From: Morchella semilibera
Lineage: Eukaryota > Ascomycota > Pezizomycetes > Pezizales > Morchellaceae
Assembly (NCBI GenBank): GCA_009192285.1
Contig: CM018603.1
Coordinates: 1 to 64,000 of the forward strand
Direction of reading: 5' to 3'
DNA length: 64,000 bases
Shown: positions 1 through 64,000 of the stretch, piece by piece
How positions within the stretch are numbered: position 1 is the stretch's first letter
Layout: each line of letters opens with the position of its first letter
Notes under the pieces: model-generated
Databases searched by the model: none
The model's input: only the letters and a program-made list of their open reading frames with translations
Told to the model about the DNA's origin: nothing
Program-made: the position numbers and the translations under genes

Positions 1-199
1 CCTAACTAAACTAACCCTAACTAACCCTAACTAACCCTAACTAACCCTAACTAACCCTAACTAACCCTAACTAACCCTAACTAACCCTAACTAACCCTAA
101 CTAACCCTAACTAACCCCTAACTAACCCCTAACTAACCCCTAACTAACCCTAACTAACCCTAACTAACCCTAACTAACCCTAACTAACCCTAACTAACC
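1..199. repeat. Telomere repeat array
   Basis: About 19 head-to-tail copies of CTAACCCTAA, which reads TTAGGGTTAG on the G-rich strand running to the chromosome end. Three consecutive units near 110-145 carry one extra C (CTAACCCCTAA), and the outermost unit is degenerate. The unit can be seen as alternating CCCTAA and CTAA, so it is not the plain TTAGGG hexamer of most filamentous fungi. The array stops abruptly at about 199, where it joins coding sequence of the ppo gene with no subtelomeric spacer. Confidence 0.97.
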
Positions 200-2522
200 G
201 ATCTCCCCGAATCAAGCTTACGGCATCAGCCAAAACGGCATCAGTGACCGTGTGAGGTGCACCTATACCGGTACAGAGTTAGGAAAAGGCTTTAGACCCT
301 CAAGGCCGCAGGGGGTTCCTACAGATTCCTGACCCGGGGTCCTCCCTGTGTCTTGACTCTTCTAAGAAGAGCCCGGGATACATCTCCACATTATTAGGAT
401 CGGTATATAGTGTTTTAAGGGTAGCGGCAATGTCTGGGTCTGAGTTTATAGCTTCAAAGGTCTCATGTGGTTTCTGGCCGATGAATGCGCGGAATTCGTT
501 CAAGGACGCTACCATCCACTCCCGAGCTTGTAAGATTCCTAGAATCTCGACTGGTCTGAGAACATTAGGAACGTGGTTGGGTCTGAAGGCGCCTGCAGCT
601 TTCAATGTCAGTCCTGTGTGACGAACTCATCAGATTTACATACCGGCTGGATCATCGACAGCAGCTTTCAAGATCCTCACCAAGTCTTTATCATCAAATA
701 ATCCATCACTTCGTCTGACCAGGTCGTCAAATGTTCTCTTGGAAGGGTCCGGATCAAGGGCCGCCTCATACTCCTTTATTCCAGCTATGAACTCTTTGAT
801 ACTTAATTTGGAAACATCTTTTCCAGGAAACATCCGGCCAAAGAAGCCTTCAGTCCATTCGGCATCGCCCTTTGACAAGGCCGCGTGGAAGCGGTAGAGG
901 AGGTTGAACTCGCAGGAAACATAATTTCCAACTCCCCTGGGTACACTGGGTCCTCCTATGTAAGTAAGTTCGGCGCTTGGGTTGAGTGCCCAGTTTGATA
1001 AACTATTGTTAACGTTAAATATAGCACGAACGTAACTATTCATGTTAGTTGTGTTTAGACACATATTCGAATCTGTATAAATACGTACTCATTCACACAG
1101 ATGCTGATATATAACCCGTTGGTCACCCTACCATAAATGTTAGAACATTGATTAAAGAAGTACAGCTCTCCCTGATGTCTATGGGGAGGTTCTGGGTCTT
1201 GGGGAGATACTAACAATCTCGCTGTTTGGAATAGGTCATTGTCTCTCTTTCTCGTTGCTGCTTCAGGATCGATGGCGTTATGCTGAGGCGGCGTGAACCG
1301 CCCACCCTCATTGATTGCTGCCAAAGTCCTCGCTACGTAATTATGGAAACGGGAATACATGATAAGCATGACAGAAATCGCCGGCGACAGGCCCACGATC
1401 CTCTTATCAAAGTAAGCGTCAGGCTTGACCTCGCCATTGGTAAAGGTTCGGACAAGGGTTTGATCCTCCTGGCTATTCCCGTAAAGAGACGACAGGTCAA
1501 GGTAGGAAGATGTGGCATTAATGGCTCTGTCTCTCCTATCAGTGTGGAATATATCTATTTAGAATTTTTGATGGTATTAGTTGTAAATTCCCGAACTCGG
1601 GGAGGCTTCGATGGATATACTAACCATGGGTAATGATAGCTGCGTGACAAAAGAACAGGCTGGAAAACCCTGCTTCACTCGGTCCAAAGCCATCCCCGCG
1701 AGCCACCAATACCCGCAAAAATACCAAAGTTAGTATATATCGAGTCCGGCATCCCAAAATTAAGTTACCCTCGCAAATGAATCCCGCACATGATATATAC
1801 ATGCATATGCATGTACCCCTCTATATACAGCCCGGAAACCGATACAGCTGCAAGAAACAAGAGACTTCTCAGGAGGGTTAACGTACGGTCAAAAAGCAAG
1901 CCAGGGTCTGGTCTAGCAGCAGGCAAGGTCAACCCCGGGCGAACCGTTCTCGCATAAGCTGCTCCAGCCTTTCCCAAGTCCGGTGTCAAGATATTCTAGA
2001 AACAACCCAAGAGACGTTAGGCGCTTCAAAATCAACCCAGGTTTGATACGGGGACTAGACTTACATTGTACGAGCCGTCAGGTTGACGATACCGAAATTT
2101 CTCACCAACGTATGACAGTGGTGGGCGATCAAGAGTGTTCCAAAGCTTGGTGACAATTGCTTGTGTAGCCTTCGTCCTTGCCTCACCTTCGGGCAGCATA
2201 ATGATATCTTTCATTCTTACATCATCCTATTGATCCGTGTATGTCAGAAGGTTAATCACTGCTCTACACTATTCTCACAAAATATACAAGATAAATCACT
2301 CACAGCGGGAGTTTTTTGTCTCAGGTCATCGCCACGCATTGGCCACTCTCGTAGTATGGCCGTCACCTCCCCTATCAAGTCCCCCGGATCGGTCCGGGCA
2401 TCTTTATACAATTCTAGAATCTCCGCCACAAGTAGTTCAAATAGAACCTGCTTTGGAGACTTGTCAAACATTCTGTGAATATCATCCTGAAACTGGACTG
2501 GTAGCTGACGAATTTCTTCCAT
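200..2522 (-). pseudogene. ppo: Psi-producing oxygenase (fatty-acid dioxygenase), cut by the telomere
   Basis: N-terminal half of a fungal Ppo/linoleate diol synthase. The haem peroxidase domain of this family oxygenates oleic and linoleic acid at C8 or C10 to make oxylipins. I read nine exons on the minus strand: 2522-2304, 2226-2065, 1995-1887, about 1715-1625, 1554-1215, 1127-1089, 1035-644, 592-323 and 262-200, about 560 residues in all. Diagnostic stretches include LTPDLGKAGAAYARTVRPG, SSYLDLSSLYGNSQEDQ, IMYSRFHNYVARTL and EFNLLYRFH, which keeps the catalytic Tyr and haem-ligand His spaced Y-x-x-H. Splice sites are canonical except the acceptor before exon 4, where no AG sits at the expected place. 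The last exon ends in ADAVSLIRGDR, exactly at the telomere. Family members run to over 1000 residues, so the C-terminal P450-like isomerase domain is missing. Reading into the repeat adds LVRVS and a stop. A dioxygenase-only protein is possible but unproven. Confidence 0.9.
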
Positions 2523-2644
2523 CTTCTGGATATATCGATCGGCCTTCTTTATTTCGCGGGGTTTGTATTGTATGATATGTGGTAGAGGAGGTGCTATGCT
2601 GAGAAGAAACGTAGTGGAAACATGATTCTAGGGGTAAAGGCCCA

Positions 2645-2658
2645 GAATATATATAGGC
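2645..2658 (-). promoter_or_regulatory. Possible TATA box of the ppo gene
   Basis: An ATATATATA run lies about 125 bases upstream of the chosen ppo start codon and reads as a TATA element on the minus strand. Position and sequence are the only support. Confidence 0.3.
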
Positions 2659-2679
2659 CAGTCCTTCAATCGAATGGGG

Positions 2680-4413
2680 GGAATTGTTTGATCTGGGGTG
2701 TTAGTTAATGAGGCAAGGGGCCTTGAGTGAAATGTGCTATTAGTCCGCCGTTCTGCACTGGATGCGGACGGTGGTCCAGTCTATCACATTTGCAAAAGTG
2801 TTTGTATCACCCAGCACGGCGGTCTCCCCGGAAATAAAAAAAGTAAAAAAAGAGCTCGCGCGAGGAACACAGCGAATTATGATTATCCTTTGGACGATGT
2901 CGGGGGCGCCAGTTGCAATGCGACAAAAGATCACTGTAGCCGTAATAGGCGCAAGAAGGGAAGACATCGCCTGTGTACAGGTGTTTTATTATGATAACCT
3001 CTAGCTAGATCCTTTTTTGTTCCGTTTCATCATCATTATAACAATATATACCCTTTGCGTCGCGGTATACGTAGAATACATCTCTTGTCCGTACTGTCGA
3101 CGAAGAAGAGATAGTTCAGAACAGATGAAACTTGCAAATTCGCGACCTGGACCGTGCACCACTTGGCTCACTTGATCTAACTACTTATGGAAGTCACATT
3201 TATGACATTCTGGTCCATTGAATTGGCTGAGGGCTGCGATCGCTGGAGGGTGGACTGGTCTATTGGTTTATTTGATGGGATGTGGAACATGGGTCGTTGA
3301 TCTAGTGGTATCTACAAGGCAGACTTGGCATAGAACAGAGTTGCGGGGTGGACAAAAGAAATATGATGTTGGAGCGGAGTTTCTTTTTGATCCCTCCTTC
3401 CTAAGTCTCAATCTACAGCGGTCACACTCTCCTCTTTTCAAGTCGGGTTTTGGTGTGTGTAGAGCCATTACCTACTGCTATATTATGACAGCTGGGAATT
3501 CTTGTACGCCATATGTTTTACTGTAGTGGATCCCAGTTGTCCTTCTGTGTTAGCGGCGCATGGGGTAGTCTGATTTCACCCGTTGATATAGCAACTGACT
3601 AGTCAACATACGCGAAATTCTTTATGGCTTGCTGGTCTTTCGTTTGCCGATAATAGGTGTAGGATAAAGCAATTGACAATAGTGGTATCTAGTAACCAAA
3701 AAAGCATGGCAACTAATTGCGCATAGTAATCAGTTGGGCCAAAAAAGCCGGAAGGCTGCATGCATGTATGAAGTAATAAATAAATAATAAAGTTGGGCCA
3801 AAAAATAAGCTCGATACCAATCAATATTAATGCCACCTTCGTGGGAGTTGTAGTTATCAATCATCTTAGGAATAGGTATATCAATCCTATCCCTGCAATT
3901 TGTCTTGGAGCTTGAAGGCTAGTTTGATAAGAGGACTTCGACTGGTAGTATTCGTAATACGAGTCTGGTTTAAGGGTAGAACTGTTTCTAGTAATACGTG
4001 GACAGTTGATAACATATAGACATAGTTGTTATATTATCTTAATCGCCATTGGATTGCAAGAACCATTCCATTACTACATTTATTACAGCTACAGGATACT
4101 GTATTCCATGGTATATCTTTAGTGGTATTATTGTGTTCGATAGAAAATCAACCTCCTGCACCCTGGCAGTGCCGCATACACCAATCCCAATTTCCCCAAG
4201 CCCACGGACGATTCCAACAGGGCTATCCACGAATAGTGAGGGTTATATATATATGAGTATGGTAGGGAAGAGACTGCTCTGCAAGTTGATACACTACTAC
4301 TATGAGGGGCTCTGTGATATTTTTAATTTGAGAATAAACCAGCTAGTTCATAATATAGACATGGTCACAAATCTTTACCATGGGCTTCTCCCGCTACAAG
4401 ACACATTGCAGCG
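2680..4413. other. Gene-free stretch
   Basis: Open frames here are short and resemble nothing I know. I see no repeat with clear ends and no convincing splice pattern. Confidence 0.5.
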
Positions 4414-4415
4414 TA

Positions 4416-4513
4416 GTCGGTTGCAGGTTTCATTATTTGCACATACAAATTTATCATCTGTGGGTGCATCTTGGCGCATTTTGCACGGGCAAATTATGAA
4501 AGTTGCAACCGAC
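4416..4513. mobile_element. 98-bp MITE (family I)
   Basis: Near-perfect terminal inverted repeats of about 25 bases, starting GTCGGTTGCA at the left and its complement at the right. The element is flanked by TA on both sides (4414-4415 and 4514-4515), the target duplication of Tc1/mariner-type elements. It has no coding capacity. Confidence 0.65.
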
Positions 4514-4616
4514 TAAATCAACTAGTTGCATTAAGAAGGCTGGGCATGAGACAGGGCCCTGAACCCACCCGAAAAAGGACCCAGCTGTATCTATCTCTTT
4601 CATTGGTGATTGAATG

Positions 4617-4733
4617 CTGCCAACTCCTGAGGGGCCACCCCCGCCAACAGTTCTCAGAAGTACAGGCGGCGTATTTCTGAGGGAACCCCCCGGGTGCATG
4701 GTGCACTATGGGGCCTCCTTAAATGTTGGCAGC
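4617..4733. mobile_element. Possible degenerate MITE (family J)
   Basis: The ends are inverted copies of GCTGCCAAC followed by a looser match ending AGG(A)GGCC. About 117 bp, no coding potential. Target duplications are not clear. Confidence 0.4.
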
Positions 4734-4739
4734 TCCACC

Positions 4740-5476
4740 AGCAAAAGAGATAACAAACACCACCCTTCTGGGAACAACCAATTTGACCCCTGCTAACGCG
4801 TTTTCATGTTCAAGTTCTTCTTGCCTGACCGATTAAGTGCGGGCCGTGAGATGTCTGAGATGTGACATGATCCATCTCGAGCCTTAGCGATTTGACCGGA
4901 GCCCTTTTGGGCCACCTGTAGCAGCCTGTGGTATATTCAGAGCTGAACTGCTACCGATAGGTTGGTTAGGTACATAATGCCATTTTTGAATTAGACTGTG
5001 TCTATATATCGCTGCACAGGGCCTCCAACGGGCGGCCTGGGTTTGAAATACCACGATACCCGGCCTAAAGCCCGGTGCTGCTTCTCTAGCCCTGGCCCCA
5101 GTTCATAAGCCCGGGCAACCCCGGGCCCAGGGCCGAAAGGGCCCAATGTGCTATCTACCCTATTTATGACCGGGAACACCTAGATATTAGATATAGAGGT
5201 CAGGCCATGACAAAATTTGACATGATTTTCAACATTCAGGTTGAAATTATTGATTCTCCGCAGGCCGCAGGGAGGGCCCAAATAGCCCGAGCTTTCATTC
5301 CTACAAGGCACGGCCTAAACATTCAGAAGTGGGCCTGGGCTTCACAATTTGGATGGCCTATTGCTGCCCTTGGTTAATCATATCCCGGCTCGTGCAATGC
5401 AATCTCCATCAACCTTCGATGTGACTGACCAGTCTGCATTATCTTATATTACAGCTAATGTCTACTAGCAATACCT
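4740..5476. other. Gene-free stretch rich in GGGCC/CCCGG
   Basis: Many short GGGCC, GCCCGGG and GGCCTGGGC words between 5010 and 5350 suggest a decayed repeat, possibly hAT-like. I cannot define ends or a coding frame. Confidence 0.35.
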
Positions 5477-5540
5477 TACCCAACAACCCTGCTCCGAAGC
5501 CGCCTTGGCGGTAGGTGAGGTGGGGGGCTGAGCCGTGATA
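5477..5540 (-). mobile_element. LTR fragment, family E
   Basis: A 64-base piece matching the first part of the E solo LTRs (minus strand TATCACGGCTCAGCC, then the CCGCCAAGGCG and CAGGGTTGTTGG words). Only this end is present. It is an old LTR-retroelement fossil. Confidence 0.65.
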
Positions 5541-5631
5541 GTGCTTTATAAACCCCGCAGCTCTGATAAATGAAAGATCAGTGTTTCTGCACGTTGTATG
5601 ATATACTTTACGCGCAGGCCATACAAAAAGA

Positions 5632-5688
5632 AAAACGAATCGCAGATCGTAAAACGAATCGCAGATCGTAAAACGAATCGCAGATCGT
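5632..5688. repeat. Tandem repeat, 3 x 19 bp
   Basis: Three exact copies of AAAACGAATCGCAGATCGT in a row. No gene context. Confidence 0.9.
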
Positions 5689-5699
5689 AATGGAGTGGA

Positions 5700-7130
5700 A
5701 AAGGACGCGGGATATTATGTAACATCTAGTGTCACCTACGATATGGAAAGTTGCGCAGAATCTCTAGTTTAGGCCAAAAGTCAGACGATCAGGTAGCGAG
5801 CGGCGTCAAAAAAAGCTTTTGGTTGATCCTGCGTGCCTGGCGCTCCATTACTGTCTTTTACTGGATTCTGCCGTTTGACGATTCACAGGGATTCCTATGG
5901 AAAGAAACGAGATATCCGGTCTTTTTAATTTCTATTTGCCCAAAGTCCCCTGTTCGTCAACAAGAAGTATTCGTAAAAGACTATGTATAGCGAGTAGCGG
6001 CCCAGCTGCATGTCTTACTCCTACGGCTTTGCATACAGTACCAAAAAATGGGGTGTAATCCCTGCCGTAGGAATGCTATAGAAATGCTGGGTCTATGCGT
6101 ATTCTGGGGAATACCGCTTTACAGCCGCACTTTTGAGAATCAATTATTGACATGAGTGCTATAAAAATGCTGTATCACTGCCTCTGCCACACCTAGGCAT
6201 TTTCATAATAAGGGGAATAAGACTATACTCACGATAGATCATCGATCACCAATCAATTAGAATTATCAATATCATCATGGACTCATGATAGGATAACGGT
6301 TTCATCATGTAGTAATTATTGGATGGACAAAATTTATTTTTAAAAGTATTCCCTAACTCTCTCTAGCCCTTTGATAAGGGATCAAAGATGACTGAGATAT
6401 TAATGAATTAATTAGTTGTTGTTTTGATAATTGTAGTGCCTCATGAGAAGAAAATATTGCATGTAATTAACAGAATATTTCATACAAAATAGTACATGTA
6501 TGTCTTTTTGGCAGGGTACAGGCCGGAAATGGCCTGGAAATGGCCCGGAAACTACGGAAATACATAGCATTTCTAGAAATGCTGCAGAAATGCGGCATTC
6601 AATACTGCAGTACCTAAAATGCGGCAGAACTCAGTTTCTGCGGCACAGATTGCACCCCCTTTTTTGGTGGTACTGTATGTAGTGTGATGTCGGGCCGCGT
6701 TTCATCGTTCCATCGCGAATTGCGGGGTAAGACGCGGGAACATCCGGATCGGCGTTAATCGCATAACAGATACTAAGTCGCCATATATATTCCTGTTTCT
6801 GCTGCGCGTGAGCATCTTTGGCATCTCTGGGACTCGGGGAGAAGTCTCTGCTTGCACGGAACCAATGACATAATTCGCGCAAGTCGCATACAGGGCTCTG
6901 TAAGCAATTCTGTATCATAACGCCCGTCAATTATGAAGCTGAAATTATACGACGGCGGGTATGCGCAGTGTAAACTATGCAAGATACCAAGTGAATCACG
7001 CGCACCTTTTTCATGATGTTCGTCTCATCCTCAGAGGATGTGGTGTCTTACTGGCCGATATCGCTCCGTAGGGTCGATCGTCGGGGCGTGCTGTGGTGGG
7101 CCATGTGAACCAAGCATGCACAACATTGCA
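5700..7130. other. Gene-free stretch
   Basis: AT-rich DNA with small open frames that I do not recognise. No repeat ends found. Confidence 0.5.
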
Positions 7131-7132
7131 TA

Positions 7133-7265
7133 TCGCAAAAACTCGAAAAATTGGCTATCTCCGGCCAGGGATTACCTCCTTCACGATTGGTTGAAGGGCG
7201 TAGATCAGGTCTGCTTATAGCAATTTTGACCTCATATGCATAGCCAATTTTCCGAGTAATGGCGG
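7133..7265. mobile_element. MITE family A, copy 1 (133 bp)
   Basis: Terminal inverted repeats of about 25 bases (CCGCAA..ACTCGAAAAATTGGC type), flanked by TA at 7131-7132 and 7266-7267. It matches the copies at 11650 and 20710 in length and most bases, and is oriented opposite to them. No coding capacity; a Tc1/mariner-type non-autonomous element. Confidence 0.85.
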
Positions 7266-7267
7266 TA

Positions 7268-8566
7268 CACAGGAAAAAAACATGCCAAGACTATATTCGT
7301 ATGCAATAGCAGTTGCCTCCGGAAGCGCTGTAGAGCTGCGGGTGCTAGCAGATGGAGATCTCGGTGTTATGGGAAAATTGAAATCTACCGTATTAGAGCG
7401 CTTTGCCCGGCACCTCTAGATCTAGATATTTAGTTCTTAGCGGCAGCGTTTTGGGTGCCTGCGGAGGTCGGGGAATTAGAGTGTGCGTCTAGCCGAACCC
7501 CACAAAACATGCCTGCCCTAACTTGGATATAATCAATTTGAATTAGCCGATGCATATGATGCACGCGTTTTGCGCATTCTATCATAGCATCGACCTTGTG
7601 ATGTTCAATAGGGAGGTTTCGTAGCGTCCGACAACGAGGTTTTCGCACTGTAACTTGCATAAAGTCACGCATATGCGGCCATACCCCTCATTGACCCCCG
7701 GAGCGAGCCCTTGGGTCCGGCCACCAGAACTCGCCACCGGCGGCGCCAAGGCTGCGTGCAGATCCACACCTGCCGGGGTCGATCAGATCTACCCGGGACA
7801 ATGCCAGATAGGCGCAAAGAAGTGCCAAGAAAAGCCAAGGACATGTCTTCGTCTGTATTCAGGCTTGTGGCAATCTGTGGCTCGCCATACAGAAACGAGA
7901 GTCTAGCTAAGAACGGCTGTCGGCGGTGCAAGATCTATTCAAATGTTAGTGCGTTGTGGTGGCCGGCCATCAATTCGGCAACTTTGACACTCCAGCTTAA
8001 GGTGTCCCCAACCATATTTTTTTTAACTCATTTGAACTTTAGCTTACGGGTACAAACTCATTGCATAAAGGATAACCTATGACATAAAAAAACCCTTGTG
8101 CCTCCGCAAAACCAGAAAACACTATCCCCTTAAAGAAAAGCGGACAAAGTAGAAGAACATAAGAAACAACACAATGTTTTGCCCTGATAAACTACTGAGT
8201 GTGTGGGGTCCTTTACTGGATGTGAGTTGAGCTGGGTGCCGAATTTACTGTTTTCCGCAGTGGTGCCCCCAAACGATATGCACCAGCAGTTGTTCCCAGG
8301 CGGGTGGTATGTAATAGTAGTCAAGCCGATGCACCACTAGCAAAAAGCAGTGATTCCCATGCTCCTGCCGCTAGTAGTCACTCCGAGGCGCCAGCATGTC
8401 ATAGCAGCCAGGCGCAGGTGGTGACGGTGTTCCTCGCTTAATTCTGGTGGTGTGCGGCCGTGGTAGTGGTACTTTGCAACCATGGTGTCATCCTCGCTTA
8501 ATCTGAGATGCGGACCTGCAGCAGGGTTTGAATACCGGGAGGAGGCAACAATATTGAGAAGCTGTA
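7268..8566. other. Gene-free stretch
   Basis: Contains one isolated AGGTGTCCCCAACC end at about 8000 that matches the terminal repeat of the element starting at 8567, probably a second, decayed copy. Otherwise nothing recognisable. Confidence 0.4.
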
Positions 8567-8975
8567 TAGTTGGGGACACCTGTATCCGGGGGGTCCGCGA
8601 CATTCATTTTGATGATCAATTACCGTATTTGGTAATAATTATAATAAATGAGTGGGTTATTAGTGCCAAGATAGAGAGATATTGTCCTGAGAACTGATAT
8701 GCTAAGCCAGATTTGGTCATATATATCCCAATTGGGCAGGAACCGACAGGATTATTACCCGATTAGGCAATAAAGTGATGCGACATTGGACCAACTTCAA
8801 ACTCCTTCTGCACCTCAACAAAAGGACTTGAATGAATTTTCTCTCTATAGAATGGTTCTCTGCCTTCTGCTCTACACCCCCATAGACTCAAAATAATTTT
8901 AGGTGTTGTGGTGGTGGAGGAGTGGCCGTCAGGAGTTGGGGCACAAAGTGCTCCGGCTATAAGTGTCCCCAACTG
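8567..8975. mobile_element. Non-autonomous TA-flanked element (family K)
   Basis: The ends are inverted copies of (C/T)AGTTGGGGACAC, flanked by TA at 8565-8566 and 8976-8977. About 409 bp with no transposase. The CAGTTGGGGAC start is typical of Tc1/mariner relatives. Confidence 0.6.
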
Positions 8976-9252
8976 TACCAAGACACTTATTCATATAATT
9001 ATGCACCTCGTCAATACATTATATTGTGGCTGTGCCCGTAATATTTAAATCCCGTCGTACATATCACCTTAAGAAATGCCAATTCCAACACAATCACAAG
9101 AGAATAAATATATTTTAACCGCAACGCTGAGCCTAAAACAATACCACAAAGGAGAAGAAGCCACTACAGACAAAACATGACCGTAACAGTCGGTGAGATA
9201 ATTGGAAATAAGAAAACAAAAGTCAGCCAAAATAAGAAAAGATTGAGGACGA

Positions 9253-11091
9253 TCAAGCGCCTATGCGTAGAAATGAGGTCCACGACCCGACCCTATATGT
9301 GTCGGCATCCTCCTCCCGGAGAGCGGCAAATGACTCTGCCAACAACGCAATTGAAGCAAAGAAATATACCATCTGCAGAAACCCTTTCAGGGTGAACAAC
9401 TCTTGTAAAAATTTCCACTTACTACCCCCTCCCACCTCCTCTCGGTCTTTCTGACTCTCTGGGTCAGTTGTGTCCCCTTCAGACCCCTGAGCCCCTTGAC
9501 CAGTCGCCCTCACGCGCTCCTTAGCCCACTCGAGCACCACATGTATCACGGGCACGCCTGCTATCCCGATGCAAGCGCCTCGCCAAACCCATTTTTCCGC
9601 CGAAGTGGGAAAGTGCTCCCCTCGCCAAACTGTAGCGTGTAAGCCTGCATAGACGATATAGAAGCAACAGGCGCGTACTGCCCTTTTGAGATCTGTCTCT
9701 TCCTCCATCTTATGCGTGGTCCACTCGCTGGCCGTAGTTGTCTGGGTTTCCTGGCCTGGTTTTGCTTGTCCAATTGTCTCAGCAGATGTCCCGAGATCCC
9801 GAGCTGGAGGTAGGTCGGGTTCGTGATCTATACAATCGGCGGGTGCGAGCCTGTTGGGCTCGGGCTTGCCGGTTAAATCACGATCATTATCTTCATCCTT
9901 ACTCTTACCGACTTCCACGAAACTCATCGCTTTAATTTCTTTGACCTCTTCATGCCAAGGGTGGGTTCCGGTCGTGTCTTTCATACCAGCTTGAGTCCTG
10001 GGTCCGACGACGCCCTTACTTTGTGGGTCGCTGATGCTGGAGCGTCGGGATGGCTGCCAGTGTCGCCTGAGACCTTCCCGACCTTTAGCCCTGGTGGCCT
10101 GTACCGGGTGGTCACTCCGCATAGGGTTTGGTTCCCCGTCGCGTTCACCGATATTGAGCTCGATAGGTACGTTGACGTCTAGCTGCTTATACCACCAAAA
10201 TGAGTAAAGGAGGCCAGCAATGAGGATGTGAACAAATATGTGGAGCTCGAGCACTGCAACAGACAGGCCCTGCGCCTTTCGTCCAATCATCTGTAACACG
10301 AGTTTGGTAACCTGCGCAAGGATAATGAGCTTTGCGATGTTACTTGCATTGCCTTTATCGAGGATCTCCTTCTCGTCGATCATGCTAGGAAAGGTGTCGG
10401 GGTTCCTGGCATAGGCGTTGAAGAAGTCCTCGGGGGTGATAACCCTCTCCTTCCTCCTCTCCTCGCTCTCTGTTCCTGGCATCTCCCCGGTTTTACGCGG
10501 CCTGACGAATCCATTCATAACGACGAAGAAAGCAACCTCTTTACTAAAGGGATAGTTGGGGTCTTTGTCCTTTCGAAGTAATCCAACACGTTTCTTCACC
10601 CACTCCTTTAAGGTTTCCGGTGGGACCGACTGGGTGTCATTTCCCCCCCCCATTTTGTCATGTATGTATTTTACATCCGCCAAAGCCTCATACAAGCGCT
10701 CCATCTCCCTCCACTGCTCATAAGATTCTTCCACCACAAGGCTAGGGAATAGCAGCGCCTTGAGGGACATCCTGGCCTTATGCCAAAGCCGAAGTAAGGC
10801 CAGATGGTCATCAGTATTGACATCCACATGTATCGATGTCCAAACACACAGGCCCAATGTGATGAGACAGGTAGTGACGATGGTCGTGGCACCTCGCATG
10901 TTCGGCTCACTCACCCAACCGTCGGCGGAACCGTCAGAGCCGGGGCTATTGGCACCACTGGCTCCATATTCATCTCCGTGTTTGTCCCAGAACACGCAAT
11001 CGCTTCCAGGCTTGGGCTTGGCTTGGGCGGACGACGCGAGGAGAGAGATTGCAAAGACGAGGAGGTAGCGTGCATAGCTCATCATGACCAT
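9253..11091 (-). CDS. Large multipass membrane protein of unknown function
   Basis: A single uninterrupted frame. I chose the ATG at 11091 because it places MVMMSYARYLLVFAISLLAS, a good signal peptide, at the N-terminus; an upstream in-frame ATG at 11148 would add 19 unlikely residues. The mature protein has hydrophobic helices at ATTIVTTCLITLGLCVWTS, SVAVLELHIFVHILIAGLLY, a pair around CFYIVYAGLHATVW, and a C-terminal one in GFLQMVYFFASIALLAE. A long polar linker rich in charged residues separates the halves. FFVVMNGFVRPR, AKLIILAQVTKLVLQMIGRKAQGL (read in two parts) and FWWYKQLDVNVPIEL are landmarks I associate with an uncharacterised family expanded in filamentous ascomycetes, often described only as transmembrane protein. 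It looks complete and is richer in GC than its surroundings. No function can be given. Confidence 0.85.
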   Translation of the reverse strand: MVMMSYARYLLVFAISLLASSAQAKPKPGSDCVFWDKHGDEYGASGANSPGSDGSADGWVSEPNMRGATTIVTTCLITLGLCVWTSIHVDVNTDDHLALLRLWHKARMSLKALLFPSLVVEESYEQWREMERLYEALADVKYIHDKMGGGNDTQSVPPETLKEWVKKRVGLLRKDKDPNYPFSKEVAFFVVMNGFVRPRKTGEMPGTESEERRKERVITPEDFFNAYARNPDTFPSMIDEKEILDKGNASNIAKLIILAQVTKLVLQMIGRKAQGLSVAVLELHIFVHILIAGLLYSFWWYKQLDVNVPIELNIGERDGEPNPMRSDHPVQATRAKGREGLRRHWQPSRRSSISDPQSKGVVGPRTQAGMKDTTGTHPWHEEVKEIKAMSFVEVGKSKDEDNDRDLTGKPEPNRLAPADCIDHEPDLPPARDLGTSAETIGQAKPGQETQTTTASEWTTHKMEEETDLKRAVRACCFYIVYAGLHATVWRGEHFPTSAEKWVWRGACIGIAGVPVIHVVLEWAKERVRATGQGAQGSEGDTTDPESQKDREEVGGGSKWKFLQELFTLKGFLQMVYFFASIALLAESFAALREEDADTYRVGSWTSFLRIGA

Positions 11092-11170
11092 ATGAGCCGG
11101 GAGTGTCATTGAGATGAAGGGGCTCCCACTAGGGCGGTATATATGCAAGGGTACCGGAATAAAGACGTTC

Positions 11171-11239
11171 CTATATATTCAGAAGCATTAGTTAATGGCT
11201 ATTTAGTTGTATAGATATTGAATGACCCATATTGCTTAC
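11171..11239 (-). other. Likely intron in the 5' leader of the membrane protein gene
   Basis: On the minus strand a GTAAGC donor, a TTAACTAAT branch-like site and a TATATAG acceptor are correctly spaced over 69 bases, ending 79 bases upstream of the chosen start codon. Confidence 0.5.
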
Positions 11240-11649
11240 CTCCAAGGAAAGATATCAGAAGATGAGGCTAGTTCAGAGGAGTAGAGAGAGAGGACGGGCG
11301 AGAGTGGTTTGTGCTGGTGGTATAGCCAAATAGCTATCAAAAACTTTTATCGAGAATCTGGGGGGTGGGGCAAAGGAATATACAATCAGCCCATGTCCTG
11401 GTCCATAGTGAGGGGGGTTGCCATCTGTTTTAAGTCAGCGGGGCCAGGGGAGAACCCCCTCCAGAGGCGGCTGCCGCGTGCGCTGTGGGCTGCGTTGCGC
11501 TTCCCCTGTGTGTGCCTGGCCAGTTACCGTAGCCCACCTAGTTAAAAAAAAATGAGGAGAGAGTGGGTTCTTGCCACCACTACCAGCTCTGGAAACGAAT
11601 CAAGTGATTCAAGGGGATGTTAGTTAAAATAAAAACTTTAATTTATTTA

Positions 11650-11782
11650 CCGCCATTACTCGAAAAGTTGGCTATGCATATGAGATCATAATTGCTATAA
11701 GCACACCTGATCTACGCCCCTCAACCAATCGTGAAGGAGGTAATCCCTGGCCGGGGGTGGCCAATTTTTCGAGTTCTTGCGG
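11650..11782. mobile_element. MITE family A, copy 2 (133 bp)
   Basis: Same length and sequence family as 7133-7265, here in the opposite orientation. Flanked by TA at 11648-11649 and 11783-11784; both terminal repeats are well kept. Confidence 0.85.
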
Positions 11783-11784
11783 TA

Positions 11785-14700
11785 CTTGATCCATTTACTT
11801 GATTCCCTTACTTGATTCATTTACTGATCCATTATCAATCTACAATCCTTTCTTACTACGTTTTCTTAAATGTTATTATCTGGAGTATTGGCAGAAGAGA
11901 TAAGATTTGGCTAATGATTCAAGGTAGTGACGGTTCAACTCTTATCAAGGTCAACCTTCGTTCTTTTTTTGAGAAATTAGATGGGAAATGTTCAAACCTA
12001 AGTGGCAAAATGAACTTAGTTCATTTACTAACTTGTTTCCCCATAGTTATTTGATGCCTTATCATATGTCACATTTAATCCATTTACTCGCATGGTTCAT
12101 TTCCCGATTCACTTTGATAGATTTTCCGGCATGGGATTTGGGGGGAAATATGTATTCACCCCGACAAGGTTGATTGGTCTGCGGATTCCTAGGCAGAAGC
12201 TCTTATTGGTTAGCAGCTGATCAGCTGCTAGGCTCTGTTCGAGTGCGGTCAGTTGCTTTAGTCAATCTTCACTTTTTATTGTAACAAATAGGATCCTGGC
12301 GCCGGCGGTCCAACTGTCCTTACTGGATCGTCTGTTGCGATCTGCTATGTAGGTAGGTTTACCCAGTATATATTACTAAAACCTACACTTGAGAAATTTA
12401 CGAGATCTGAATCGCTTCTAGCCAGCTACGAACGTACAGCCTTTCATGGAGAAATTTAATCTGACTCAGTAAAGATTTAGAGCAATGGTAACTGGCTAGA
12501 GATTACTAAATCTAAATAAAAGGTGTATACGCTACCTCTAATACACCTTACTCAGATCATTGATGCTCTGAGTAAAACATGGCGAACTCTGTCGGTTGAG
12601 ATATTTGAAATTTTGGGTCTCAATGCAGGACCTGAATGGGCCAATATTGCCGGCTTCTGCTTCCCCTCAGGTTGACGCACAGTTCCAGGATAGGTTATTC
12701 CTTATATTCAAGGAGGTATCAAATGTCAATCACTGCCCAAGTAGGAAACTCCGCTGCTATTTAGATAAATCTTCTTCACCAAGAGACACCTGTCCCAGCT
12801 CTTCTCTATGAGGCGATACAGTATTAGAAGATCGGGCACCCTTTCCTGTGGAAATATTTATATCCTGTTATAAGGATATGTTCAAGCGTTTTTCTACCAG
12901 TGGTATTCCAAACCTCTAACAACCCTAGACCGGTCAAAGTGGATTTCTTATTTAGCTGCCAAACTTTCAAAAGTGAGACCGTAACAATCTATATCAAAAC
13001 CCATAGTATCTCTTGGACGGATGAAACCGTCAAATCCGCAGCTTGCCTTTTCGAGCTAATACTAGCCTAAGTAGCTGTTTCGAACCATTGAAGCAACAAA
13101 TATACCCAACCTAGTGCGTTCATGGTCCAGGCTGCGAATTTGACGGATGGTTGGCAGCATGTGTTTTAGGTTCTGGTGAGGCTTACCTAGAGTTCTTTAC
13201 CAAGAACCAATGACCGGCCCCCATTCGATGGTATGACCGGCCCCCATTCGATGGTAACAGGTGCGTGATATTCCCGGGGTTGCAATTTGTAGCCAGTTGC
13301 TAACGTGTAATTTCGATTCCCATAACGTCTCTGAAGTCCTTGATCATATCACCTTCTAGGGATAGGATACCTCCTCCCAATTGAGATGTATCCCTCTATT
13401 ATTATATCCCTCCTGAAATAAGGATATCCTGTCACCCTGCGCTGAAAACTAACCCATCGAGCAAATCGATGGGCCTTACCCAATAGTTAAGATATCACAT
13501 GCTACCACCCTTGACAGCAGGATATCATGTCTCACTACGTGTATGAAAAAAGGACTAAAACAATATCCCTCTGATGGGATAATTATATAAGTTATCCGGA
13601 ATTTGTTTTTGGTGCACCGGGAGAAACACGGGACCGCACAAAGCAATGCACAGTTGATGCAGGAGATCGGACTCGTAGTCATTTCTATGCTGATAAGAAA
13701 GAAGAAATTCACTGCAGCCCTAACCATCGTAGTTCTAGGGAGGTCACCGATTACTACCGCGAGAGACATTGACACTACCGCAAGTACGGTCTTTCCACCT
13801 AGTGGTGGTAACCGAACCAAAAATTAAGCTAAGAGGCGGCCCAATATACACCGTGCAATGTTTAGAAGGTTTTATGAACTTGCACCTATTTCCATGAGGT
13901 GAAGGGATATTGGTATTAACGGACTTGCGTAAAAGCACATATAAACACGTCCCGATAGTGCATGCGCAGGCAGCGATTTGCGGATTGCCAATATTCCGAT
14001 GATTATAGCTATCAGTAGAGTCGTTGCAGAAACAGGGCGCCGGGGGCAAGGCGATTTTCCAACACCACATTTCCGCAATAATTCTACCAATAGTTGTACA
14101 TGCCGCAGAATTATTAAGCGCGGTGGTGCGAAAAATGAGATATGGTCATGTAGCTGCCGCCTTGCGTGTAGAGTATAAGCGCTGATCAAGCTGTCTGAGG
14201 GCCTTAATATGCACTTTGCCTGCTGTGGGACATAAGGCCGATTCAATTTTCTCATTTGACAGGGGTGTAAAGTGGCTCCACAAGAGAAATGCGTAGACTA
14301 CGTGTGCGCACGCTGGCAGTCTAAGTCTTAGGCTCCGCTGGCCACACTGATCTGATTCTGATTCGCGTGAGCATTAATCCGCTGTAGTGAGAGCTAGTAG
14401 CTGGATCGGATGTGGACAGCCAAGCAGATCGTGATAGCAGAAATCGATAGTTGCAAACTCTCTACCGATATACTACAGGGCTAGTTTGTACGTAGACTTG
14501 CTCGTGATATGTTCGTTTGTTCTCTGCTTCTAAAAATCAATTTTATTGGCTGATATCGGTCGTTGATCACTACCCAATAAAGTAACCAACTGAACCTGAA
14601 CATGGATGTCGCCATACACCGGGTACAGCCGTCCCTAACTGTGCCTCTACTAACTCTATGCAGCCTCACGGCAATATCGCACTATTTTGTCCCACAACAC

Positions 14701-15129
14701 CCTCCAACCACCACCACTAACACTCTCAAACAAAGAAAATAAACAGCTAAACTGTCACCGCCGAGTCATTTGTTGGCCCAATCTACCCTTATTTCGTACA
14801 TATGCGTTGGTAGTTTAGGTACCAAGGTATTAAATGAGTTACCTATCCAGAAAGTATTTAATTAGAATTACTGTGAAGATACAGTAGCTAGATCCTTTGG
14901 CACTGTTCTGAAGAGCGCCCTATCGATATGGAATATCAATGGGATAGCCCGGGGGTAAGAGAACAAGCTTTCATTTAAATGGGGTGTACTATACACAATG
15001 CCCTTAGCAAAAGGTATCACTCATCCAATACATAGGAATGAAAAACAAGAGTCAAACAATTCATAAGATTTTAGCCAATACACTCGAGGCCGAGTGCTCA
15101 TTTGATGCGCGAGGACACGCACTCCACAC
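11785..15129. other. Long gene-free stretch
   Basis: No gene family recognised. It contains an exact 23-base tandem pair (TGACCGGCCCCCATTCGATGG plus two bases) at about 13212-13257 and several small hairpins. Open frames near 13500-14255 show no recognisable domain or splice logic. Confidence 0.45.
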
Positions 15130-15131
15130 TA

Positions 15132-15271
15132 TCCCTTAGTCTGTCAATGCTGACCCCCTATAATAGAGGAATTAAATTTTTATGGAAGATCTATGACCTG
15201 TTAGTAAAGCCACACGAAATTTGCTTCTTCTGGGGGGGGGGGGGTCAGCATTTTACTGACAGACTAAGGGA
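15132..15271. mobile_element. MITE family B, copy 1
   Basis: Ends are inverted copies of TCCCTTAGTCTGTCA..ATGCTGACCCC, flanked by TA at 15130-15131 and 15272-15273. It is in the opposite orientation to the copies at 18563 and 19209 and shorter, about 140 bp. Confidence 0.85.
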
Positions 15272-15273
15272 TA

Positions 15274-17329
15274 ATCCGCTGTAAAATACCCAAAAAGAGT
15301 TGCGGTTAAACTTACATGTGCTCGTGTATAGTGCCCGAGGGGCACTATATAATCAATGAGTTGAACAAAAAAAAATTCGAGGGGCACTTTGTTCATTTCC
15401 TCACACACCACACTAAGACCCCCCCCCCTCATTTCTTTCCTGTTCCTGAGCCCCTCCATTAGCAAAATAGTGCTATGATTGGCGATTATATCCAATAGTA
15501 TTGATTTGAGCATTCATTTGGATAGGCACTTTCGAATTGATTCTTCTTTAGTCTGGGTTGAGAGCTTCTCACTTGTCGGCCAATTGGACTCTACCACCTT
15601 CTTCAAACCACCCTCCGCGGTCCACCCACCCAAATCCGGAGTTGAGATTTGGAGAGAAGATTCTCTAAGGAATTAGTTACAGAATAGATTAAACGTATCC
15701 ACGTACCAGTAATGTCCAGAATACTATTTTAAACTGAATTGGAAATTACTAAAACAAAAAAGATTCCGCTTCCTGGAATAGAAATAACTCACTGGATGTT
15801 TCAATAATGAGGGGTTAATTGAGGCTTCAGATGCGGACTATGCTTTCACCGGATTATTCACTATCACCACCGCGAGATTCAATAGGATCCTGGCATCGGG
15901 TTCTCCCACTTGCTTTTGGTTGATGAAATGACGTAGAACATACTTTATTAGCTTCGGTACACAGACATCTTTCGATTAATTAGTGATTTATATTCGTAAT
16001 ATACCCTTGATGATACATTACCTTAGTGTGGCTTAAAATGTTCACTGGTATTTTCTTCATGCCAGCTGCAAACGATATGACATCCCTTGACACATCAGAT
16101 AGTTGAGTCTTAACATTCGTATTCACCTTAGCTTCCGTGTATGATAAAGTCTGTTCAGAATCCTAAATTAATACTAGGCCTGGTATTGGTCTGGTTTTGC
16201 TTTTTGACGATCTTGCAAAACAAAGAGCTTGGATCTGTTGATTGTCGATTCCTTCTTGATAGCTTTGGTTTAGCTCCTGGGGGTGCATAAACTTTCCATT
16301 CAGTAAAAGGTCGGCTGGAAAGCTGAGATCGAGCTAAAACAACCTTGAGTGGTCAAAGAAAATACTTTGGCTCTGGCTCCGGCTCCGGCTCCAGCTCTGG
16401 CCCCGGCTCTGGCTCTGGCCCAGTCTGACTACCATTAATAGACTTATTAAAAATGAGACTTTATCAGCCATCTATCCTCAGGTCAGAATTATAATTTGGG
16501 GTGACATCAAATAAATAGCTGAGTTCGCATCAGCCAACTACTCTTTGTGCCTGTACTCTCCCAGCAATCTCCTGGGTCTCCTCAGAGTCTCCTGAGACTC
16601 CTGGATATTTTTTTGAGTCTCCTAAGGCTCAGGAGATAAATCAAGTCTTCCTGATGTCTTACGTCCTCAACTCTAAAATGATAAACTCATTGTACAGCAA
16701 GTTAGACGAACTTCCTCTTCTGGTGGTGACGCCTAAGTATAAGAGTAATAGAAGAATCGGCCAAGACCCTTAATTATATATTGTAGTGCTCAAATCCTAT
16801 TACAGATCGGACTCAAGCCCTAGACACTCCGGGATATGTCGGATGTCTATATTACTACTTTGGATAGCAATAGCTGTACCCATGTCAAATAACTGAAGGA
16901 TGAGTGGTAGATTTATACCTTAATTAGACTCAACGATAGGAAAATCGCTACCGTGCTTATCAATAAGTTCCAACTACATATGGCTACGCTCGTACCAAGC
17001 TCTCCAACCACTTCTACAACCCCAGTTGCGGGGGGAGCTGGGGATATATTGTTCCGACTCTTGGTGAGTTCTTTTTGCGCAGGTACTGAGAGTCTGACGT
17101 TGGATCCGGAGAGGGCAGTGAATGCAAGCCTTAAAGGAACCCAAACGGGACAACCGATTCCCAACGGACAAGGAATGCAAAAAGGAGATAGTATTCCAGC
17201 GGAGGTCGGGGGGGCTGTTGGGGGAGGGCTGTTGGGGCCTAATACACACACAAAAAATAATGTTTTTTTTTAGCTCCCAACATAAGAATTTAGTCTTCGG
17301 TGTGAAAATGGAAGTCTATTCTGACCCCG
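15274..17329. other. Gene-free stretch with a GGCTCT/GGCTCC microsatellite
   Basis: A run of GGCTCC/GGCTCT hexamers lies at about 16372-16430, and a diverged D-family MITE at 16528-16656. The open frames on both strands at 16913-17427 look like strand shadows rather than a gene. Confidence 0.4.
16528..16656. mobile_element. MITE family D, diverged copy
   Basis: Begins CATCAGC and ends CTGATG, with the internal AGTCTCCTGAGACTCCTGG block shared with the four 137-bp copies further in. Shorter (about 129 bp) and clearly more mutated, so older. Confidence 0.75.
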
Positions 17330-18310
17330 ATATAGTATTCCAGCCTCTTACATCACATCTTGGGCTCCGATATCACAGTTCAGAGCAAAATATCATATGG
17401 TGGGCAATACGATATCGAGGCAGGTAAAAGTACATGAATGCCAAATCTATCTCCGCAACCACAACACAATATATTTTAAGTAGAGGCCGTAGAATGACAG
17501 AGAATTAAGAGCAGAATCATTGTACAGCCTTTAATTTAAATTATCTTGTATTATGGTTGAGGAGATAGAGTTTGAAGTTTGCTGATTTTGGTAGGGAGGC
17601 AGGTCAATTTTAGCCTATAGAAGTTGTTGAGGCCAGATCAAAATCCGCCAAAAACACCCTTATCAATCATAAAGCACTCGATTTGTTACAAAAAGCCATG
17701 ACCTGCCACCTGTGAGCTCAAAATACTTGTTTTACTTCCTATACGGCGATGATTCACCTGATGGAGATCTCTTTACATGTGCCAAGACCGACCTCGATAT
17801 CGTGTCGCTCACCATATTTCAGAGACCAACATAGGAAATGGAGGGTGACGGAAAGATATTATTCCAGACCCTATATACTGTAGTAGGCGAAACGCGAGCG
17901 GGATGGGTATGGTGGCGGACACGACAACGGGGTCGATGAAAATAGATGAAAATAGAAGAACGCCAAATCTATCCCTTCACCATAACTCCATTATTTTTAA
18001 ATCCAGCCACCGTACTTCTGTGGGGAATCAGTAAGAGAATCAAAGTATGGTGTGTAAATTAAATTAGATTGTGTTGTTGTTGAGAAGAAAGGGTTTCAAT
18101 TTTGTTAGGCAGGACAAAGTTTGTTACCCATACAAATTTGTTAAGGCCAAATTGAAATCCTCATCAGTCAGCACTCGATCTGTCCTTATTAGGCCTAGTA
18201 ACTTCCCTAAACGGGACTGATCGGCGCCTGAAACTTTGTTGCTTTTGCCAAGACTGACCCTTTTGTCGTGTCCCCCACCATACGAGACTAACATATGACC
18301 ATCCCACTGT
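17330..18310. repeat. Diverged tandem duplication of about 0.5 kb
   Basis: Copy 1 (about 17330-17840) and copy 2 (about 17841-18310) share ordered blocks: TATTCCAG, GCCAAATCTATC, a TTAAATTA..GTTGTTGAG region, GTT(G/A)AGGCCA, GCACTCGAT, TGCCAAGACCGACC-type and a GTGTCGCTCACCATA-type end. Many substitutions and small gaps separate them. No coding frame is kept in both. Confidence 0.5.
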
Positions 18311-18562
18311 CCCACTGTTCGCTCAACGCATCCACTATATGAATCAGTCATCTAATTGGTATTCGATACCGATAGTTATATAGGTTACTCATATGAGCCA
18401 GGACAGCACTAACAGCTCTCAAACGCCAATTACTAGGCCCAGTCGGGTATGCAGATATGCCTAATTGGGAAATAACCTGCGGCATTCATCCAAAACAAAA
18501 CAAGACTCGAGTTCTCCACCATCAAAAGAGAAAACTGCAGCTTCAGCCACACCGCCACGTTA

Positions 18563-18718
18563 TCCCTTAGTCTGTCAGTAAAATGCTGACCCCCCAAGAA
18601 GAAGCAAATTTTGTGTGGCTTTACTAACAGACCCCGTTATCTCCCTTATCAAGTAATAGATCCTCCATACAAATTTAATTCCTCTATTATAGGGTGTCAG
18701 CATTGACAGACTAAGGGA
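18563..18718. mobile_element. MITE family B, copy 2
   Basis: Full-length, about 156 bp, with TA target duplications at 18561-18562 and 18719-18720 and terminal repeats starting TCCCTTAGTCTGTCA. Very similar to the copy at 19209, in the same orientation. Confidence 0.9.
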
Positions 18719-18720
18719 TA

Positions 18721-19206
18721 CTTACCGTGGGCCCTGGACCCTGGAGCACAATCCTTCCATAGTTCTACTCGCTATCTGCCAAGTGACGAAGACAGGGGTA
18801 TGCATTCCCGGGTTCTTATGGTGGATAGTGAGTATAATAGAGTCTTTTAGCTATCAACGAATAAAAATTTATTTATTCCCAAGACTTCCAAGACATGCAG
18901 GTGGGATGTGATATAATATTTTCAACTACAAAACTTGAAGGTACGCATGGAGATATATTCAATCCTTATGCCTATGATTTCCTTCTCAGAGTACTTGTAA
19001 GCCCTTATGTGCGCCAAGAGGCAAACACATGCAGCATATTCTTGGGAATTAATAATTTTTTGTCCGTTGCCTTTCACACCCATGGCTAAAGGTCTCTAAT
19101 AAATAATCCTACCTTCAAGTAGCGCTAACACCGCCTACACCCAGATGCTGGAGTCTCGGCACAGCGGGCGACTTCACAGCCACTAGGGAGTATCACGGTG
19201 CCCAAC
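18721..19206. other. Gene-free spacer between two B MITEs
   Basis: Nothing recognised in about 490 bases. Confidence 0.4.
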
Positions 19207-19208
19207 TA

Positions 19209-19365
19209 TCCCTTAGTCTGTCAGTAAAATGCTGACCCCCTAAGAAGAAACAAATTTTGTGTGGCTTTACTAACAGACCCCGTTATCTCCCTTATCAAAT
19301 AATAGATCTTCCATACAAATTTAATTCCTCTATTATAGGGGGGTCAGCATTGACAGACTAAGGGA
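19209..19365. mobile_element. MITE family B, copy 3
   Basis: Full-length, about 157 bp, TA at 19207-19208 and 19366-19367. Nearly identical to the copy at 18563. Confidence 0.9.
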
Positions 19366-19379
19366 TAGCCGGCTGCAGT

Positions 19380-20707
19380 ATCTTTGTAAGACTCTAGTTG
19401 AAGTTTTACAAGGCTGAGCCTGCATACGGTATATGAAAAAGAGAAGGAGAGAGGAGAGTTTGATTAGGGTGTATCTAAGTGGATTGGTTAAGCTTAGGGT
19501 TAACAAAACTAAAAATCTAGTTTTTGATTTTTTTAAACTCCCGCGAAAGGTCATTCATTCTACGTGCTTGCCCCCGGGTTATTCTAACTAATTCGTAGAT
19601 GTTGCGAGGATGTTGCGAGTGTGCGTACCCCTTGGACTGGTATACAATTTTCCCTAGATCCTCAAGCTTATATAGCACGGTTGTTTTCGCGCGCGCAGGG
19701 ATTTTATACTTCACAATTTTCTGATAAAACAAAGTTCATGCAGTGTACCGGGGGGTGTTGAGGGTAAATGACCGGAATCTGATAAGTGGATGTTGCGGTG
19801 AAAACGACCACGGTGAGCACTAGAGTAGGCTCGCTCATCCAGCCCTCCTTGCAGAGGGACCAGACGTATATCCTTTCGAAGCTTGGTGAGATCTTCTTGA
19901 GCAACTCTCCGAGCCAAAATAAACCAGACCTTGGAAGCGGCGGAAGCCCTGGAGGTAATTGTGTAAAGTGGCCGCTCCCAAGCTCTGCCCCCTCGGGGAG
20001 AGGGGTTACCTATGCTCAGTAACTGACTCGGTGATCCACTAAAGATGCAGATTTTGACAGCTGTCCCTGGTACTATCGCTGTTCTTTCGTTGAATGGGTG
20101 CTCGGCGGTGTATACGAGAATCCCGGGGTGCATTCTTATGTATGCAGGTGGCAAGTGTGATGATGTGGTTACTCTACTGTGGTGTGATGGTTGGAACATT
20201 TGGTTGTGATGCCATCTCCAAGCGCTAAACGCGCCCCCACCGGGTGATCTCGATCTGGCACCAGGATTAAGGCGGTCGGGGCACAAAGTACATATATATA
20301 AAAAAGGTCCCCGACGGAGCCCATTTTGGACCCCGATATCACATTTGAGCACTCGATATCACATGGGGGGTCGGGGTTTTATTTGTCGGAAGGCTGATGC
20401 TCTAGACGTACCTTAATGGGCGAGTATTCTTTGCTCGGGGGTATTTTTTCTCTTGTCTTCCTGGAAATTGCAATAGAGAGTTTAAGCCAAACAGAATAAA
20501 AAGACCGACATAAAAAAGATCAGCATCTACTAGCCATAGATAGTAGGTATGATACTTTCAACGCCGCCCACAGAGGCCTCCGGTACAGTATCATAAGTGC
20601 AACCATGAGAGCACAGCTGTAAACAGCGTTTGTCTGAGCACGGTGCTGATCCTTTTTGCGTTGATCCCTTTTTTTTTTGCAACGGACGGTTGGCTTAAAC
20701 TCTCTAA
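19380..20707. other. Stretch with unassigned open frames
   Basis: A 213-codon minus-strand frame (20352-19711) and an overlapping one (19904-19704) with a hydrophobic run TLVLTVVVFTATSTY are present. The piece GWMSEPT before the hydrophobic run faintly recalls GWVSEP in the membrane protein at 9253, so a decayed relative is possible. Neither frame is convincing as a working gene. Confidence 0.25.
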
Positions 20708-20709
20708 TA

Positions 20710-20842
20710 CCGCCATTACTCGAAAAATTGGCTATTCATATGGGATCAAAGTGGCTATAAGCAGACCTGATCTACGCCCTTCAACCAATCGTGAAGGAGG
20801 TAATCCCTGGCCGGAGATAGCCAATTTATCGAGTTTTTGCAA
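20710..20842. mobile_element. MITE family A, copy 3 (133 bp)
   Basis: Same family and orientation as the copy at 11650. Left TA (20708-20709) and terminal repeat are intact; the last bases of the right end are mutated. Confidence 0.8.
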
Positions 20843-21664
20843 CCCTCCCCGGCTGGTGTGTACCTAGCTACAGCGATGGGTAAAATTATTGTAGAAGTAT
20901 GGTGCGAGTCCTATTGGCTGGGGTAGCTACCTAAACCCTGTTTTTAGGCCCCTGTTTCTACAATAATTTTCCCCACCGCTGTACAGCCCACTCCCCCGCG
21001 CGCGCTGTAGATCTCAGGGACCGCAGTTACACTCGAGTCGCCGGCTTACATGGGCTCCGGACTACTCACGATTTGGCAGGTAAGCTCCAGCATTGATGCC
21101 GCCATTTTAGGTTAGGATCGTCTACTCCCGACCCACTAAAGTGTACAAATAATCCAGCCGAGTACGTATATATATTCCTTTGTTTGTTTTGACGGTAATT
21201 ATAAAGCGCTACTCCGTTTCCCTGATTAGTGAGATCCCTACTGGAGATCCTCTGTCACCCGCCGAGCCTGTAGCTAAGAAATATTTGTATGTGAGTCTCG
21301 CTCAGTACGGATCTCGCTGGGCACACAGTGATAGCTAGCTATGTACAAGTGCTCTATGGGCTACAAGAAAAGGTCAGAAGTGAATATTTAAGGACTATGA
21401 CTAAGAAAGACAGATAAGGGGCCCGATGGAGTCTTTGTAAATAGCTATACAAGTGTAGATTTCCTTCCTTAATGGCTAGATAGGTGATATCCGGGACCTG
21501 CCCAACTTATTCTCTAACCAGAGTCCAACCACCACTACGCCCCTGTAGTCCCGCATGTCAAATTGGAACCACATCAAACTATGGAGGGCTCCGGCCGTTC
21601 CACACACCAAGATCTAACCAGCTTTGGTAGACTACGGGTCATCATCAGACCGCAGACCGGATGA
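20843..21664. other. Gene-free stretch
   Basis: A short inverted pair around CTACAATAATTTT (20890 and 20958) is present. No gene or complete element seen. Confidence 0.4.
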
Positions 21665-22019
21665 TCACTTAACCTGGAAAAACGCTGCTGACCCTCCCAA
21701 AAGAGCAGAAGCTTGTGTGGCTTTACTAAAACTACTCTTCTCAAATAATAGATCCCTAATACAAATATAATTCCTCTATTAGCTGGCTGGCGGTCAGGCA
21801 AAATTGTAATTAGAGGCATCCAACCATTTCCGGTAATCGTGATGAATATAACGTCCAGAGCGTACAACTGGTAGTTTTTAGTATGCGTGACAGTTTGTAA
21901 CATTATTTCCATTTCCTGTGTTCTTGATATCACGATCACCGGAGACGGTTAGATGCCTCTAATTACAATTCGGCCTGACCGCCAGCCAGATAAGGGGTCA
22001 GCATTGCCAGACTGATGGA
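21665..22019. mobile_element. MITE family B, copy 4, split by MITE C
   Basis: Diverged B element. The left half runs from 21665 to the TATT at 21780; the right half resumes at 21991 with TAAGGGGTCAGCATTG. The 209-bp element C sits in the middle at a duplicated TA. Confidence 0.8.
21782..21990. mobile_element. MITE family C (209 bp), nested in MITE B
   Basis: Terminal inverted repeats of about 37 bases starting CTGGCTGGCGGTCAGGC and ending in the complement, with almost no mismatches. Flanked by TA (21780-21781 and 21991-21992). The intact B copies show the unoccupied site, which confirms both borders. Confidence 0.9.
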
Positions 22020-22021
22020 TA

Positions 22022-22653
22022 CTCCCGTGCCGACTATGGTACCGTAGTTTAAAATTATTCTGGGGGTGAATACTCGGAAACAGCGCCAGGTTACAGTCTT
22101 TGTTGCTTAAGACTCCACACGCTGGTTATGCTGTAGAGCAGTGGCGGCGGGATTAGGGTAGATATGAGTAGATAGAGTTCTCGTGGGTGGAAGCCAGCTC
22201 AGTGATAGGAGCTTTCCCAGTTTTGGGAGCCGACTCGCTGTGGAAGCCGGTCTGTAGTAGCCAACGCGGTGGTGGTAGCCATTCCGATGGTTGTGGGAAC
22301 CACCCCGGCGGCGCGGGCCAGGACGGCAGTGGGATCCAGTTGGGTAGTAGAAGCGTGGCTTCCAATTTACCCTACCAGCTATTAAATTGAATCGGGAAAC
22401 TGCTATCTTGAGCCTGTTTCATAGATCCTATCACTTCCGCCAACACTTCAGATAATACTACTACTAAAAAAAGAATCATTGATTAATCAATCAAGTAAAT
22501 GAAAGTTTTGGTTAGAATTAATGCCCCTCGAAGACGAACCACCCGATTCATCTCCCAAAACCTCCGTAGTGGGAAAGTTAATCAAGTGATCCATCCCCAG
22601 ACCTAGTAGGGGTTAATAGAAACGCAGTTAGGCCATAATCTGATTTAAATCAA
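22022..22653. other. Gene-free stretch
   Basis: A G-rich patch at 22190-22350 gives a low-complexity minus-strand frame rich in Pro and Trp; I do not regard it as a gene. Confidence 0.4.
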
Positions 22654-22804
22654 TCCCTTAAGTTATCGATAAATGCTGACCCTATGAAAAGTAAAGCTCG
22701 ACGCTTTTGCCAACAGATTCTATTATCTGGCTTATCAAGTAATTGATCTCCATTCCGACTCTCTAGAGTATCAAGGGGACAGCATCGATAGCTTAAGCTA
22801 GGGA
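22654..22804. mobile_element. MITE family B, copy 5 (diverged)
   Basis: Ends TCCCTTAAG..ATAAATGCTGACCC and the complement, with the CTTATCAAGTAAT(A/T)GATC core of the family. Many substitutions show it is older than copies 2 and 3. Confidence 0.7.
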
Positions 22805-22806
22805 TA

Positions 22807-24690
22807 GACATGCACTCGACGGCCAACTTTCTATGTCGGATAATGAAAGACCTCACTGAATCGCCGCGGGTGCAAGGCACGCCTGGGAGCACTTACCTAT
22901 GTCCCCTACATCCCACGGTACATGTAAAGCACGTCCCCCTAATTAGCTAGCTAGTTAATTATCACTCATTAATCACAAAGTCGAAATTTTAGTTGTAACG
23001 CGCGAGACAATGTACTACGGGGGTAGGGGTAAGTCTGTAGAAATTCTGGAAATGATTCAACTCTAAACCGAACCCCATTATTCCGGCCGCCCCTCAGATG
23101 TGTATATACAGGCAGATTGAAAGTCTGGGGGACCAAAGCTGTAAGCTCTAAATTGAGGTGAACGGGGGTGGAAAAAGGGGGGGGGCATATATATAGGCCC
23201 CCCCAATAACAGCTCTAGAGGCCCAGGAGGAGCGAATTTGCGAATTGATATCCATAGTTCAAGATAGAGCCCCTGCAACTCGCGGTCACGAGGTGGCTAC
23301 CCCTAGTATATAAGTACTTTATATACATGCATGCATGCACGCGCGCGCACTATATAGCTATGACAATTCAGTTGTAGTTTCCGTATTTCTACTGTGTAGA
23401 CGGTTCGTAGGTGTGCACTGGTTTTGTGTAAGCTAATGTGTGTTGATTTTTGTGTATGCATCTACGCAGTTTTTTTTTTTTTGGCAAAAATCCTAATATC
23501 TCTCCATCAAGCTCATTCACCAAAGACACGAGCTTACACCCAACTATCAATAGGCCGTTGAATTTAATACACAAAGCCCAAGAAGAGCTTATGTCTCATT
23601 CACCAGTTCTCTCGAAACGTGCCTGAAGGCACTCGATAAATTGGCTCTCTCAGGCCAGGGATTATCGCGATTTGTTGAAGGCCCTCAAAAGCGTCCTTGA
23701 CCCAACGCCGCCAAGACTTATAATTAGTGAAGTGCTGGATCACCACACAATCGATTAGACCTAGCATAGGGGTAGGCTTGTTAGCGCCATAGGATTTTTC
23801 CTGCATGCGATATTCCTATACCAAATTATGATTTAAAAAGGAATCTAGTTATCGGTAATAACCAGTTAATCAGCCTACTACAAAAACCAGGCCAGCCAGA
23901 CGGGTCTTCGGGTGCACCTATATGTTCCTGAGATTATGCGGCAATGAGTCAGCTTGACAACCCAAGGTAAAAAAGGTAGGGTAGCTAACTCATTTATAAG
24001 CATCCCTTCACCCTTGGTTCAATCCACTAGATATTGATCTATGTACACGCTATAGCTCTCATAATAGGGGGATTCAGCATCAACCTAGCACGGACCACTA
24101 GGCCAAGAAGTATTTATTTTGGCACTCAATGTGGTTAGTGAGCCTAACCAAACTTGAATTCCTAGGGTAAATAACCACCTAGAAGGTGTCAATTTTTGTA
24201 AAATCAAGCGCAAAACTCAAACACACTGAATTTTTCAAACCAAGTCTAATGTGTAGACCAGATACTAAATAACATAGCTTGAAGTTTTAAAAGTACAAGA
24301 TATGCCATGGCTGTTGGCAAAAAAAATTACATGTTAGAGACTCTGGTTTTGAACCCAAAATTTTATATGGGGGAAACTGGTTGCCACTTACACTGAGGGT
24401 CTGTGCCCAATAAACAAAAAATAATAAAAATACCCGCCTAGACACTTTGCTGAATCCGTCTAATAGATCAGGCAGATGAGGTTGATGAAACAAATAAATA
24501 TCCTGGAAATTAATCCCTAACAATTGGAATAACCCTCAGCCGACTACTAGCCTAGCCAGGTAGCTGAAAATCATTTTTGATTTGCCCTATGAGAGTTTCA
24601 ACTGCCTAAGGGATAACGTATCCCATTAACATACTTTACGGCGAAACCGCCCATGAAAGGGATTCCGCTCGGCGCCGAGGGCGCCGAGCC
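22807..24690. other. Gene-free stretch with an A-MITE fragment
   Basis: 23631-23690 matches part of MITE A (ACTCG.TAAATTGGCT, GGCCAGGGATTA). A GCATGCATGCACGCGCGCGC simple repeat lies near 23330. No gene recognised. Confidence 0.4.
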
Positions 24691-24900
24691 AGAGGCAGCA
24701 AACGAGCCCCGATGATTGTAGAAAGAGTACGAACCAAACTACAACGCACAATAGGTCGACTATCACAGAGAGAAGGATGGGCAGGACAGCCACTTAACTT
24801 GGGAATTTTTGAGCCATCGCATCAACCCCTACTTATGTTACAACCTCTTGATGTCGGCCTGTTCAGTCCCCTACAAACCCATCATAATGAATGCGCATAT
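24690..24900 (+). pseudogene. Remnant of a pogo/Fot1-type transposase
   Basis: The plus-strand frame includes LQPLDVGLFSPLQ, the conserved block after the catalytic core in DDE_1 (pogo, Fot1, Tigger) transposases. The N-terminal helix-turn-helix, the catalytic aspartates and the element ends are not visible. A decayed DNA-transposon fragment. Confidence 0.55.
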
Positions 24901-27339
24901 CCGAGCCCATTTCGTTCCTTATGTTCTCTCTCATGCATTAGCGTTGCCTTTGTAGGAGGTTTATGGAATTTCACAAGCAATTTCAAGACTGATATTACAG
25001 CAGACGGCTTACCCGGATATAGTTTACAGCTAAAGTGAGGGTCACATAACCCTCATGCATGAGAGAGATTTCGCCAATGTCTCATACGTCCAGGACATAG
25101 CTTACAATTTGAAAAACCAGGGTTAGGGTTTCTTCAATTGTTTTCCGCCAAGTTAGTACTTGGCATGCCAAGCGAAGAAGGAATCGGGATTACCCCAGAG
25201 GAACCCTCTCTACATGGAAATTAAAAACTCCACCATTATGCTAGTCACTAGTATATTTATGGGAGTAGATCTCCCAATTTCTATGCACTGATAGGCTGCA
25301 AGGGCCGAAGTTTACACACCTACCCTCCATAGCTTCTCCTTATAGCAGATTCATCCTGTATGGGGACAGAGGGGTGACGGCTCTTTGGGTGGGTATTTAA
25401 AGGGAAGAGACAGATGGAACGATCGACACCCGTATCACACCACATAGCCTAGTGCCAAGACAATACACCAAGCCGCTTGGGTGCACGCAATGGATATCCA
25501 AGGTCTTGGCGGCGAAGAAAGCACCGATACTGGATTAATTCGTCTCGGCGGGCGCTCGTATTGGCGTTGAAATTGCTTGTTCTGGTCATTTACCTAGTGG
25601 GCGTCCCCTGGTCTTCTGCTGTCCTCTGAGACGAATTACTACGGTACTAAAGTGAAGGGGAGGCGCCTACAATACCGATGACGTAGGTTCTTCCATAACG
25701 GGTCCAGGGTAGAGGCAGTGTCCTTGGGTGAGATTGTTTTATAAACTGTGTGCTCAAGCGTTTTTACGGATTGATAGGGCGGCAGTCGCGTTGGTCATGG
25801 ACTATCACTCGGGCATGGGTAATCACTCGGGCACGGGTAATCACTCGGCTCAATCGTTTTCACCTGCTTCCATCCCGTTCTCAGCCATTACGCCCCCACT
25901 TCCACTTGTCTGGCCCTAGCTAGCAATATTGTATTGGGCGGGGGATCAAACCCAGTGACATTAACGGCTAGGTCAAAATCTATAGGATAGGAAATCCGTG
26001 TGTGGGTGGTTGTTGGGTGGAGGATTCGTGCCGGTGATACAGGGTGAGGTCATATGTATCTCCTGTACCATGTACGTACTTAGGTGGGCAGGTTTCAAAC
26101 ATGCTACGGGCTATTTCCAACGTGGTCAGCTGCAGGTTCTGGTGGTCTTGTTATCGCTGATCTGATCTGAACATATAGTGGCATTTAGAGCCTAGCTGCT
26201 TCGTCCTTTTTTTTTCTCGTTTAATTCATACTCGTAATGCTTTGCGCTTTATCATCAGTTTATGATTCTGTGACCTGAAACTCGTCCTGAGGATACATCA
26301 GCGTCTTTCTAATATCGGATACTCCTGCACGCCATTAGAGGGAATGACAGACGCTACTGGGTCATAGTGCGCGGGTAGGATGGAGAGATCTCCACCGCGT
26401 TTTTTCAGCCCGAGACCGCAGGCTAGTCCTGATGGATCATATCACTGGACTTGGGCCTACCTACACTAGTGGGGCTTAATCTTTTCATTATCCGTATGTG
26501 GCCCCATGGCTACGATACCCTAGTAGGAGTTGTAATGGGCCCGGTACGTAGGGACTAAGGAGACTCAGTTGATGAATAACCTAGCTATCTTCGCCCCCAT
26601 TTATGTACCAGGGTGTAAAGAGTTGCTTAGCTGAGGTGATTGCTGCAACCGTATATGAATAATTAGCTCTTGTGGATTGTCATTATATGCCTCATGTCTC
26701 CTCTAAACCTACCAGACGGGGTTAGCGATGGGGCGGGCGGTCACTCTAAGAACTAGGCGTAGAAGATTAGTTATATTTGCGGGCGCTGGGATATACCGTT
26801 GGAGGAAGTGCCAAAGCAAGAGAGGTTGGTTGGGATAGGCCCCCAGTGCCTGCTGCTGTTATAGTTGAATGGCCTGCTCCACGAGGGCACCGGTAATTTG
26901 GCGTATGTCCGAAGCATTTCTAGAGATCTCTTAAGAGGCACCAATATATGGAAACATTCCGATGTGAGAAGAGCCCGATCCGGTACTAGTAATAAGTCAC
27001 CGATCCACGCAATCATAGCTGAGAGCCCAATGTACAGCGATGGGTAATAAGTGATGGAACGCGGAGTCAAAAAAAGCCTCTCTACCTATTCGCAAATTAT
27101 GAGGATTATAGATTATCATTCGCCCCCCTACCTACCTCCCTTGTTGGGATTATTGTTGCGATCCCGGGAAAATATATCCTTACTGTAATAATGGTGGCAA
27201 GGTCTAGATCACTCTTGTATTATATTAATTTCGTCACTACTGTTTTTTTACCAAGATAATCATTGTTATAAAAGGGCCACTGAAATCTCTCTTGTATATA
27301 TTGGAGGCCTTCCCGTAAGGTATAGCGGATGTTCTATTG
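24900..27339. other. Gene-free stretch
   Basis: A two-unit repeat GGGCA(T/C)GGGTAATCACTC occurs at 25810-25845. A 99-codon minus-strand frame at 27070-26771 has no family I know. Nothing else supported. Confidence 0.4.
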
Positions 27340-27451
27340 GCGGATAGATCAAATTTTGGTGTTCTATCGAATAGAAGGGGGAGTCTATGTGTTTTTTTAT
27401 AGACCCCCCCCTAGAAGGGGGGGTCTATTCGATAGAAAAACTTCTATCCGC
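27340..27451. repeat. Inverted-repeat hairpin, possible small MITE
   Basis: GCGGATAG..TTCTATCGAATAGA at the left returns inverted at the right, around a C/G-run centre. About 112 bp. It lies directly beside an E solo LTR. Confidence 0.45.
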
Positions 27452-27459
27452 TTGAATAG

Positions 27460-27932
27460 TCTAACGGGGCGGGGTCGGGTTCAGGAATAACTAGGGGGAA
27501 ACAGGGTCGAGACAGGCTCGGCTCGGACTATACCAGAGTCGAGGCGGGTTCAGGTTCAGGTTCAGGGACGAGACGGAGACAGGAGGGCCGTAGCCAAAGT
27601 AATATATTACTAACAGAAAGAAGATGTTGCCTAAAGAGGCAGAAACATAGGAAAGAACGAGCACTATATATACAACTATTTCCTTACACCGATGACTCGT
27701 ACCATAGAATCCCATAGAAACACCTGCACTCTCGTACCACTCATACTATTTCCAATAGTTCCCATTCTATCCCATTACTACCTAATCCTTCCTAACGCTT
27801 ACATTCTATCACCCAAGTTCCTTCCTGATCCGTCATCCTACTTCCGACATCGACCGATACTATCCAAAAATCCTGTTCTGAAAGCGTCTTGGCGGAAGGC
27901 GACTCAGAGGTGCAGGGGGCTGAGCCGTGATA
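27460..27932 (-). mobile_element. Solo LTR, family E, copy 1
   Basis: On the minus strand it starts TATCACGG and ends CCGTTAGA, with 5-bp target duplications AATAG at 27455-27459 and 27933-27937. 473 bp. No internal region remains, so it is a fossil left by LTR-LTR recombination of an LTR retrotransposon. Confidence 0.9.
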
Positions 27933-28097
27933 AATAGAGCTTTTTTTGTAATGTCACCGCTTATTCAGCGGATTGAACCAGTTGTGATTGGGTTTATCTC
28001 GTTGAGCTACATGAGCTTCTCTACAAATTCTTCACTTCTAAACGGGCGCAAATTAATTCAGTCTGTCAATATAGTTGACTTGTAAGCAGAGTGTCTC

Positions 28098-29335
28098 ATG
28101 ATGATCTCCCTATTGCATCAACAACGAATCAGAAGAATTGCTCTTACCTTTTGCCTACTGCTTCTCCTAAGTGCTCAACAGTGCCGGAAAAGACGCAACC
28201 GTTTCTACCCGACAAGAGCTGAACTTCCACCAAATCCTCGAGCTAAGACCGCATGGCAACATCTCTACCAATCCCGGCAGAATAGAGCATATATTCTTAC
28301 AATGGGTGTTCATATTGCGGTTTTTGATGATCTGTTGGGAGTTAGTAGTTTTCAACAAGCTGTGGGAGTCAACACTAGTACCGAGATCTGATGTTCAATC
28401 ATTTGGGAATGCAAGAAATATTGCTAAATCCCTAGATGCAGCTGGAGCACTTGGAATAGATCTTCATCATTTGAATTCTACTATGATAGACTACAGCTTA
28501 CAGCAAATCTTCGGACTTACACCAGTTGTTTGCTAACGTTATGGGTTGTTTGCATTGCAACTATTGTTTTTGTGCTTGAAAAAATGAAAGCTGCACAGAT
28601 TAAATGGCCCAAGGGGGGGGGGTTGAGATATTTTTCTAACCTGATTAAAAATCGACACGCGCTGATCCGTAATGCATTCAGTTTTGTCGACGGTCTACAT
28701 TTTCCGATTGCTTGTTCATCAAGACTCAAAGTACAAAATACTTTTTATAATGGGTGGTGTGCATCATATTTTACCTCTAACGTCTTTGCTTTTGCACCTG
28801 AAGGTACAATTATACTTGCAACAATTAATGCATCGGATTCATGGCATAATGTTGTAGTTTCTCAAAAGCTTTTTCAATAGTTCATACATTTTACTCTCTC
28901 ACCATACTACCTTATTGCAGATACTGTATTCCCATCAACCAATAGTGAAATCGCTGGCTGTATTAAAACACCACCTAAAGCGAGCTTTACCAATTACGCG
29001 AATGATCCTCTCACTGCTGGAAAGTTTCAGAGATTTAATGAACAATGGGTTTCTGCACGTAAAGCAGCGGCGTGTAGTATGCAGTGTTTACAAGGGTCAT
29101 TTGGTAGATTGAAGCTTCCGATTCCTGCAGAGGACTCAGCATATAGATATGCAATTTTGGAGATATATGTAAGACTACATAATATACGGGCACACTGTAT
29201 CAGGATAAATCAGATTAAAACCGTATATAAATAAGTATGGAAGAGTGGCGGAGAGTATACAGAATTTGAGGAGATGCTATTCAAAGACATAAACAAAAAT
29301 GATCGCATTTGGAGATTTTACAATTTTGTACTTTA
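28098..29335 (+). pseudogene. Harbinger-type DDE transposase, inactive
   Basis: Recognisable blocks in order: LPPNPRAKTAWQHLYQ, SLDAAGALGIDLHHLNSTM, SLQQIFGLTP, FSFVDGLHFPIACSS, NTFYNGWCASYF, NASDSWHNV and LQGSFGRLKLP. These match fungal DDE_Tnp_4 / HARBI1-like nucleases. The blocks lie in more than one frame, so frameshifts are needed. In the active site the first Asp (VDG) remains. The second motif, usually SWHD, reads SWHN, and the third, usually AEW, reads AACS, so two of three metal-binding acidic residues are lost. It could not cut DNA even if the frame were open. Confidence 0.75.
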
Positions 29336-29870
29336 GAAAATATCCAACGGTATTTCTAGTTACAATTGATTCAGCCGGAAACTAAAATCTCCAGTTGGAA
29401 CCGAATACAATTCACTACCACCAGAAAATGAAGGCACTGTACTACCAATTTTATCAAGGTACATTAGTTTCATTTTTAGTTCCCTATTCTCCTCCTTCAA
29501 AGCTGAATTATTCTCCTCCAGCCTCTCAATTTTATCCTCCAATTTCTCAATCCTCAATTCAGATCAATTTTGTTGATTCTGCATGGCCTGTATCATACTG
29601 TAACGTTCTAAATGTTGAGTCATGCTAGCGATTTCAGACCCGAAATTGTTGAGGGAAGTGAAGATTTGATCTAGGGCCTGTTTAATCTGTGACACAACAG
29701 AGGGTTCTGTTGTACGGATACGCTATACTGAAATGCCATGCATTGGTAGTGGTGTAGAAGGAACTATAATCAAGCATCAGAATTTGAACAAAATATAGAA
29801 ATGTGGTATTTAGTTTACCTTTAGTAGTCTAAAGTACTAGCTTTTCCAATTAGACGTTCTCAACCGCTTC

Positions 29871-30947
29871 TGTCCCAGCGTCTTGACATCGGTCCCGACG
29901 GTTCAGTGGTCGTAGGGATGTTGTGATGGAAGAAGTTATATTAATTGAGGATGGGGTGAAATAGGGTGAGGTGGTCGTCATTAGGTTGCAGGAAGGATTG
30001 GTAATAGAAAGTGGTGAGATAGTGGGAAGGAAAACAAAGTGTGGTAGCGATAGATTGCTATTAGGTTCCATGAGCGAATGTGTGGGTCATATTGGACTGG
30101 GGGGGGGGGAAGTATTAAATAGCGGAGCTAAATGTTTTCCTTAGTTCTTTCTTTCTTTCCTCTCTGTCTCGTCTTCCTGTTTTTTCGGTATATAGGAATA
30201 TACTCCTATCCTCCAAAGCCATAGTTTCTCACACCCAAGACTTTGCCCTCTTCCGAGGAAAACCATTATATCTCTCATTGTTCTCATTGAGGTCCATCCG
30301 GTTCTCACTTGCTCTGTCTTGTGCTCTTTTGCCTTTGCCCTTATGCCTGACCGGTGATTATCTCGGTCTTCGTCGGTGTCCTTCTCGTCCTGGCTGTACT
30401 CCTCGAGCTCTTTTGTGTCATGATTGTCATCTTCTACTGTGCGTATCACGGCTTCATCTCCTGCACCTCGCCTCCCGCCAAGGCGTCTCCGGAGCAGGGT
30501 TGTTGGATAGTATCGGTCGATGTCGGAAGAAGAATGAGGGATTAGGAAGGAGCTCGGGTTATGGGATGTAAGCGCTAGGAAGGATTGGGTGGTAACGGAT
30601 AGAATTGGGGTTATTGGGATTAGTATGGGTGGTACGGGAGTGTAGTGGGTTCTATGGGATTCTATGGTATGTGTCATCGGTGCGGGGGAATAGTTGTATA
30701 TATAGTGTTCGTTCTTTCCTATGTTTTCGCCTCTTTAGGCAACGTCTTCTTTCTGTTAGCAATACATTACTTTGGCTTCGGCCCTTCTGTGTTTGCCTCG
30801 TCCCCGAATCTGAATCTGAACCTGAACCTGTCTCGCCTTGGGTATATCCCGAGCCGATCCTGTACTGTCTCCGTTCCTGAGATCTATCCCGTCTCGTCCC
30901 TGAACCCGACCCCGCCCCGTTAGAGTGCGTTAGGTTACTCCGTCACA
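29871..30947 (+). mobile_element. Solo LTR, family F, copy 1, carrying an E solo LTR
   Basis: Starts TGTCCCAGCG and ends CCGTCACA, with 5-bp target duplications GCTTC at 29866-29870 and 30948-30952. About 590 bp once the nested E LTR is discounted. A fossil LTR with no internal region. Confidence 0.9.
30444..30924 (+). mobile_element. Solo LTR, family E, copy 2
   Basis: Starts TATCACGG, ends CCGTTAGA, 481 bp, with target duplications GTGCG at 30439-30443 and 30925-30929. It lies inside F copy 1; F copies 2 and 3 show the unoccupied site. Confidence 0.92.
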
Positions 30948-31359
30948 GCTTCTGTCTCCACTACCAATTCATACTGATCATCCTCGCTATCATCATTCAA
31001 AGTCTCTATACCGATCTTTCCCCCAATACTCGCAGATATTCCCTTTGCCCAAAGTACCTCCACTGGCTGATTGGGATCACCTGTAGATTTGGCTCATTTC
31101 ACCATATCTGTAAATTGCTTTTTGAGCCATTGGGCATCCCTTCCTTTTCTACGCGCATGTAATAATTTATCTGTATACTTTCCAGATACAGTTTCCCAAA
31201 GATCTGCACCAAATGGTAATACTTCCTCGCATATCTTCAATAACCGCTGCTGATCAAACACAGTAAATGCCTATGCACCTTTTGGTTTACCCTCTTGCAG
31301 TCTCTTCATTGGAATTGTAGTTTCAGCTAATTCTGTATTCTCAGAAACCCTGATGCTCT

Positions 31360-31883
31360 CGGCGTTCTAGGTGCTCTCGGCAATTTTGGCGTCAGAAGGG
31401 ATCATATGCGATTGGGTCTTGCGCTGAAGGGAATTGAGGGGAAGCTGCACTTAACAGGTAGGTGAAAAACTAACCCTAACTTAGAATAGCATATTCTTTA
31501 TTTGATTAGCTACTGAATAGAACTTTTCTTTACTTGTGGGAACTAAGTCTATCCTGAGGACACTCTTTATTGCAAATAGTACACCTCTGCTATAGCTTAC
31601 GGGAAGGCATCCATTATGAGACATCACAAGAATTACGTCTGCTCCTATGGTCAATATCACGGACATCTCTACCTGCCTCTCTACCTTCCTACGCGCAGAT
31701 TACAGGACATATTTGGAGGTGTGGCGTGGTTTCACGCTTTGCAGGAGATATACCGTAGTCTGCCAAGGGCTTTCAAACTTTGGTACGCGTGACATTCAGA
31801 TCACTCCCTAGGTTTGGTGCAGAGATAGACTGGCATACGAGATTACGGGAGTGTTGTCTTCGTAGTGGTTTAGGCAGGCGTTG
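31360..31883. other. Spacer between Harbinger 1 and F copy 2
   Basis: Probably holds the right end of Harbinger 1, but no inverted repeat is clear. No gene seen. Confidence 0.3.
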
Positions 31884-32655
31884 TGTCCCAGCGTCTTGGC
31901 ATTTGTTCCGATAGTTCGGTAGGCGATGCACGGTTGTGGTTGTTAGGGTAATGTTAAGCGAGAGTGGGGAATGCGAGGTGGAGGCTGTCGTCATTAGGTT
32001 CTGGGAGGTTCGATGGCATGATGGATTGGTAATGTAGAATAGCAGAGATGGTGGGGAGGATTACGGGGTGTGGTAGTGACGGGTTTCTATGAGGTTCTAT
32101 GAGCGAAAGTGTGAGTTATAGCGGACTAGTGGAGGAGGTGTGTTAAATAGCGGGGATAGATGTTTTCCTTAGTTCTTTTTCTCTTTTCTCTCTGTCTCGT
32201 CTTCCTGTTATCTCGGTACATACATCAGCAAACTCAACTTATGACTGGAGTCTCCCAGCAGTCTCCCGGGTCTCCTGAGAGTCTCCTGAGACTCCTGGAG
32301 ATTTTTTGAGTCTCCTGAGGCTCAGGAGACATCAGGAGACAAATGAAGTCTTGCTGATGTAGGAATCTACTCCTATTTCCAAGCCAGAGCCTCTCGTACC
32401 AAATACTTGATCCTCTGACGAGAGGAAACTCATAGCATCTTTCATCGTTCTCGTTGAGGTCCATCTGGTCCTCACTTTCCCTGCCTTGTGTCCTCGTGCC
32501 CTTGCTCTTGCCTTTGCCTTCACCCTTGCCTGTGCTTGTGCCTGCTCGGTGCTATCTTTGTCTTCATCGGTCTCCTCGTCGCTTCGGCTGTGCCCCTCGG
32601 GTCCTTCTGCGTCATCATTGTCATCTTCTTCTTTGCGTCGGGTTACTCCGTCACA
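31884..32655 (+). mobile_element. Solo LTR, family F, copy 2, carrying a D MITE
   Basis: Starts TGTCCCAGCG, ends CCGTCACA. Flanking pentamers CGTTG (31879-31883) and CGTTA (32656-32660) match at four of five bases. A 137-bp D MITE lies inside at 32223-32359. Confidence 0.88.
32223..32359. mobile_element. MITE family D (137 bp), copy in F LTR 2
   Basis: Starts CATCAGCAA, ends TTGCTGATG; 2-bp target duplication TA (32221-32222 and 32360-32361). The unoccupied site, GGTATATAGGAATC, is visible in F copy 3. The inside is built of AGTCTCC/CTCCTGAG words and a palindromic block around CTCCTGAGGCTCAGGAG. Confidence 0.93.
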
Positions 32656-32660
32656 CGTTA

Positions 32661-33389
32661 TTTGGGTTGACGCTTGATCACAGTACAGTTAACCTCCATT
32701 CACTTGACCCTTATATCTAGATCTAGAGCCGGAGTCTCGAAGAATAAAGAAGGGAGAGGAGGGGGAAGTCGTCAACCAAAGATATTGGGTAGAGCCACAG
32801 CTACCCATACGAAGAAAAGCCAGCTAGTTCGGATATGCACAGCCAGCCAGCTTTGGGGGAAAAATCCTAGGGTATGTAGCCGATAAACCATAGGTGATAT
32901 GAGGGGGACTAGTATTATGAGTATGCTGATTGCAATCTACCTTCCCCGTCTAGAATCTGAAAAATACAATCCACCACTACTATATTCATTGGGCAATGCC
33001 AGTGGAATTCATCTGGCCCGGGTTGCTCTTGGATGGCTGAGTGGGTAGGCCTCCAGGTGTCCGTGTTGTGCTGATTTGGAAATTTCCGAGGGTATGCAAG
33101 GTTGCAGCTTCAAATCCTATAGAAAAATAGTAATTCAGGGGATATTAATCGTGGTTTCCTTTCCAGACTTGGCATGTGGGCTGATTTCTGCTTCATGGAG
33201 AGGGTTTTCCAGTACTGGGCACCCAAATAGGACATGCACTAAACAGGGAAGCGATTCGGGAGACTCAAACATCGGCGGTTGAGGAAGAGAATATTTAACA
33301 GAACTTATAGTCTCCAGTATTCTCAATATCTCTTGCTATAGTCAATTGGACAAGATGAGGAATGCTCACCTCATTTATCAGGTGTACGA
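32661..33389. other. Gene-free stretch with a tRNA-like segment
   Basis: Apart from the tRNA-like piece at 33017-33125 nothing is recognised. Confidence 0.35.
33017..33125 (+). other. tRNA-like segment, perhaps a SINE head or decayed tRNA
   Basis: A TGGCTGAGTGGGTAGG A-box-like word, as in class II tRNAs (Ser/Leu), and GCTTCAAATCC resembling a B box lie about 70 bases apart. The acceptor and anticodon arms do not pair well, so it is not a working tRNA as it stands. Confidence 0.3.
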
Positions 33390-33526
33390 TATCAGCAAGA
33401 CTTCATTTGTCTCCTGATATCTCCTGAGCCTCAGGAGACTCAAAAAATCTCCAGGAGTCTCAGGAGACTCTCAGGAGACCCGGGAGACTGTTGGGAGACT
33501 GCAGTCATAAGTTGAGTTTGCTGATG
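33390..33526. mobile_element. MITE family D (137 bp), copy in spacer DNA
   Basis: Opposite orientation to the copy at 32223. Starts TATCAGCAAG (one change from the usual C), ends TTGCTGATG; flanked by GA at 33388-33389 and 33527-33528. Confidence 0.9.
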
Positions 33527-33974
33527 GACCTCTTGCTAGACTGCACGTTCCTTGAGAGAAAAATTCTGAACATTAGAGCGTATTGGCCACGGCTGATTTG
33601 GCAAATTTTAAGCTCAAATTCTGAATTCTTAACAACTGGCAGGGTAAGTTACACTATACCCTATGAGTGGTGTGACATAGCCGGCATTCAACTCCATCCT
33701 ACAACAACTCGCTTGAGTAGACAATTTGAAGGTACCTGTTATTCTTTCCCTATCAGATAAATCATAACTAACTCAAGACAGATGCGCAATGAATGATTCT
33801 GAAGCACTAAACAGTTCAGCTCCAAAGAGTGTTTCCCCCAGACAGTTTTATGACCCTAGAAAAGTGAGAGATTAATTTCAAAACATACCCGGAAACATTG
33901 AAGGGTAGGAAACACTCAAGGGTCTCAATTGGGAGCGAAAAAGAAAGCTTTTATTAATAGTCTGGTAGAGGTTA

Positions 33975-35092
33975 CACGATCGGAAATGCCAAGAATGCTG
34001 AGAACGCCGAGGGTGCTGGTCCAAACAGAAATTCAGATCTAGAAGGTGTCGCAAGTGCATCAGGCTGCGATATTAGGCAAGAACCAAACACTATGATCTC
34101 CATGCCGGGTCCCATAGTATCTGCTAAAGCCTGCTTTGAAGAAGCATGAGACCTTACAAGAGCAATTCTGGATGTGAATCCATACAATGAGGGTCTTGGT
34201 AAAGCTACTGCCGCATGGGATAAAGTACTAGGAAGACTCAATGAAGGAAATAAGTAAGTCAGTTTTGATAATCCGTTAATAATTAATTACTAATATTAAG
34301 GTATGGAGGGTTTGTCGGGAAGAAGCCAATTTATTTACAAACCCGTATCAAAGATCTAATTTCTTTTAAAGAAAATCCACTTCGTACAAGTTCAGGAGAT
34401 ATTGGGAGAAATAAGTTTGGGTTAAACGATAGTGCAGTAAGTAAACTTTGGATTATCTTTATTGTGGTTGGTACTGATATCTATTGGCACAGTTAACGAG
34501 ATTAGCTGGAATTATGGAAAAAGTTGCGAATGTAATTGAAGAAGAAAAATTACTTCGGGCTAGGAAGAATATGATTGCAGAAAGAAAAAGTCAGACTGAT
34601 ATGGAAGATCATGAACGGGGATTGGCAATTAGGAAGTTATCTTTGATGGAGCACGTAACTGCTAGGGAAGCAAACAATATTCTATCTAATCCGGACAACC
34701 AAATAGTCAACAGTTCTCAACGCAAAAGGCAACTGATAAGAAGACGACAAAGATTACTACGGGACAATAATGATCAAGTCACAGAGTTGAATAGCAACGT
34801 TGATGGACTAACAAGCAATCCACCTTTTAATACACCGCTTCCACAGTTTGGCAATGATAATGGTGGAGGAGGAACAGGTTTTGGTTTGCGGCAGAGACAG
34901 GGTTTAAAGGATTCTGCTACTGCTCAGTTACTACTGCTGTTTCATGACTTTACAAAGGATAGGGAAGCAAAAAGAAATAGAGATATGAATGATTTGAAGG
35001 AAAGTATACGGTCTTTAGAACTGAAGCTTCAGGAGATGATGCAAATTTTGCGAAATATACGGGATGATGCACAATTGACCACTAAGAGATAA
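33975..35092 (+). pseudogene. Harbinger 2 companion protein (Myb/SANT-like plus coiled coil)
   Basis: Three exons: about 33975-34250, then an intron with GTAAGT donor and ACTAATATTAAG acceptor, a second exon starting YGGFVGKK and ending GLNDSA before another GTAAGT, and a third from 34493 to the stop at 35092. The first part holds DLTRAILDVNPYNEGLGKAT..WDKVLGRLNE, a trihelix/SANT-type DNA-binding fold seen in fungal transposon accessory proteins. The third exon is long and charged, with coiled-coil stretches such as EEEKLLRARKNMIAER. One in-frame stop (TGA at 34147-34149) is the only break I see, so it is nearly intact. It lies convergent with the transposase that follows. Confidence 0.6.
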
Positions 35093-35214
35093 ATTATAAT
35101 ACTAGTAATACCATTTATATACGTTTGAGATATTGAGATAAAGATGGAGGAAAAAATTGAAAATAGTGACACGTTTCAGATCCATACAAACAAATATGAA
35201 TCTTAGTTAGCAAA

Positions 35215-36040
35215 ACAGCAACCCTATATTCAGTTCCTAACGGTGCTTCTAATAATTTCTGTCTCCACCTATAATCAATATACCCCTAGAGTCGCACTAT
35301 ATCAGCAAATCCCTATTCAACATATTCTCGGTATGAAGCCATCAATTGATTAAATCTCTTTTCCTCTTCGCTAATATATAAATTATGGAAAGGTGATAAT
35401 AAAACACTGGAGACTGAATATGCTGGATCTCCATAGATGCAGAACTGTGGAGCATGAAGAAGGTAACGTTCTTTAAGGTGACTTTCACGTAAAGAATAAT
35501 TGTCGTTTCTTCAGCCTTCAACTGGACTGAATAGATGAGAGATCAAACCATTAGGGCTTTTGACTGCTGAGTATTTTACTAAAGCATGGTGTTTTTTGTG
35601 ACCATTGTATACTGTTCTTTGCCATACAATAGGCCTACAAATATATTGTATCGTGCAGTCAATAAACACCCAGCAATTTCGTAGTGGAACACCTTTTCTG
35701 TGTATGGCTGCAGCAAATAATGAAAGTCGGTCGCGCGTTAAATGTCCTGAATTGAAATCGCAAAGAGGAAAATCCCAGTTGGTATGAATTTCCGTCAACA
35801 TCCCAAAAATGCTTCAGAGATCATAGAAGCAGAGTAACCAAGTAATAAAGAGAGTGTTTGCAGATGATTAGGCCAAGCGAGTCTAGCACATAGCAAAAAA
35901 AAACCTTCTTCTCTTGAAAATCTATATCGTGAAGGTGTGCTGAAAGATTCGGGTGGAGTAAGTGCGTTTGACAATTCTTTGATATCTCAAGAGGTAAACC
36001 GTGTAAGATGACAAAAGTCATTCTCAGTTAAGGAACTAAA
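35215..36040 (-). pseudogene. Harbinger 2 DDE transposase, degraded
   Basis: Minus strand. In order: RYRFSREEGFFLLCARLAWP, LLGYSASMISEAFL, NWVFIDCTIQYICRP, VYNGHKKHHALVKYSAV, NGLISHLFSPVEG, CIYGDPAYSVSS and a C-terminal KLLEAPLGTEYRVAVLLT. These are the blocks of the DDE_Tnp_4 family in which FIDGT, RRHD and VEWGF carry the catalytic acids. First Asp (FID), second Asp and the Glu of YVE are still there, but several in-frame stops and at least one frame change break the gene. It is a different subfamily from the transposase at 28098. Confidence 0.7.
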
Positions 36041-36227
36041 ATCGATTTTTTGACGTGGTTGGGTAATGGGACTATCAAGATTTTCCACTAGAAATAGGAA
36101 TACATCCTAATCGTTCGCATTTGTATATCACAGCTCCGCCTCTTGCACCTCGCCCCCCGCCAAGGCGTCTTCAGAACAGGGTTGTTGGATAATATTGGTC
36201 GATGTCGGAACTAGAATGATGGATTAG

Positions 36228-36540
36228 TTTCATGGATACGCTAGGTTCGGAGGACTGGAACGATTGGTCGGGTTGGGATTACTGTAAGCTAGGAGGTGGA
36301 GATGAGTCAGAATAGGTTCTATGGGTTTCTGTTACGCGAGATTGTGAGTAATGGTTGTGGTTACGAGAGGATATGAGTCAGGCTTGGCTCTGGAATAACG
36401 GGTATATAAGTGGGGCAACAGTGCCTACTCCTGTACTTTTCTTTCTTCTCTTTCTTCTCTACGCAACGTCTTCTGTATCTATCTACAATACATTATAGTC
36501 TCTACTTTCTATTAGTGACTATCGCCGTCTTCTATATTTA
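36228..36540 (+). repeat. Chromovirus 5' LTR
   Basis: Begins TTTCATGGATACGC, carries a TATATAAG promoter-like word, and matches the 3' LTR closely. Confidence 0.85.
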
Positions 36541-37497
36541 TTGTTGCCCTCAGTTTTTCGTTCTGAGAAGTTTCCAGATCCGCCTAAGTTCAATGGGACT
36601 CGCAAGGAGCTACCAGGGTTCCTTAACCTCCTTCGTACCAAACTCAGGGTTAACTACGACAGGTTCCTGAATGAAGAGGCCAAGGTGTTCTATGCCGTCT
36701 CTCGGTTGGAAGGGAAGGCTTTAGATCAAGTCATCCCAATGGCCACTGGAGATGCCGCTCCATTTGTTTCTGTCGCTACCTTTGTTGCATTTTTGGAAGC
36801 ATCTTTTGGAGACCCAGATCCCCGAGGCACAGCCAGAAGGGAGCTCCAAGGCCTCCGCCAAGGCAAAGGAGACTTCGCGACCTATCTTACTCAATTCCTA
36901 CGCATTATGGGCCAACTTGATTATAATGAGGAAGCCAAGAAGGACGCACTGGAGACTGGACTGTCTGACGACCTTAAGGATGCTATGATCTATCAGGATA
37001 CTGCTGAGGAAGGCTTTGATGCCTATGTCAGGAGACTTATGACTATGGACAATAGGATTAGGGCCAGGAAGGATGTCCACAAAACCAACAGGAACCCGAT
37101 GGGACAATTCGCCTCCCAACCTGCTCCCCCACATCCGTCGCATACGCCAGGAGGCCTGGCCCCTATGGACCTTTCCGCCCTTCAGGCTCGCCCCATCGTA
37201 CGCCCTCCACCAGAAGAAAGGTATGCATTTGCCAATGGCCGCCGACACACCACTGCTGCTGAAAAGAAATGGAGGATGGAGAACGGCCGCTGTGCCTACT
37301 GTATCGCTCCCGACCACGTCTTCGCCAACTGCCCCCAAGGCAATCGCCCACGCGCTCCTCCTCCAGCTATGAGAGGTGCCGCTCTATCTGCTCCCCCTGC
37401 CGCCCCTATTGAAGCCCCCGCTCCTATTTCTCCTTCTTCTTCTTCTTCCTTGTCTACGGATATTGTGTTGTCCTCTGGTAATTCGGGTTTTCAGTAG
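36541..37497 (+). mobile_element. Chromovirus gag region
   Basis: Retrotransposon Gag-type capsid sequence with a CCHC zinc knuckle, CAYCIAPDHVFANC, near 37291-37332, followed by a Pro/Ser-rich tail. Part of the element at 36228-42268. Confidence 0.85.
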
Positions 37498-37586
37498 TCC
37501 CTGGCCAGTATCATGGCCCTTGCCAGGGACCTTTAAAGGAATTTTCTTTATCTGCATTTTCTATTTCTGGGTTTTCGGTTTCAGTT

Positions 37587-40500
37587 GTGGCAGAGGAGGA
37601 ATTAAATGGAGAACACTTAGTTGTAGCTTGTAACATTGCTCACAATAAGATCCCTATTTCCACCTATGCTATGATTGATACTGGGGCCTCGGGATTCGCA
37701 TTCATTGATGAAACCTTTGCGCGCCATCATCAACTTCCTCTTCTCCCCCTCAAAACTCCTCGGACTCTTGAAGTAATCGATGGGAGACCTATTGCATCCG
37801 GACAGATTACCTCGATATGCCGTGTACCTCTACTTATCGGCTCCCATCAAGAACAAATTCCACTCTTCGTTACTAAGCTGGGACAGTACCCCCTAGTTCT
37901 TAGTATTCCTTGGCTACAACATCACGATGCCACCCTTAAATTTAAGAATAATACGGTGGCCTTTGACTCGGAGTTCTGCAAAAAGAACTGCAACTCTACG
38001 ACTACCCTCGATGTTATCCTCGGCATTAAACCCCCAACCTACATGATAGGCCCTGTCCCATTTAGTCGCCTCACCCGTCGTAAACAATTACAGATCTGCA
38101 GTATAACATTGTACAAGATTGAGGAGGCCCTCCAGGATGTTCCAAAAGATGGATGGAAACAAAAGATACCCGAACGCTATCATAATCGATTGAAGACGTT
38201 CGATGAAGCCTTCGCCCAGGACCTACCGCCTCGCCGCCCATATGATCATAAGATACCTTTGAAGGAAGGCAAGGAGCCCCCATTTGGTCCTCTTTATGGC
38301 ATGTCCAGGAACGAGTTGCTCGCACTAAGGGACTATATTCGGGAAAATCTCTCTAAGGGCTTTATCCGCGCCAGTTCGTCCCCGGCTGGGGCTCCGGTAT
38401 TATTTGTTAAGAAAGCTGACGGGTCCCTTCGTCTCTGTGTGGACTACCGAGGATTAAACGAGTTGACGGTCAAGAACTGATACCCATTACCCTTAATTCG
38501 AGAAACTTTGAACCGTCTCTCTAAAGCCAAGTGGTATACTAAGTTGGACTTAAGACAGGGATATAATCAAATCCACATGGCTGAAGGGGAGGAGTGGAAG
38601 ACAGCATTTAGGACCCGCTACGGTCATTTTGAATACACCGTAATGCCATTTGGTCTTACCAATGCCCCCGCTCCCTTTCAACACTTTATCAATGATTGTC
38701 TTCGAGAACATTTGGATCAATTTTGCACTGATATTTGGATGACATTCTTATATATAGCAACTCCCTCGAAGAACACGAACAACATGTCGAAATAATATTG
38801 GGAATCCTACAGGAGAACGGAATTCTGTTGAAACCAGAGAAGTGCGAATTTCATACTCAAAGCACCACCTATCTCGGGTTGATTATCGAACCCAATGGCA
38901 TTCGCATGGATCCTCATAAGGTATCGGCGGTACAAGAATGGACTACCCCTAAGTCAGTTAAGGACGTACAAGCCTTTTTGGGCTTTGCCAATTTTTACCG
39001 TCGCTTTATTTTTAGATTCTCGAAACTTGCATCCCCCTTGACTAAACTTACGAAGAAAAATGTTTCTTTTTTGTGGACCTCGGAAGTAGAGGTAGCCTTT
39101 CAATCCTTGAAAGAGGCCTTTACCACTGCCCCCATTTTGATTCACTTCGACCCCGAAAAGCCAATTACGGTGGAAACAGATGCGTCGGACTATGTTGCCG
39201 GTGGTATACTTTCCCAATGTGATGAACAAGGGAAATTACACCCTGTGGCATTTTTCTCTAAAAAACATACGCCTGCAGAATGCAACTATGAGATTTACGA
39301 TAAAGAGCTACTGGCGATAATTAGATGTTTCGAAGAATGGAGGCCGGAGTTGGAAGGAGCTAAACACCCTATTGAGGTAATTTCCGATCATAAGAACCTC
39401 GAATACTTTATGTCCACCAAGCAGCTTAACAGGAGACAAGTACGATGGGCCAAATATTTGTCGCGTTTTAATTTTGTTATTAAATATAGACCGGGGAGGC
39501 AGAGTCGGAAGCCGGATGCGTTGACTAGGAGATCAGGAGATCTCCCTGAGGAAGGGGAAGAAAGATTGTTGCATCAGAGTCAGATAGTTTTGAAGAAGGA
39601 AAATTTGGATCCTAAGCTAAGTTTGTTAGCGGGTTCTTTAGCAAATGGACCTGCTGAAAAGAACGCCCCCCTACAGAAATTACTCGATGAAGGATACTTA
39701 GCTGACCCATTCCTACAAAAGATCTTGGACCTACAGCAGACAGATATAAAACACTGCAAGGAGATCTCCCTAGCGGAATGTACTGAATTAGACGGCCGCC
39801 TGCTCTATCGCGAAAGTATTTATATTCCCGATTATGCACCACTGAAGCTGGAGATCCTGAAACAATACCATGACGCCCCCTCGGCAGGACATCCTGGCAG
39901 AGAAAAAACCTTTGAATTGGTTAGCAGGGATTATTATTGGCCAAATATGCATGAATATATCGGTCAATATATTCGGAATTGCCACATCTGCCAGCGAAGT
40001 AAATCAACGACACATGGAAAGTTAGGAGTACTTCGACCGCTACCTATACCAGAACAACCCTGGAGAGAGATATCGATGGATTTCGTTACAGGCCTACCAG
40101 AAAGTGAAGGATACGATGCTATACTGGTGGTTGTGGACCGGCTTACGAAGATGCGTCACCTCTTACCCTGCAATACTACGGTCAATGCAGAAGATTTAGC
40201 CGAGCTATATTTGCAACACATGTGGAAGCTGCATGGTCTACCTACATCTATCACGTCCGACAGGGGAACCCAATTTACCGCGAAGTTCTGGAAATCCCTT
40301 TGCAAGCAATTGAAAGTTGAAGCCAGGATGTCAAAAGCCTTTCACCCGGAGACAGATGGTCAAATAGAGAGACTGAATGCAGTGATAGAGCAATACCTCC
40401 GAGGGTATGTGTCATATCAACAGGACGACTGGGCTAAGTGGCTGCCGATGGCGGAATTTGCAGCAAATAATCAAGTGTCAGCCTCCACCAAAGCCACTCC

Positions 40501-41627
40501 GTTCTTTGCCAATTATGGCTACGACCCTCGATTTACGATGGACCTACGGAAATTGGAGAAAACTCCACCGAGTCTCGACGCCCACGACTTTGTGTCACGG
40601 CACGTCTGGGATAGTAGGAAGGGATTGAGCAGGGATGTTGGGTTTCTTCGGGATGAGTTATCGGGTTTTAGTATGAGGATCGGTTAGTGGTGCGGGGAGT
40701 CTTCTTTAGGTTTCTATGGGTTTCCGTAGTACGGATTAGTAATCGGTGAAATTGGAAGGTTATATATACGGCTAGGATTTCCTTTGTCTTTCCTTTTCTT
40801 CTTTCCTTACGCAACCTCCTGTTATCAACCTTTTCCTTTAGGTTTCGGTTCTCGTTCTCGTCTGTAGTTCTTTAGTCTGTTCGATAATAAATTATACTTG
40901 GTTCTTTACTTCTCCGCGCCCTGTCTTCGGTTGTGCCCCTTGGTACCCCGCTCCTGTACCCGTCTGCCTCGGTTAACCCTTGGCCTCCTGTCGCCTCTCA
41001 CCCTTGCCTATGACCGTGATCCGAGCGATCTACTGGTGCCTCCGCGTATACGTTGAACTCAGAGACTCCCTGTGGACCCTCTGCCCGACCCTGCTCCTAC
41101 TCTAGATCTTTCCCATCCCAGTACCCGACCCCGCCCCGTAACACTTTGCAGGCAAGATGTAGGAATTGCATGACTACCTACAGACTCAACTTCGGACCGC
41201 TCAAGACCAACGAGAAAAGTCAGTTAATTCGAAGCGTACTCCCGCCCCACGTTACGAAGTTGGCGATATGGTGTTTGTTTCAGCAAAGAATATTCGAACT
41301 TCGCGGAATTCCAGGAAGCTTGATTGGAAAAAACTGGGACCTTTTCCCGTTCAAGAGGTCATTTCGCCCTATGCTTATCGATTGAGTTTACCTAATTCGA
41401 TGAAGATGCATCCCGTCTTTCATGTCTCCCTGTTGGATCTTGCCGCCGTCGACCCTGTACCGGGACAAATACAATCACCCCCCCCGCCTATTATTGTTGA
41501 TCAGGAGGAAGAATATGAGGTCGAAGAAGTTCTGGATTCGAGGCATCATGGAAAGCAGGGACTTCAGGACTATGTGAAGTGGACGGAGTATGCTAACCCT
41601 ATGTGGGAACCTGCCGATTATCATCAA
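37587..41627 (+). mobile_element. Chromovirus pol region
   Basis: Contains, in order, an aspartic protease (DTGASG), reverse transcriptase, RNase H, an integrase with an HHCC finger (CHICQRSK) and catalytic core, and a chromodomain near the end (YVKWTEYANPMWEPADY). Broken in this copy and interrupted by the H solo LTR at 40593-41143. Confidence 0.88.
40593..41143 (+). mobile_element. Solo LTR, family H, inside the chromovirus
   Basis: Starts TGTCACGG, ends CCCCGTAACA, 551 bp, with 5-bp target duplications CTTTG at 40588-40592 and 41144-41148. Its end resembles the E LTR end (CCCGACCCCGCCCCGT), so E and H are probably related families. Confidence 0.92.
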
Positions 41628-41764
41628 CATCAGCAAGACTTGATTTGTCTCCTGATGTCTCCTGAGCCTCAGGAGACTTAAAAAATATCCAGGAGTCTCA
41701 GGAGACTCTCAGGAGACCCGGGAGACTACTGGGAGACTCCAGTCATAAGTTGAGTTTGCTGATG
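41628..41764. mobile_element. MITE family D (137 bp), copy in the chromovirus
   Basis: Starts CATCAGCAAG, ends TTGCTGATG, flanked by AA at 41626-41627 and 41765-41766. By eye about four differences from the copy at 32223 over 137 bases. It postdates the chromovirus insertion. Confidence 0.93.
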
Positions 41765-41867
41765 AACAGACTACCGCCGTTGAGGAATTTCATATACGCT
41801 ATCCCGCTAAACCAGGACCAGGGGAAATCAAGGCTCGCAGGAGCTCGCGCTTTAGGGGAGGAGCTAC

Positions 41868-42268
41868 TTTCATAGATACGCTAGGTTCGGAGGACTGGAA
41901 CGATTAGTCGGGTTGGGATTACTGTAAGCTAGGAGGCGGGGGTGAGTCAGAATAGGTTCTATGGGTTTCTGTTACGCGAGATTGTGAGTAATGGTTGTGG
42001 TTACGCGAGGATATGAGTCAGGCTTGGCTCTGGAATAACGGGTATATAAGTGGGGCAACAGCGCCTACTCCTGTACTTTTCTTTCTTCGCTTTCTTCTCT
42101 ACGCAACGTCTTCTGTATCTATCTACAATACATTATAGTCTCTACTTTCTATTAGTGACTATCGCCGTCTTCTATATTTATTGTTCATACTTCCCCTCTC
42201 CTGGGAAGTATCGTTGTCACTACCCCGCACCCTGCGGAACGAAGCTACACACCCCCACCCCCTGGAGA
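41868..42268 (+). repeat. Chromovirus 3' LTR
   Basis: Begins TTTCATAGATACGC just after a purine-rich AGGGGAGGAG tract; ends at the ATTAG target duplication. Confidence 0.8.
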
Positions 42269-42859
42269 ATTAGGAAGGAGTTCGGGAATGGAATATAAGC
42301 ACTAGGAAGGATTGGGTAGTAACGGGATGGGATGGGGTTTATTGGGAATAGTACGGGTGGCACGGGAGTGTGGGAGTTTCTATGGAGTTCTACGGTATGA
42401 GTCATTGGTGCGGGGGAATAGTTGTATATATAGTGTTCGTTCTTTCCTATGTTTCTGCCTCTTCAGGCAACGTCTTCTTTCTGTTAGCAATATACTACTT
42501 TGGCTTCGGCCCTTCTGTCCCTGCCTTGCTCCCGAACCTGAACCCGAACCTGAGCCCGAACCTGAACCTGCCTCGCCTCAGTATCTCCTAAGCTGACCCT
42601 GCCCCTGCCTTCATCCCTGAATTTACCCGTTTGCCCTTTGACCCGACTCCGCTCCATTAGATTGTAGCTTATAGCTGGCTTAACAGATTCTGATTAAATG
42701 GCATCGAGAGAATAGATACAACTCACTCAGGTCCGGATGTGCTAGTTCTCCTTCCTAATACTACGTAATCTTAATCTTTTTCCCTCAGTCCCACCTGCCA
42801 AGAATTGGAAATTTAAGCTCAAAATTTGTCAAATCAACCGAGGCTAATATACTCTATTG

Positions 42860-44259
42860 GTTTGAATTTGCAATAGAACGTGGAATGAGTGTCTACAAAT
42901 CGGGAGGCTCCTTAAGGGAAGCGAGGGGGCGCAAGAACAAGGACAATTCCCGAAGGTAAAGAAAGGGTAAAGAGCAGTGAGTCAGGATAGAATGTAAGTG
43001 CCTAGCTCTAATTCTTCAAAAGGAAAAGGCAGGACTCAGACGGGAAGGGACTCTAGTGAGGGAAAATATATATTGGAGTATTTACTAGAGTTCAGTGAGG
43101 AGAACATTACGTGAAGAGAAAAGGGATGTAGTATAATATACCGATGGACCTTTATAGTACCTCTTCACTTGATGACAGCGATACTCAAGAGCCCTAATGA
43201 CCAATATGAGAATGTTACAGCATAAGAAAAAGAAAAAGAAAGAGAGCAACAGAATAATTATAGAATGATATTGGGGATAAATTGAAGATAGAGACCAATG
43301 AATCAGCAACGTCTAGTAGGAAGGCAGTATGGTGTGCCCACAGTCCTACAAATATGTATCTCAAACCCAAAGGGAAAGAGAGAAGCAATGCAAAGGGATG
43401 TCGAATATACATTCATCGGGAATAAACTGCGGCCTGAAGGAGGACCACTGTTTGGAGTAGTATCAAATTAGTAAAGGAGGAAGACGTCAAAGGGAATCCC
43501 ACACAAAAATACCACATCTACCCACTGCACCGATTATCATACTAGAATCACAATCTTTTACCAAGATCACATAATTAGCCTGCCATTATTCTCTGTCAGT
43601 GTAATGACCTTCCTGTACCTTTGTGTGTGTCGGGAGACTGGTGACCTACAAGGACTATGTCCATGATATACTTGGGTATAGGAGTTAGACCAAGAAAATG
43701 TGTTTGTATGCCAAACAATCCCTGCGTTGTCACTCACAGTTTCTGGTTCTAATACGCCGTCCCCCATACCCGAGTACAGAATATCTCTGTTGTGGCGCGG
43801 AGTTTTGTGCTGGGGGGGAGGGTTGACATTACTTGCGTTTAGGATAGTTGCCACCCAACCTTTGCTTATATCTCATCCTAAACTACAAATTTGGCAAGTA
43901 GAATACAAGTGGGAGAATCTCTCGTATATTAGCATGGTCTATCAGCAAACTCACATGTCTCCGCCTGGTGCACTGGCGTCCCTGGTGCTTCAGGTGTTGA
44001 AAACACAGACCGCGCTCCCAGGAAAAGGGCGCCGCCAAGGGGATCGGTTTCCGCCACCAGCACCTGGCATACACTATTGTTCCCAGGCACATCCTCTCTC
44101 TGGACAGTGGCGATTAGACAATTGATAAAGCAAATGATCATGAAGCGCGCGAGTCTTTATTTATTTCTATATAGTCTAATAATATCTATGTACATATGTA
44201 TGCCTCTGCCCGAGCCTGCGCGCCTACCTGCACGACTATCTACCTGTAGAAGTCATAGA
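42860..44259. other. Gene-free stretch
   Basis: Purine-rich in places (42930-43050, 43210-43250). Open frames on both strands near 43700-44130 overlap one another and match nothing I know. Confidence 0.4.
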
Positions 44260-44361
44260 TTTGGGTGTGTCCTATGCGTGGTTTTGGGCGTATCCTAGGC
44301 GTCGATTTGAGCGTGTCCTAGGCGTCGATTTGGGCATGTCCTAGGCAAGGTTTTGGGCGTT
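44260..44361. repeat. Tandem repeat, about 4.5 x 23 bp
   Basis: Imperfect copies of TTTGGGCGTGTCCTAGGCGT plus three bases. Just downstream, 44420-44460 has a second short array of GGAGGCGGAAAT/GGAGGTGGAAAT. Confidence 0.8.
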
Positions 44362-44593
44362 AATGTGGACACTGTATAGTCATTAGGATGGGTATCTAAA
44401 TATAGAGATAGGGAGATACTCAAGATGGAGGCGGAAATGGAGGTGGAAATGGAGATGGAGGCGGGAGACCAGTAAGACCTGGAGATCGCCGCCCTGACGA
44501 GAGGCTTACGCCTAGGGCTGCAGGCTTGGAGTCTCCGCCCTGGCGAAAGGGTTGCGCCTGGAGATGGTGTAGCTGGGATGCTCACCAGGAGCT

Positions 44594-45358
44594 TGTGACG
44601 GAGTAACCCGACGCAAAGAAGAAGATGACAATGATGACGCAGAAGAACCCAAGGGGCACGCCGAGCGACGAGGAGACTGACGAAGACAAGGGCAACACCG
44701 GGCAGGCACAAGCACAGGCACCGGCAAAGGCAAAGGCAAGGGCAAAGGCACAAGGGCACAGGGCAGGGAGAGTGAGGACCAGATGGACCTCAACGAGAAC
44801 GATAAGAGATACTATGAACTTCCTCTGGTCAGAGGATCAAGTATTTGGTACGAGAGGCTATGGCTTAGAAATAGGAGTAGATTCCTATATACCGAGATAA
44901 CAGGAAGACGAGACAGAGAAGAAAGAAAGAAAGAACTAAGGAAAACATCTAACCCCGCTATTTAACATTCTCCTCCACCAGTCCGCTATGACTCATACAT
45001 CACCCCATAGAAACCCATAGAAATCCATCGCATCCACATCTCATATTCCTTCCCATCTTCGCTATTTTATATTACAAATCCATCACGCCACCGAACCTCC
45101 TAGAACCCAATGACGACACCCCCCTTTAGCACACCCCTTCCTCGCTTAACCATTCATCAGCAAACTCAACTTGTGACTGGAGTCTCCCAACAGTCTCCCA
45201 GGTCTCCTGAGAGTCTCCTGAGACCTCTAGATATTTTCTGAGTCTCCTGAGGCTCAGGAGACATCAGGAGACAAATGAAGTCTTGCTGATGTTCCTAAAC
45301 AATCACAACAGCACTTCCACTACCAAACCCTCGGGGCTAATGCCAAGACGCCGGGACA
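44594..45358 (-). mobile_element. Solo LTR, family F, copy 3, carrying a D MITE
   Basis: On the minus strand it starts TGTCCCGGCG and ends CCGTCACA. Target duplications GAGCT at 44589-44593 and 45359-45363. It contains a D MITE at a site different from that in F copy 2. Confidence 0.9.
45155..45291. mobile_element. MITE family D (137 bp), copy in F LTR 3
   Basis: Starts CATCAGCAAA, ends TTGCTGATG, flanked by TT at 45153-45154 and 45292-45293. Independent of the insertion in F copy 2, where the matching position is unoccupied. Confidence 0.92.
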
Positions 45359-45363
45359 GAGCT

Positions 45364-45765
45364 CCTGTCACCTCTAAGTGGTAATGTTTGGCATCCACGC
45401 CCTAGCGGAGGGGTTTGCGCTAGGAGAAGAAGTTTGTTGATGAGTGCATCTAGGAAGTGATTGATACTATACATAGCAAAATTGTGAGAGGTTGATCGTA
45501 CTCTAAGTGTGGCACACTACTTATCCAAACATTTTCCCACCTAATTCGAAATCACATGATCTTTATATATGAGAAAGATTTCGCAAAATGTTTCAAACGT
45601 CCAAGGGATACAATTGAAGGAACTTGGGAATTTAACCGTTGAACGCATGTTAACCAAATGATTGACGGAAATAAGCCATTAGGGCAGGGACATTTATTCC
45701 TGTATATAACTTAATGATAAGAACTGCTAAATGGCTCTCTGTCGTAACATCTACCACCCAATCAT
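45364..45765. other. Gene-free stretch
   Basis: 45394-45420 holds CGCCCTAGCGGAGGGG..GCGCTAGG, a partner of two similar words at 44489-44515 and 44537-44563. 45560-45610 shares words with 25060-25110 (GAGA.AGATTTCGC..AATGT.TCA.ACGTCCA), an undefined dispersed repeat. Confidence 0.35.
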
Positions 45766-46043
45766 CTACGAAATTAAGATAAAGTTAGTATGGAAGGGTC
45801 CTAATTTCAAGCATATGCCTTTATTATTTTGAGGAGTATCTGTTACAGGATTGCTTGGAAGTGCGGTACCGGTAGTACAATAGTATTGTCCTGATACATC
45901 GGCACAATGGAAGAGTAACGTACGCCCAAAGAAGCGGGATTCGGTAATAACTTGGCAACCACAAACACACCTCAGTAATGGACCCTTAGTTACTCTACCT
46001 TGTAGGAAGTCGGAGCAGTAGCGCAGGCATTGCGGGAGATTTG
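45766..46043 (-). CDS. Cysteine-rich coding exon, unrecognised
   Basis: On the minus strand an open frame of about 92 codons has no ATG at its start, consistent with an internal or last exon. A TTAACTCCTCCAATAG acceptor precedes it. It contains PQCLRYCSDFLQGR, LLRCVCGCQVITESRFFG, LFHCADVSGQYYCTT and GICLKLGP, i.e. nine cysteines, several as C-x3-C, C-x-C and C-x4-C type pairs, suggesting metal binding or disulphides. It ends at a TAG. It may belong with the small exon starting at 47633 on the same strand, with mobile DNA in between, but no continuous gene model could be drawn. I do not recognise the family. Confidence 0.4.
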
Positions 46044-46080
46044 CTATTGGAGGAGTTAATGGGTTTAAGGGGGTTTTTTA

Positions 46081-46369
46081 TGTATAAATAGCTAGCAGAA
46101 TTCCCGCCGTCTTAGGGAAATCATCATCCTCTCAAGCGAACGGAATCCAGTCTACAATATTACAAGTTTAAAAGCTACAGAACTATTGCTTAGCAAAAGC
46201 CATATCTTAGTGACTTCTGAGATATCCCTTTACAGTATCCTACTCACCAAGCTTAATGAGCGGACTCACACTCATGAATATGAACCGGCAAGGGCTAGCT
46301 ATTAATGACTGGATTAGAAAGGTTAGAGCTATCTACATCTCTGTAAGCCTCACGCGGGACATGCAATAA
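46081..46369 (+). CDS. Candidate short gene with TATA box, doubtful
   Basis: TGTATAAATAGC at 46081 is followed 45 bases on by a pyrimidine-rich start region (TCATCATCCTCTCAAG). The first ATG (46256) opens 37 codons beginning MSGLTLMNMNRQGLAIND and ending at 46369; a GTAAGC within it could be a splice donor. There is no homology I recognise, so this rests on promoter-like signals. Confidence 0.2.
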
Positions 46370-46379
46370 GCTGAGGACC

Positions 46380-47431
46380 TGTACTGCAGGCATTCCAATG
46401 GGCCCACCCACATTTGGGCTTGCCCGGCCGTACTTGGTCTAGGGCGGGGCGGGAGAGGATTTTTGCTAGCTGGGCCGCACTAGACTGTAGGAAATATTTG
46501 CCCGGCCCAAGTCTTTACTTAGGCTCTACTACGACGGGAAATGTATTGTGATAATGCATCCCCATTATGCACCGATATAACGCATCGGCGAATACATCCC
46601 CAGTCCCACTTTACGATTTTACTGCTTCGATAGTTAGAGATAAAAAAAATATTTTCCCGGATCAAGCCTGGAATATTTTATTTGACTGTCCTGCATCCTA
46701 CCGTATAAGCTATCAATTAATATATTTCGACAGTGAATTGAGACTGAATAGATTATATTACCAAGGTATATAGAGCTAAGTGACAGTCAATAATGCATCA
46801 ACCATACCATTTCCCACAGCCCCCGAAAGCTTATGAACCAATTAATGCATAAACCGCCGTGGTAGAGCCCAATTATCTCTATTGCAACATTAGTTGACAG
46901 GACTATTTGGTCCCTAGATGAGGATTCCCCCCCCCTTCCACCCATCCTCAAAATTGCCCGGCTTCGTCCCCCTTCAGTAATAATGATCCACTGGCTCTCG
47001 AATTTGGTAAGGGGGTGGTTGCCACGCAGGGTTAGGGGTTCTAGTTGCCCCGTCGATCATCTTACAACTATTACAGAATATTAATCAATTAATACTTCAT
47101 ACATGTATGCAGCACTATACTATTACAGAGTAGAGTACTTTATTTATATCGTCTTTTTCCCGGCATAGGGTGGGTCGGTGAGATATAGCATTCCTGAGGT
47201 TTTAATGGTAACTAAACCAGTAGTGTTTAAGAAAGTTTTGCGTGAGTGCAATCACCGGATGTCCAAGGCCACCTATGGCTACATGTAGTGTTCTGCAAAT
47301 GATCTAGGCCAAATATTCATTTAAAAGCGAGTAAAGATCATATTTCTTTGTCTTTGTAATACACAACGCGCCTAAGAAACACCCCCTACCGCCATACTGC
47401 CAGCTCCTAAGCCCGAACTAAGCTACATCCG
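46380..47431. other. Gene-free stretch, probably decayed repeats
   Basis: GGGCC/GCCCGG words at 46395-46510 recall those at 5010-5350. TAATGCAT words recur near 46553, 46790 and 46843. No gene seen. Confidence 0.35.
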
Positions 47432-47633
47432 TTAGGGCCCGCAGTGTATCTTTGCCGCGCGCGTCGGGTAATCGTATAGATCCGTCATTGACTAGTCGTG
47501 CTTTACGCCCGCTGTGTTAGTAAGTAAACTATTTAAATGGATCCAAGATGCGTATACTAACCACATGATTGCAATATGAGCACATTTCACCCTCGGGGAT
47601 ACCGTTCGCGCATCCGCATTGGCTGCAGGTCAT
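47432..47633 (-). CDS. Small cysteine-rich (zinc-ribbon-like) protein or first exon
   Basis: Minus strand. The ATG at 47633 opens MTCSQCGCANGIPEGEMCSY then CNHV, with CxxCxC and CxxC pairs typical of a zinc ribbon. A GTTAGT donor follows at 47561. With the CTAG acceptor at 47492-47493 (branch site ACTAAC in place) the second exon 47491-47432 gives SMTDLYDYPTRAAKIHCGP and a stop, 43 residues in total. An alternative acceptor further on would give a different tail, so only exon 1 is firm. Upstream lie a TATATAA box and a CA-rich leader ending CATCAAAATG, a good fungal start context. I do not recognise the protein. The cysteine-rich exon at 46043-45766 may belong to the same gene. Confidence 0.45.
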
Positions 47634-47733
47634 TTTGATGTTTGGTCTTATTGATAGTCTTTGTTGTTGGTTATAGGTTATGTGAATAAGGGGAATATGG
47701 TGTGTAGTGTATATTCATGAGGAAACCCACCCA

Positions 47734-47745
47734 GTTTATATACCG
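47734..47745 (-). promoter_or_regulatory. TATA box of the small cysteine-rich gene
   Basis: Reads GGTATATAAACTGG on the minus strand, about 105 bases upstream of the ATG at 47633, followed by a CA-rich leader without another ATG in good context. Confidence 0.5.
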
Positions 47746-47759
47746 TTAATTCTCGAGAA

Positions 47760-48585
47760 ATCCACTACCTATCTCTGCCTCGCTAAATCTTAATCCTGGG
47801 TGAGAAGAGTGGCTAGCGCGCATAATCCCTAATCCTAGTAGACTCTATTACTCCTATCAAAGCACGGCCGCAGAACCAAATGTTGTTTTGCGGGGATCGG
47901 GGACGAAGTTCGGCTGAAAACTTTCAATTTTGATATGCAACGCGCAGATCTTTGCGCTCCTCGTCAAATTCTCCATTTCCCTGCCGATCTTTTTCTCCCG
48001 CCGATCTTTTTTGTTGCAACAAGAGCTGGCTTAAAGACTCTAATATTGTTTGGAATTAAAGTATATTTTTAGAGTTTTGTGGGAGGGATTTGCGTGGTGC
48101 GGATCGTCGCGCTAACGGGAAGAAGTTGCATAATGACATTTACCGTATTACCGATTCTCGAATAATCCACCACCCCCGTATTTGTATGTGGTAAGTCCGA
48201 ACCAAGGCGAATTGGCGGATCAAACTTCACGAACTCGTACAGATACTTTTTCTCACCCGGAATTAAGATTTAGCGACGCGGGGATAGTGGATCTCTCGAG
48301 AATTGACCAGTGGCAATCACGCTCTCCGCGGCGTAGGCTACAGAAACTAGCATCTATTTGAAGTGGCTTGCGCTGTAATCTTTCCCGAAGAGTCTCTTCC
48401 GGTGGGATAGGACGGTATACTAGAAAATGTTGTTGCAATGTTTGTTTTGTGACAGCGCAGCCCCGCTCAGATCTTGTCCTCACGCTTCTAAACAGGATCC
48501 TACTACATGGCGTACAAAAAAAAGCTGTCTTGGTGATTTTTCAATATCAGTCGTGTTCAGAAGCGCTCTGGGGTTTTTAGATCTA
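47760..48585. other. Gene-free stretch
   Basis: Short open frames at 48253-48580 on both strands overlap and show no domain. Nothing else seen. Confidence 0.4.
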
Positions 48586-48706
48586 CCCCGCATCGATCTG
48601 CGCCTTGCATATCGGAATTGAACAACTTCAGCTGAACTTGCTCCTTGATCACCGCCTCGCGAACGACGTGTTGTAAACGCGCATACCGACTCCCGCATTA
48701 AACATA

Positions 48707-48879
48707 CAGTCGCAACTCGATATGCCGGATTGCCAAGATTCTAAGGATTTCGTACGGGATAGCAGAAGATCCGGGATAGCAAATTGATTTTGCAGTAATA
48801 GGAGTAAAAATCCCAAAGGATTTCGTACGGGACAGCAAGGATCCGGGGTATTGAGATCCGGCATATCGAGTTGCGACTG
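48707..48879. mobile_element. Pogo-like MITE (family G, 173 bp)
   Basis: Perfect 24-base terminal inverted repeats beginning CAGTCGCAACTCGATATGCC. Flanking TA at 48705-48706 and 48880-48881. The CAGT(C/N)(G/N)..AACTCG start is typical of pogo/Fot1 elements. An internal GGATTTCGTACGGGA(T/C)AGCA occurs twice. Confidence 0.85.
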
Positions 48880-48881
48880 TA

Positions 48882-49046
48882 CCACAGAATCTCAGGAATA
48901 AAGAATCGGACTGGACTGGAATATTAGGCTTCGGATTGGTCAAATGCCTCAATTCGACAGAGCCAAAGCGTAACGTTTAGTCGTCTTGGCCAATAGGTAA
49001 GTGGGATTCCAGCCCAGTCCGATTCGTTATTCCCGAAATTCTGCAG
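48882..49046. mobile_element. MITE (family H2, 165 bp) abutting the pogo-like MITE
   Basis: Terminal repeats of about 45 bases, C(C/T)(A/G)CAGAAT(C/T)TC(A/G)GGAATAA and onward, with a few mismatches. TA at 48880-48881 and 49047-49048; the left TA is shared with element G. Confidence 0.75.
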
Positions 49047-49603
49047 TACCGCAAAATCTCGTTGCGCTGCAGCAAGGATTATTTACACTAAAACTTGCAG
49101 ATTGACGTCTAAAGTTGGACTCTGGTTGGCCTATATGTACCCCTGCTGTCTCGCACCGAGATTTTGTGGTAACTCTATCTTAACGGGCTATGGGATCGGA
49201 TCCGCTAGCACAGTGATCTGCGCCTTGCATATCAAAATTGACCAACTTCAGCTGAACTTCGCCCTCGATCGCCTCGCGAACGATGTTTCTCAACACAGAC
49301 CCTACTACGTGCCATGTCTTCGCTTGTTGCCGGTTTTCACGACTTGTTAGCGTGGAGATATCCTGTTATTGGGGCTGCCACACTGCCCATAGAAAACAAA
49401 CCTGCTCCAGGCAAGAAAAGGTCTGCTGAAGCGGTGTGACGAGCGTGACGGAATCAGGTTTAGGTCTACTTTAGATGGGATTTGCAACGTCCTGAAAACA
49501 AACGAAGACATGTGAATATTAGAGACTTTGCGCAAATAGACCTTTTCAGCCACCGTCCATCTCAACAAAAAAAAGATCGGCGAAAGAAAAAAAAAGATAT
49601 GAG

Positions 49604-51620
49604 TCCTACGGTATTCTTTTGACGTTTAGAGCAATGACACTCCCATAGCCCTCAATCTGAATCGATAATTCTCCATTGTGAGACACAGCCAGCAACTACT
49701 TACATAATGAATAAAAAAAAAGAAAAAGAAAAAAAAAACGCCGCCAGCAACCAGAGTGGTCGAGTGATCATCCGTGATTCAGCAAATGAGTGATAGTCTG
49801 TGATTCGATTACCATGGGCATTCCTTTATTCCTTATGTGCATTGCAATCTAAAGGACTAGCACTAGATCACCAGGGGAAAGTCTATTGAGGTAAATGCCT
49901 AGTTCAAGTTCGCAGTCCACCTGAGTGCCTACTCGATGGTTAAGCAAAAAGCCTATACCCGTAGACCCCATGAAGGAAAGTCAGTGTGAATATACGAACC
50001 TCGGCCGCCCATCTTAATAGTTAACCAAACCAAGTTGTCCCTAATGCCGAATAACATCACTCCGCGAACTTTAGGAAAAGCCGGTTATAATAGCATACAC
50101 TATCCCGTTTCCACACCATCGAGGAGCAGTTACCCAAGCTCAACCCGTCGCGTACCACACAACTACCCAATGGGTCAAAGATCGTGGTGCCCTACCATAA
50201 TGCAGAAGCCCTTGTTGTTTTTAGTGAGCGGGTTAAATTAAATAACATAAGGACTAATATCTTATAAAGATCGCGTAGACAAGGACACCTCCAGGTTTTG
50301 GGGTCACCTCCGCCGCGTAACCACCGCTTTGTGCCCTCCAGCTCCCTTGCGAGCTTCTTTTCTACCTTAGTCCACATATAGTCCATTCTCGCCCGCATGG
50401 CCGTGTCGCTCGCGCACCTGCTCTCTTTAGCTCTTTCGGCTGCACCGGATACAGGGTGAGTGGTACTACCGCCAGTTGGCTTGGTTACCTTCAGCCACTC
50501 GCGAACTCCATCCGACGCCTTCGGGCACCTGTCGATGACATGGAAATTGGTGTCCTTGCGAGCATATGTAACGGATTCACGCCTCCCTCTATTCCACGCT
50601 CTGATTCAGGCATCGGCTCGTCCCCCGATGACCCTCCACCCCCGTAGAACACGTGATACATTCCTCGGTCTGGATCCTGGGATTCGTAGTCGGGAAATCC
50701 GGCGGCGGCCTTGGCGGCGATACACCTCTTGAACCATATCCGCCCTGTGTGAAAGCTGCCCTGGGTTGAGCTCAGGAATGATACAAACCAGGCCGGTGCC
50801 AAAGAAGTCATGGGACTCTGGCGACGTGAAAGTTCAAAAGGAAATCTACAAAATCCTTTCCTGATCCAAATATAGCTCGAAGGGCGGCGCTTTCCTCTTG
50901 GCCCCGGAACATGGCAACCAACTTCCAGAATTTGAGTCCAGTCCCACCGCGGATACTGAGGGGGGCGATGTGTGCGACGGCGCCGTGGTAGGCGCGTCTG
51001 GTTATACAGCATTTCTCTTTGTCGCGAAGTTTGCACTGGGTATCATCAGCGAGGGTATCATTGGCAGGTTCGGTTCACTGTGTTGGAAATCCAGACGAGC
51101 TCCGATTCTGGCGTGTTAGGGTCCGCTCCCTGTCCAACACTCGCAGCATTGCTTTAATGCCCTCGGCGGCTGGGATGGGCAATGTAGTCTGCTGTTGTTA
51201 CACGCGCAATTCTGGAACATATGGGGTGAGAGGAAAGAACAGATCCCCCTGTGTTGCTTTGTCTGATGCGCGAGAGTTAGAGATCGAAGCCATCCTGGTT
51301 TGAGAGCTATATCAGGTAGAGAGATATATACCAGGCTTTGGTCACCATTTGGCGCCAACAATGGAATAAGTTGATTGGGCGTGTACGTATTGGAGGGTCT
51401 TAAAAGATACAAGAGAGTAGGCCGGGCGAGCCGGACAAAGGGGTACTCAAGTGCCCAATATGGATAGATAAAATAATAGAAATAAAACTAATTAAGGAGG
51501 CCGCCCGGAATCAAGTCCCACCCCCGTGAATTGTCCTACCTGCCGCATCTCTTGCATTACAGGCAGTCCCACAGTGGAATGGACTATATAGATGCCATTC
51601 CTGCTGTTGGGGTACGGTGG
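49604..51620. repeat. Segmental duplication, copy 1
   Basis: 49604-49955 and 51172-51620 match 55676-55987 and 56004-56630 in the same order and orientation (for example CACTAGATCACCAGGGGAAAGT and GTTACACGCGCAAT.C.GGAACATATGGGGTGAGA read in pieces). About 1.2 kb between the two blocks, holding the HNH-like remnant, is absent from copy 2. Confidence 0.8.
50456..51080 (-). pseudogene. HNH-endonuclease-like remnant
   Basis: On the minus strand from about 51070 to 50829 one frame reads LRDKEKCCITRRAYHGAVAH then IAPLSI, LKFWKLVAMFRGQEESAALR and AIFGSGKDF. The C-x-x-T..AHI-P layout followed by FW..L..F.G.E resembles the fungal HNH_2-type nuclease domain found singly in many ascomycetes. Downstream the likely continuation lies in other frames (50830-50456), including GRIWFKRCIAAKAAAGFPDY, with stops between, so it looks like a decayed gene. 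The call rests on memory of the family pattern. Confidence 0.4.
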
Positions 51621-53136
51621 TAAGACAGCTGCAATGGGTGTGACAGTGGTATGATAAAAGGTGAAGGCTTGGCGGGTCAAAAACCAACGGGCAACAGAAC
51701 CCACCCGAATAGATGAGATCCTACAACTTGAACTAGTAAAACTTGAAGAGAAAAATTTGTTCTCTTCTTCAGCATCTTCAGTATCGAGGGTAATTTGTTC
51801 TTCTTCACTAATTGGCATTAATGTTCGAGGATATTATATTGGCCTACAAAATATTATTAGACACTAGTGTAATTTAGTTTGTAGTGAGTTTCTACTAACC
51901 TCTACCTACTCCAAGCTATCCTGTAACCGCTCCTCAATAGGGTTCAAAATCCGCCGACATCCATTCCTCCTTGAACGAAGTTATCCCTGTATAACACAGT
52001 CATATAGACCCTCTGGGAATCACCTGAAAATGAAATATATATCGATATGACTATCTTTAGCTACATCTTTGAGAGCTCGAGCCTAAGCTCGAGCTATATC
52101 CCGGAGCTCGAACATATCGAGCCTTTCTTCCCACAATCCGGGCCAGCTCGAGCTTTAGGCCAGGCTCGTCTCGAACAGGCTCGTGCCCAACACTACATGG
52201 GCGACTTGATGGGAGGATTTGATATTAAGTAAATCAAAGGATAGAGCATCCCGTTGATTGACAGGCTTTACTAGATTCCGGTAGTCGAACGCGTTGTCCT
52301 CACTATGGTACTCATCTATCGCGCTCAGTAGGATAGGGCATCTGTCATCTGGCTTTCTTCGACTCGTCTTTATCAACTCATCCCGATATAATACTGGCTT
52401 TAAAGATCCACCCTCATTCACCGTGGAAAAATATCTTAAAAGAGTATGGAAGGCCAAGCCCATCCCCCTGACCCGGCTTAAGTACCAAGAGGCTACGTAG
52501 ACACTGACGTCTTAGGCACGGGGGTAGTGCTTGCTGGTTGGCAGTAGAGTAGCATTAGTATAGACTGGGAGTGCCGCTCGAGGTCGATTTAAGTGGAAGA
52601 TGTTAGGTCCCATCAGAGAATCCGGCTCTCCGCAAACTTTGGGCTGAGTGAATTGGATCATACATAATCACTCGGTTGTCTTGAGAGATATCTATTGTTA
52701 ATATAGGCACTTGAGAAGGCACGAATAGCTCGATTGTTTGGCAGATTGAAGGCAGGTGGTATGCCGGACACCATTCCTACAAACTTATCATACCCCAACT
52801 TTATCCGTCTTATGGCATCCAAGAGAGGTTGCAACGCTTTTAACCCATGAAATCGATCCCAAATGAAATAAAGCAGGGATGCACTGGTGTAAGAGAGGAA
52901 GCACAGCAACTTTCGATATTTTGAACTCAAAAATGAGAACAATAAAATCTCCTTGATATTCTATCCAAACAACACTCTTGAAATAGCCCAGCATGCTTTA
53001 CAGTTGCTTCAAGAGCAACGACGAGCCGCAAACGCGGACTTGAGCCAATCATAACACATCATATCACCTCGGCGCCACTGTTTGATCGTAGTACAGGGCA
53101 CCCCTGCTCGTTGTCCCAGTCCTTCCGTTGCTATAA
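51621..53136. other. Stretch with unassigned minus-strand frames
   Basis: Minus-strand frames at 52463-52155 (with LKPVLYRDELIKTSRRKPDD and CPILLSAIDEYHSED) and 52942-52658 look protein-like but match nothing I can name; they might be exons of one decayed gene. A GAGCTCGAGC-rich, palindromic patch lies at 52070-52190, possibly the end of a hAT-like element. Confidence 0.3.
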
Positions 53137-53222
53137 GGTTTTGTGGTCTAGTGGTATGATACTCTTCTGTGTGTTACAGTGAGATAACAAAGAGAGTCCA
53201 GGGTTCAAATCCCTGCAAAACC
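53137..53222 (+). tRNA. tRNA gene with intron, isotype uncertain
   Basis: The acceptor stem GGTTTTG pairs perfectly with CAAAACC, the T arm is CAGGG-TTCAAAT-CCCTG, the A box is TGGTCTAGTGG and the B box GGTTCAAATCC. The anticodon stem is CTCTT/AAGAG with an enlarged loop of 23 bases holding a TGTTA/TAACA hairpin, so there is an intron of about 16. Strict loop numbering gives anticodon GTG, but CTG (Gln) can pair with CAG in the intron, the usual tRNA-intron pattern. Neither choice gives a purine at position 37, so I leave the isotype open. Confidence 0.75.
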
Positions 53223-54586
53223 GTCGAATGGAGCCCGTCAGGGGCGTTCCGCCGGCGCTCGACCCTGGCGGGCATCCATTCCCCCCATGTTTTGTGCTTA
53301 AGAACGATATTGACCACACTATTGTCCTATTTGTCGGAATATCCTGTAATAATAACCCTTTTCGGGCGATTGATAGAGAAAGATACAAACTACATGTAGC
53401 CTCCATGTGCGGCGCATGTGGTGTGTGGGGGGGGGACACAACCTCCCCGAGAGCCATGAGGACGCAATACTCCCTAAGAGATAAGTCCTGCATATCCTGA
53501 TATTATACACCCCATTAACTCTCGTATATACACGAATCGATAGAAATACTTAATTCTTGTTTTCTCACCGGCTAGTATAGTAGGTTGAATACAGTCTGTG
53601 TCCTCTACCCCAACAATAGCAGATCCTAACCAAGGAGAAATCAAGGAGGTCTGTTGGAGCATATGTAGAAAGCGGGGATCGAAGAGCACTTACAATTATG
53701 GCTGGAACATTTATATAGGTATTAGGAGCGGTGATTTTTAGGTATTGGGGATACAAAGTAGGGAATACATGTTAGGTGCATGGGGGGCCTAACTAACCTA
53801 GCTCTGTTGTTTATCTCACGTGAGTGTCACGTGGTGTTCGCGTATAACTTCCAGATACAAAAATAGGTAGTTTCAATAGGAGAAAGATGCCGTGGATAGG
53901 ACTGTGGGTACGTGGGGGACCGCTTTTCCTTAGTGATAGCCCCGGCCAAGCTAGATCTTTCTCGTTGGCTGCCCGTCAAGCATGGTCGGGGTGGCTAGTG
54001 TTAGCAAATTCTTATCTCTCGTTAGTATCTACTCTGTCCTTCTTTGCACCCTTCCCCCCCCCCGGGGCCCACCAAAAATGGTCAGCTCAACGGACGAAGT
54101 GATAAGTATAGATTACAAGAGACTGTAATAAGCCACTACACGGAACGCCAACAAAATACCTATTTGTACTGGTAGGTCGCCTAATGCCAACCACTTATAA
54201 CCCACCGCCGTACCCCTCCTAGGCCCCTACTAGCACTGCTTTAAAGGAAGGGGAATGCCCTCCTCCGTGGCTTCTAGAGCCGAAGGGCGCACCTCAGTAG
54301 CGTGCACACACACACATCGTCTCCTGTACGCGTACGTACATATCGATCTTACCATATATTACACATTGGCTCTCCGGAAATGATGATATGGGAAATGATA
54401 TCATATCAGTGCAATGTGCCTCCCCCCTTTACAAAAACCCGTTTGTTTGAATCACATCATTCACTGATTCTATGTATATACAGAACACTGCGCGCCATCA
54501 TGGATTAGATTATGGGCTACGGCATAGGGAGATGTTCTGTTTTTGTGTAAGGGCTGAAATTGCAGATATCAGCATACGGGGGGGTA
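53223..54586. other. Gene-free stretch
   Basis: No gene or defined repeat seen. Contains short CA and CG runs near 54300-54340. Confidence 0.4.
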
Positions 54587-54730
54587 GTTTAAGTTTGTCA
54601 GTAAACTGCTGCCCCCCCTCCCATCCCCAAGAAAAAACAAATCTGGTATGGCTTTACTAACAGATCTCGTTGTTCCTCCATACGAATATAATTCCTCTAT
54701 TATAAGGGGCAGCAATTGACAGACAAGGGA
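54587..54730. mobile_element. MITE family B, copy 6 (diverged)
   Basis: TTTGTCAGTAAACTGCTGCCCC at the left and GGGGCAGCAATTGACAGAC at the right, with the GGCTTTACTAACAGATC..GTT and AATTCCTCTATTATA core. About 144 bp. Confidence 0.75.
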
Positions 54731-55675
54731 CACTACACCCCAGAAGGGATACATGATGGCTTGCTGGCGATGTCAAGTGGGGGGCGGCGGAGCACAGGAT
54801 ATTTCCGGATGGCGTGTTGAGACGGGGGGGTGGGGGAAGGTAGGCGAAACCCACCTTACAACCTGTAAAGCCCAGGGGAAGGAGGGGTGGTGGGAGTGGG
54901 ACGGTGTTCCTACATGTTGGGGTTGAAAGAAGGCAGTAGTTGAGTGGTGTCCGTGGAGTGTTTCAGAGGGCGTGGGCGACGGCAACGGGCTGGTTGGTGT
55001 CTGACTATTGCCTAGGGGTGAGTGTGAGGAAGGGAGTGCGTGGGAACAGGAGGAGGACATCATTTCGAGTGATAGCACATGAATTAAACACCACTGGAAA
55101 TAAATTGCCAAGCCTTCTATCTGTACTCAAATCGCAGCACACACTCGATGTTGGGTTACATACTTGGGTATATACGGGTGCCATTAGACACCGGAGTAAG
55201 ATACTAGTATAGCACTGCATATCTTGGGGTGCGGGCATGTATGAAGTTCTGATATACAGGTCCCATGCTTCCTCTGTAGCCCAACACAAGAAAAGTGTGC
55301 CGACGTTCACCATTCTCATCCCAAGTTTTTTCTTCTAAATCTTTTCTAGTCCCACTAAATATAACTATCTCATGTTTTATGTATATTCGATACCAGATAA
55401 CGAACCTATCGTTCCGGACACGAATCAAGGAGTTAGTTGGTTAGGGTTAGGGTTTGCATTTCAGGAAAGCACTCCATCCGAAATCTAAGCTGGGGTTGCC
55501 AAGCCGCTTGTCACGAACGGCCTATCTGATAACGCTAGGCCAGTATTCAAAATGGTAAAGCCGCACTTCAGCAAATACTTTATCAATGCTGTACCAATAC
55601 TACATTATATAAAATAAGTGTTCCTAGGACTGCGTAGTGTGGGTAGTGAAATTTACACTCCCGCATTTCCCAAAA
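54731..55675. other. Gene-free stretch
   Basis: GGTTAGGGTTAGGG at 55439-55452 is a short telomere-like word, too short to call an interstitial telomere. No gene recognised. Confidence 0.4.
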
Positions 55676-56640
55676 TACGGTATTCTTGGCATTTAGAGCA
55701 ATGACACTCCCATAGCCCTCAATCTGAATCGATCATTCTCACAACCATGCAGCAACTACGTAATGAAAACGGCAAACAGAGTGATGTATGAATTATCAAT
55801 CAACCAATCAACCAGAGTGATCGAGTGATAGTGGGTGATTCGATTACCACAGGCAATATTTCTTTATTCCTTATGTGCATTGCAACCTAACGCACTAGCA
55901 CTAGATCACCAGGGGAAAGTTTATTGAGGCAAATTCCCAGTTCAAGTTCGCAGTTCATCTGGGTGCCTACTCGATGGTTAAGCAAAGGCTCTCACGGTGA
56001 CCGGGATCGGCAATGTAGTCTGTTGTTGTTACACGCGCAATGCCGGAACATATGGGGTGAGACGAAAGAACAGATCCCTTTTGATGCTTTGTCTGATGTG
56101 CGAGAGTTAGAGATCGAGGTCATCCTGGTTTGAGAGGTATATCAGGTAGGTAGATACCAGGCTTTGGTCACCATACGGGGTGGAGTTCTGTGAGCCAGTA
56201 TTGAGAGGGTCTTCTGGGGAAAGGATACCCAGGCAATATGGGTAGATAAAACAATAGAAACCAAGGAGGCCCCAGCCCGCCCCGTGAATTGAGAATTGTT
56301 CCGGCCAGGGCTTGGCGCTCCCGATCGATCGAGGCTCCGCCTTTTCCGTTGCCCCGCCCGGAGTTAAGTCTCAACCCCCCCCCCTACGTACGCCGAAGCC
56401 CGCCTCCACCAAGCTTCCCTCCCATCCAACGTCACCCCAGCGCCTCCAAGATTGTATTAATCAAGTTCTAAGGTACAGACGAGTGACGGGTTTTTAAGTT
56501 TGACGTAATTAGCCAGCCTTCGCCCTAGCTACGCAATACGGGGCACGCATCTCTTGGATGACAGGTGGTCCCTAGACAGAGGATACAAAGCAGTGGAATG
56601 GACTATGAGACTTGGTCCCGGTTGGGGGTGAAGGGGTGAG
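55676..56640. repeat. Segmental duplication, copy 2
   Basis: The shorter partner of 49604-51620, without the 1.2-kb segment. By eye many substitutions separate the copies, so the duplication is not recent. Confidence 0.8.
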
Positions 56641-57468
56641 GATCGATCGGTGGCCGGGGTTGTGTGTATGTGGCGCGGGGAGATGGGCGATACCCCGCCA
56701 TCGCCACGGTCGCCACAACCAAACACCGCAACGCCACAACCGTCCATACACCGCCACGCGCCAGTCGGGTACCCGTAGCGCCCCTCCGCGCGCCTCTGGA
56801 CGCTTATTTCACCCAGCCCGCGCGTCTTTGCTACTCCTCGGCGCTATCACTCGTTCTGTCCCAATTAGGCATTGGATCGCCCATGGATTGTTACTTCCGC
56901 CAAGTCCAACTTCGATTTTTGGTCAAAATTTACTAGTTACAGAGATCCTTTTGCTGGGTGGGCAAACAGCATTTCCCAAAATTGATGCTTGGCCTAAAAT
57001 CTCTAATACTATCCCTTGGACGGACGAAATCCTCAAATTCGCGACATCCCTCTTTCAGCTATTCCTAGCCCTTTGTGGTAATTAATGCCAATTTCTCATT
57101 AGCTCTATTGTTATTCTCACATGAAAATAGTTATAAGTGCGTGCACGGTGCATGTCGCGATTTCATCCGTCCAAGAGCTATCATAGTACGGAATGTTGAT
57201 TATAACACAAATTGTAATCGCCCTGCGCAATTGGCCTGCAGGATAATACCTCTGTTACTAATCTCTCCGAACATTGCAACATAGTTTTTAGGCAACCCAC
57301 CTAGAGTACATACATGTCTCAATGCGGGCCTCAGGCATCCAAGTTTCAAGAAACAGGTATTCTGGGGGTACCCCGCAAAGCGTTGTGCCCTTTCTTACAT
57401 GAACTATTTTCACAAAGCTTATAACACGACATACCTTCTCATCCGTAGAGTGATTTCCAAACAGCTCA
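56641..57468. other. Upstream region of the helicase gene
   Basis: Open frames at 56612-57085 are low-complexity (Arg/Pro-rich) and probably not coding. No clear TATA box; presumably holds the helicase promoter. Confidence 0.4.
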
Positions 57469-60400
57469 ATGGCGTCCAAAAGAGCGTCTCTTTCCCTTCA
57501 AGGGGGCTTTGTACCAGTTATTTTTGGCAATCAAATCCTAAATTATTCCTTGTGTGTATCCGTATACACCCAGCTTGAACGAGATCCCAGTGCACTAGCC
57601 AGTCTGTTCACAGATGACGATCTGTTACTCAAGCTCCTTTCCAGCTTCGACCAATACGCCTCGAGACTCACTGAATTCTTCTCCCAACTCAAACGTGGTG
57701 GGGTCGACCGGGCCAGGGAAGGAACGAGAAGGAAGACGTCGGCTTCCCCCGGCATTGCCGGTGAACTAATTGGGAGCGTCCTGTTTCCGCTGCTCGGCGA
57801 GGACTTTTCGCAGCTTCACCGCAGTCAAACCTTTCTCGACCTATTCGCTTCTATCGTCGGATTCTGCCTCCCATTTCGCCCCCGAGCGCTGGAAGAGCTT
57901 GCGAAACGGTTGCTTGAGGAGGACTCTTTGTTGGAAGCCCTGATCTCTGGAGATGGTAGTAGCCGTGCCATAATTGACTGGACAAACATATTCCAGATCA
58001 ACATTTTCGATCCCGATATCATCGTCGGTTGGACAAGGAGACTAATTACGCAATGTCGTCGGTGCCAAAGTAGCCATGATGTATCGGAGCACATCGAGAC
58101 CTGGCAGAAGTTGGAAGCACTGGTCGGACATCTAAGCAACATCATATATGACCTTCCCAAGAATGAGTATGCCGCACGGGACTTTCGCGTCGGACGAGCA
58201 CTCGGTTGCGATGAGAAGAAGTCAGATACTATCCACAATAGCAGACAGAAAACTATGGAATTGCCCCTAGATGTCCGAAATGCAATAAAGGACTTTGGAT
58301 TGTTACCGCCTAAGTCGGCAGGCGCACGAGCATTGGGTGTTTTCAGGGATCAATTACAAAAGGAGGAGACAGTGAAGATATTGCAGGCTCTCTCTGCGTC
58401 ATTTCCGTGCCGGCCGTGCTACGAGTCTGCCACCAATCCCTCTGCCGGAAGGTCTTACGAACGATACGATATGAACAGTCGAGCTTTATTTGGTTGGTTC
58501 CAGTTCACACAGTTGCATGGTGGTGGAATAGGAGTCTGGAAGGTTTTAATTTCTTCTCATGCGCTAGAGGACATGGAATCCGCGCGACGTTCAGGTATGG
58601 CCCTAAGTTTATCCATTTCATGCCCCTAGTTAACCGTGGAATGAACACAGGTTACTTCGATCAGGTTCAAACCAAACTATTCCAACTGGCCACCGGGGAC
58701 TGGCAGGGTCACGAACTGTGCAAAAATGTTGGGGATAGTCGTGGCACACTTTATAGCGCACATTACGACAGAAATGGACGAATATTGTGGCAAAAGGATA
58801 TACAATTCGACGAAGAATCCGGGGAGATAGAGCAAGTGATAAAAGGTAAACACCCCACGGCTTCAGTATGCTCAATCACAACATACTGACTCCTAGCTCC
58901 CCACAAGTTTGGAGGATTGCCGAGAATAGCATGGTTCGGAACCGCAATTTTGCCAGAATAAGTCGACCTTGGGCCTCTTGCTAATTTTCAAATGTGGCAG
59001 ATTCCTCAGAGCCTTGGGCACATCCGTTCCGTTCATAAAACATACCCACCTTTACGCCTCAACGCATGTAAGGAGGTCTCAATTGACATAGTTACGAAAA
59101 GGAACTATCCAGCTTCGTTTGGACGAGAGCTTGACATGGCCGTGGAACCCTTGCATCAAGGGTTTTCTGAGACACTAATTCAATTCAGTGAATAATCCCT
59201 ATTCCCTTGCAATTCCTTTTGAAGGGGTCAGTCATTCTGACAGTCTCCGCGTTTCGCAGACAAGTTTTACATGGTTACCCAGACACTTCTTGACAATTGC
59301 CGTTTGGGCATCACCAATGTAGAATATCCGTTGGTTCTTTCCGAGGAGGAGTTGAACATCATCAAAAGCACGGAAGCATCGACCTTGATCTTGGGTAGGA
59401 GTGGGACAGGAAAGACAACATGTCTTATCTATAAGCTATTTGGCAGATATGTTACAGCAGGCGGACAGGAAGCTGGGAGACCACCCCGACAGGTATAAGA
59501 TTCACACGTCTAAATAGTAATTGTACTGACGACTAGTAACAAGGTGCTACTTACTCGATCCAATGAACTCTCGAGTAAACTAGAGCAGTATACCAAGCGT
59601 TTGATTTCTGCTAAGTTTGGCAAGAGAGGCCCAAACTCAGATGAACGAAAGGACCACCCCAACCCCACTGCCGAAGAAGACAAAGAGGTCAATGATACAG
59701 TCTTCTCAGTCAGTGAGGAGTGTTTTCCTTTAGTCTGTACATTCAGTCACTTTATGAAGCTATTAGAAAACACGATTAGGTGGGATTGTCCATTGTATTA
59801 GGGTGATATGTTGCTAACAAAGGTACCAGAGCCGCGAACCGCAAGGACTTTTCGATGGTTGCGAGACCTAATATTACCGGTAGGGCATCCAAACCCAACT
59901 CAAATCGAATCCAGAAACGCCTGTACAGGAGGCCCCAAAACGTCGATTTCGATGTATTTAAGGAAGAGTATTGGCCGTCATTCCCGAATAAGTTGACCAA
60001 GGGCCCTGGTATTTCGGTCACACTGGCATTCATGGAGATAATCGGGGTGATCAAAGGATCTGCATGGACTTCTACCACGTTCAGTCCTTTATCGAGAACA
60101 GAATATGAGTCCCACGGCCACAGAATCTCCCCCGTGTCTCTTGATAGAAACGCAATGTACGACATTTACCAACGTTATGAAGATAGAAAATGTCAATTCA
60201 GGGATGTCGATGATATTGATAGGGCGAGAGTGGTACTAGAAGCAATCTCAAAGAACCAGGCGCTAGGGAAGAGGCTTGAGGGGGTTTTTGATGAGATATA
60301 CGTTGACGGTAGGGCGGCGCTTAATAATCCGGCCCCGGGTTTGCACTGACTTTCCTTAGAGGTTCAAGATCAGAGACTGTTGGAGTTAATGATGTTACTT

Positions 60401-63400
60401 TCTCTCATCAAAAATCCGAATAGGATCCATTTTGGTATGGTCTTCTGATACTTTGTGGGTGTATTAACATTAACAATTTTGCATTGAAGCTGGTGACACT
60501 GCGCAGTCCATCTCCAAAGATAGTGTCTTTCAGTTCAAAAAGATCAAAGACCTCATTTATGCACGATTTCCTTTGGCTCGGGCGGCTATACCAAAGCCCT
60601 GTGAGCTCTACAAAAACTATCGGACACACCAGGGCATCCTCTCTGTGGCTAACTTGGTCATGAAGTTATTGTACACTTGTAAGTGCCCGAAATATTCCCG
60701 AAATTAACTTGATAGCTTACGCTGGTATTAAAAGACTTCGCGGAGTTTGTTGATCAGCTTCCGGCTGAGAGAGGCCAATTCTCGGGCCCTAGACCCACCG
60801 TCTTTGGTAGATCATCCTCCTTACATTACGTCTACAGCTACTGAGTATGGCTTTGAACAGTTGGATTCGATGCCGCAATCTTTTCTGCACGCATGTTCGG
60901 GGCAGGGGATCTGGACGATGATAATGCGCAGTTCGGCGCCGAACAAGTGATCATTGTCCGCGACATTGCTGAAAAGAAGGAGTTAAAGGCCACGATCGGT
61001 AATTTCGCCCTAGTACTAACGATATTGGAGAGTAAGGGCATGGAGTTTGAAGATGTCGTGCTATACAACTTTTTCACTTCAAGCGATCACGTGCGAGACT
61101 TTCAAGCAGCTACAAACTTACCCGCTCCCGCTCCCGCTGATTTCGACGGTGGGAAGCATATTGTTAGTTTTTCTCCCCCTCTCTGTTTTGCTTGGTAGAG
61201 GGCTAACCCACTCGCGGTAACAAGGCGTTATGTTCGGAGTTAAAGGTAAATTCATGAAGCCACACTCCTTGCTGACTAGAGAAGTTATCTTAACAGCTTG
61301 CGTAGCAACTATATGTGGCGATAACGAGGGCCCAAAATCGCTTATGGTTCTTTGAGAAAGATGAAGGCAATGTCAAACCAATGTTGAATTATTGGACGAC
61401 CAGTAATCCTCTCGTCCACGTGGTATACAGCAGCGATAACAATGTGAGTTAAAGTCAATCTCTAGGCTGCAATGGGCACTACTAAGTCTCCTATTTACAG
61501 ATCCAAGAAAAGTTGAACCAATTGCGTCCTAGCACCAAGGCAGACCCGAAAATATGGTCCGCGAAAGGCTATGAGCTTATATCTAAGAAAGATTATGAGA
61601 ATGTTTGAACTCCCTCGCCCCTCGCCCATTACCACTGACTTTAACTAAATTTGCAACTCCTTTGAAGGCACTGTTCTGCTTTGGCAGAGCAAAAGACAAT
61701 CGTGGGACTTCTTTAGCCAACGCTTTTATTGCCGAGAAAAGTGGGAAAGCTTTCTTAGCTAGTGGCGACGAGGACGCTGCCGAGGGGTGCTTTCGAAATG
61801 CAATCGATCTTTTCCATCATTGTCGGCTACCAATTCGTGAGGCGGCATGTTACGAGACCCTCGGAATGTTCAAAGAAGCTGCAGGTGAGTACAACTGCAA
61901 AGCCTTACGATGCAACGATTGACTGGAGCAACCCAGATATCTTCTCTCAGAACGGCGAGTATGGTCGAGCTGGTGATTTGTACAACAAAATAGATCACTA
62001 TATCGATGCGTCCCGGAACTATTGTCGAGCTCAACGTTACGAGGAAGGTGCCTCTACCCTGGCCCGAGGGACCCTTTTTGACGATCTCGTCATTTATCTT
62101 GATAGGTATGTATCTCCAAATCACATGGGTTTATCAGTATGACTAGGAAGATTCTGAAACATTCCCTCCCTCAGAAATGCTTCCTTCCTCGACGATGGAT
62201 GCCGATCGCACTATTCCCGGCTGTGCAACTTACTCCTCAAACGTGGCAAGATAAAACCTGAATTGAAAGACCTTACACTGGCGGCGCTACAGACAGATGA
62301 GGAGAAGGAAGAGTTCTTCGTTCAATACGAGATGACAAGCCAGCTTTCGAGATTTTACATTGACCGACAAAGATACTCAGAAGCATGCAAATTGGCTATT
62401 AAGGACGGTTATTTAGACAGAGCGTGGGAGCTGAATGAGAAGTACGGGGGCATGAACAAACTACCCGAGCGGGAGAGGCTAGATGTATTCAACTACACCA
62501 AAGCGAGAATTCTATTGGCCACTCTTTCAAAAGAGCCAGAACAAGTGCTACAACCTGAAACGCATCAGAGTACGGAGTGTTCTTGGTTACCGGATCATCC
62601 GTACGTACCGCGCTTTTGGGGGGATCTCCCATGCCTCCTAAATGATCTCCTACATCGTAAACAATCCTATGATAGCATGAGCTTTCCAAGATTATGGACG
62701 AAACAGATTTTCGATATAATAGTAAGCTACGTGTCAAATGCGGCCCCCCATATTTAACTAATAGGTCTCAGGTCACCTTCAAGGTAAATGCCTTCATTCA
62801 TTCATCAAAGACTATATCAGAGCTACCAGTAGAGTCAATAAACGAGGTTTTGAGGATGGCAACGGAAATGGTTACCACTGCAACAATCCCCACAGCCCTC
62901 CTCATACTCTTACGTGTGTCCCCGATTGGGTTGGAGGCGAAAGAATATAGGATATTGGATCCCTCCCCCTTACTTGAGGGATGGGATCTGCCACCCCCAG
63001 GTTTAAGCGGTATTAAGGAGATGATTACAAAGTGGGTCCTGAGTCAAGTATGCAGGGCGGCAAAAGAGATTGATGAGAAAGCATTTGAGCTGTATAAATA
63101 TGGGGACCGGTGTTTATATCTTTCGTCCAATGGAATGTCTCATATTATTTCCTGTTAACTATAGAGTTATATACTAACACCATGCAGGAGTCTGCCGCCG
63201 TCAACAATGCCCCTATAGTCATGAACAAATAACCCCTGAGCGCTTCTCGGCCCGGATAAATGTTAGTGTTGATGGATCTTTGCATGGAAGAAGATTAAAT
63301 CCTAATCTGATTATAGGACGTTTTGAGGGTTAACTCTGTATACGCCACCCTTTTTCCGTTATATCTTCGTTTCCGGGTGTCAGACACCATGGACTGGGGC

Positions 63401-64000
63401 TTCTTCCGCCCATTACGTGAGTTATTTAAAACTAAATCTGCTCTTACGTATTCTTATTCGGAGCAGAGCGCAGATGGCTTGAAAAACTATTGGCTATCAC
63501 AACCTACCTCTCATCAGTCGAACACGATCCGCGCATCACGGTATGCACAAGACGAGCGCTTGCTGATGGCAAGAGCCCCCATTTTGGTGTCTGGGGAGGA
63601 CTCGAAAGACTGTCATACCATAGGCTTCGTAAAAATTGGGACCAGATGTGGGACTTTTCATCTATGTTGGAACAGATCCAAATTGCAGAAACCCTTGGTG
63701 AATCACCATCCCGTAAACTATACACACAGCCCAGATACTGACTACCAGCAGGTGTATACGGCTTCGAGAGGTCTCTAAGAGACAAGATCGGTTACCAGGG
63801 ACCTCCGCAGGGACCTCCGCACGCACAAAGGAGCTGGAACGCTTTGCAAAGGATAGAACACTACATCCGATTCGATATCAACCTTCATTCGGTAAAGGTG
63901 GTTGATGAGGCCATAAAGGCAGTTGACACCAGAGAACTGTGTGCGTATCATGCAGTGATTTCATTGTACGAAAGAATGGCTACATATCTGGTATGAAAAT
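57469..64000 (+). CDS. TRANK1-like superfamily 1 (UvrD-type) helicase, 3' end outside the window
   Basis: Long multi-exon gene starting at the ATG at 57469 (MASKRASLSLQGG). An N-terminal region of about 600 residues precedes the helicase core. Motif I is LILGRSGTGKTTCLIYKL (59388-59441), Ia VLLTRSNELSSKL, II FDEIYVDEVQDQ across an intron at about 60312-60360, III AGDTAQSISKDS (60490), IV LYKNYRTHQGILS (60600), V SKGMEFEDVVLYNFF (61033), VI QLYVAITRAQNRLWFF (61308). TPR-like helices follow (61600-62700: CFGRAKDN, REAACYETLGMFKEA, NGEYGRAGDLYNKI), then a CCCH-like finger CRRQQCPYSH near 63193. Fungal relatives are large proteins of over 2000 residues thought to act on RNA or DNA; their role is largely unknown. 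Introns are short with GT...AG ends, except a GA-AG one at 63133-63187 and a questionable 35-base one near 58592. The last bases, CTGGTATGAAAAT, may be a splice donor. Apart from these two points the frame looks intact. Confidence 0.85.

Follow-up and report, generated by a model that had tools for sequence, protein, structure and literature searches.

In the morel genome analysed here, a chromosome very probably broke inside exon 9 of a ppo-type oxygenase gene, lost the sequence distal to the break and was healed by telomerase, leaving a 5′ relic that is probably nonfunctional. The genome is represented by a 56,756,124-base assembly of 23 contigs, and the stretch of DNA under study (hereafter, the window) comprises the first 64,000 bases of contig C1 (C1 1-64000; C1 has 7,341,407 bases). 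A telomere array at its very start is joined directly to the coding sequence of the gene, with no stop codon or frameshift ahead of the junction. Chromosome healing, which had been proposed in a preliminary description of this DNA, is well supported at the window end because the repeat register is shared by the 30 ends surveyed, native-base seeds are present at other ends, the 3′ half of the gene is lost, and the locus is single-copy.

Regarding the array, Tandem Repeats Finder reported a repeat at window positions 9-199 (period 10, 18.8 copies, 98% matches), and with the first bases included the array spans positions 1-199. All 46 contig ends were read; as the same repeat occurs at 27 of them (13 on the left, 14 on the right), it is the telomere of the organism. 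The published telomere unit is TTAGGGTTAG or CTAACCCTAA for M. crassipes M10M26 in the accessible text of PMC7014384, and AACCCTAACT, the same unit, for M. sextelata in that of PMC13208314. In minus-strand orientation, TDAVLADAVSLIRGDR (...SLIRGDR) reads in frame through the junction into LVRVS and a stop codon, as stated earlier, and the GG at 199-198 is compatible with both the ppo codon and the telomere repeat. The repeat finder, the reading frame and the splice model agree with the earlier statement that the array begins directly in exon 9; the bounds of this exon were given as 262-200, whereas the splice model places them at 262-198. The absence of a subtelomeric repeat between gene and array also holds at this end, but arrays adjoin other sequence directly at other ends too, and it seems usual in this genome for an array to be seeded directly onto internal sequence. 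Transcripts reading out of the cut gene would end in UUAGUUAGGG.

The cut gene lies on the minus strand at 2522-198 and was modelled with nine exons (Table 1), encoding 561 residues up to the junction without a stop or frameshift, or 566 residues including LVRVS. Pfam assigned the window protein to An_peroxidase (PF03098, E 5.7e-31); hmmscan of the raw frame of positions 1-600 found no family, and exon models were required. The best solved relatives are COX-2 chains, to which the regions of the distal His, the Tyr and the proximal His could be aligned, with YRFH opposite YHWH of COX-2, and its haem peroxidase domain has the catalytic Tyr and the proximal His. We take the gene to be a ppo (linoleate diol synthase, DOX-CYP), a label that was given by judgement and was returned by no library. 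In intron 3, in-frame alternative acceptors for the normal donor are available at 1672, 1669 or 1639.

Table 1. Features of the window and of the telomere arrays compared with it (unprefixed coordinates are window positions).
Feature	Location	Strand	Remarks
Terminal telomere array	1..199	-	unit TTAGTTAGGG on minus strand
Junction	198..200	-	exon codon CGG into GGTTAGTTAGGG
ppo exon 1	2304..2522	-	likely start codon; splice model
ppo exon 2	2065..2226	-	splice model
ppo exon 3	1887..1995	-	PDP triad at start of catalytic domain; splice model
Intron 3	1712..1886	-	donor GTACGT, 3′ end GCGGG (GG, not AG); placed by homology
ppo exon 4	1625..1711	-	ends in ITH of distal His region; start set by homology
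ppo exon 5	1215..1554	-	splice model
ppo exon 6	1089..1127	-	splice model
ppo exon 7	644..1035	-	YRFH (catalytic Tyr, proximal His by alignment); splice model and alignment
ppo exon 8	323..592	-	splice model
ppo exon 9	198..262	-	cut by array; splice model and paralogue alignment
Seed T	C1R
Seed T	C4L		homologue 80% identical
Seed TTA	C6L
Seed TAGT	C9L
Seed GT	C6R		homologues are the end's own tandem units
Seed A	C7R
Seed G	C11R
Seed GT or GTT	C12R
Seed TA	C2 internal
Seed G	C11 internal
Seed GT	C1 ~1.46 Mb		eleventh, added later; three copies elsewhere, each 97.7% over 132 bp
N-bounded arrays inside scaffolds	C1 ~1,462,305; C2 ~4,063,746; C11 ~975,492		long N runs
N-bounded arrays inside scaffolds	C1 ~4,005,412; C1 ~5,770,149		single N
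LINE-like tail ACAGCTTGATC then telomere units / RVT_1	L050 ~240-290; L059 1-90; L072 right end; L061 131-607
Interstitial telomere tract	C1:1519381 (L025 ~1500-1535)		~30-50 bp
Interstitial telomere tract	C1:6999650 (L045 ~4632-4680)		~30-50 bp
Interstitial telomere tract	C3:32122 (L094 ~216-275)		~30-50 bp

A search of the genome for a full-length ppo copy revealed two paralogues with both domains, at about 114-118 kb on C15 and at about 21-26 kb on C17, to which the window protein is 45% and 54% identical, respectively. In both, a P450 part follows that carries the Cys motif GPHxCLGK, and the C17 part was recognised as PF00067 at 2.4e-9. This C-terminal P450 with its Cys ligand, the isomerase half, has been removed from the window gene, as had been claimed, and is present in the C17 and C15 paralogues. 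As no blastn match was obtained between the window gene and either paralogue at the DNA level, the comparison was made at the protein level instead. The ppo DNA at 200-2560 (2,361 bp) matched nothing in the genome except itself and is therefore single-copy. A search of the genome with the P450 half of the C17 paralogue returned seven matches, of which four lie on C17, two on C15 and one on C4 (E 0.8, a chance-level match), and six first-look candidates were scored; among these first-look candidates in this assembly, no separate copy of the missing 3′ half was found outside the two paralogues, and the sequence distal to the break is to that extent lost. The C17 paralogue (C17:21.4-25.7 kb), the nearest relative of the window gene, is also subtelomeric, the left end of C17 bearing an array and the gene being transcribed towards that telomere. 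A possible origin of the C17 flank and the window as duplicated arms was dropped, as the matches listed (60 protein and 30 DNA) had no gene order in common; the non-ppo ones among them were mainly many-to-many and of repeat type.

The position of the break bears on the fate of the product. The preliminary description placed exon 9 just before the linker to the P450 domain and envisaged a dioxygenase alone, making hydroperoxides. In the accessible part of PMC13049297, the 8R-DOX of 5,8-LDS is described as 478 residues long, from the Asp of the PDP triad to a conserved Pro; expression is reported to have needed a helix (P628-L638) that comes after the last COX-like one. In the C17 paralogue, a count from the PDP Asp puts the Arg of the break at residue 405, leaving 73 to the border described in that part of the paper. 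Thus, about 73 dioxygenase residues follow the break in the paralogues, and the window gene is short of a complete domain by about 73 of 478 residues; by this count from the PDP triad, the cut product would lack the end of the domain, including the helix required for expression, in addition to the P450 half. A working dioxygenase yielding hydroperoxides alone appears unlikely, and we assign a low probability to the earlier view that the cut gene still produces one without its P450 half. Although the 561 modelled codons are free of stops and frameshifts, the positions of the Tyr, the proximal His and the distal His are retained, and splicing to an in-frame site at 1669 or 1672 would shorten the product by only 13-14 residues, the product would have to function without about 73 dioxygenase residues, among them the place of a helix required in a related enzyme (PMC13049297, accessible part), the acceptor of intron 3 is GG, and telomere repeats alone follow the cut gene for 3′ end formation. 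Since the dioxygenase domain is cut about 73 residues before its end and the intron 3 acceptor is noncanonical, we infer that the window ppo is probably a dead relic. The loss of the splice site might even have killed the gene before the chromosome broke, so that the break itself would have been neutral. This order of events is compatible with healing, and the GG acceptor, together with two paralogues that retain both domains elsewhere, points to it; as one genome cannot give the order of events and the coding frame shows no other decay, we rate its chances as slightly below even.

The behaviour of the other chromosome ends provides a control. A set of 30 arrays was assembled from the 27 array-bearing contig ends, minus C10L and C13R (left out as duplicates of C9L and C12R), plus five N-bounded internal arrays; at least five such internal arrays (three in C1, and those in C2 and C11) are present among 100 of the 144 array places. 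The start phase was defined as that of the first repeat 7-mer counted from inside. By this rule, all 30 arrays start in phases 9, 10, 1, 2, 3 and 4 of the 10-nt unit (2, 10, 1, 11, 5 and 1 ends, respectively) and none in phases 5-8, and none of 20,000 uniform random draws was as concentrated. With an 8-mer rule, 29 of 30 fell in the best six-phase block and one at phase 5, a concentration again reached by 0 of 20,000 draws. A 10-mer rule, applied to 29 ends, placed 26 in the block and left C7L, C14L and C3R outside because damaged innermost units were skipped, and it was replaced by the 7-mers and 8-mers. When five LINE-associated ends are omitted, a simple bound of 3e-5 is obtained. As a genome-wide feature, the repeat register is not random, as would be expected if it were set by telomerase. 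The window end starts at phase 9, inside the six-phase block, but its register by itself is weak evidence, as a random join fits with probability 0.6.

Unbroken homologues were sought for each end among 69 sequences, the window included and overlapping array copies omitted, and were obtained for 14 of the 30 ends (none for the other 16). Ten of these alignments were clean, C5L and C8L were unclear, and C3R and the array at C1 ~5.77 Mb were excluded, with 70-72% identity and alignments stopping short of the junction. With the array at C1 ~1.46 Mb counted, 11 of 11 clean ends have 1-4 native bases in common with the repeat (mean 1.8, versus 0.33 by chance). Assuming one in four per base, the probability of at least one match at every end is 1e-6 for the first ten and 2.4e-7 for all eleven. 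The homologues of C5L, 69-73% identical, share 2 or 4 bases with the repeat and C8L has no seed; including both gives 11/12 (2e-6), or 12/13 once C1 ~1.46 Mb is added. The cleanest case is C11R: a copy on C20, identical at 265 of 287 bases (92%), stops matching precisely at the junction, the seed being a single G. Several ends thus show telomeres that were added to broken internal DNA on seeds of 1-4 nt. For the ppo locus itself, no unbroken copy was found in the genome search or among the 69 sequences, and the GG would constitute the minimal seed. As the next codon in both the C15 and C17 paralogues encodes Phe and begins with TT, a GGTT seed is possible.

Chromosome healing at the window end probably proceeded as follows. 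The chromosome would have suffered a double-strand break inside ppo exon 9, or an older end would have eroded to that point, with the loss of all sequence distal to it. Telomerase would then have primed on the 3′ end ...GATCGG and built a new telomere there, the broken 3′ end annealing to the 3′ portion of a template such as CCCUAACUAAC, as suggested by the start register and by the seeds of 1-4 nt elsewhere. The remnant would be a 5′ relic lacking both the P450 half and the last ~73 dioxygenase residues. Both telomerase as the agent and the cause of the break are what we infer in this scheme.

Two other origins of the junction were weighed against healing by telomerase. The scaffold C1 is mis-joined elsewhere, with three internal arrays stopping at N, so joins in this assembly can err, and a telomere-bearing read or contig end might have been attached to an unrelated ppo contig. 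Such wrong joins, however, are marked by N, whereas the ppo junction is free of N and its array starts at base 1 of the scaffold; moreover, the length of 199 bp lies inside the range of 70-257 bp found across 29 ends (the 10-mer survey set), and the register agrees with that of other ends, as in the above-mentioned fraction of random joins. An assembly artefact is accordingly regarded as very unlikely. Alternatively, the repeats might have been brought in by a LINE-like element targeted to telomeres, or through fusion with or capture of another chromosome end. LINE-like elements do occur in this genome: at C6L, C15L and C7R their tails lead into telomere units, and a reverse transcriptase fragment (RVT_1, Pfam) abuts the telomere at C17L. 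However, whereas a MoTeR-like insertion would leave element sequence between chromosome and terminal repeats, none lies between ppo and the array, and the first 800 bp past the array had no match in the other end sequences compared (E 1e-8, at least 60 bp); such an origin seems extremely improbable.

At ten other ends, open reading frames were read, and six were run against Pfam; four had no family, and the remaining domains were the C17L fragment mentioned above and a Tc5-type transposase domain near the internal array at C1 ~4.0 Mb. Of the 30 ends, four were tested for copy number; among these, C5R is nearly single copy, with one weak partial match, and C11R has one partial copy elsewhere. 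Within what was tested, the window end is the sole one with a recognised host enzyme gene truncated by its array. As C1 and C2 have arrays at both ends and contain internal arrays stopping at N, they look like joined chromosomes, and the ppo end would be part of a ~1.46 Mb piece, the opposite end of which (C1 about 1,462,305) is telomeric and lies within a dispersed repeat. In the accessible text of PMC7014384, the published LG1-LG8 bear arrays at both ends. That text also describes M10M26 as monospore, in contrast to the presence of paired scaffolds: C9/C10, C12/C13 and C21/C22 have identical starts (over the first 6,000, 6,000 and 800 bp compared) and parallel repeat coordinates. Interstitial telomere tracts, inspected by eye, could be telomerase insertions in break repair; two start in the common register of the chromosome ends and the C3 tract at another phase. 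Elsewhere in the window, positions 7130-7271 are a dispersed ~140 bp repeat with at least 30 matches at 92-97% identity, two of them shorter, among 40 scored of 472 candidates, positions 5632-5690 hold three perfect copies of the 19-bp unit AAAACGAATCGCAGATCGT, and the open reading frames at 36541-41681 resemble by eye gag, protease/reverse transcriptase and integrase of a Gypsy-type retrotransposon.

Telomere healing inside coding sequence has already been described, and the morel ppo end is a further case, as judged from the accessible parts of the reports cited here. In Plasmodium falciparum 3D7, 5 of 28 reference ends have healing hallmarks, 4 of them inside var genes (PMC5550746, accessible part), and telomere repeats are likewise fused directly into the coding regions of truncated genes; those genes are mostly members of subtelomeric families and the events were followed by long reads, whereas in the morel a fatty-acid oxygenase gene is affected and the assembly alone was used. 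The accessible text of PMC7367193 reports that 19 of 24 de novo telomeres of Magnaporthe oryzae formed on 1-4 nt seeds, and terminal loss, telomere addition on short seeds and element-rich ends are common to both fungi; in M. oryzae, truncation affected rDNA and MoTeR sequences in the course of laboratory generations, in contrast to a metabolic gene and a 10-nt unit here. As in the loss of pfhrp2 (PMC11458181, accessible part), a gene has been lost through a break and telomere healing, but pfhrp2 was deleted as a whole in field samples, whereas the morel keeps part of the cut gene and two paralogues besides. In its accessible part, the main text of the genome paper on M. sextelata (PMC13208314) contains no word beginning with “healing” or “subtelomer”.

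It is conceivable, and we put it forward as a tentative proposal short of an even chance, that every chromosome end in this genome is a healed break, the ends eroding and being re-seeded by telomerase at one template register, with ppo as the host gene at present on the moving front. If so, the array boundaries would be scars marking the last break of each chromosome. Scaffolds that have been regarded as possible complete chromosomes contain telomere arrays beside gaps. The window end provides a clean case of healing inside a metabolic gene of an edible mushroom, with ends of the same genome as controls. As the 10-nt unit allows the start register to be read easily, array boundaries in morels can give the start sites of telomerase and can be used for comparing break positions across strains.
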